33,487 nt of DNA from Promethearchaeia archaeon (GTDB taxonomy: Archaea; Asgardarchaeota; Lokiarchaeia; Sigyniarchaeales; SOKP01). Below the pieces are notes generated by a model. That model was not told the DNA's origin, did no database searches, and was given only the letters and a program-made list of their open reading frames with translations. Within the stretch, counting starts at the first letter, position 1, and every line of letters begins with the position of its first letter. The DNA lies in contig JAHQWI010000112.1 in the NCBI GenBank assembly GCA_029856085.1, positions 1 to 33,487 on the forward strand, in the 5' to 3' direction. Below, piece after piece: positions 1-33,487 of the stretch. A program made the translations under genes and the position numbers.

Positions 1-1
1 T

Positions 2-634
2 TGGAAAATAATTGATTTACCCTATATTACACTGAATAACCTTTTATATAAAATTTCATATGAACTATTTTTAATTCCCCCAGATAAAGCAAGTATATTT
101 GTTAAAGATTGCCTTAAGAGCAATCTATTAACCAAAGATGATAATGGAAAGCTTAGTTTATCTACTTCTCTAAATGAGAAATTAAAAACCTGGCAAAAAA
201 AAAGAAAAAATGAGATTTTAGAAAAAATAAATACCTCTAAAAAGACCGCCCAAATGACAAGCATTATTGAAAAAGATGAAACAACAAGTTTTAGTCTTTT
301 ATTAAAATCTTTTGTAGAGAAGGGCACAATAAATAGAGCAGCAAATATATCGAGTACTGATTTTGATATAAAAGAACTAGATACCACGAAAGGTGTTATG
401 AAATCGACAGTTTCAGGTTCTAAGGAAGAGCCCTATTATATTGAAATTGATATAAATAAAAAATTATTAAAACACAATTGTCATGATTTTGAAACAAGAA
501 GGAGTAAAAACAAACAATTTTGCAAGCATTTAGCTAGATTCTTTCTGCTTTTAAAAGAGGAAAAGGAGGACTCTGCTGAGTTTTTCCTTAAAGATTTAGC
601 AGAGAACATTGATAAATGGGAATTTAGTTCTTAA
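2..634 (+). CDS. SWIM-type zinc-finger protein, 5'-truncated by the window edge
   Basis: The reading frame is open from base 2 to the stop at 632-634, so only the C-terminal 210 residues are visible and the true start lies outside the window. The ATG at 254 is internal. The end of the protein has a HNC-x-DF block followed about 14 residues later by FCKH, the Cys/His spacing of a SWIM-like zinc finger, a fold used for DNA or protein binding. The N-terminal visible part (an IPPDKASIFVKDCLKSNLL-like helix pair then a short DNGKL turn) recalls archaeal DUF2240-type winged-helix proteins, but that is a weak by-eye resemblance. The middle is Lys/Glu-rich and probably helical. It converges on the Orc1/Cdc6 gene, with a 4-base overlap of the two stop codons. 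No specific function can be assigned. Confidence 0.7.
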   Translation, partial: WKIIDLPYITLNNLLYKISYELFLIPPDKASIFVKDCLKSNLLTKDDNGKLSLSTSLNEKLKTWQKKRKNEILEKINTSKKTAQMTSIIEKDETTSFSLLLKSFVEKGTINRAANISSTDFDIKELDTTKGVMKSTVSGSKEEPYYIEIDINKKLLKHNCHDFETRRSKNKQFCKHLARFFLLLKEEKEDSAEFFLKDLAENIDKWEFSS

Positions 635-1938
635 ATTAACTTCTTAAAGATATTATTTTTCAATTTAACTTTATCTGTTTGTAATAATATCGGTTTATGA
701 TTTAAGATCCCTTGAATTTTATCGATTTCATAAAGGACTTTTTCAACAATATCTATTCCAATATCAATTTTTATTATTTTAGTTCTACCATAATGTCCCA
801 TAGATTTAACCTCAGCAGAAATTATACCAGATAGAGCCAATTCATTTATATAATCACTAATCCTCCGTTTAGTTAATTGACGGATTCCAGGAATCAAACC
901 TCTTATTTCAGAATGAACGTCATATATATCTCCAGAAATTATAATATGATCAGGACTAAATTTTGAGATCAAATATATTGAAGTTAAAACTAGTTGAGCT
1001 TGGAGTGGCATACCTTTTATGTATTCCATAATATAATCTTTTTCTATATCTTCTTGAGCTTTCTCAACATATTTTGACGTTACGATTTTGCTTTGAGCTC
1101 TTTCAGCTAATTCTCCAGCCTTTCTTAGTAGTTGTAATGCTTTTCTCGCATCTCCATGTTCCTTTGCAGCTAGTGCGGCACATAAAGGAATAATATCTTC
1201 CTTTAAAACATATTCATAAAAAGCAATTTTTGCTCTCTCATTTAAAATATCTCTAAGCTCACTTGCATCATAAGAAGGAAAAACTATATGTTCTTCTCCT
1301 AAACTCGACAAAATTCTGGGATCTAAACTATTTCTAAACTTTAATTTATTAGAGATACCTATTAAGCTAGACTTGCAATGATCCAAATTCTCATTCAATC
1401 TAGTTAAATCATATAATATTTCGTTTCCACCTTTTTTATCCACTAAAATATCTATCTCATCCAACACCAAAAAGCATATTGACCCCCCTACTCTGGAGTC
1501 GAGTAAACCTAGTAATTTCTTAAAAATTATATCCTTTGGAAGTCCTGTTGGTGGAATTTTCTCATCTCGTGAGATTGTGTTATATATATGAGCTAAAATA
1601 CGATATGGTGTAGAAACAACATTACAATTAATATAAATCCACCAGGGTTTAATTTCTGAGTTTTGTTGTGCTAACTTTTGGCTCACATATCTTATAGTAG
1701 CAGTTTTACCTGTTCCAGTTTGACCATAACATAAGAAACTTGGAGGTGCATCCCCTAGTAAAGCACATGCAGTTTTTTCAGCAATATCTTTTATTTGAAC
1801 ATCTCGATGAGGTAATATCTCAGGGATATAGGATGGTTCTAATGCATTACGATTATTGAAAATTTTTGGTCCTTTAAGATAGTTTTTGTAAAATTTGTCA
1901 ATGTTAAATTGATAATTATTTTCATGATTGTTCAACAA
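631..1938 (-). CDS. cdc6: Orc1/Cdc6 replication initiator (AAA+ ATPase)
   Basis: Archaeal Orc1/Cdc6 proteins bind origin recognition boxes and help load the MCM helicase. The 435-residue product has the family length and layout: N-terminal linker with PSYIPEILPHRDVQI (residues 36-50), Walker A GQTGTGKT at 72-79, Walker B VLDEID at 158-163, sensor 1 GISN at 194-197, sensor 2 HGDARKAL at 261-268, and a C-terminal winged-helix region from about 310 to 400. The start is TTG at 1938; a TAA stop lies directly upstream in frame, so a longer product is excluded, and a GGTG sits a few bases before it. Replication initiator genes in archaea often lie beside an origin, and the 327-base AT-rich gap upstream holds one ORB-like site that would also overlap this gene's promoter, allowing autoregulation (inference). 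Confidence 0.96.
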   Translation of the reverse strand: MLNNHENNYQFNIDKFYKNYLKGPKIFNNRNALEPSYIPEILPHRDVQIKDIAEKTACALLGDAPPSFLCYGQTGTGKTATIRYVSQKLAQQNSEIKPWWIYINCNVVSTPYRILAHIYNTISRDEKIPPTGLPKDIIFKKLLGLLDSRVGGSICFLVLDEIDILVDKKGGNEILYDLTRLNENLDHCKSSLIGISNKLKFRNSLDPRILSSLGEEHIVFPSYDASELRDILNERAKIAFYEYVLKEDIIPLCAALAAKEHGDARKALQLLRKAGELAERAQSKIVTSKYVEKAQEDIEKDYIMEYIKGMPLQAQLVLTSIYLISKFSPDHIIISGDIYDVHSEIRGLIPGIRQLTKRRISDYINELALSGIISAEVKSMGHYGRTKIIKIDIGIDIVEKVLYEIDKIQGILNHKPILLQTDKVKLKNNIFKKLI

Positions 1939-2265
1939 TTATGGCACCAAGAGATTCATTTTAATAAGAGAATTTTTTTCCACTCGAAATACTTTATTAT
2001 GTAATATTTCTATTGCATTTATAAAGTTAATTATTAATCTTTAATTTAATAGAAAAATGTTAAAGCTTTAATATCTGATTTTGAATAATCTTTTCAATAA
2101 ATTATATAATTATTGTCAGTATTTTAAAAGAATATTATTTATGAAGCAATATTTATTAAGATCTAGTTAATAAAAATAGGTTTAATAAAAATTTAATTTA
2201 ATCAAGAATTTGTTAAATTATTCAATTTTTATATAAATTTTTGGTAAATAGAGTAATAGAACAAT
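1939..2265. other. AT-rich intergenic region, candidate replication origin with one ORB-like site
   Basis: This 327-base gap between the divergently transcribed cdc6 and CDP-archaeol synthase genes has no convincing ORF and is extremely A/T-rich. At 1977-1990 it contains TTTCCACTCGAAAT, which resembles the core of archaeal origin recognition boxes and mini-ORBs (TTCCA-N2-GGAAA type), though the G-rich tail is missing and only one copy is seen. A short direct repeat (TTAATAAAAAT-like) occurs twice near 2168-2190. Position next to cdc6 supports an origin; the single imperfect box does not prove it. Confidence 0.35.
2227..2237 (+). promoter_or_regulatory. TATA box for the CDP-archaeol synthase gene
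   Basis: A TTTTATATAAA-type archaeal TATA element lies about 30-40 bases upstream of the TTG start at 2266. With the usual TATA-to-start spacing of about 25 bases, transcription would begin only a few bases before the start codon, giving an almost leaderless mRNA. Confidence 0.4.
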
Positions 2266-3036
2266 TTGAAAGCAACCGAAACTTTAGAAGAAAGAGAAAA
2301 TAGGAATAAAAGGATCGCATTTATACTAGCCCTGTTTTTCGTCTGCTTACTCTTAGTAAATTTCTTAGTTATGTCAGTATTTTTTTCATGGGCAGATTGG
2401 GTTAGTTTATTAATTTTTTCACTATTATTGATTGTTCCCGCTTATCTTTCAAACGCATCAATGGTTTTCACAGGTGGAGGACGCCCAATTGATGGGGGTA
2501 AACTTTTTCGAGATGGAAGAAGGATATTGGGTGACCATAAAACCGTAAATGGGTTAAAAGGACCTTTATATGTTGGTATTCCTATTTCATTTATGTTATT
2601 TCTACTTTTTATAATTCTTTGGCAACCAATAAAAGATATGGTAATTCAAGGTTTAAATGAAGGGCAATATATGCTCTACAATGATATTGAAGTATTTAAA
2701 TATTATTTTATTGGTGGTCAATTTCCAATGAATTTTTTAGTATTATTAATAAGAATTATACTTGCCTCTTATGGCGCGGTAATAGGTGATTTAGCAGGCT
2801 CTTTTTTAAAAAGACGATTCGATATTAAGAGCGGAGCACCATTTTGGATTGTAGATCAATTAGATTTCGCCTTAATAGCAATATTATTTGTAGCAATCCC
2901 TAGTTTTATTTCTCCAACAGTATTTTTATTCCCTGATCTTTATATTTTCATTTTTCTAATAATTATAACACCGGCTGTAAGTATTATTGCTAATACTGTT
3001 GCCTATTTAGTGGGGTTAAAGTCTGTCCCTTACTGA
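2266..3036 (+). CDS. carS: CDP-archaeol synthase (CarS)
   Basis: CarS transfers CMP from CTP to unsaturated archaetidic acid (2,3-di-geranylgeranyl-glycerol phosphate), making the activated precursor of archaeal polar lipids in the membrane. Family motifs are clear: GGGRPIDGG at residues 70-78, FRDGRRILGDHKT at 81-93, and GDLAGSFLKRR with GAPFWIVDQLDF in the C-terminal half. Several hydrophobic membrane segments are visible (about 16-40, 45-62, 100-120, 155-180, 195-250). At 256 residues it is longer than many CarS proteins, mainly through an N-terminal helix and a loop around 120-145. Start is TTG at 2266, with an in-frame TAG at 2257-2259 just upstream, so no longer form is possible. It converges on the KH-domain gene with a 5-base gap. 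Confidence 0.93.
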   Translation: MKATETLEERENRNKRIAFILALFFVCLLLVNFLVMSVFFSWADWVSLLIFSLLLIVPAYLSNASMVFTGGGRPIDGGKLFRDGRRILGDHKTVNGLKGPLYVGIPISFMLFLLFIILWQPIKDMVIQGLNEGQYMLYNDIEVFKYYFIGGQFPMNFLVLLIRIILASYGAVIGDLAGSFLKRRFDIKSGAPFWIVDQLDFALIAILFVAIPSFISPTVFLFPDLYIFIFLIIITPAVSIIANTVAYLVGLKSVPY

Positions 3037-3041
3037 AACTT

Positions 3042-3587
3042 TTAATCTAAAGCTTTACATTTAATTTCTAATGGTGTTATTTTGTTTTCAAGAATTATAT
3101 ATCTTTTGCATAATTCATTTAAACATTTAATATACTCTCCTCGTCGCCCAATTGCGATACCCCGATCTTTGTAACTCAAAAAATATAATGAAATTTCTCT
3201 TTCTCCTGATGTATCATTTTCTATCTTGATATCATGAATGTATAAATCTGGAAAAAAACTAAATAACAAATTAATAAATACATTCTCAGCTCTTATAATC
3301 AAAACCTTTTTGGGCGCGATCTCTCTTCTAATAGAGCCTAGATAAATTTTAGAAGTAAAATATTTATCTTTTCTTACAAAGAAAAAAATAAATTTGTTTA
3401 TTACTACAATAAATTCTGGAGTTATTCCATTTGTTTTATTATAGAAATAGTTATTTAATTTAAGCTCAAAATTACTATATTTTCTTACAAATGATAACAT
3501 TTGGTAGAAATATAAATCATCAATTATAGTATAAAAACCCATGTAAAAATTTCTCAAGGGAAAAATAAAAAGTACTAAGAAATTCAC
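3042..3587 (-). CDS. KH-domain protein, NusA-like C-terminal half
   Basis: The C-terminal half (about residues 95-165) resembles the second KH domain of archaeal NusA: a KKVLIIRAENVF strand-helix, then GEREISLYFLSYKDRGIAIG followed by RRGEYIKCLNEL, with the RNA-binding GxxG loop at residues 147-150 (GRRG). NusA-type KH proteins bind RNA during transcription or ribosome work. The first 90 residues are rich in Phe/Tyr/Ile and do not match the usual first KH domain, so this is not a clean NusA orthologue. The start used is GTG at 3587; ATG codons at residue 16 (3540-3542) and residue 30 are alternatives and would remove a hydrophobic N-terminus. It stands alone, convergent with carS and divergent from archease. 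Confidence 0.7.
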   Translation of the reverse strand: MNFLVLFIFPLRNFYMGFYTIIDDLYFYQMLSFVRKYSNFELKLNNYFYNKTNGITPEFIVVINKFIFFFVRKDKYFTSKIYLGSIRREIAPKKVLIIRAENVFINLLFSFFPDLYIHDIKIENDTSGEREISLYFLSYKDRGIAIGRRGEYIKCLNELCKRYIILENKITPLEIKCKALD

Positions 3588-3660
3588 TAATTTAGTAAAA
3601 AAATTTAATAATTAATAAGAATCAATTTGTTTAAGATTCATTTTATACTATTATAGAAAG

Positions 3661-4098
3661 ATGAAAGGAGCCGGCTTTGAATTTAAGGACCATACTGCTG
3701 ATGTAAGCGTCAAAAGTTGGGGTAGAAACTTAGAAGAAGCTTTTTCTCAAACGGCATTAAGTTTAATGGCTACAATTACTCCTAATTTGAAAAAAATTTC
3801 AACAAATGTCGAAAAAGAGATTGAGATAGAATCAGAAGATAAATATGCATTATGTTTTGACTTCTTATCAGAGTTCCTTTATATATTTGACGTAGAAGAA
3901 TTAGTCTTTAGTTATATCTCGGTAAAATCTATTGAAAAAATTGAAGATAAATTTAAATTAAATGCTGTAGTAAGGGGGGAAAAATTCGATAAAGACAAAC
4001 ATGAAATTGGCACAGAAGTGAAGGGGATCACCTATTCCTTTATGAATATTGAAGAAAAAAAAAATAAAGTTGAAATTGATATAGTGTTTGATGTATAA
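3661..4098 (+). CDS. Archease, RtcB activator
   Basis: Archease speeds up the RtcB RNA ligase by promoting its guanylylation and turnover, in tRNA splicing and RNA repair. The 145-residue protein matches the family in length and in its hallmark N-terminus: FEFKDHTADVSVKSWG (residues 7-22), whose HTAD aspartate is a metal ligand in characterised archeases, plus a C-terminal VEIDIVFDV tail carrying the second conserved acidic site. The ATG at 3661 gives the expected N-terminus. The gene converges on rtcB with only 12 bases between stops, so the two partners are adjacent but on opposite strands and cannot share one mRNA; coordination would have to come from similar promoters. Confidence 0.95.
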   Translation: MKGAGFEFKDHTADVSVKSWGRNLEEAFSQTALSLMATITPNLKKISTNVEKEIEIESEDKYALCFDFLSEFLYIFDVEELVFSYISVKSIEKIEDKFKLNAVVRGEKFDKDKHEIGTEVKGITYSFMNIEEKKNKVEIDIVFDV

Positions 4099-4110
4099 TC
4101 AATTATGTTT

Positions 4111-5601
4111 TTACCCTTTTACAACCCCTACTGGAACAAGCCTTACAATTTTTTCGACAATTCCTAGATCCTGACTTACCTGAACGACTTGATCAATATC
4201 TTTGTAAGCTCCAGGACTTTCTTCAGCTAAGACCTTCATAGAAGCACTTTTTACTAATATACCTTTCTTTCCTAGATCTTCTTTTACCTTAGTACCCCAA
4301 AATCTTTTTATAGCTTTCGATCTAGACATTACACGACCAGATCCATGAGCAGTAGATCCAAAAGATAATTCCATAGCTTTTGGTTTACCCACACATAAAT
4401 ATGAAGCAGTTCCCATAGTTCCAGGAATTAAGGCTGGTTGACCAATATCTTTATAATCTTGAGGCAATGCAGGATGGTTTGGCGGAAATGCTCTTGTTGC
4501 ACCTTTACGATGGACATTCAATTTCATTTTTTTACCATTTACTTCGTGTTCTTCTATTTTTAGAATATTGTGACAAACTCCATAAATCATATGCATATCT
4601 AATGCATCAATATCTTTATTAAATGCCTTATGAAAGGATTCCCTTAACCAATGGGTTATCAACTGACGATTAGTGAATCCAAAATTGGCTGCACATGCCA
4701 TCTGTTGTAAATAATTTTGAGCTTCAGGTGTATCTGCAGGCACACATGCTAGTTCTCTATCTGGTACTTTAATTTTATATTGTTTCATTGCCTGTTCGAT
4801 AGTTCGTAAACTATCTGTACAAACTTGATGACCTAATGCTCTACTTCCTGTATGAACCATTAGAGTTATTTGATTTTTTTCAAATATTCCTAATTTTTCT
4901 GCAATTGTCTTATTATAAATCTGATCTACTTTTTGGATTTCAAGAAAATGATTTCCACTTCCTAAAGAGCCAAGTTGTTTAATCGCTCTTTGCTTTGCTT
5001 TCTGAGATACTAAATCTGCATTACCATTCTTTAAACATCCGTTTTCTTCTAAATGTTCTATGTCTTCTTCAATTGCATATCCCTTTTCTAAAGCCCAGTT
5101 CACTCCATTATTCAAAACGTTATCTAAGTCAGAATAATTTATATTTAATTTACCTTTTGAACCTAAACCAGAAGGGATCTTATTAAAAATATTGGTTAAT
5201 AAATTTGGAAGCAACTTTTTAATGTCGTTGAGAAATAAATTTGTTCTTAATAATCGCACACCGCAATTAATATCATAACCAACACCTCCAGGAGAAATCA
5301 TCCCTGTCTCGGCATCAGTTCCGGCAACTCCACCTATACAAAATCCATATCCTTGATGGGCATCAGATAACGCAATAGCATGTTTCTGTATTCCTGGTAA
5401 ACAAGCTACATTAGCTATTTGATCTAATGTGCGATCCTGTTTTATTTTTTCTAATATATAGCTGTTTGCATAAATTCTAACAGGAACTCTCATCTGGAAC
5501 TTCTCTATATTCCCTTGAATCCTTGCCATCAAAGTTTTAGGAGGGATCTCGTAAATATTCTCCCCAACTTTATTAACATTCATCTTACCATTATAAGTCA
5601 A
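4111..5601 (-). CDS. rtcB: RNA-splicing ligase RtcB
   Basis: RtcB joins RNA 2',3'-cyclic phosphate (or 3'-phosphate) ends to 5'-OH ends using GTP and Mn2+, mainly for tRNA exon ligation. All active-site elements known from the Pyrococcus enzyme are visible: GGVGYDINCGVRL with D110 and C113, SGNHFLE with H218, VHTGSRALGHQ with H250, H344 in YGVCHNI, and the guanylylated histidine H419 in STAHGSGRVMSRSKA. The 496-residue length is normal, so no intein interrupts it. The first possible start is TTG at 5601; an ATG at residue 7 (5581-5583) is an equally good start. Its activator archease lies directly downstream on the other strand. Confidence 0.97.
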   Translation of the reverse strand: MTYNGKMNVNKVGENIYEIPPKTLMARIQGNIEKFQMRVPVRIYANSYILEKIKQDRTLDQIANVACLPGIQKHAIALSDAHQGYGFCIGGVAGTDAETGMISPGGVGYDINCGVRLLRTNLFLNDIKKLLPNLLTNIFNKIPSGLGSKGKLNINYSDLDNVLNNGVNWALEKGYAIEEDIEHLEENGCLKNGNADLVSQKAKQRAIKQLGSLGSGNHFLEIQKVDQIYNKTIAEKLGIFEKNQITLMVHTGSRALGHQVCTDSLRTIEQAMKQYKIKVPDRELACVPADTPEAQNYLQQMACAANFGFTNRQLITHWLRESFHKAFNKDIDALDMHMIYGVCHNILKIEEHEVNGKKMKLNVHRKGATRAFPPNHPALPQDYKDIGQPALIPGTMGTASYLCVGKPKAMELSFGSTAHGSGRVMSRSKAIKRFWGTKVKEDLGKKGILVKSASMKVLAEESPGAYKDIDQVVQVSQDLGIVEKIVRLVPVGVVKG

Positions 5602-5751
5602 TCAGTTTTCAAAAATATTTTCATTTAATATTATAACTTTATAAAATTTGATATTTATTTATTAAATTTAGTTACAACTAATCTACTTCAGACATAAAAA
5701 ATGAAGTATTAAAATTAAATAGAATATAATTCCTTAAAAGAAGTTAATTAA

Positions 5752-6477
5752 TTATTTAATTTCTACAAATGAGAGAAGTTCTAACTTGTCTAAGTTATTC
5801 ACAATCTTCTGAATCTCAGGCACTGGACGACCAGATTCCTCCGCTATATCAGAAAGTGTGTGAAAACCATCCGCTAAATGCGCAATGTCAAATTCTTCCT
5901 CATCCAACACCCCCTGTGCGATTACTTGTTTCGGTAACCGCTTAGCTGTCCACTCTGGCTTCACATCCTTCACCTCACGCAAATCCTCCTCTGATAAAAT
6001 TAACCCCTTCTTAGCAATCTGCTTCTGAGACTTCAGAAAATCCTTCTTGAATATTTTCAATATCGGTATCTTAAGCTGGATTTCGGCAACCTTACCAGTC
6101 TTCAGTATCTCATCTATTATACTCTCAAAATCCCGAAAGATTCGAACATCTCCAGACCATCCCTCAAGCTGGTCTCCAAATTTAGCTACAAATCTGTCTA
6201 TTATATCCGTTAAAGCCTTATGAGTGATTTTAGCATCATCGTTCTTGTCAGCTGCAGCTGTACATAACACTCCCTCTTTAAAAACAAGCAGAAGATAGAA
6301 TATTTGCATGTCAATAACCTTCAACTCACCAGATCCCTTCGAAAACTCGACACTAAAGTCTTTAAGTGCGGTAAGAAAACCGCTCACTAAATCTTGATTA
6401 AATTCTATACTTCCATACTTCCTATGGATTAAACAGATTCCTGTGTATTGATGAATCAAGTAAAAATTATGTAACAA
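5752..6477 (-). CDS. Longin-like domain protein with C-terminal winged helix
   Basis: The first 125 residues have a longin/roadblock-like pattern: a YLIHQYTGICLIHRKYG strand pair, an FNQDLVSGFLTALKDFSVEF helix, a strand with IDMQIFYLLLV, then VLCTAAADKND, and a helix ending in SGDVRIFRDFESIIDEIL. Such domains serve as small-GTPase-linked or trafficking modules in eukaryotes and are numerous in Asgard archaea (established for the group). After a charged linker (140-195), residues 200-240 form a PqqD/winged-helix-like unit (LADGFHTLSDIAEESGRPV then LDKLELLSFV). Start is TTG at 6477, supported by a GAGG eight bases upstream and an in-frame stop before it. By eye the gene has higher GC and different codon choice than its neighbours, which may mark high expression or a separate history. 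The partner is unknown. Confidence 0.7.
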   Translation of the reverse strand: MLHNFYLIHQYTGICLIHRKYGSIEFNQDLVSGFLTALKDFSVEFSKGSGELKVIDMQIFYLLLVFKEGVLCTAAADKNDDAKITHKALTDIIDRFVAKFGDQLEGWSGDVRIFRDFESIIDEILKTGKVAEIQLKIPILKIFKKDFLKSQKQIAKKGLILSEEDLREVKDVKPEWTAKRLPKQVIAQGVLDEEEFDIAHLADGFHTLSDIAEESGRPVPEIQKIVNNLDKLELLSFVEIK

Positions 6478-6576
6478 ATATAAAACCTCGACAATATTTT
6501 ACAACTTTATTCTTAATGTATATTTAATAAGATTATGATAATTTAAATCTCTTCATGAATACTAAAAAAATCAATT

Positions 6577-9222
6577 TTATTTAATGATATCATAAAGAGA
6601 TTGAATTTTAAAAGAGTTTATAATTTCCTGTTTTGAATGATCTTTACATGTTTCAAGACCACTTGCGATTTCAATATCAATATCCCAAGTTTCATTAGGT
6701 TCCATAGAAAAGAAGTTATCAGAAGCTATAAAATCGACTAAACCTGAATCAATGTTGACATATAAAGCAATACTCTTAGCTTTCAATTTCAATTTAAATT
6801 GAACTTTATTATTCTTTTTTCTCTCTATATCTTCAAAAGAACTTGATATTTCTGGATCTCTTAAATTAAAGAATTTTGGTGCATCAAATAAACGAAATCC
6901 TCGATATATTATTTCTTTCTTCCCATTATTAGAATATAATTTATAGAAGATAATATTGTTTTGCATGTTAAATTGTTCTTTGTTAATATTGCTAACATCT
7001 TCTAACCCTAATTTTAAAGAACTACAAGGAGAGACTTTAGAATTATAAATTCCTTTCATGAGTGTATTCCCCTCTGAATTAAGAATTTTCCAATCTAACT
7101 CAATATCGCAAGATCTTATTAAATCATTTGTCACCCAGAATTCAATTTGGTCTGGATCTTCTTTGACACTAGCAAATAATGATTGATAAAATCGCTTTGC
7201 AAAATAATGAAGCGCTTTCCATCTACCATAATAATCCAATGAAGACCAACTTGCAACTGGCCAGCAATCATTCAATTGCCAATAAAGAGATCCCATACAA
7301 TGATAGTCACTACGATTTTGTCTCCAATATTCAACACCATATTCTATAGCTTCTGCTTGAGTAATTTGTGACAAAATTACTTGATGCTCGAAATCTCGTG
7401 GTATGGAAAAACGCTTATCCATATAATCCATAATTTTCTGATTGCCAGCGGCATTTTTCTGATGATTTTCCATTATCTGGGAATTGAAATCATATTGATT
7501 AGGGGGACAAAATTTTTCAATAGTTTTCAAAGAAGGAAAAGATTCAAAGCCAAATTCTGACATGAAACGAGAATTGAAATCTCTATAAGCAGAGAATGGC
7601 AAATTTCCATGCCAAACAGCCCAGTAGTGTGAATCACCCGCATTGGGATTATTTGAACTCCTTGCTGCTAGATTTTCAATAATGAAACCACTTGATGGTG
7701 AACTAGGCCAATATGGTCGAGTTGGATCAAATTTCTTAATTAATTGAGGTATCAACTCTTCAAATATTCTCAAATAGAAATCTTTTAAAAACTTAAGCCT
7801 CTTTGTATTATCTTCTACAACCCCGGAACTAATTAATAACCTCTTCCATAAGCCTTCAATTTCATTATTGCCACACCATAATGCAAGGCTAGTATGGTTT
7901 CGTAATTTCTTAATATTTTGTGTAACCTCTTTCTCCACGTTTTTAATAAAATCATCACTATAAGGATAAAGCGCACATGCGAATGGGAAATCCTGCCAGA
8001 CTAACAATCCCAATTCATCACACAAATTATAAAAAGACTCATCCTCATAAATCCCTCCACCCCATACACGAATCATGTTCATGTTAGCTTTTTTAGCATA
8101 ATTTAAATTCATTGAATAAAGTCCTAGCTTCTTACCCCTTGGAATAAAGCTATCTACAGGAATCCAATTTGCACCCTTCGCAAAGACAGGAATTCCGTTT
8201 AGAAGAAAATAGAAAGTTTCCCCCCATCTATCCGGTTTTCTAACAAGTTGAATCTCTCGTAACCCTATTTTTTGTTTTACTGTTTCTAACACTCCATCTT
8301 TTAAAATTGAAACTTCTAGTTGATAAAGGTTTGGGGTACCGAGCTCGTGTGTCCACCATAGGAAAGGATTTTCAATATCAAAGTTAAATGTTTCCTTTTG
8401 CTTACTCAGAGGGATTTCCTTTACAAAAATTTCATCGTTTGGTGCTCTTAACTGAGCTTTGATTATATAATTAATCCCCCGAATATTTTCAATATTTGAT
8501 GTTAAATCAATTTCTATGAACAGTTTTGCCGATTTTACTTCAATCGTAGAAAATTCAGTAGGATTACTAATATTCAATGGATCTTTATTATATTCGAGAT
8601 TTGTATAGGGAAAAACTGATTTGATTTTAATATCATCAAATCCTATAACTTCAACAGTTTTCCATATCCCGATATCTGGTAATTTCGGTCCCCAATCCCA
8701 GCCAAAAGAATACTGCGCTTTCCTCAAATAAGGAACCCCAGGGATTGCGGCATAACCTGTGTTTAATTTTATTTTGTTTCTTTCTATATATTCACGACTT
8801 TTTGCAGTAGGACTCTTAAAATTGATTACTAATTTATTTCCTGATTGTTTTAGTTTAGATTTTACTTCAAAATCATATCTAACAAACATGTTGTTTACGG
8901 AACCTATTAATTCACCATTTAAGTTCACCTCTGCTATTGTATCTAATCCATTGAACCGTAATAAAATGTGCTTATGTTCTAAAAATTCTGGATCCAAGTT
9001 GAATTCCTTTTCATAAAACCAATTAGATTCATAAATCCATTTCATCTCATGCTCATTTTCACCATAAAAAGGATCCTCGATAATGTTATTTTCAAGTAGA
9101 GCTTCAAAAACAGTTCCAGGTACTTGAGCATCTATTTCAACTGATTTTTCAGAATTTTTTAATTCCCATAATCCATCCAATGATATTTTTTCGACTTTTT
9201 GCGATATACTCACCAACTCCAA
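6577..9222 (-). CDS. Beta-mannosidase-like glycoside hydrolase (GH2)
   Basis: GH2 beta-mannosidases release terminal beta-1,4-mannose from mannosides and N-glycan or mannan fragments with retention of configuration. The 881-residue protein shows the whole family: sugar-binding domain with DGLWEL and WIYESNWFYEKEF, FGWDWGPKLPDIGIW at about 173-187, a central sandwich with NPFLWWTHELGTPNLY, then the TIM barrel with KGANWIPVDSF, MIRVWGGGIYEDESFYNLCD, the acid/base E454 in WCGNNEIEGLW and the nucleophile E556 in MSEFGFESF. WQLNDCWPVASWSSLDYYGRWKALHY is also typical. There is no signal peptide, so it should act inside the cell. The TTG at 9222 is the furthest start; a few residues of uncertainty remain. 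No sugar transporter or other glycosidase is near. Exact substrate (mannose versus glucosamine) is not proven. Confidence 0.92.
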   Translation of the reverse strand: MELVSISQKVEKISLDGLWELKNSEKSVEIDAQVPGTVFEALLENNIIEDPFYGENEHEMKWIYESNWFYEKEFNLDPEFLEHKHILLRFNGLDTIAEVNLNGELIGSVNNMFVRYDFEVKSKLKQSGNKLVINFKSPTAKSREYIERNKIKLNTGYAAIPGVPYLRKAQYSFGWDWGPKLPDIGIWKTVEVIGFDDIKIKSVFPYTNLEYNKDPLNISNPTEFSTIEVKSAKLFIEIDLTSNIENIRGINYIIKAQLRAPNDEIFVKEIPLSKQKETFNFDIENPFLWWTHELGTPNLYQLEVSILKDGVLETVKQKIGLREIQLVRKPDRWGETFYFLLNGIPVFAKGANWIPVDSFIPRGKKLGLYSMNLNYAKKANMNMIRVWGGGIYEDESFYNLCDELGLLVWQDFPFACALYPYSDDFIKNVEKEVTQNIKKLRNHTSLALWCGNNEIEGLWKRLLISSGVVEDNTKRLKFLKDFYLRIFEELIPQLIKKFDPTRPYWPSSPSSGFIIENLAARSSNNPNAGDSHYWAVWHGNLPFSAYRDFNSRFMSEFGFESFPSLKTIEKFCPPNQYDFNSQIMENHQKNAAGNQKIMDYMDKRFSIPRDFEHQVILSQITQAEAIEYGVEYWRQNRSDYHCMGSLYWQLNDCWPVASWSSLDYYGRWKALHYFAKRFYQSLFASVKEDPDQIEFWVTNDLIRSCDIELDWKILNSEGNTLMKGIYNSKVSPCSSLKLGLEDVSNINKEQFNMQNNIIFYKLYSNNGKKEIIYRGFRLFDAPKFFNLRDPEISSSFEDIERKKNNKVQFKLKLKAKSIALYVNIDSGLVDFIASDNFFSMEPNETWDIDIEIASGLETCKDHSKQEIINSFKIQSLYDIIK

Positions 9223-9334
9223 AAAGGTAGAATGTAATTATAGAAGAACCTTTATTAAAAAATGAAATAAATCTTAAATAAATTGATATCAAGTAATGCA
9301 TTAATCAGAACTATAAATATAATAAAGGTATAAA

Positions 9335-9649
9335 ATGAACTATTATCTTTTCTTAGTAACTGTTCCAAATATTGATGAGGGGCAAAAAATTGCTAGGAAT
9401 TTAGTAGAAAGCAAACTTGTAGCTTGTGTAAACATTATTAAAAACATCTCTTCAATATATAGATGGAAAGGAGAAATTGAGGAGGATAGTGAACATTTAT
9501 TATTGATCAAAACTACCGAAGAGAAGAGTGACTTATTAATTCAAAGAATTACTAAAATCCATTCGTACAAGAATGCTGAATGCATTGGTCTAAAGATTGA
9601 AAAAGGATCTAAAAAATATTTAAATTGGATTAAAGACGTTGTTGATTGA
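9335..9649 (+). CDS. cutA: CutA1-family protein
   Basis: CutA1 proteins are small, very stable trimers with a ferredoxin-like fold, linked to divalent-metal tolerance in bacteria although their molecular role is unsettled. The 104-residue length and motifs fit: VTVPNIDEGQKIARNLVESKLVACVNII near the N-terminus, SIYRWKGEIEEDSEHLLLIKTT in the middle, and IHSYKNAECIGL then KYLNWI at the end. ATG at 9335 is the clear start. It is the first gene of a same-strand run to 12.8 kb; the next gene begins 25 bases after its stop. Confidence 0.94.
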   Translation: MNYYLFLVTVPNIDEGQKIARNLVESKLVACVNIIKNISSIYRWKGEIEEDSEHLLLIKTTEEKSDLLIQRITKIHSYKNAECIGLKIEKGSKKYLNWIKDVVD

Positions 9650-9673
9650 ATAAAAAATTATTTACTTTGAATC

Positions 9674-10516
9674 ATGGTAAGCAATGCTTTTCAAGTAGAT
9701 TGGGTTTTTGTTGATACAGTTATAATCATTTCATTATTCTTACTTCTATTAGGTGTAAAAATTTTCAAATCAACTCATCGATGGCGCTTAAGCTTTTCTA
9801 ACCAGGCTTTAGAATATTATTCTTTTCCAAAACCATATGATCTTGGTAGGAGTCATTACATCAAAACAAAACACTGTAGTTTGACGAGAAATTCTTCTTT
9901 ACATAAACAGTTTGATGAATGTCCGTTAATCTTAATTTTAAGAACAAGTTTTAAAAAACATCTAACGAAAATCATAACAGAGGGTTTAAGCAGCTATGGT
10001 TTCAATGTTATTAATTTGAAACTTAATATTAAACTTGATTCAAGTTCAAATACGTTAAATAAAACTATTAATGATGAGATAAAATCCTTAATTTCATTAA
10101 TACTAGATTATTTTAAACATGAAGGGCTTTTAACAAATTCAAAATATATTCTATTAAATTTATCAAAACCTTTCGTTCCAAATACAGAAATTTTATCAGA
10201 TCCAAAAAAGATTGGATTCATATTAATTAATCCAAGGATGAATAAATACAATATTGGAAGTTTAAAAGAAACTTTTCATATCTTACCACAATATACTCAA
10301 TTATTTTATATTTTTAGTAAAAAGAGCTTCTTTATTTTAAAAAATAATGATTTAAAACATTTTACTAAGGAATTTGATGAAACTATCACAAATAAAGCAA
10401 AATTAATAACACTAGAGAAATCCACTAAAAGTTTTAAATATTATGAAACGATTCTCTTAGGCATTATTATTGATATACTAGAAAATAAATTAATGAAATC
10501 TAAAAATTACACTTAA
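9674..10516 (+). CDS. Membrane-anchored protein, possible inactive alpha/beta-hydrolase fold
   Basis: I do not recognise a family with confidence. The 280-residue protein has one N-terminal membrane segment (about residues 10-31), followed by a basic stretch, so it is probably anchored with most of the chain in the cytoplasm. After residue 83, the pattern CPLILILRTSFKKHLTKII, then SSYGFNVINLKL, a strand KYILLNL, a strand KIGFILINPR and a strand QLFYIFSKKSFF alternates strands and helices as in alpha/beta hydrolases. The place where a GxSxG nucleophile would be expected reads LLNLSKPF, so if the fold is right it is probably not an enzyme. It sits between cutA and a nucleotidyltransferase gene, with gaps of 24 and 3 bases, so it is likely co-transcribed. 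Confidence 0.7.
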   Translation: MVSNAFQVDWVFVDTVIIISLFLLLLGVKIFKSTHRWRLSFSNQALEYYSFPKPYDLGRSHYIKTKHCSLTRNSSLHKQFDECPLILILRTSFKKHLTKIITEGLSSYGFNVINLKLNIKLDSSSNTLNKTINDEIKSLISLILDYFKHEGLLTNSKYILLNLSKPFVPNTEILSDPKKIGFILINPRMNKYNIGSLKETFHILPQYTQLFYIFSKKSFFILKNNDLKHFTKEFDETITNKAKLITLEKSTKSFKYYETILLGIIIDILENKLMKSKNYT

Positions 10517-10519
10517 TTC

Positions 10520-11227
10520 ATGAAGGATAAAAAAATTTTAAGAGATCACCATAATATTATAACCTACTCGGAAGATAAATGGGCTTTATTAAAAAGTAAA
10601 AGAGTAAATGCTATAAAATTATTAGAATTGTTTGTTAATGAAGGCTTTAAGCCCATTGTACATGGAAGCATTGCCCGTGGTGATGTTCATGAGTCTAGCG
10701 ACATCGATATTGTATTTATTAAAAAAGTTCCCTCATTCCAGATTGAATACGTTTTAAATAAAAATGGTTATGAAAAATATTTTAGAGAAATTATTATGGC
10801 AACACCACTAGATTCAATCAAATTGTATATTCATTTAAGTGAATTGGAGAGCATCACCATTCCCCTTTCTAAATTTGATAAAAGAATTTTTGAATTCTAT
10901 AATTTTGGAGGAAAATTAACCTTAAATAAGTTAAAATCAGAGAATAGAGTAGCGGGGATAGATAAAAGACTTGTATTAATTAAACCTAACGTACACGGCC
11001 ATGAGGAAATTTCAGTTATTGGGAACGAAGCTCTTGCTGCCAAAGAAGTAGGAGTAAGTATTGATACTGTGAATGAACGCAAAAGAGTATTATTAAGACG
11101 AGAGAAATATGGGAGAACTGGAGTATTTTTAAAAAGAAATCTCGAATTTAATGAATCTACCGAGGAAGTGTTAAAAAACCTTGCTAAAAGAAAGGCGATA
11201 GTGAGAAAAAAACTACTTAAATCATGA
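10520..11227 (+). CDS. Predicted nucleotidyltransferase (Pol-beta superfamily, COG2413-like)
   Basis: The core HGSIARGDVHESSDIDIVFI (residues 48-67) is the GS-x-RG...DxD signature of the DNA polymerase-beta nucleotidyltransferase superfamily, with metal-binding D61 and D63. These enzymes transfer nucleotides to proteins, RNA or small molecules; the substrate here is unknown. The C-terminal half is basic and ends KRKAIVRKKLLKS, suggesting RNA or other nucleic-acid contact (inference). Length and layout resemble archaeal COG2413 proteins, which I recall as uncharacterised. The stop codon overlaps the next gene's ATG (ATGA at 11224-11227), which points to translational coupling with the radical-SAM protein and a shared pathway. 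Confidence 0.82.
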   Translation: MKDKKILRDHHNIITYSEDKWALLKSKRVNAIKLLELFVNEGFKPIVHGSIARGDVHESSDIDIVFIKKVPSFQIEYVLNKNGYEKYFREIIMATPLDSIKLYIHLSELESITIPLSKFDKRIFEFYNFGGKLTLNKLKSENRVAGIDKRLVLIKPNVHGHEEISVIGNEALAAKEVGVSIDTVNERKRVLLRREKYGRTGVFLKRNLEFNESTEEVLKNLAKRKAIVRKKLLKS

Positions 11228-12375
11228 GAAAAGCTAAAGTTATCAAATCGAAAGAAAATAATTTATATATAAAGGGAAGAGGAATTCCTAAAGGATGTAA
11301 ACTTTGTCTAAAGGGACAAAAAACAGTATTATTTTTAAATGGAATATGTCAAAAACCCGATCATTGCTCTTGGTATTGCCCGATTTCAACAGAAAGAAGA
11401 GATAAAAATTTAACTTTCGCAAATGAGATCGAAATTACTTCAAAAGAAGGTTTGTTAGAAGAAGTAAATAAGATAGATGCAAAAGGAATGAGTATTACTG
11501 GGGGTGAACCACTTTCTGAATTGAATTTAGAGGAAACTCTTGATTATATTAAATATATAAAAATTCAAAAGGGCAATAAATTTCATGTTCATCTATATAC
11601 GAATGGCATTAACTTCAATAATTCAATTGCTAGTAAACTCGATCTAGCAGGATTGGATGAGATTAGATTCCATCCTCCCAAAGAAAATTGGTCAAATATT
11701 GAATTTGCTTTGAATAAGGGATTGGTAGTTGGAGCAGAAGTTCCTATAATACCTAATAAAGAAAAGATAAAAGAGCTTCACAATTTTATCATTTATCTCA
11801 ATAGTATAGGGGTAGACTTTATAAATCTAAATGAATTTGAATATTGTTTTCCTAATAGTGAATCATTAAAAAGCCGAGGATATCAATTGAAAAAAGGTTC
11901 CATTGCATCTGTAGTCAATAGTCGTGAAGTTGCAATTGATCTAATGAAAGATTTGTGTAATAAAGTTTCCATCAAAATGCATTTTTGTCTTATACGTTCA
12001 AAGGATTATTATCAGTTAAAAAATAGGTACTTACGAAGGGCTAAAAATATAAAATTACCATTTGAGGTAATTACTGAAGAAGGGCTTTTAATGTTCGCAC
12101 AAATCGAGGGAAATAAAGATGATCTAGAAAAATTTAGCAATATTTTATTAACAGAAATGAAATTAAATAAAAATTTTATATTATTTAATGGTAATGACAT
12201 AAAATTACCTTTATCTCTCTCACTAGATAACCAAATTATATCATTATTTGAAAGATTTCAACTTAAAGGATATATTGTGGAAATGATACCCTTTAGACCA
12301 CAAAAATATCAACAAATAACAGAAAAAACCCCTATAAAATTATTTAAAGAAGAATTTGGCTTAAATGAAAGTTAA
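11224..12375 (+). CDS. Radical-SAM protein (COG2108-like) with unusual CX5CX3C cluster motif
   Basis: Radical-SAM enzymes use a 4Fe-4S cluster to cleave S-adenosylmethionine. The 383-residue product has a leading CKLC (C25, C28), the likely cluster cysteines in GICQKPDHCSWYCPIS (C42, C48, C52), an SAM-binding TGGEPLSE at 92-99, and a barrel-like run through about residue 250. The cluster spacing is CX5CX3C, not the standard CX3CX2C; the bases at 11340-11385 were read codon by codon and contain no ambiguity. Overall it resembles archaeal COG2108 proteins, related to activating enzymes and uncharacterised. The C-terminal 100 residues are a separate domain. It overlaps the nucleotidyltransferase gene by 4 bases and the GNAT gene by 11. 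Confidence 0.83.
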   Translation: MRKAKVIKSKENNLYIKGRGIPKGCKLCLKGQKTVLFLNGICQKPDHCSWYCPISTERRDKNLTFANEIEITSKEGLLEEVNKIDAKGMSITGGEPLSELNLEETLDYIKYIKIQKGNKFHVHLYTNGINFNNSIASKLDLAGLDEIRFHPPKENWSNIEFALNKGLVVGAEVPIIPNKEKIKELHNFIIYLNSIGVDFINLNEFEYCFPNSESLKSRGYQLKKGSIASVVNSREVAIDLMKDLCNKVSIKMHFCLIRSKDYYQLKNRYLRRAKNIKLPFEVITEEGLLMFAQIEGNKDDLEKFSNILLTEMKLNKNFILFNGNDIKLPLSLSLDNQIISLFERFQLKGYIVEMIPFRPQKYQQITEKTPIKLFKEEFGLNES

Positions 12376-12823
12376 AAATATTAATTCAAGAGATTTAAAA
12401 CAAATTATGATCCTTGAAAAAGAAGTATTCAAGGAAAATGCTTTTTCCAAGCAATTAATGGAAGAATTAATGCATCACAATACTCTCTTTTTAAAGTTAG
12501 TTAATGATAAAAATAAAAATGAACTTATGGGTTTTATAATACTCATAAAAGATAGAATAGACAGAGTTAATATTATCAATTTTCTCATAAACACTAGATT
12601 TCAAAATAAAGGTTATGGTGCTCTTCTCTTAAAAAATACTTTACAAAAGATAACGCAATTAAAAGAGATCAAGAAAGTGGTATTAAACGTTCAAGTAAGT
12701 AATTCACAAGCAATTAAATTATATGAGAAATTTAATTTTAGAAAAAATCCAGAAAAAATTGAGAATTATTATCAATCTGGAGAAAGTGCGTATTTAATGG
12801 AATTAGATATAGACTCTCTATAA
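12365..12823 (+). CDS. GNAT-family acetyltransferase, RimI/Ard1-like
   Basis: GNAT enzymes move an acetyl group from acetyl-CoA to an amine; the RimI/Ard1 branch acts on protein N-termini. The 152-residue protein shows the acetyl-CoA pyrophosphate-binding motif A as NTRFQNKGYGALLLKN (about residues 76-91), then LNVQVSNSQAIKLYEKFNF, a hallmark of RimI-like members, and a C-terminal ENYYQSGESAYLMELDI that also matches them. It overlaps the radical-SAM gene by 11 bases and closes the run that began at cutA. Substrate is unproven; linkage to the two preceding enzymes could mean a modification pathway rather than general N-terminal acetylation. Confidence 0.87.
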   Translation: MKVKNINSRDLKQIMILEKEVFKENAFSKQLMEELMHHNTLFLKLVNDKNKNELMGFIILIKDRIDRVNIINFLINTRFQNKGYGALLLKNTLQKITQLKEIKKVVLNVQVSNSQAIKLYEKFNFRKNPEKIENYYQSGESAYLMELDIDSL

Positions 12824-12830
12824 ACCAAAG

Positions 12831-12840
12831 CTTATATATA
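12831..12840 (+). promoter_or_regulatory. TATA box upstream of the 51-residue gene
   Basis: CTTATATATA lies just after the GNAT stop and about 75 bases before the GTG start at 12910. The predicted transcript start (about 25 bases downstream) would leave a leader of nearly 50 bases that contains an AAAGGGG ribosome-binding site at 12893-12899. Confidence 0.4.
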
Positions 12841-12909
12841 ATTTCTTTTATAATTTGTGTAAATAATAATTATTTCATATCAATTTTAAATTAAAGGGGT
12901 TGATAAAAA

Positions 12910-13065
12910 GTGGCACCCATTGGCAAAGAACTTCAAGATGAAATTAAGAAAGGTGTTTCGCTCGAAAAAGTTGATGAAGAAGAACTACGAAAACGGGAAG
13001 ACGAAAAGAAGAAACGCATGGAAGAGCTTGAAAAAGTAAAAGCAGCTTTAGGGCAAAAAGAATAG
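12910..13065 (+). CDS. Small highly charged helical protein (51 residues)
   Basis: This short ORF has all the marks of a real gene: its own TATA box, a strong AAAGGGG ribosome-binding site ten bases before a GTG start, a GC-richer coding stretch than the flanks, and a T-tract terminator right after the stop. The product begins MAPIGKELQDEIKKGVSLEK and continues as a nearly unbroken Lys/Glu/Arg helix ending KVKAALGQKE. About 60 percent of residues are charged. It could be a coiled-coil partner or a small nucleic-acid or ribosome-associated protein; no family is recognised. It sits between the GNAT gene and pelota but appears to be its own transcription unit. Confidence 0.75.
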   Translation: MAPIGKELQDEIKKGVSLEKVDEEELRKREDEKKKRMEELEKVKAALGQKE

Positions 13066-13071
13066 AGTCTA

Positions 13072-13107
13072 CTAGTTTAACTAGGATATTTTTTATCTTT
13101 TTTTATT
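13072..13107 (+). terminator. Transcription terminator after the 51-residue gene
   Basis: A perfect small inverted repeat CTAGTTTAACTAG at 13072-13084 starts 7 bases after the stop codon and is followed by runs of six and seven T residues (13089-13094 and 13098-13104). T-tracts are the main termination signal of archaeal RNA polymerase, with or without a hairpin. Confidence 0.5.
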
Positions 13108-13210
13108 TATTTTATTTTAATTCAATATTTCTCAATCTCAAATTAAATTAAGCTTATCTTAAACTATTGATTAATTTTAAATAGCAACAATTTGGAGTTA
13201 GTTTTAGGAT

Positions 13211-14284
13211 TTGAAAATTCTTGAAATCGATCAGAAACATAAAGAGATCACAGTTAAACCTGAGAACCTTAACGATTTATGGACGCTCTATAATATCATA
13301 AGTGAGGGTGATGAGATATCTGCCCGCACACAGAGAAGAGTTGTGTTGAAAGAAGGATCCAAAGGAGAGAGAAAAGTAATGAAGTTGAAATTGAAGGTTG
13401 AATCAATTGCTTTTCATGAATTTTCAAATCGATTAAGGGTTAAAGGAAAAATTCTTGAGGGTCCTGATGATTTTGTCAGCTACGGATCTTATCACACATT
13501 TAACATAGAAAAATTACAAAAAATTACTATAGTCAAGGAAAAGTGGGCTAATTACGAATTAAGACGATTAAAAGAAAGTTCAAAATTTGAAAATAACTTC
13601 ATTATACTGCTTGTAGCAATTGAAACAGGTTTAGCAACCATTGCTATAATTACCAACTTCAGCCATAAAAGGATTGCTACGATCAAAACTCACATTCCAG
13701 GAAAACGATATCAACAAACATATCGTAACAAGGCATTATTAGAATTTTATGAGGGCATTGGGAAGGTCGTAAAGGAAAATCTTTTATCACATGATGTGAA
13801 TCTAATAATCTTTTGTGGTCCAGGAAATACTAAAGACTATTTTATAGAGTATTTGCAGAAAAACCTTAATTCTGGTAATTTAACAAGAATCGAGACTTGT
13901 CATGCAAGTTCAGGAACAGAAAGTGCAATAGTTGAAACGTTAAAATCTAAGAAACTAGCAAGATTAAAAAAAGAAGTTAAGATCTTACAAGAAACGGAAC
14001 TCATTGAAAATGTACTTTCTCAATTCGCCCTTGACGCTGATCTTATTGTTATAGGTTTAAATGAGGTTTCTAGTGCTTCTGAGAGGGGGGCAATTAAACA
14101 ACTTTTAATTGCTGATGTAATGATTCGAGGAGCCTCGAAAGATCATAAGTTAAAAATTGAAGAAATCATAACTAACGTGGAGAACGCAGGTGGAGAAATA
14201 AATATTATGAGCACTGAGAATGTTGCTGGAGATCAATTGGTAAATCTAGGATCATTAGTTGGAATTTTACGATATAAATTTTAG
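13211..14284 (+). CDS. pelA: Pelota/Dom34, ribosome rescue factor
   Basis: Archaeal pelota is an eRF1-like protein that enters the A site of stalled ribosomes and, with aEF1A and ABCE1, splits them. The 357-residue length is standard. The N-terminal Sm-like domain is clear (MKILEIDQKHKEITVKPEN, DLWTLYNII, DEISARTQRRVV, FHEFSNRLRVKGKI), the central domain follows from about residue 135 (NFIILLVAIETGLATIAII), and the C-terminal domain carries NVLSQFALDADLIVIGLNEV, SSASERGAIKQLLIAD, NAGGEINIMSTEN and LGSLVGILRYKF. As in all pelotas there is no GGQ peptide-release motif. Start is TTG at 13211. A radical-SAM/TRAM gene follows after 9 bases, so the two likely share an mRNA. Confidence 0.96.
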   Translation: MKILEIDQKHKEITVKPENLNDLWTLYNIISEGDEISARTQRRVVLKEGSKGERKVMKLKLKVESIAFHEFSNRLRVKGKILEGPDDFVSYGSYHTFNIEKLQKITIVKEKWANYELRRLKESSKFENNFIILLVAIETGLATIAIITNFSHKRIATIKTHIPGKRYQQTYRNKALLEFYEGIGKVVKENLLSHDVNLIIFCGPGNTKDYFIEYLQKNLNSGNLTRIETCHASSGTESAIVETLKSKKLARLKKEVKILQETELIENVLSQFALDADLIVIGLNEVSSASERGAIKQLLIADVMIRGASKDHKLKIEEIITNVENAGGEINIMSTENVAGDQLVNLGSLVGILRYKF

Positions 14285-14293
14285 TAAATTAAT

Positions 14294-15325
14294 ATGACAG
14301 CTGAAATAATCTATGTGAATAAAAAATCGGGAATTCCCCTATATGGAATAGATTATATAGGAATAATCGATCGAAGTACAAATGTCATAGAACTTAAACC
14401 TTTGACATTATGCAACCTAAAATGTAAATACTGTTTTGTAAGAGCCGGTGATTATAATAATAATTTTATAGTCGATCATAGTTACTTAATCGAGAAAGTA
14501 GATGTAATAATAGAAAATAAAGGAAGGAATAATATTGAAATCCATTTAGCACCATACGGAGAAATTTTACTTTATCCAAAACTTATAGAATTAATTAAAA
14601 ATCTTTGGAAAATAGACGGAATTGAAACAATTTCTATGCAATCTAACGGAATACTCCTCAATCAAGAAATAATTAAACAACTCGAAATCGCGGGGTTAAC
14701 ACGTATCAATATTAGTTTAAATTCTTTAAATGAAGAAAAAGCAAGCTACTTGTGTGATTCATATTTCAATATAGATGCTCTGTTAAAAAACATAAAAACA
14801 CTATTAAACACTAAAATCAATGTATTGATTGCTCCTGTGTGGTTTCCAGGAGAGAATGATGATGATATAGAAGAAATAATTAAATTTATAATCGATCTAA
14901 GAGACCAAGGTTATTCTGAAAAGAAAATTCAAATTGGAATCCAAAAATACTTAATTTATAAAACGGGAAGAAAACTAAAAAAAATTAGACCAAAAAGCTG
15001 GGATTTCTTCTATAAACAATTATCCAGATTAGAAAAAAGATACAAGATTAAACTAAAACTTGGTCCAAGAGATTTTAATATTCATAAACGGAAAAATGTT
15101 GCATCCTTAGACGTTAAAAAGAATGAATTCATAAAACTAACTATTATCTCTAAAGGTCGTTGGAAAAATGAATTTATTGGAAAAATTGATGATAATTTTG
15201 GAGTAAAAGTACTTGTAAACGAACCATCAATCAATTCAGAGAATTTTATTGGTAAGAAGATTACCGCTAGAATTATAAAGGCAAACTATAAAAATAACAT
15301 TTTAACCGCAGTTTTTCCAATATAA
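14294..15325 (+). CDS. Radical-SAM protein with C-terminal TRAM-like domain (COG2100-like)
   Basis: The 343-residue protein has a canonical radical-SAM cluster motif CNLKCKYC (C40, C44, C47), a glycine-rich SAM region around HLAPYGEILLYPKL, and typical barrel strands (IETISMQSNGILL, LTRINISLNSL). Residues from about 278 to the end form a small beta-rich domain with SKGRWKNEFIGKIDDNFG and KKITARIIKANY, which looks like a TRAM domain, an RNA-binding fold found on tRNA-modifying enzymes such as MiaB and TrmA relatives. The set-up matches the archaeal COG2100 group of unknown function. Being nine bases downstream of pelota suggests a role linked to ribosomes or RNA, possibly modification of tRNA, rRNA or a translation factor (inference). 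Confidence 0.82.
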   Translation: MTAEIIYVNKKSGIPLYGIDYIGIIDRSTNVIELKPLTLCNLKCKYCFVRAGDYNNNFIVDHSYLIEKVDVIIENKGRNNIEIHLAPYGEILLYPKLIELIKNLWKIDGIETISMQSNGILLNQEIIKQLEIAGLTRINISLNSLNEEKASYLCDSYFNIDALLKNIKTLLNTKINVLIAPVWFPGENDDDIEEIIKFIIDLRDQGYSEKKIQIGIQKYLIYKTGRKLKKIRPKSWDFFYKQLSRLEKRYKIKLKLGPRDFNIHKRKNVASLDVKKNEFIKLTIISKGRWKNEFIGKIDDNFGVKVLVNEPSINSENFIGKKITARIIKANYKNNILTAVFPI

Positions 15326-15406
15326 ACTTAAATATTAATAATTGCATTTTATTCAAAATAACTAAATCATATAACCCATTAAATTTATGTTTAAATTTTT
15401 CCTGCA

Positions 15407-15415
15407 ATTTAAATA
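15407..15415 (+). promoter_or_regulatory. TATA box for the 46-residue zinc-ribbon gene
   Basis: ATTTAAATA is centred about 26 bases upstream of the ATG at 15437, the spacing expected when transcription starts at the start codon itself. No ribosome-binding site precedes that ATG, which also fits a leaderless mRNA. Confidence 0.4.
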
Positions 15416-15436
15416 CAGCAGTATAGACAAATTACC

Positions 15437-15577
15437 ATGTTTTTTCATAAAATAGTTTATACTAAATGTCAATATTGTAGATTTTGTGTAGATACCAGTG
15501 GAAATAGCATTCTTTGTCCTATTTGTGGAGGAGATTTAAGTTCTCCTAATGGTATTATAAAAAAAAATAAAGCTTAA
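15437..15577 (+). CDS. Small zinc-ribbon protein (46 residues)
   Basis: A short ORF encodes 46 residues with two cysteine pairs: KCQYC (plus RFC just after) and, 11-16 residues later, LCPICGGDL. This is a compact zinc ribbon, a fold used by small RNA polymerase, ribosomal and regulatory proteins. The codon pattern is coding-like, a well-placed TATA box precedes the ATG, and the frame ends in TAA before the next gene's leader. No family can be assigned from so short a chain. It lies alone between the pelota operon and the Vsr-like nuclease gene, same strand as both. Confidence 0.65.
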   Translation: MFFHKIVYTKCQYCRFCVDTSGNSILCPICGGDLSSPNGIIKKNKA

Positions 15578-15636
15578 TGCACCCAAGTAATCTCTACAAG
15601 AATCTGAAGTATGAAAAAAAGCGAGGATTATAACAA

Positions 15637-17148
15637 TTGAAAGAATATGATAATATAGATTATAATGATGAAGAAAAAGTTTTAGAAACTGAATTGGAAT
15701 TGGATGAAAATGTTTTTGAACCTTTTGATGAAGAAGGATTAAATAATGTTCATTTTGAAAATTTTGAACCTAAAGATGAGTTAGAATACGAAGGCGCAAA
15801 AATCACAGTTGATTTCATACCTAGTGATGAAAATTCGATATTCCCTTTTTCAAAAAAGGGAGCAGATAGAATTCCAAAGCTAGATAATGAAAATCACACT
15901 CGCAATATTAAATTTAAAATTTATTCTGAAAAAGATGTCAGATATTGGATACAACAATATAAACATTATAAAAATTTTAAGAAGGTCCAAAATCATATAC
16001 GAGATGAAGGTAAAAAAGTACCGGCAATTTCAACGCTCAAAAATAGAATTAAGGAATTAATAGGGTCAGAGGAATACAAAGTACTTATTAAAAGATACAC
16101 ATTCGATGATGCAAACAAGATTGTATCTCAAGCTGGTATAAGTAAAACTGGAGTACCTGGAAAAATTTTATCAAATCCAAAAGAATTTAAAGGCATTAAA
16201 TCGAAATTATTATACCAGTGTGGAAAATGCAATTATTCATGGAAAACTAGTTTAGATGCGATTATACATAACCAAAGTTGGTGTCCAAAATGTGCAGCAA
16301 AAAGTCGAGCAGATAATCAAAGAGGTTCAGTAGAAGAACATCAAAATATTATAAAACTAAAAGGAGGTAAATTAATAGGAGTTATATATGAAGATCCTAA
16401 AGAAAAACTTTTCAATCAAATGACAAGATTCAAAATTGAATGTGAAGCAGGTCATAAGTTTGGTATTAAAGCTAGCAATCTAAAACAAGGAAAATGGTGT
16501 AGGGAATGTAGTTACAAAGTTATTGGTGAAAAAAATAGAGGTTCTTTCCAAGATATTCAAAGCCTTATTGAAAAGAGAGGCGGTCAGTGTCTTTCTAAAC
16601 CAGAAAATTACAAAAATCAACATCAAAAATTAAAAATTCAATGCAATAAAGACCACATATTTGAAAGAAGACCAACTAACTTAAAAAGAGGTGATTGGTG
16701 CCCTATTTGTTCTCAAGGAAAATTTGAGAAATTATGTCAAGGCTTTTTCGAAGAATTGTTTCAAGACAAATTTCCAAAAGAACGCCCTAATTGGCTAATT
16801 AACTCTCGGGGAAATCAAATGGAATTAGACGGATATAATAAAAGTCTAGGTTTAGCATTTGAAGCTCAAGGAGAACAACATTATCGCGCGGTAACGCACT
16901 TTAACCAGACCTTAAAGGACCTAGAACAAAGAATTGAAGATGATTTAACGAAATTAGAACTTTGTAAACAAAATGGTGTTAATTTAATTCAAATTCCCTA
17001 CTATGTGCATCCTGATAAGATACAACATTACATAACTGCTAAATATGAGCGATTGACAAATAAAAAAATGCCAGAAATCCCAAAAATAGACTATAATAAA
17101 TTTTATGATACTCAAGATGATCAAAAAAAGATGGATAATTATTTATAA
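15637..17148 (+). CDS. Treble-clef zinc-finger protein with Vsr-like endonuclease domain
   Basis: The 503-residue protein has an acidic N-terminus (1-65), a helical region (about 92-160), then three tandem treble-clef zinc units: C195/C198 with C216/C219; C269/H273 with C288/C291; C336/H340 with C355/C358. Each unit has the form strand, C-x-x-C or C-x3-H, basic helix, then W-C-x-x-C. The C-terminal region carries MELDGYNKSLGLAFEAQGEQHY (D398, E409, Q411) and LCKQNGVNLIQIPY, matching the Vsr-like branch of PD-(D/E)xK nucleases found with such zinc repeats in phage, giant-virus and bacterial proteins. It probably binds and nicks DNA; whether for repair, defence or mobility is open. Start is TTG at 15637 after a GCGAGGA site; a nine-codon ORF starting at 15611 ends exactly over this start. 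Confidence 0.8.
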   Translation: MKEYDNIDYNDEEKVLETELELDENVFEPFDEEGLNNVHFENFEPKDELEYEGAKITVDFIPSDENSIFPFSKKGADRIPKLDNENHTRNIKFKIYSEKDVRYWIQQYKHYKNFKKVQNHIRDEGKKVPAISTLKNRIKELIGSEEYKVLIKRYTFDDANKIVSQAGISKTGVPGKILSNPKEFKGIKSKLLYQCGKCNYSWKTSLDAIIHNQSWCPKCAAKSRADNQRGSVEEHQNIIKLKGGKLIGVIYEDPKEKLFNQMTRFKIECEAGHKFGIKASNLKQGKWCRECSYKVIGEKNRGSFQDIQSLIEKRGGQCLSKPENYKNQHQKLKIQCNKDHIFERRPTNLKRGDWCPICSQGKFEKLCQGFFEELFQDKFPKERPNWLINSRGNQMELDGYNKSLGLAFEAQGEQHYRAVTHFNQTLKDLEQRIEDDLTKLELCKQNGVNLIQIPYYVHPDKIQHYITAKYERLTNKKMPEIPKIDYNKFYDTQDDQKKMDNYL

Positions 17149-17180
17149 CTTGAATCTCCATTAATTTTTTATCAGAAGGA

Positions 17181-17189
17181 TTTATATTA
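17181..17189 (+). promoter_or_regulatory. TATA box for the 207-residue coiled-coil gene
   Basis: TTTATATTA lies about 50 bases before the ATG at 17238. The predicted start of transcription near 17211 leaves a short leader that includes an AGGAG ribosome-binding site at 17221-17225, slightly further from the ATG (12 bases) than usual. Confidence 0.4.
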
Positions 17190-17237
17190 AACTATAGAAT
17201 TAAAAAAAATTACAATACATAGGAGATTTAGAAATTT

Positions 17238-17861
17238 ATGAGCCCTATAATTACACATCAAGACGAGCTTGAACTCGCAAAATCTGAGAAAGAGTTAGTT
17301 TCACAATTTAAAAAATTGTCTAGAGCGCAAAGTACTCTGATCAGCTCCCAAAAAAAGTATGCGGAAAATATCTCAAAAGCAAATATTACAAGAGAAATGC
17401 TTAATCGGACATTTAGGGATGTTTTAAAACAAATGCAAACTCTCGCTCGAGAACATAGATCTAACATTAAGGATGAAGAAGTGAAGTTATTTCAAGAAAT
17501 AATAAAGGAAAATGATGCCTATATTAAAGGTAACAATACATATTTGAATGCAATTAAAGATTTAGCAGTCCAAAAAGAATATTTAGTTGCAAAAAAAGAT
17601 GAATTTGTAGAAGCTTTATCTGATGTCGCAAATAAAAGATCTGTAGTAATTAAAAAAGCTTTAGACGTTGAAAAAGTAAAAAACAAGTTAATTGATGGTG
17701 ATAAATTAAATGTTCTTGACCAAGAATTGAATGATGTTCAAAGAGATTTCGATAGAGCTCGTGATATTCTACTTAAAAAAATCCATCAATTTAAAGAGGT
17801 AAGAAATGAGATAAATAACTTATGGCTTAAGTTAAAAGACACTGTAGCAGAATTAAGTTAA
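17238..17861 (+). CDS. Coiled-coil protein, possible helical-bundle scaffold
   Basis: The 207-residue product is almost wholly alpha-helical: long heptad-like runs at about 8-60, 62-108 and 112-206, with no membrane segment, cysteine pair or nucleotide-binding motif. Three long helices of similar length, with mixed charge along their faces, are compatible with a BAR-like or other antiparallel helical bundle, but that is shape inference, not homology. ATG at 17238 follows an AGGAG site and a TATA box, so it has its own promoter. The next gene, also same strand, encodes a coiled-coil/polyproline protein; the pair may work together at membranes or the cytoskeleton (speculative). Confidence 0.75.
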   Translation: MSPIITHQDELELAKSEKELVSQFKKLSRAQSTLISSQKKYAENISKANITREMLNRTFRDVLKQMQTLAREHRSNIKDEEVKLFQEIIKENDAYIKGNNTYLNAIKDLAVQKEYLVAKKDEFVEALSDVANKRSVVIKKALDVEKVKNKLIDGDKLNVLDQELNDVQRDFDRARDILLKKIHQFKEVRNEINNLWLKLKDTVAELS

Positions 17862-17962
17862 TAAAAATATATTATTCTTTTTTTATATTATTATCATCAA
17901 ATTTTTCATTCCTATGCTTAGACTTAAATTTATTAAATAAAAATCTATATAATTAATAGAAA

Positions 17963-17972
17963 GATTATATTT
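17963..17972 (+). promoter_or_regulatory. TATA box for the polyproline gene
   Basis: GATTATATTT is centred about 28 bases upstream of the ATG at 17996, and there is no ribosome-binding site, which fits a leaderless transcript. A second TATA-like stretch (CTATATAATTA, 17945-17955) lies just upstream. Confidence 0.35.
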
Positions 17973-17995
17973 GAAATTATAAAAATTGTAGAAAA

Positions 17996-18451
17996 ATGTG
18001 TGCAGAAGAATTTGCTTCGTTTTTAGATAGTACAAGAAAAGCACCGATGGAAGAAAAATTAAATGCGTTCGGTGATATTGTTGAAAAGATAATGCAAATT
18101 GTGTTAAAAATACCCGATTTAGTAGACCAAAGCCTACAAGGTATCAATTCAAATGTTTCTAATTTGCAAAATCAATTAAATGCAGTAAATAGTGAAATAT
18201 CCGCGCTCAAAACTCGTTCTGGAGGAGCTCCAGCAGTTTCTTCACCTGGGGCAGCATCTGCACCCGGAGGTCCACCTGGAGGTCCGCCAAGAAGTGTTCC
18301 ACCTCCACCTGGCGCACCACCTGGAGGTCCACCCGGAGGTCCACCTGGTGGTCCTGGCCCTGCTAGACCTGCAAGTCCAGTATCTCTCAGAGGTGCCATC
18401 ATGGGAGAACTCAAGGAATTATTTTCTAAGAGGAGACAGGCATCTGGCTAA
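17996..18451 (+). CDS. Coiled-coil/polyproline protein, candidate cytoskeletal (profilin- or actin-linked) adaptor
   Basis: The 151-residue protein has three parts: an N-terminal helical region ending in a coiled coil (about 20-73, with VDQSLQGINSNVSNLQNQLN heptads), a Gly/Pro-rich linker (77-128) of GGPP units and one PPPP run, and a short C-terminal helix SLRGAIMGELKELFSKRR (130-147). This order, an oligomerising coil then polyproline then a short amphipathic basic helix, is that of eukaryotic actin regulators such as WASH-complex subunit 3 (CCDC53) and WH2-bearing proteins; the C-terminal helix loosely fits a WH2 pattern but with one residue fewer before the glycine. Asgard profilins are reported to bind polyproline (established for some lineages), so a profilin ligand is plausible. 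The linker DNA is strikingly GC-rich. Function is inference. Confidence 0.8.
   Translation: MCAEEFASFLDSTRKAPMEEKLNAFGDIVEKIMQIVLKIPDLVDQSLQGINSNVSNLQNQLNAVNSEISALKTRSGGAPAVSSPGAASAPGGPPGGPPRSVPPPPGAPPGGPPGGPPGGPGPARPASPVSLRGAIMGELKELFSKRRQASG
18262..18360 (+). repeat. GC-rich 12-base tandem repeats encoding GGPP
   Basis: Within the polyproline gene, variants of the 12-base unit GGAGGTCCACCT recur, interrupted by AGAAGTGTTCC and GGCGCACCA. The stretch is far richer in G and C than anything around it and is open in other frames and on the other strand simply because of its composition. Such repeats readily expand or contract by slippage, so copy number may vary between relatives. Confidence 0.8.
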
Positions 18452-18686
18452 AGGTTTAACCCAGATATTAAGATTCAAGAACCAAGTTCGTTATTATTTG
18501 TAGTTTACTCATATTAATCCTTGTTTATTCCTTCCCAATGAACTAGATTTATTTAGAAAAGATATATTATTTAATGAGTTCTATTACTAATTTTCAATTG
18601 AGAAAAGAAGTATCGTAATTATGATAAAATGAGTATATAAGACTTTTTTTTCTATATTATCGTCTTGTAAATTCAATAATGTATTT

Positions 18687-19265
18687 TCAAAACTCTAAAA
18701 ATCCGGGATCATCAAATATATCGTCTATTTTTCTTTCTTTTTTTATTTTTGTATCGCTTTCCGCGAACAATGATTCTTCATCCGTTCTTACTCCTCTCTC
18801 TAATTCATCCGTTTCAAGTTTCAAAAGCGCATCTTTTTCAAGGTTTTTATAGTGCTCACTTCTCATTTTCCAATCATTCACTTCATCCAAATTAATATCT
18901 TCTTCTTCTAATAATATTGCAGCTTTGGTTTTGCAAAGATCTGATAAAATTGAGTAAGAAAACGCAAGTTCTCCCCATTCATTCTCATTTTTTAATTTCT
19001 GATTTCGCTTCTCTAACCTTTGGATCTCTTGATCAGCATAAAAAACATCTATAAAATCTCCAAAGGCATCAACTGGTTCTGAAATAGAATTAACTAATAC
19101 CTCTTTTGTTAAACCACAATTTCCGCACTTTACGGTTGCAAAAGCACCTTTTTTCTTAATGTTAGTAACTTTAACACTCTTTTCACCGCAATCAGGGCAT
19201 GTAAATATTTTAGGTACTCTTTTAACCCTTTTCGGTGCAGCTTGTTTTCTTTTACGACGTCCCAT
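18687..19265 (-). CDS. Elf1-like transcription elongation factor with long C-terminal extension
   Basis: The first 80 residues match Elf1, a small zinc protein that rides on elongating RNA polymerase in eukaryotes and has archaeal homologues: basic tail MGRRKRKQAAPKRVKR, zinc ribbon with C23/C26 and C47/C50 (FTCPDC and VKCGNCGL), and the closing SISEPVDAFGDFIDVFY. Typical Elf1 proteins stop near residue 85; this one runs to 192. The extension is a charged helical region (QRLEKRNQKLKNENEWGELA, then a helix pair that could be TPR-like) ending in an acidic DDIFDDPGFLEF tail. Start is ATG at 19265, with a GGAG 13 bases upstream. It is transcribed toward the polyproline gene and away from the eight-gene cluster. 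Confidence 0.85.
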   Translation of the reverse strand: MGRRKRKQAAPKRVKRVPKIFTCPDCGEKSVKVTNIKKKGAFATVKCGNCGLTKEVLVNSISEPVDAFGDFIDVFYADQEIQRLEKRNQKLKNENEWGELAFSYSILSDLCKTKAAILLEEEDINLDEVNDWKMRSEHYKNLEKDALLKLETDELERGVRTDEESLFAESDTKIKKERKIDDIFDDPGFLEF

Positions 19266-19294
19266 ATTAATTAATAATCTCCAAAATTTGATAT

Positions 19295-19304
19295 TATTTA
19301 TAAA
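19295..19304 (-). promoter_or_regulatory. TATA box for the Elf1-like gene
   Basis: Read on the minus strand, TTTATAAATA lies about 30-40 bases upstream of the ATG at 19265, placing transcription start near 19272 and giving a very short or absent leader. Confidence 0.35.
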
Positions 19305-19479
19305 AATGAATTCAAAATTTCTAATTAATTAAATAGAAACAAGAACTAAAAATTTTTGCTTTCATAATAAATTGTTATAATGAATTTAGAAAAATTTTTT
19401 AGGAATGAATTATTAGTTAAATTACTCTTTTTCACTGAAACATTTTCGCAATTTAAAAAATTAAGAGTGGATTTTAGGT

Positions 19480-20580
19480 ATGGAACATAAAAGATTAACG
19501 ATGGAAGATGATGCAAACTTAATAGATAACATCATGGACGATGTTGATATGAGATATATACTTTTATTCCTTTATGTAATTAGAAATGATTTATTTAAGA
19601 ATTTAGGTGATAAGAATCTCATAGAATCTTATGAAAGAATTCTAATCATAGATGATATTTATAAAAGTAATATCGTTAATTTTTGGGATGAAGAATTTAT
19701 TGAAATTTATATTGATTTAGGATTAATTAAAAATATTCGCAGTAATAGAGAGTTTGAACAAAAAGATGATGATTTCATAATAAAATTAGGAGAAGAAACG
19801 ATAACAATTGAACAAGATACTATTTCTGTTCCAGATGATACATTATTTTTAATAATTAATAAGAAATTTAAGTTTTTAACAAGAAGAAATTTTAATTTGG
19901 CTCTCACAAGATTAAAGGGAGTAAGATGTGAAAAAAGCAGTGTCATACATTCATTAATTTATGAAATTGATGAACATGATTATACATTAGCAGATGATTT
20001 ATATTATATTTTAGATCAATACGGTAATATCTATCAAGCAATCAAAATAGAAATAACCATAGAAGGTTTTTATCAAAGATTTAAGGAAATTGAGGAAAAA
20101 GTTCATGAGTTCATAAAAATTTTTGACCCAATTTTAAATACAAAACCTGTTTTAAAAAAAATCAATCAAGCAATGGAGGAAAATAAGGATATTATAAAGT
20201 ATCTAAAAGATGAGAACGTTGTGCTGCCTGATAAATTTAATTTTGATAATATTAATAAACAAGATACTTTATTTAAAGAATGGAACTCCAAATTAGTCTT
20301 TTTATTAAAAATTAGATATCAGATGGCTCAAATTGAAAAGAAAATCGTTGATTTAAAAAATAATTATTCGGGTAAGGAAAAAAAATTCAAATACCTTGAA
20401 TTTATTGAACAGGTTACTTATAATGAAGATAACACATTAGACTTTATACAGGAAACATTAGTAAACCTAAGAAAAGAGTTAATGAATATTAATGAAAAAG
20501 CTTTAAAGGTAACTAAGAAAGAAATAAAATTATTAAATTTAGATTATGAAAGATTAATAATAACTAGCAGTGAAGATTAA
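19480..20580 (+). CDS. Acidic helical protein of unknown family (first gene of the AAA+/SMC-like cluster)
   Basis: Not recognised. The 366-residue product opens with an acidic segment (MEDDANLIDNIMDDVD), then an alpha/beta region up to about 175 that includes FWDEEFIEIYIDLGLIKNI and the beta-rich EETITIEQDTISVPDD, followed by long helices from about 190 to the end with coiled-coil character (QMAQIEKKIVDLKNN, LVNLRKELMNINEKALKV). It has no nucleotide-binding motif, cysteine pair or membrane span. A helical N-terminal part joined to long helices would suit a kleisin-type bridging subunit if the cluster encodes an SMC-like complex, but there is no sequence evidence for that. The next gene starts two bases after its stop, so they are co-transcribed. 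ATG at 19480 follows AGGT; an ATG at residue 8 is the alternative. Confidence 0.75.
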   Translation: MEHKRLTMEDDANLIDNIMDDVDMRYILLFLYVIRNDLFKNLGDKNLIESYERILIIDDIYKSNIVNFWDEEFIEIYIDLGLIKNIRSNREFEQKDDDFIIKLGEETITIEQDTISVPDDTLFLIINKKFKFLTRRNFNLALTRLKGVRCEKSSVIHSLIYEIDEHDYTLADDLYYILDQYGNIYQAIKIEITIEGFYQRFKEIEEKVHEFIKIFDPILNTKPVLKKINQAMEENKDIIKYLKDENVVLPDKFNFDNINKQDTLFKEWNSKLVFLLKIRYQMAQIEKKIVDLKNNYSGKEKKFKYLEFIEQVTYNEDNTLDFIQETLVNLRKELMNINEKALKVTKKEIKLLNLDYERLIITSSED

Positions 20581-20582
20581 TT

Positions 20583-21548
20583 TTGAAGTGTCCTGCATGT
20601 AATATAGAAATGGAGTCATTAGTTGCTGGAATTTTTCAATGTCCTCAATGTAAAAAAATAGTTAAAGAAAAGGATAAAGAAATTGCACAAGATAAATCTA
20701 GAGTAGAAAAAGGTGAATTTCAAGAGGGGGAGTATTTTCATAAAAATGCAAGTTTAAATAAACAATATGAAATTTGTGAGAAAGGAATTACTTTAAGTAA
20801 AACAGAAAATCGATTATTTGCGGCTTTAATTTGTCATAGTGCCTATTTAAAAGAGGAAAAGTATGTTAGATTGTCATGGTGGAAAAATTTACAACATGCA
20901 GGCATGCTTAAAATTTATGATAAAGAAGTACTTAATAATATCATTATTTCTTTAGAAAAATTTGATGAATCTTTTGATGATATTTGGGGTTGGAGTGGAA
21001 GTTATGAAAAGCAAGAGCCTAAATCGGAAGAAGAACTAGATAAAGAAAAAAATTTGGAAATCATCAAATATAGAATTATCGAAAACAGAACGTGTCCAAA
21101 ATGTGCAAATAAAATGGATAAAAAGAAGTCCCATTATGAGTGTCAACATTGTGGGGAAATAGTAATATTAGAAGGATATAATCAACCAATTTTTAATGTG
21201 GCATCAGCAGACCTCGATTTACGCTTTCATGGAAATTTTCCAATAAACTTTTACTTGCCGGTAAGTGGGATAACAGTAAAATGGTTGATGGGTGAATGGA
21301 AAGCGTTAGCAGTTATCTATTCGAAAGACAATCCAAACAGAAAATGGTTCAGATTCTATTGGTGGGTACGAGATCTTAGTAATATATTAAAATATGGACA
21401 AAGGGAAATGGGGGAAGGCACTCAAATGGGTTGGAAAACTCAAAGAGGAGTATCATCCCCAAATATCTATGATAAGAAGTTATTAATACCTTTAATTAGC
21501 GCTTTAAAAAAAATATCAACAGAATTAAACTGGAATATAAGTAAATAA
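20583..21548 (+). CDS. Duplicated zinc-ribbon protein of unknown family
   Basis: The 321-residue protein seems to be two copies of one module. Each begins with a zinc ribbon (KCPACNIEMES then QCPQCKK at 2-24; TCPKCANKMDK then ECQHCGE at about 175-198), followed by a beta-rich domain with an aromatic pair (VRLSWWKNL in copy one, FRFYWWVRDL in copy two) and a closing helix announced by the same words (IYDKEVLNNIIISLEKF against IYDKKLLIPLISALKKI). I do not recognise the beta domain; strands plus WW and a final helix loosely recall PC4-like single-strand DNA-binding folds, with low confidence. Start is TTG at 20583, giving the N-terminal MKCPAC; it is two bases after the previous stop. Zinc ribbons suggest a nucleic-acid or complex-assembly role in the cluster. 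Confidence 0.8.
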   Translation: MKCPACNIEMESLVAGIFQCPQCKKIVKEKDKEIAQDKSRVEKGEFQEGEYFHKNASLNKQYEICEKGITLSKTENRLFAALICHSAYLKEEKYVRLSWWKNLQHAGMLKIYDKEVLNNIIISLEKFDESFDDIWGWSGSYEKQEPKSEEELDKEKNLEIIKYRIIENRTCPKCANKMDKKKSHYECQHCGEIVILEGYNQPIFNVASADLDLRFHGNFPINFYLPVSGITVKWLMGEWKALAVIYSKDNPNRKWFRFYWWVRDLSNILKYGQREMGEGTQMGWKTQRGVSSPNIYDKKLLIPLISALKKISTELNWNISK

Positions 21549-21575
21549 ATTTTTTTTAAAAACAGAGGAATATAT

Positions 21576-22715
21576 ATGGCAGAAGTCCAAGATACAACGT
21601 GGAAAATGTTATTGAACGATTTTGAAAATGGACTTGAAAAAGCAATAGAAGAGTTGCAGAAAAGAGATGTTGAAAATATTCCAGGAGCTAAAGAAGCACT
21701 TATTCAAAGATTAAACAATATGAAACTTCACTTTCCTAAAAATAATGGTGATATCTTCATAAAATCGATAAATGAAAAAATTCAAAATGCATTTTTTCCA
21801 AATACTACAAGTTTTTCTGAAGCATTCGAAAAAATATTGAAATCAAGGACTCATGAACAAGATTTCATTATAAATGAATTATTGAATGGATTTGTAACAT
21901 CAAAAGCAAAAGCAATTGCCTTAGGAACTCAAGGACCAATAATAGATAGAATGGTGGAAGCATTTAGTAAGAGAAACGATTTTCATATTGTTGATCACCA
22001 ATTTTTTGCTATGTTTGGAGATCCTAATAAACCTCGACATTATGTAAAAAAGCAACTTGAAGAATTAGTGAATATGTTTGGACTCGTTTCAAAAGAACTT
22101 TTAATTGAAAAGGATATAAGAAGGAGTGAGGAAAAAGTATATACATTTTATACTTTTCCAAGTGATATTATAAAAATACTTGAAGAAAAATATCTAATTA
22201 TTGATGCCGATTTGGGATATGCTTATGTTTCGGAAGATTTTGATAGAAATGTGTTTATCTGCATGTTTCTTGCTAATCTTGCCATTCATAGGGATGATAT
22301 CGACAAAATCGGGGGTTCTTTTACTATTAATGGTGTTTCTGCAATTTTTGCACTAATACTGTTGCTAAGTTTTATGCCAAAATTATCAGTAGATGAAACA
22401 AATCCTATTTTAAACGATCCCACCTTTAAAGCAGATAATATGAGTGTTATTCCAAAATCATGGATGATAAGACAAGTTTTGGAACCTCTGTTTGAACCTC
22501 TCATTAAAATTGTAGCATATAGAGTAGGCGGAGGATTGTGGTTCTCAAAAATTGTTGATTCTGAAATTAATAAAAAAATCCATAATCAAATAAAATTCCT
22601 CCTTAAAGATGTTAATAAATGGATCTTAGGGAATTTATGTAGAGTAGAAATACCAATTTTTGTTGAAATATCCAACATTTTTACTGAAATTTTAGTTGGA
22701 TATGATGAAGAATAA
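21576..22715 (+). CDS. Helical protein of unknown family (cluster gene 3)
   Basis: Not recognised. The 379-residue protein begins with amphipathic helices (WKMLLNDFENGLEKAIEELQ), contains a stretch near residues 150-205 (RHYVKKQLEELVNMFGLV, then KVYTFYTFPSDIIKILEEKY) that could be a winged helix, and a very hydrophobic helix around 255-272 (GVSAIFALILLLSFMP) long enough to be buried in a bundle or, less likely, a membrane. No catalytic motif is visible. ATG at 21576 is preceded by AGAGG at ideal distance. It lies between the duplicated zinc-ribbon gene and another large helical unknown, on the same strand with gaps of 27 and 12 bases. The segment after about residue 195 faintly resembles part of the next protein. 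Confidence 0.75.
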   Translation: MAEVQDTTWKMLLNDFENGLEKAIEELQKRDVENIPGAKEALIQRLNNMKLHFPKNNGDIFIKSINEKIQNAFFPNTTSFSEAFEKILKSRTHEQDFIINELLNGFVTSKAKAIALGTQGPIIDRMVEAFSKRNDFHIVDHQFFAMFGDPNKPRHYVKKQLEELVNMFGLVSKELLIEKDIRRSEEKVYTFYTFPSDIIKILEEKYLIIDADLGYAYVSEDFDRNVFICMFLANLAIHRDDIDKIGGSFTINGVSAIFALILLLSFMPKLSVDETNPILNDPTFKADNMSVIPKSWMIRQVLEPLFEPLIKIVAYRVGGGLWFSKIVDSEINKKIHNQIKFLLKDVNKWILGNLCRVEIPIFVEISNIFTEILVGYDEE

Positions 22716-22727
22716 GAGAAAGAAGAG

Positions 22728-24047
22728 TTGTATTATTTAAGAATGAGTTATAAAAAAAAATCAACAAGAACTATAAAACATGGAAGAAAAAGAGAAAAAT
22801 GGACTGATATTCTTCCTAGATATTTAACATTTATAACTCATATGCGCCCTATTTTAAGAGAAACCAGAAGAATAATTATTAATTTAGATCCTGATTTATT
22901 ACTAGATACAGAAATCTTAGATAAAATCCGTCAGGAGGAAGAGAAAAGAAATATACGTAAGGTTAGAGCACTCTCAGAATTTTCTGCGATGTATAGATCA
23001 AATATATATGAAATTATTAAAGATTTTATAATAAAATATCGAGATGAAATTCCAATAATAGATATTAAAGACTATATTATAGATTTTCTCCATGAATCTG
23101 TAGATGCTTTAAACGTTTTACGACATATCACTAATCCTGATGAACTCAATCTAGAAAATACTTATCTTTATCAATTAGTAAAATTTATTGAAGAAAGAAT
23201 AATGTCAAGAGGTTCAAATCTAAAAATTATATACGAGAAATTATTAGAAAATTCACCAAATCTTTATGAATGCCAACGCCATATATTGCAATCCCATACA
23301 TATTATAGAGAAAAATTAGAAAGTCCAGATAATTTTGAAATTCCAGTCATATCTCCAAAAGTATATCAAATTATCAATAATATAACATCTCTTTATAATC
23401 TAGACCCTAATTTTGGGGAATTTCCAGAAAAAGAGAATTATGAAATTCCAATGATTTTAAAAAACGATGTATTTTTGCCATACATTGATTCAATTGCGAA
23501 TGCTGAGGAAGAGGCAATAGAAAAAATGGCTGAACGCATAGGTTTGCGGTTAATTGATGGCATATTTCTAGCACCACAAGAAGATTTTGTTGAGATTCTA
23601 TTAGATAATAATTACCTACGTGAAAATAAGCAAACCGATGGAACTATAAGGTTATTGCCTCAATTTAGCAATGAAACCCTAATAACTTATTATTTAGCAT
23701 TTGCATCTCAAAGAAGAGGATTTCTATCAAAAGAATTAGTAAATTGGATTTCAATGAATTTTGCTTTTTTGATTTATATGGGTATTTTAAAATGGAAATT
23801 ATCTGACGAGAATATTTTTTATGCAATTTTTAAAGACTTACAAACAAATGAGAAGATTCTTCCTTATTTAATGAAACTTATATGTTTTCCTAATTATCTA
23901 GGTGTAGATAAGATGAAAATTCGAGATTCTATTCAATATCGGAAAGAAATTTTTAATTTTATAGGTTCTCAAATTGATAATCTTAAAGAATTTATTAATG
24001 AAATTGCTGTATTCTGTAAAAAGTTTGAAAGTAGAAAAAAAAAATAA
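22728..24047 (+). CDS. Large helical protein of unknown family (cluster gene 4)
   Basis: Not recognised. The 439-residue product has a very basic N-terminus (KKKSTRTIKHGRKREKW), suited to nucleic-acid contact, then is almost entirely alpha-helical. Around residues 285-315, IDGIFLAPQEDFVEILLDNNYLRE followed by DGTIRLLPQF looks like a winged-helix ending (helix, then a beta hairpin). The C-terminal third has hydrophobic helices (NWISMNFAFLIYMGILKWKL) and closes with a coiled helix and KKFESRKKK. No catalytic motif is visible. TTG at 22728 is the first start; ATG at residue 6 (22743) is a good alternative. It sits 12 bases after the previous gene and directly before the AAA+ ATPase gene. Confidence 0.75.
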   Translation: MYYLRMSYKKKSTRTIKHGRKREKWTDILPRYLTFITHMRPILRETRRIIINLDPDLLLDTEILDKIRQEEEKRNIRKVRALSEFSAMYRSNIYEIIKDFIIKYRDEIPIIDIKDYIIDFLHESVDALNVLRHITNPDELNLENTYLYQLVKFIEERIMSRGSNLKIIYEKLLENSPNLYECQRHILQSHTYYREKLESPDNFEIPVISPKVYQIINNITSLYNLDPNFGEFPEKENYEIPMILKNDVFLPYIDSIANAEEEAIEKMAERIGLRLIDGIFLAPQEDFVEILLDNNYLRENKQTDGTIRLLPQFSNETLITYYLAFASQRRGFLSKELVNWISMNFAFLIYMGILKWKLSDENIFYAIFKDLQTNEKILPYLMKLICFPNYLGVDKMKIRDSIQYRKEIFNFIGSQIDNLKEFINEIAVFCKKFESRKKK

Positions 24048-24070
24048 AATTTTAAGCGAGTTGAGAGAAA

Positions 24071-25180
24071 ATTAGTAAAAAAAATGATGAAAATGAAGTA
24101 AATATTACTTATACAGATGATATAATTAAAGAACGCCTTGGTAAATATGGTGCTGTTTATCTTTCAGTAGATATAAAAGAATCTGTAGAAGATATTTTGG
24201 GTAATGAAGTAAAAAAAGAATTACTAGATGATTTTTTCAAAGCCTTAATAAAATATGAGGAGTTTAAAGAACAATTAAAAGAAACAAAACTCACCCCCAA
24301 TTTAACGGTACTTCTATATGGCCCTCCTGGTACAGGTAAAACTTCCTTAACAAGAGGATTTGCAAAAAAATATGATATACCTATATGTATTGTAGAATCT
24401 GATAGGCTTGTATCACCATTGTTGGGGGATACAATAAAAAACATTAGAGGTGTTGTTGAACTGGCAGCAGATATTTCAAAAGAGAGAGGAGCATTTATCC
24501 TATTTTTTGATGAACTTGATGCTATAGGTTCAGAAAGGTCAAACATTCATGAGGTTGGAGAAATTAAAAGAGCTGTTATTTCTTTTCTACAAGTTATTGA
24601 CAGAATTAATTATGAAGGTGTCCCATTAGCAATCTTTGGTGCGACTAATCATCAACATCAGCTTGATTCTGCGATTTGGCGCCGTTTCACATTCCATTTT
24701 GAATTTGATTTCCCTAATTATCACCTACGCAAAAAAATTATTGAATCTTTCATCAATAAGATTAAAAATGCAAAAATAGGTGTTGATAACTCAATATTTT
24801 CGAATTTAAATAATGAATACAAAGAAATTCAGGCGATTGCTAAAGAATTACAGAATAAATTAGGACGTAAAATTTCTGAGTTTGATGATAATGTTTTATG
24901 GGATGAAATTATTAAAAAAAGTAAGATAGATGGGCTTTTAAAGTTAACATATGGATACTCTGGTTCTGATATTGAAAGAGGAACTAGAGTTGCATTATTT
25001 AAAGCCATTAGTACAGAACTGCTTACTTATGATATGTTTTTTAATTCATTACGACTAGTTGGCGGGACAGCTATCCACGTTGAAAGACAAGATGTTTTAA
25101 GTAGTACTAAAATCATTGCTAACAGAACTAAAATTAGCGAGGAAGGAAGAAAAAGCTTACCCAGTCCCCCAGAAATTTAA
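24071..25180 (+). CDS. AAA+ ATPase of the cluster (probable ATT start)
   Basis: This is a classical-type AAA ATPase: Walker A YGPPGTGKT, Walker B FILFFDELDAIGSE, sensor 1 GATN, a likely arginine finger WRRF, and a C-terminal lid with YGYSGSDIERGTRVAL. Numbered from the ATT start these lie at about 83-91, 142-152, 190-193, 203-206 and 294-309. Such ATPases remodel or move protein or nucleic-acid partners. The first conventional start is TTG at 24197, only about 40 residues before Walker A, but the frame is open back to 24065 and the upstream segment (ITYTDDIIKERLGKYGAVYL and so on) reads like protein. The only plausible earlier start is ATT at 24071, after GAGTTGAGAG; that gives 369 residues. 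A frameshift near the A8 run at 24077 is the alternative explanation. Confidence 0.85.
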   Translation: MSKKNDENEVNITYTDDIIKERLGKYGAVYLSVDIKESVEDILGNEVKKELLDDFFKALIKYEEFKEQLKETKLTPNLTVLLYGPPGTGKTSLTRGFAKKYDIPICIVESDRLVSPLLGDTIKNIRGVVELAADISKERGAFILFFDELDAIGSERSNIHEVGEIKRAVISFLQVIDRINYEGVPLAIFGATNHQHQLDSAIWRRFTFHFEFDFPNYHLRKKIIESFINKIKNAKIGVDNSIFSNLNNEYKEIQAIAKELQNKLGRKISEFDDNVLWDEIIKKSKIDGLLKLTYGYSGSDIERGTRVALFKAISTELLTYDMFFNSLRLVGGTAIHVERQDVLSSTKIIANRTKISEEGRKSLPSPPEI

Positions 25181-25217
25181 TAAAAAGAAAATCTAAATAA
25201 AATTCTTTTAATCAAAT

Positions 25218-26258
25218 ATGATAAGAAGCCAATTGTTCAATCTTGAAAAAATTAAGGACTTTACATCCTCAATAGATGTGCTTCAAGCAAAAATATATCA
25301 ATTAAATGAAGATTCTGTAAATATTAAAGCTTTCAAGCAGTCAGTAATTCACAATTTTACTAATAAAGATTTCCTTTCTCAAATTGAAGAAATAACAAAT
25401 TTGATGAGTGAAATGAAAAATATTTTAGAAAATATATCAAAGCATAATATAAACAGTTTCTTAAGTCTTCAAGAGAGTCTGATCAAAAAATATAAAGAAA
25501 AAAATCAAGAGAAATTAAAAAAACTAAAATTAAATCAAGGATTATTAAGAGAAATTGGATTATATTTGATTGAAAAAAGAGAAATTAATAAGACTCTACA
25601 TGAGATATCATATGTCCCTTCAATAGAAGTTGCTCAATGGTTAGAAATCTTAGATTCTTTAAAACAAAACTCACTATTTTTAAGAACTATAAAAAAAATT
25701 GAGCAATACTTTGAAAATTTAATTCAAGATAAACTCAAATTAGAATTAAGTAAATTACCTAAAGATGCTGATATATCGTTAATAAAAGACTTTGAAGCTG
25801 TTTTTCTCGAAGATCCAAATATCACTTTTACAGAATTTCTTCAAGATTTCGAAAGTAAATTAACCCAAAAAGAACTGGAGACAAAAAAAGAATTTATAGC
25901 AAAAGTAAAAAAGAGAGAAGAATTAGAAAAATTGAAAAAGAAACAAGAAGAACAAAAAGAAGCTTACAATGACTACTTAAAATTAACTGATAAAGCATTT
26001 GAGAGAAAAATTCGTAAAAAGGCTAGAGAGAAATTGAGCGATATAAGAACCACGGATAAAGAAACGAAAAAAATGGAAATTAGTGATGAAGTTTCGGAAA
26101 AAATCGAGAAATTTAAATCTAAATTAAACAAGAGTTTTGAGGAAAAATATTTAATTCAGAAAGATGATGAAAAAGATCCTCTTGATTTAATTAGGGAAAG
26201 GAAAATCAAAAAAGAAAAGGAATATAAGAAATATAAGGATCATTTTGAAAAAACCTAA
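25218..26258 (+). CDS. Coiled-coil protein of unknown family (cluster gene 6)
   Basis: Not recognised. The 346-residue product has an N-terminal helical region, a central globular-looking part (about 110-200, with EISYVPSIEVAQWLEILDSL), and from about 205 a long Lys/Glu-rich coiled coil (KKREELEKLKKKQEEQKEAY) that ends in a charged tail with KDPLDLIRERKIKKEKEY. There is no ATPase motif or cysteine pair. It lies between the AAA+ ATPase and the SMC-like gene, same strand, with gaps of 37 and 23 bases. By position and shape it could be an adaptor connecting the ATPase to the SMC-like subunit (inference). No ribosome-binding site precedes the ATG at 25218. Confidence 0.78.
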   Translation: MIRSQLFNLEKIKDFTSSIDVLQAKIYQLNEDSVNIKAFKQSVIHNFTNKDFLSQIEEITNLMSEMKNILENISKHNINSFLSLQESLIKKYKEKNQEKLKKLKLNQGLLREIGLYLIEKREINKTLHEISYVPSIEVAQWLEILDSLKQNSLFLRTIKKIEQYFENLIQDKLKLELSKLPKDADISLIKDFEAVFLEDPNITFTEFLQDFESKLTQKELETKKEFIAKVKKREELEKLKKKQEEQKEAYNDYLKLTDKAFERKIRKKAREKLSDIRTTDKETKKMEISDEVSEKIEKFKSKLNKSFEEKYLIQKDDEKDPLDLIRERKIKKEKEYKKYKDHFEKT

Positions 26259-26268
26259 ATCATAAATT

Positions 26269-26274
26269 AAAGGG
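26269..26274 (+). promoter_or_regulatory. Ribosome-binding site deciding an ATT start
   Basis: AAAGGG ends seven bases before ATT at 26282. No ATG, GTG or TTG occurs in this frame between the upstream stop (26246-26248) and ATG 26375, so this site supports translation from ATT. A weaker AAAGGGA near 26354 is 14 bases from the ATG at 26375 and is the competing choice. Confidence 0.5.
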
Positions 26275-26281
26275 CTTTAAG

Positions 26282-27895
26282 ATTTCAGCAAAAAATTTTA
26301 ATATTTTCATTGGTTCTAAAGAAATTTCAATTCAAGATCGATATACGGTAATAAAGGGAAGATTTAAAAAAAATATGGTGAATAGTCTTAAAAATGAAGT
26401 CTTCTCTGAAATTCTTGAGAATTTAGATCTAATTCCATTAAAAAAATTCATTAGAATCTATCTGGAACGATTAGATAACTCCAGTAATTTAGAAAGAGGT
26501 TTAGCTTTGATAAGCCTTCTTAATGAATTTCATGATCTTATGAAAAAAAACATTGAAATTGTCTCGCAGCACAGTGAAATTCTAGAATCCGTCATATCAC
26601 TTCTCAGATTTAATTCCCTTCTAAAAGAAAAAGAAAATCTTTTAAAAGAATTAGAAATAACGGAAGAATATAGAAAATCTAGTGATAATGCTGCAATTTC
26701 TGATTTGCTAAAAAAGTTAAACAAGTCTATAAATGATAATAAAAAGAAATTAAAATACCTTGAAGAAGACTATTCTCAACGAAAGAATCAAATTGACCAG
26801 ATTAATAAAACTATCAAAAATTATGAGTTAAAAGTTAAAGATTTAACAAAACAGAAAAAAGAATTTTTCAGTCAAATTAATAAAATAACTCGTGAGATGT
26901 CTGGAAGTCCTATTAAGGAAAAAGAAGAATCAAATCTATTTCCCGAAATTGATGATAGTTTAACGAATGCTCAAAAAATAAAAGCATTTCAGAAGAAAGC
27001 AAAAGATGTTCAAAGTGAAATTAATGAACTTAATCTGAAAATAAGTGAAACTAAATTAAAGTTCAATGAATTTAACCCACTTTATGAAATATATAAACGG
27101 GATTATGAAAAACTTAAAGAAATGATTAGAACGGATGAACAGAGAGTTAAAGACTTACAAGTTGAACTTAAAGATAATATCATGGAAAATAAAAATGGCT
27201 CTCATAAAAACTTTAATGGAATTGATTTGAAATTAGTAAGATCGAAACAAGATATCGAGGATGACATTAATAAAACTGACGAGGAATTGAAAATAATTTC
27301 AATTCCAAGGGATCTATATGATCTTCAGAATCCAGAAGATTTATCCAGAATAAAAAAGAAACTAAATGATAATTTTAATAACTTGAAAATTCATAAGAGT
27401 GAAATTAAAATCGAAAAAAATGAAGGACAAATTAGAGAAACTTTTGAATCTTTTCAAAGATTAGAGATTATCATTGATGAACTTGAATCTTTAATTAATA
27501 AATTCTTACAAGAGATTAATTTAAGATCAAATTTTAGCATTCATTTAAGTAATGATAATAAGAGTTTTTTTATAAAAATTGGATTTATTCGAAATAATCG
27601 AGAGAAAATTACTTTTAACGAGTTAACTACACCTGAGAAGATATTTTTTATTATCACATATTATATTTCAATGGAAATCCAAGTTAAAAATGACAATATA
27701 ATCTTTTCAAATTTGTTTATCCCAAGTATTTATAATAAAGCAGGTTCAATTTTCAGGACAATTAGAAAAATCTTACCTCTTTTTGAAAACGAGGAAGATC
27801 TTACTAATTTTAATTTAATTTTTATTCTTTCAAATTTAGAAATGAAAAAAGAAATAAAAAATTTAAAAATAATAACGATTCAAGCAAATGGTTGA
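26282..27895 (+). CDS. SMC-like coiled-coil protein with degenerate ATPase ends (probable ATT start)
   Basis: Read from ATT 26282 the protein has 537 residues. Its N-terminus has the pattern of an SMC/RecF head: a KNFNIFIGSKEISI strand-turn-strand, then TVIKGRFKKNMVN where SMC proteins have the Walker A loop GxNGSGKS; the catalytic Gly-Lys-Ser is absent. A long Lys/Glu coiled coil follows (about 100-430). The C-terminal end has NELTTPEKIFFIITYYIS in place of the LSGGEK signature, a hydrophobic strand NIIFSNLF where Walker B would end in Asp-Glu, and NLIFILSNLEMKK where the H-loop would be. So the ends look like two halves of an ABC head with no catalytic residues left. From the conventional ATG at 26375 (506 residues) the N-terminal half of this match is lost. 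The next gene overlaps by four bases (TTGA). Confidence 0.75.
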   Translation: MSAKNFNIFIGSKEISIQDRYTVIKGRFKKNMVNSLKNEVFSEILENLDLIPLKKFIRIYLERLDNSSNLERGLALISLLNEFHDLMKKNIEIVSQHSEILESVISLLRFNSLLKEKENLLKELEITEEYRKSSDNAAISDLLKKLNKSINDNKKKLKYLEEDYSQRKNQIDQINKTIKNYELKVKDLTKQKKEFFSQINKITREMSGSPIKEKEESNLFPEIDDSLTNAQKIKAFQKKAKDVQSEINELNLKISETKLKFNEFNPLYEIYKRDYEKLKEMIRTDEQRVKDLQVELKDNIMENKNGSHKNFNGIDLKLVRSKQDIEDDINKTDEELKIISIPRDLYDLQNPEDLSRIKKKLNDNFNNLKIHKSEIKIEKNEGQIRETFESFQRLEIIIDELESLINKFLQEINLRSNFSIHLSNDNKSFFIKIGFIRNNREKITFNELTTPEKIFFIITYYISMEIQVKNDNIIFSNLFIPSIYNKAGSIFRTIRKILPLFENEEDLTNFNLIFILSNLEMKKEIKNLKIITIQANG

Positions 27896-28398
27896 TACTA
27901 ATAATGGAAATAAAAGAAATTGAAGAAGTTATAAAAAATATTACCAAAATCATTTTAACTAATCCTCAAAAGATGATTAGAGAAGAAGATCTTAAGAATT
28001 TAAGCAAAGATTTAAATTTTAAACAAGTTATGAGTGAAGTCTATGTGAATTTAAAAAATATTGGTTTTGAACTAATTAAAACTAAATTTCTTGGACAAAC
28101 TTTTTATATTTTAACATCCGAGGGTAAAGATGATGATGTTACACCCTCTCAATATGGTACTTTAGCGTTAATAGTAGCTTTAAGCAAAGAAGTTGATGAG
28201 AATATAAAAATTGAAGATTTGAAAGAAATATTTACTGAAATATGGGATACTGATATCCAATTTCTAATCGAGAATGATTATCTAAGAAAATTCGAGGAGT
28301 TAGGAATAATAAAAGTGGCACCCTTAGGAAAAGCCATCATGAAAAACATCATTGTAGATATACAGCTGAAAAACTTGTTGAATTTGTTTAAAGAATAA
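27892..28398 (+). CDS. Nse3/MAGE-like (KITE) tandem winged-helix protein
   Basis: The 168-residue protein has two winged-helix-like units. The first (about 20-75) runs from a helix EEDLKNLSKDL through FKQVMSEVYVNLKNIGFELI to the hairpin FLGQTFYILTSEG; the second (about 84-160) from YGTLALIVALSKEVDENIKI through a helix ending LIENDYLRK to the wing IIKVAPLGKAI. This order and several positions match the MAGE/Nse3 family, a KITE subunit that binds DNA and the kleisin of Smc5/6; ScpB and MukE share the fold. Similarity is judged by eye. Start is TTG at 27892, overlapping the stop of the SMC-like gene (TTGA), which suggests coupled translation; ATG at 27904 is the alternative. It is the last gene of the cluster. 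Confidence 0.78.
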   Translation: MILIMEIKEIEEVIKNITKIILTNPQKMIREEDLKNLSKDLNFKQVMSEVYVNLKNIGFELIKTKFLGQTFYILTSEGKDDDVTPSQYGTLALIVALSKEVDENIKIEDLKEIFTEIWDTDIQFLIENDYLRKFEELGIIKVAPLGKAIMKNIIVDIQLKNLLNLFKE

Positions 28399-28421
28399 AA
28401 TTAATTAAAAAATAAAAAAAA

Positions 28422-28838
28422 TTAATCTTCTAAATCCATTTTAAATTGTTCATAAATTTTTCTAACTCTATCTGCTGAAGGACCTTCTCCTCGTACTCCT
28501 TTCTCATCTACAAGTATTTTCCCACTTAATATTGATATAATATTTTGATCTTCAATATAATCAACATGACCTTTTGTGAATATTGTGGCAATGCGTTCGC
28601 TAAGTGCAACCATAGGGAAAGGTTCTTCTTCCAAACTCACGAAGTTGTAAAAGGTATTTCTTATAAACAGCTTTGGGAATAACTTGCTTTTTTCATTTTT
28701 CGCATTAACAAGAATAAGGTTTGAATCCTCTGAAATTCCCTTTAATTTTCCCACAAAAAACTTATCCTTATCAATGTATACCTTAACGATTTTATCAATT
28801 AAAGTTCCTAACTCAGTATTATATTGCCTTATTGACAT
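28422..28838 (-). CDS. Sm-like archaeal protein with C-terminal extension (SmAP3-like)
   Basis: Sm/LSm proteins form rings that bind U-rich RNA. Residues 10-47 fit the Sm1 motif (LIDKIVKVYIDKDKFFVGKL, then KGISEDSNLILVNA), and the following strands (KLFIRNTFYNFVSL) take the place of Sm2, although the usual Gly in the second motif is not obvious. The chain goes on to 138 residues with a C-terminal segment (about 85-138) as in the archaeal SmAP3 type, ending in a helix DRVRKIYEQFKMDLED. Start is ATG at 28838, with AAGGA upstream. It converges on the last gene of the AAA+/SMC-like cluster with a 23-base gap and is probably a separate unit. Confidence 0.72.
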   Translation of the reverse strand: MSIRQYNTELGTLIDKIVKVYIDKDKFFVGKLKGISEDSNLILVNAKNEKSKLFPKLFIRNTFYNFVSLEEEPFPMVALSERIATIFTKGHVDYIEDQNIISILSGKILVDEKGVRGEGPSADRVRKIYEQFKMDLED

Positions 28839-29009
28839 GATATATCAGAACTATTTTCCTTAATAATAATATTATATTCTTTTACTTTTATTTCTAATCT
28901 ATTTCATTATCTCAGTTATTAACTGCGAAAGAAAATGTGAAATAATTAAATTTCTAGGTCTAAAAACACTAAAAGATTTTTGAAAATCACATTAGTCCGT
29001 TATTTTTTA

Positions 29010-29020
29010 TTTATATATAT
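29010..29020 (+). promoter_or_regulatory. TATA box for the GIY-YIG gene
   Basis: TTTATATATAT is the best TATA element in the 229-base gap between the Sm-like gene and the GIY-YIG gene. It is about 50 bases before the TTG start at 29068, giving a predicted leader of roughly 25-30 bases. The rest of the gap shows no ORF or repeat. Confidence 0.4.
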
Positions 29021-29067
29021 CCGTTAGGAAATAGATCTTAAACTATTTAGAGTTTTATAAGAATGAA

Positions 29068-31575
29068 TTGAAATCTATGATAGAAGATAAATCATGCAAA
29101 TATTGCGGGAGCAAATTTCCATCAGAGCTTCTGAACACCACAAATATCGGTGAATCGGTTCTCTGTGAAAATTGTGGAACAGAAGTTATCAAAGAAAGGG
29201 ATGAAAATGCTGAAGTTGATAATAAAATTGATGATAATAATCAAACGAACGGTTTTTTCCGACGTATTTATGAAAGCCTTCGAAGTAAAAAGAGTCCAAT
29301 AGAAAGGGTATTTAAAGACTCTGATTTCCCCGTAAGGTTTAAAGATAATTTCAAAATTGTAGTTTCTCGACTTGTTTATCCCCACATACGATCATTAGAG
29401 TGTGAATCGACTCAAGATATAGAAGGATTGGAATTAAACCAAGAGATTCTCGATGATCTCTACGAAAAGATTAACCCAATATTGAACCAGCGAGTTAAAG
29501 ATAAGTTTTTAATAAATTTGCATAGCATGCGTGTGAAAGAGTTCGATAAGTGGCTAAAATTATTACAAAAAAAAATTAAAGTAAATAATAGGTTTTGCCA
29601 AGATTTTGTCATTTATTTGCGTTGGCTGATAAGGGAAGTATTTATCATAATTACTGAGCTTTGGGATGAACCTGAACTCCCTAGATTTGAACAAGTTATA
29701 CGCGATGATTTAAGATCATTTGAATTAAATCTCAGTAGTTTGCCTATAAGAAATCAGGGGGATAAAACAAAAAATTGTTCCAAATTAATAGATTTATATC
29801 AAGTTAATTGTATACAAGATGGAAAAAATAAAGAATTTCACCATGATGGGCATCTTGAATTCCCAAAACCTTTAGATTCTTTTAAAGAGTACGAGTTTAA
29901 TAAAGAGAGAGAAAGCATCATAGACATTATTAAAGAAATTAATGAATTGATTGAGAAGAATGATATTAGTATTAGGATGTTTAACGCATTAACAGGACGT
30001 TATCTATCAAGTTCAAATAGAGTGGAATTGACGGCATTTGAAGCGGCAACTGGAATGCTTTGCAACCTTATAAGAACAACTAGCCTTCCGCGGTATATCA
30101 AAGATAAAAAAGATCTTCAAAAAATGATATTGGGGGGTTTCTATTTAAGGAAAGGGGATAAAGGGTTTGCCGAACTTGCTAACCAGACCAATGTGCGATA
30201 TGGTGGAATAATCTATATTATTAAACCTGTTAAACAATTTAGTGTATTTCCAAACATTCTCACATTAATCTATATTGGAGTCACTTGGAAAACACTATTA
30301 GTAAGGTTTACTGAGCATGTAGAAGATGCTGTTGATTCTTACATGAAAGATTCTGATTGGTCTAGTCGTTTGATCGAGCGATTAATTCAAACGGCAATGG
30401 AAGATTTTTTTAAGCTCCAATATCCATATATTTCAGGAATTTCACCATTAAAACATTTTATTGATTCTGAAATATCAGGAAAAGAGGAATGGGAAAAAAA
30501 GTATATTATAAAAAAGATCGCTGAAACATTATATCACACATATTTTGATATGGAGGTTATTGAAGTACATAGAAATTATGAGACCGCATTACCTCGTGAA
30601 TCTTGGTATATTAAAAATTTCACTCATTCCATAAAGGGGAAGTTCCTTAAGGGGACTTTATGCCCAAATGGACTTAATATGATCACATCTCCAAGAACTT
30701 CTAGGCATAAAACCTTACCATTATATGACATTATTTTTTTAATCGCTTTGGGTTGGACTGGACCAAGGATAAATGACATGATTCAAAAACACTATGGTAT
30801 AGATATCAATTACAGGATTATTTATAGGATCCTCAATAAATTTTGGGGCAATTGGGATAACGTGCTATATTTATTCTTTAAACCTGTCTTACAAATGTTA
30901 TTAGAAAATAGAGATTATGATTGGGGGGATATTGCAAAGGCTATTCACCGAAATCCCTCTTATAGGATAAAAAAGAATTTTAGAAAATGGTTTTTTGGTT
31001 TAAGCATAACCCAAATAAGGTTAGTTATGGATAGAGACGATTTTCGCTGGGATAATTTACAGGAAATCGCCCAAGAACTAAAAGCATTACTGAGCGATGA
31101 GAATTTTATCAAGGGGGTTTCAATAGAAAAATGGAATGAGTGGTTTATATCTGATATAGGTATGGGAACAATTGCTAAGGAATTGGGATATAAAAATGTG
31201 AAATCATTTCGTAGTGCTTGGGTGAAACAGGGGAGAGTTTCAATCTTTCAGTTGAAATTTGGGAAGTCATATATTTTAACGGTTAAAAAATATAGGAAAA
31301 AGAAAGTAATCGAACTTTTAACGGATGAAGATTTTGTAAAGACTCTTTTGGGTAGCAAACTTTATTGGATTTATGTAAAAGTGTTTAGGTTTATGGAATA
31401 CCAAGATTATGCAGTAGCTACACCTTCACAGGGATTTCGTAATTGTTATAATTTTTTCGATAAATTGTTTGAGGATGATGGTTTGACAGCCAAGGAACTA
31501 GAAAATCTTACTCCTTTTGATTGTATGGATGATCTAAGAATTTATAAGATTATAAATAAAATTTTAGACTCTTAG
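29068..31575 (+). CDS. Large zinc-ribbon/GIY-YIG nuclease with helix-turn-helix-like C-terminus
   Basis: The 835-residue protein starts with a zinc ribbon (C10/C13 and C33/C36), then an acidic linker and a long helical region. Residues about 379-541 are a GIY-YIG endonuclease domain: GGIIYIIKP, LIYIGVTWKTLLVRFTEHVE with R413 and H417, and the catalytic Glu E511 in PRESWYIKNF, closing with CPNGLNMITS. The last 280 residues hold repeated helix-turn-helix-like units (LGWTGPRINDMIQKHYGIDI; ISDIGMGTIAKELGYKNVKS) of the kind homing and modification-type nucleases use to recognise DNA. All GIY-YIG key residues are present, so it should cut DNA. Its purpose (mobility, defence, repair) is unknown; no target gene or repeat is seen. 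Start is TTG at 29068 or ATG at residue 4. Its stop overlaps the end of the HypB gene. Confidence 0.85.
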   Translation: MKSMIEDKSCKYCGSKFPSELLNTTNIGESVLCENCGTEVIKERDENAEVDNKIDDNNQTNGFFRRIYESLRSKKSPIERVFKDSDFPVRFKDNFKIVVSRLVYPHIRSLECESTQDIEGLELNQEILDDLYEKINPILNQRVKDKFLINLHSMRVKEFDKWLKLLQKKIKVNNRFCQDFVIYLRWLIREVFIIITELWDEPELPRFEQVIRDDLRSFELNLSSLPIRNQGDKTKNCSKLIDLYQVNCIQDGKNKEFHHDGHLEFPKPLDSFKEYEFNKERESIIDIIKEINELIEKNDISIRMFNALTGRYLSSSNRVELTAFEAATGMLCNLIRTTSLPRYIKDKKDLQKMILGGFYLRKGDKGFAELANQTNVRYGGIIYIIKPVKQFSVFPNILTLIYIGVTWKTLLVRFTEHVEDAVDSYMKDSDWSSRLIERLIQTAMEDFFKLQYPYISGISPLKHFIDSEISGKEEWEKKYIIKKIAETLYHTYFDMEVIEVHRNYETALPRESWYIKNFTHSIKGKFLKGTLCPNGLNMITSPRTSRHKTLPLYDIIFLIALGWTGPRINDMIQKHYGIDINYRIIYRILNKFWGNWDNVLYLFFKPVLQMLLENRDYDWGDIAKAIHRNPSYRIKKNFRKWFFGLSITQIRLVMDRDDFRWDNLQEIAQELKALLSDENFIKGVSIEKWNEWFISDIGMGTIAKELGYKNVKSFRSAWVKQGRVSIFQLKFGKSYILTVKKYRKKKVIELLTDEDFVKTLLGSKLYWIYVKVFRFMEYQDYAVATPSQGFRNCYNFFDKLFEDDGLTAKELENLTPFDCMDDLRIYKIINKILDS

Positions 31576-32228
31576 ATGTCTAAGGCGGCAACAAGTCTCG
31601 ATATATTTTCACCTGTGGTAGCGCTTGTTGTTATTATATCGATGTTAGGATTAATTCTTTTCGCGTCCGCAACCATTTCCTCTAAATTAATATCTACAAC
31701 ATCAAGTAAATCAATTTTATTGATGACCGCAACATCAGAGGATTTAAACAATAGAGGGTGTTTTTTTATCACCCATTCACCTTCTGTTATAGAAACTATA
31801 ACAACTCTTTTATCAGTGCCTAAGATAAAATCCGATGGACAAATTAGATTTCCTACGTTCTCTATAAAGACAAGATTAATTTGATGCAAATCGTAATTTT
31901 TTATCACTTGAGAAATATGATAAGAATTAAGAGCACACTCTCGACCTGTATTAATCTGTATTGTGCTAACCCCGTGTTTTTCAATCCTGTCAGCATCAAT
32001 TCTTGTGGTTACATCACCATTAACGACAAGAACTCTATATTCCTTTGATATTTGTTTTACAATGCTCTCAATGATTGCTGTTTTTCCAGCACCAATTGCT
32101 CCTACAAAATCAACAGATTTTATTTTAAGTTCCTTTAAAATCTTCCTATTTTGCTCAGCTAATTTATCATTATTTGCAATTAAATCTTCATTCAATTCAA
32201 TTATTCGTGAAGTTTCTTTTTCAGGCAT
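31572..32228 (-). CDS. hypB: HypB-like nickel-insertion GTPase with altered metal site
   Basis: HypB is a SIMIBI GTPase that delivers nickel to [NiFe]-hydrogenase with HypA. The 218-residue protein is the right length and shows P-loop GAIGAGKT (43-50), NGDVTTRIDADRI, ENVGNLICPSDF (C130), SITEGE and NKIDLL (170-175). The usual metal-binding word TG-x2-CHLDA reads TGRECALNS (C98, A99, L100, N101): the two cysteines of the dimer metal site are kept but the histidine and following aspartate are not. No histidine-rich N-terminal tail exists. No hypA, hypC-F or hydrogenase gene is in the window, so this is an isolated copy here. It may serve another nickel enzyme or act as a regulatory GTPase. Start is ATG at 32228. 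Confidence 0.9.
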   Translation of the reverse strand: MPEKETSRIIELNEDLIANNDKLAEQNRKILKELKIKSVDFVGAIGAGKTAIIESIVKQISKEYRVLVVNGDVTTRIDADRIEKHGVSTIQINTGRECALNSYHISQVIKNYDLHQINLVFIENVGNLICPSDFILGTDKRVVIVSITEGEWVIKKHPLLFKSSDVAVINKIDLLDVVDINLEEMVADAKRINPNIDIITTSATTGENISRLVAALDI

Positions 32229-32330
32229 TATAGAATATTAAAAAAAATGATAGTATTAATTGAAATATGAAGATAAAGTCTTTTTCATTGATAATTTTTA
32301 TCAATTTTAAGTATAAGTTAAAATAAAATT

Positions 32331-33299
32331 TTAACGACTTAGAAATTTATATTTATATACGAGATAAGAACCTAAAATCCCTCCGAGCTCAGGTAAATAA
32401 ATTAATAAATAAGCAAGAGAATAGAATGCATATAATAACCCAAATATTAAACGTATTAACACAATCGTTATTAGAAAACTTCTTCCCGACATTCTCATTG
32501 GAATAAAGGTCGCGATTGCTCTTCTCTTCACACTCATCATTGGAAAGATTATATATGAAATTATGCCGTATAAACCACCCCATGCTAGTCCAACATATAT
32601 CTGGGGTGTAGAATCTAACGGGATAAAACCAAGTAATGATAATCTCAACAAAATATAGAATAATGCCGAAAATAACCCACTAATAATATATAATTTTATT
32701 AAGAAAGAAGCCCCATGACTAATTTCAATGTTTCTCGCCATAAAATATAAAAAGAACAGCATAAAGAATAAAAAGAATAAATTAATAATTGCACTTAGAT
32801 TTGAGATGCCAAAACTGCTGGTACTTATAAAAAGACTTGTAAAAAACGTGTGGACTGTGTATTCAGACAACACTTTATCTAAACTTAAATAGATATATTG
32901 AGAGATTACATAACTATCAAAGAATAAAGCAGTTATTGAAGTTATAATTATCGTTGCAAATAATATCTTAGTATAATTATAGTTAGTTGTTGCTTTCTGT
33001 GATTTTCCATAGATCCTAAGCGTTTTTTTTCTTTGTTTATCTTGTCTCCTTAAATATTTCCGTAATACCTTAGGTCCTCGATCTAAATATTCTTTAGATG
33101 TAGGTTTCTTTAAAACAACATCTTGACGACGTTTACTTGGACTTCTTGGAGTGGGCACTACAAGCGGTACATGTTTTAATTCAAATGTACATTCATGATT
33201 TTCTGGTAGTCTATGCTTTTTGCAAAAAGTACCACCACAATATTTACATGTGAAAGGAAGATATCCGATCTGTTCACCACAGAATTCGCAAAATGTCAA
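32331..33299 (-). CDS. AN1 zinc-finger/rhomboid-fold membrane protein, apparently protease-dead
   Basis: Residues 4-37 form a complete AN1 zinc finger (C4, C7, C18, C21, C26, H29, H35, C37). A basic linker (50-105) leads to about six membrane segments between 110 and 315 with rhomboid layout, including [20 protein letters not shown] and the glycine-rich [15 protein letters not shown]. In active rhomboids that second block carries the GxSG serine; here the position reads AWGG. The histidine before LGG in the last helix is Glu ([10 protein letters not shown]). So the serine-histidine pair is missing and the protein is best read as a pseudo-rhomboid like iRhoms or derlins. AN1-rhomboid fusions are known in archaea; AN1 domains in eukaryotes link to ubiquitin and stress. 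Start is TTG at 33299, with an in-frame stop just upstream. Downstream of the coding end the window shows no partner gene. Confidence 0.88.
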
Positions 33300-33487
33300 T
33301 CTAATTCACCAAGAAAGCAATATAATTTTTCAATCCCATAGTTAGAGAATTGAAAAGTATAATAGTTTTAAATTATCATCCTTCATATTTTTTACTTTTT
33401 GTTTATTATAAATAAAAATATAAAAAAGTTCATTGAAGGTTATACTTCTCTTTTTAAGCTAAGTAATGTAAAGATTTGTACTAGTCG

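Follow-up and report, generated by a model that had tools for sequence, protein, structure and literature searches.

An eight-gene lokiarchaeal cluster encoding an AAA+ ATPase, a KITE subunit and an SMC-like protein with a predicted catalytically dead head

To our knowledge, every described SMC complex is driven by its own ABC heads. Does this hold for a gene cluster of Promethearchaeia archaeon (assembly GCA_029856085.1), in which an AAA+ ATPase is encoded close to an SMC-like protein and a KITE? The window, i.e. the whole stretch of DNA that we analysed, is 33,487 nucleotides long (contig JAHQWI010000112.1, positions 1 to 33,487). The cluster comprises eight open reading frames, g1 to g8, all on the plus strand and spanning 19480-28398, just where the initial annotation had placed eight same-strand genes; together with the two neighbours they are laid out as follows:

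g1, 19480..20580, plus strand: 366 aa, helical, fold unassigned, conserved Cys...His pair (ORF, alignment, synteny in 24 full loci).
g2, 20583..21548, plus strand: 321 aa, zinc-ribbon protein, internally duplicated (Pfam, hhalign).
g3, 21576..22715, plus strand: 379 aa, helical with a winged-helix-like part, probable distant paralogue of g4 (AlphaFold2, profile).
g4, 22728..24047, plus strand: 439 aa, unassigned, among the best conserved of the set.
g5, 24071..25180, plus strand: predicted AAA+ ATPase, Walker A and B intact, probable ATT start (Pfam, homologue motifs).
g6, 25218..26258, plus strand: 346 aa, coiled-coil, fast-evolving, candidate kleisin by position only (ORF, synteny).
g7, 26282..27895, plus strand: SMC-like coiled coil, predicted catalytically dead head, hinge-less, probable ATT start (AlphaFold2, Foldseek, profile).
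g8, 27892..28398, plus strand: 168 aa, predicted KITE (tandem winged-helix) subunit (hhalign).
Lsm-family gene, 28422-28838, minus strand: convergent, downstream of g8 (Pfam Lsm_C, 5e-11).
Upstream neighbour gene, 18687-19265, minus strand: divergent from g1.

The genes had been described as separated by 2-37 bases or overlapping, which holds once g5 and g7 are allowed to start at ATT codons: the successive gaps from g1 to g7 are then 2, 27, 12, 23, 37 and 23 bases, and g7 overlaps g8. With ATG, GTG and TTG starts only, the first TTG of g5 is at 24197 and the first ATG of g7 at 26375, leaving gaps of 149 bases between g4 and g5 and 116 bases between g6 and g7. Both reading frames continue upstream of these codons, and because homologues conserve the sequence there, we consider it most likely that g5 starts at ATT 24071 and g7 at ATT 26282. 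The probable g7 start is an isoleucine codon (ATT, ATC or ATA) in 22 of the 31 homologues and ATG in one (1/31); in several homologues none of the codons ATG, GTG and TTG occurs nearby, and in many the start is preceded by a Shine-Dalgarno-like stretch that includes GTG. The ATT of g5 aligns with the ATG of a homologue. Of the two neighbours, both annotated as convergent, the Lsm-family gene fits that description and the upstream gene does not.

Is the cluster inherited as a unit? In two families of Lokiarchaea, iterated-profile mapping located 24 loci with all eight genes in the same order and on one strand, so that the proposed behaviour as one unit, for which a neighbourhood survey across Asgard genomes had been recommended, is borne out by co-occurrence. 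The Lsm gene adjoins 23 of these 24 full loci and the upstream gene 22. The other mapped loci are mostly contig-end fragments with unchanged gene order; the exceptions are one copy that is truncated, two loci into which genes have been inserted, and a replacement discussed below (L084). The genomes compared are mostly metagenome-assembled, and the family labels (f1, f2 etc.) follow a numbering internal to this analysis. Searches with g8 and g4 were positive in 34 and 39 of 58 genomes, respectively, and the g3 profile, run over 228 genomes of the phylum, was positive in 62, of which a single one lies outside families f1 and f2. The cluster is near-universal within f1; the sister family f2 includes Prometheoarchaeum-type isolates. 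The best conserved proteins are g3, g4 and g5 (about 77-87% within the genus; g4 79-86% identity in the genus and near relatives), and g6 and g7 evolve fast (46-57%). We found no relatives of g1, g3 and g4 beyond Asgard archaea, and no copies of g3 in viruses, phages or plasmids. Genome G004 was not accepted as a clean loss, as masked or unknown bases adjoin the site, and the weak g3 matches in G129 and G196 were set aside as short and marginal (the G196 neighbourhood is ordinary). As judged by gene order and distribution, the eight genes form one vertically inherited block.

The g5 product is, by its motifs, a classical AAA+ ATPase, in agreement with the initial annotation: it matches Pfam AAA (PF00004, 3e-25), and Walker A and B are present in 37 of 37 homologues. 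It also scores with the IetA model of PADLOC (5.6e-59). We rejected g5 as the IetA of an IetAS system: the score is partly generic, a proteasome-type AAA protein of the same genome reaching 2.9e-41 with the same model, and a scan of g1-g8 and two downstream genes detected no match to IetS or peptidase S8.

A coiled-coil protein with SMC-head-like ends and no catalytic residues had been recognised in g7, and both parts of this description stand. In the single-chain AlphaFold2 model (pLDDT 82.8, pTM 0.57), strands at the N terminus are followed by a helical middle part and then by a strand-helix-strand lobe at the C terminus; there is no strand between residues 64 and 424, and hence no globular hinge. 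Foldseek returned 58 matches at E<=0.001 (best E 6.4e-8); among the 50 matches listed of the 58, nearly all are structures named SMC, Rad50, JetC, MukB or Lamassu, and one integrative model (9a6c) is without such a name. By model and fold matches alike, the N- and C-terminal ends of g7 form an ABC-type head around a coiled coil. The SMC ATPase motifs are missing from it: Walker A is found in 0 of 34 homologues, the signature column reads LTTPEK as against LSGGQ/E in SMCs, and the Walker B column reads IIFSNLF. In profile searches the relation to SMCs emerges solely from comparisons restricted to the heads, and with the AAA-linked SMCs described below: the C-terminal part of the g7 head matches their heads (f1 and f8 together; 79.8%, E 1.4e-5, score 41, shuffled maximum 16), whereas canonical Asgard SMC heads give a score of 14.1 (shuffled maximum 19.5). 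The whole-g7 profile yielded only coiled-coil noise against PDB sequences. On this basis g7 appears to be a pared-down protein of the SMC type, with a coiled coil that has no hinge and a head that is catalytically dead; here and below, ‘dead’ and ‘live’ denote loss and retention of motifs in the sequence. The g8 product, annotated as a KITE, can be assigned as such by profile-profile comparison with the KITEs of Asgard AAA-SMC operons (hhalign: 94.1%, E 1.2e-7, 139 columns, score 54.5), the shuffled controls lying far below (maximum 16).

The remaining proteins are less readily classified. The alignment of g1 has an invariant C150 and H157. The duplicated zinc ribbon proposed for g2 is confirmed by comparison of its N- and C-terminal halves (hhalign 98.2%, E 6e-14), with Pfam Zn_ribbon_6 matching in two stretches (1.9e-5). 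The single-chain AlphaFold2 model of g3 (pLDDT 80.5) has no match among solved folds at E<=0.001, some of the weak matches being TFIIE subunits, and for g4 we found no Pfam or PDB match. The g3 profile matches the g4-type protein of G050 (1.6e-7) and direct comparison of g3 with g4 is weak (E 0.007); the two are probable distant paralogues. We discarded the below-cut-off Pfam matches of g6 (Filo_VP24), g7 (Laminin_II) and g3 (DUF2120). Assignment of g6 as a kleisin was rejected, as its profile matched neither the kleisin nor the KITE sets, and none of g1-g4, g6 and g8 matched a kleisin profile. Searches of g1-g8 with Pfam and PADLOC recognised no nuclease.

A second form of the cluster, type II, is found in two f2 genomes, G042 (single-contig) and G050, and has homologues of g1, g3, g4 and g5 in the same order as the eight-gene form (type I). 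At the g1 end there is a homologue of g2, full-length and in opposite orientation in G042, partial and cut by the contig end in G050; g1 homologues occur both here and in G112. In place of g6-g8, type II clusters encode an SMC, a 322-325 aa protein and a kleisin, and in G042 also a 176 aa protein. The SMC is 1057-1071 aa long with intact motifs (GKNGSGKS in G042 and GKNGTGKS in G050; SSGQKQ; DEFDRGLDP), and its best PDB relatives are Smc5 (5e-9) and Smc6 (3.5e-8); a direct profile search between it and g7 gave nothing. The kleisin (v313; 313 aa long in G042 and truncated by the end of the contig in G050) matches the Asgard kleisin set (92.5%, E 4.9e-7) and, under the family cut-off, Nse4_C (0.0013). 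Proteins v176 and v322 did not match the Asgard KITE profiles and were rejected as KITEs of that set. A C-terminal g8 remnant persists on the Lsm side of the G042 cassette, and we read this as a type II cassette having replaced type I genes at the same site.

We further found operons of AAA, SMC, kleisin and KITE genes in many Asgard genomes, spread over several families, by searches with related SMCs (e.g. L194-L196, L203 and L206), in a survey that covers a sample of loci. The kleisins of these operons are about 211-256 aa long and the KITEs about 156-195 aa. In f22 and f27 both ATPases have a P-loop. In f8 (8 loci), f10 (1 locus) and f1 (8 loci), together most of the copies sampled, the SMC keeps its P-loop and the AAA-like protein is without one, the latter being recognisable in f1 as AAA-derived by profile only (97.5%, E 6.5e-12). 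The f1 count includes an operon on contig C81 of the window’s own genome (L206), with SMC motifs GPNWSGKT, LSGGQ and FDEAG. The window, with its live AAA and dead SMC, is thus the mirror image of the C81 operon, with its dead AAA and live SMC. The f22 operons adjoin ubiquitin-type E1, E2 and RING genes; this evidence is drawn from f22 genomes, leaving out contig C173 of G047, which we did not accept as a member of its own order since its SMC shares up to 73% identity with the SMCs of f22, and which is probably contamination or a transfer. On motif evidence, the cluster is part of a broader pattern among Asgard archaea, in which one of two ATPases has repeatedly decayed. Shared descent with the AAA-linked operons is supported for g7 and g8, given the head and KITE profile matches, and not for the AAA partner: in the AAA-domain tree g5 groups with its type II counterpart (support 92/90), the f22 and f8 AAA proteins do not join this group, and the f27 AAA lies beside it on a very long branch. 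A single origin of all SMC-linked AAA proteins, which the tree does not support, was rejected.

How does the cluster compare with known systems? With Smc5/6, comprising also Nse4 (kleisin) and Nse1/Nse3 (KITEs), it shares an SMC-type head and a KITE, and in the type II relatives the SMC is nearest to Smc5 and Smc6 and the kleisin is Nse4-like; it differs in that g7 has neither ATPase motifs nor hinge and type I has no recognised kleisin, and it adds an AAA+ ATPase and four further proteins. The Asgard AAA-SMC-kleisin-KITE operons likewise have an AAA-type protein beside an SMC-type protein and a KITE, and g7 and g8 match theirs; their SMC, however, is live and their AAA dead in f1, f8 and f10, whereas the cluster has the reverse loss, adds g1-g4 and is without a recognised kleisin. 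Wadjet (JetABCD) and MukBEF/MksBEFG resemble it in that the best g7 fold matches include the heads of JetC and MukB, and in having a KITE, but the cluster is without the JetD nuclease or a MukF-type kleisin, its SMC-type ATPase is dead and its AAA+ protein is extra; PADLOC gave weak coiled-coil matches of g7 to JetC and none to JetD. IetAS pairs an AAA ATPase with a subtilase, a partner that the cluster lacks. The archaea-specific SMC-related proteins ClsN and Sph have an SMC-type head with a coiled coil, but they are described as having the Walker A and B motifs and, in most cases, a zinc hook (PMC9389158), and g7 is without Walker A. Archaeal Smc5/6-related SMCs are already known, according to PMC9389158 (citing Yoshinaga and Inagaki 2021). 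A search of the accessible journal literature found no AAA-linked SMC operon and no SMC-KITE cluster with a dead SMC. The proposal of a new architecture is thus upheld in so far as no described system matches; since true SMC versions exist in type II, the cluster would be a derived SMC-KITE variant of an SMC-kleisin-KITE system and not a wholly separate architecture.

What, then, might the cluster do? We see about an even chance that it is a derived SMC-KITE machine of Lokiarchaea, a clamp with an AAA+ drive that serves genome upkeep or surveillance. It probably acts on DNA. The g7 and g8 proteins, perhaps with g6 in the kleisin role, would form a clamp on DNA; the g5 AAA+ ring would drive its opening, closing or loading in place of ATP use by SMC heads; and g1-g4 may tie the ring to the clamp and the DNA substrate. 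Like Smc5/6, it would most likely serve in the upkeep of the genome or keep watch for DNA that is unusual or foreign. Arguing for such a machine are the gene order kept in 24 loci, the fold and motif loss of g7, the KITE match of g8 and the g5 motifs in 37/37 homologues, as well as the type II clusters, which keep g1-g5 homologues beside an intact SMC and kleisin, the resemblance of the g7 head to AAA-linked and not canonical Asgard SMC heads, and the mirror operons (dead AAA, live SMC) in the same genome, f8 and f10. Arguing against it are the lack of a recognised kleisin in type I, the weak g7-SMC similarity outside the head (model pTM 0.57), the lack of any match when g7 and the type II SMC are compared directly, and the AAA tree: as it does not unite g5 with the other SMC-operon AAA proteins, the two pairings may be independent. 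The earlier suggestion that ATP hydrolysis has moved to the AAA+ subunit gains comparative support, because in this genome the loss is the other way round in an AAA-linked SMC operon; that the AAA+ ring powers the clamp is what we infer. Tentatively, and at somewhat less than an even chance, this would be the first SMC-type DNA machine with ATP hydrolysis moved from the heads to a partner AAA+ ring, and it would stand at one extreme of a graded set of AAA-SMC operons in which Asgard archaea have lost the ATPases reciprocally.

The g5 protein could instead be an independent remodeller or assembly factor that does not power a passive structural or DNA-bridging clamp of g7 and g8. An AAA+ protein also stands beside live SMCs in type II and in f22 and f27, which speaks for a role of its own, as does the AAA tree, which does not show a shared origin; the reciprocal ATPase loss in AAA-linked SMC operons suggests functional coupling nonetheless, and we regard such independence as rather unlikely. 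Since the genome holds a complementary pair, the window and C81, one could also envisage a single machine spread over two loci, with g7 as a regulatory partner of the live C81 SMC and g5 as its missing AAA; this is improbable given that g7 is hinge-less, that the window cluster has its own KITE and that a full SMC is encoded within the type II clusters themselves. A defence system of the Wadjet or Lamassu kind, in which the pseudo-SMC/KITE clamp would recognise foreign DNA and the AAA+ ring would remodel it or recruit an effector, is a doubtful yet sizeable contender. A defence role is suggested only indirectly, by the displacement of type I by type II at the same site in G042 with a g8 remnant left behind, by genes for DNA modification and restriction that in G005 and G012 separate g5 from g6 as insertions, and by the E1-E2 and JAB genes that adjoin a distant g3-g1 pair in G112, and SMC-based immunity is known (reviewed in PMC10586767). 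Patchy defence systems, however, are unlike a cluster that is near-universal, vertically inherited and strongly conserved in f1, features that together with its slow evolution there favour upkeep; nor did we recognise a nuclease in g1-g8 or find viral, phage or plasmid copies in g3 searches. Upkeep and defence need not exclude each other, because eukaryotic Smc5/6 does both, resolving recombination intermediates and restricting viral replication, as described in PMC9458440. Lastly, the several coiled-coil subunits would also suit a cytoskeletal or membrane scaffold remodelled by the ATPase, not acting on DNA at all. AAA+ proteins such as Vps4 remodel filaments. Such a scaffold is very improbable in view of the SMC-head fold, the KITE subunit and the module of true SMC and kleisin that takes the place of g6-g8 in type II; membrane remodelling, raised in the initial annotation, finds no support.

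The preferred SMC-KITE machine would bear on the history of SMC complexes as well as on their mechanism. A conserved cluster that combines a dead SMC head with a live AAA+ protein, together with sister operons that have the reverse, would be a natural experiment on head function and on which steps depend on ATP. The host phylum is the archaeal phylum closest to eukaryotes, and since type II clusters pair a Smc5/6-like SMC with a Nse4-like kleisin and f22 operons adjoin E1, E2 and RING genes, ideas on how Smc5/6 arose can be tested more directly. If ATP hydrolysis has indeed moved, this would suggest that Asgard relatives of Smc5/6 had an AAA+ partner that eukaryotes now do not use.

Among the 31 homologues of g7 (the gene of the SMC-like coiled-coil protein with a dead head) that we compared, the codon at the likely start is an isoleucine codon (ATT, ATC or ATA) in 22 cases and ATG in just one, and a GTG-containing stretch is located a short distance 5' of it. 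g7 is probably initiated at ATT, ATC or ATA in most homologues, with position 26282 as the initiation site in the window, and the window's AAA+ ATPase gene g5 probably likewise starts at an ATT, at position 24071.

In genomes G005 (locus L108:6855-13639) and G012 (locus L107:3445-17020), DNA-modification and restriction genes have been inserted exactly at the g5/g6 junction:

L108 and L107, g5/g6 junction: LmuB-like ATPase, PAPS-reductase/BrxP-like, C5 methylase, nicking endonuclease; DpdB, TGT-like, HerA-like

Two further genes of the window lie outside the eight-gene cluster:

15637-17148: protein of 503 aa; Cys pairs recur along it, and its C-terminal part is endonuclease-like
29068-31575: protein of 835 aa; it contains a zinc ribbon and matches GIY-YIG weakly (homologue entry L091:15143, minus strand)

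The 835 aa protein is present in only three mapped loci and may be mobile, since in genome G003 its homologue occupies the expected position of g1.

Ubiquitin-type E2, E1, RWD-RING and M48-RING genes stand beside the AAA-SMC-kleisin-KITE operon in family f22 (loci L194, L195 and L196) and in L162 (contig C173 of genome G047). While G047 is filed in family f4, the SMC of this contig is up to 73% identical to f22 SMCs, which makes contamination or transfer the probable origin of C173. In L199 and L202 (families f25 and f26), SMC-kleisin-KITE is followed by the gene for the large subunit of DNA primase and by one that is E1-like. Finally, in L147 (genome G112, another Asgard family), distant homologues of g3 and g1 lie beside genes for a fused E2-E1 protein and a JAB peptidase.
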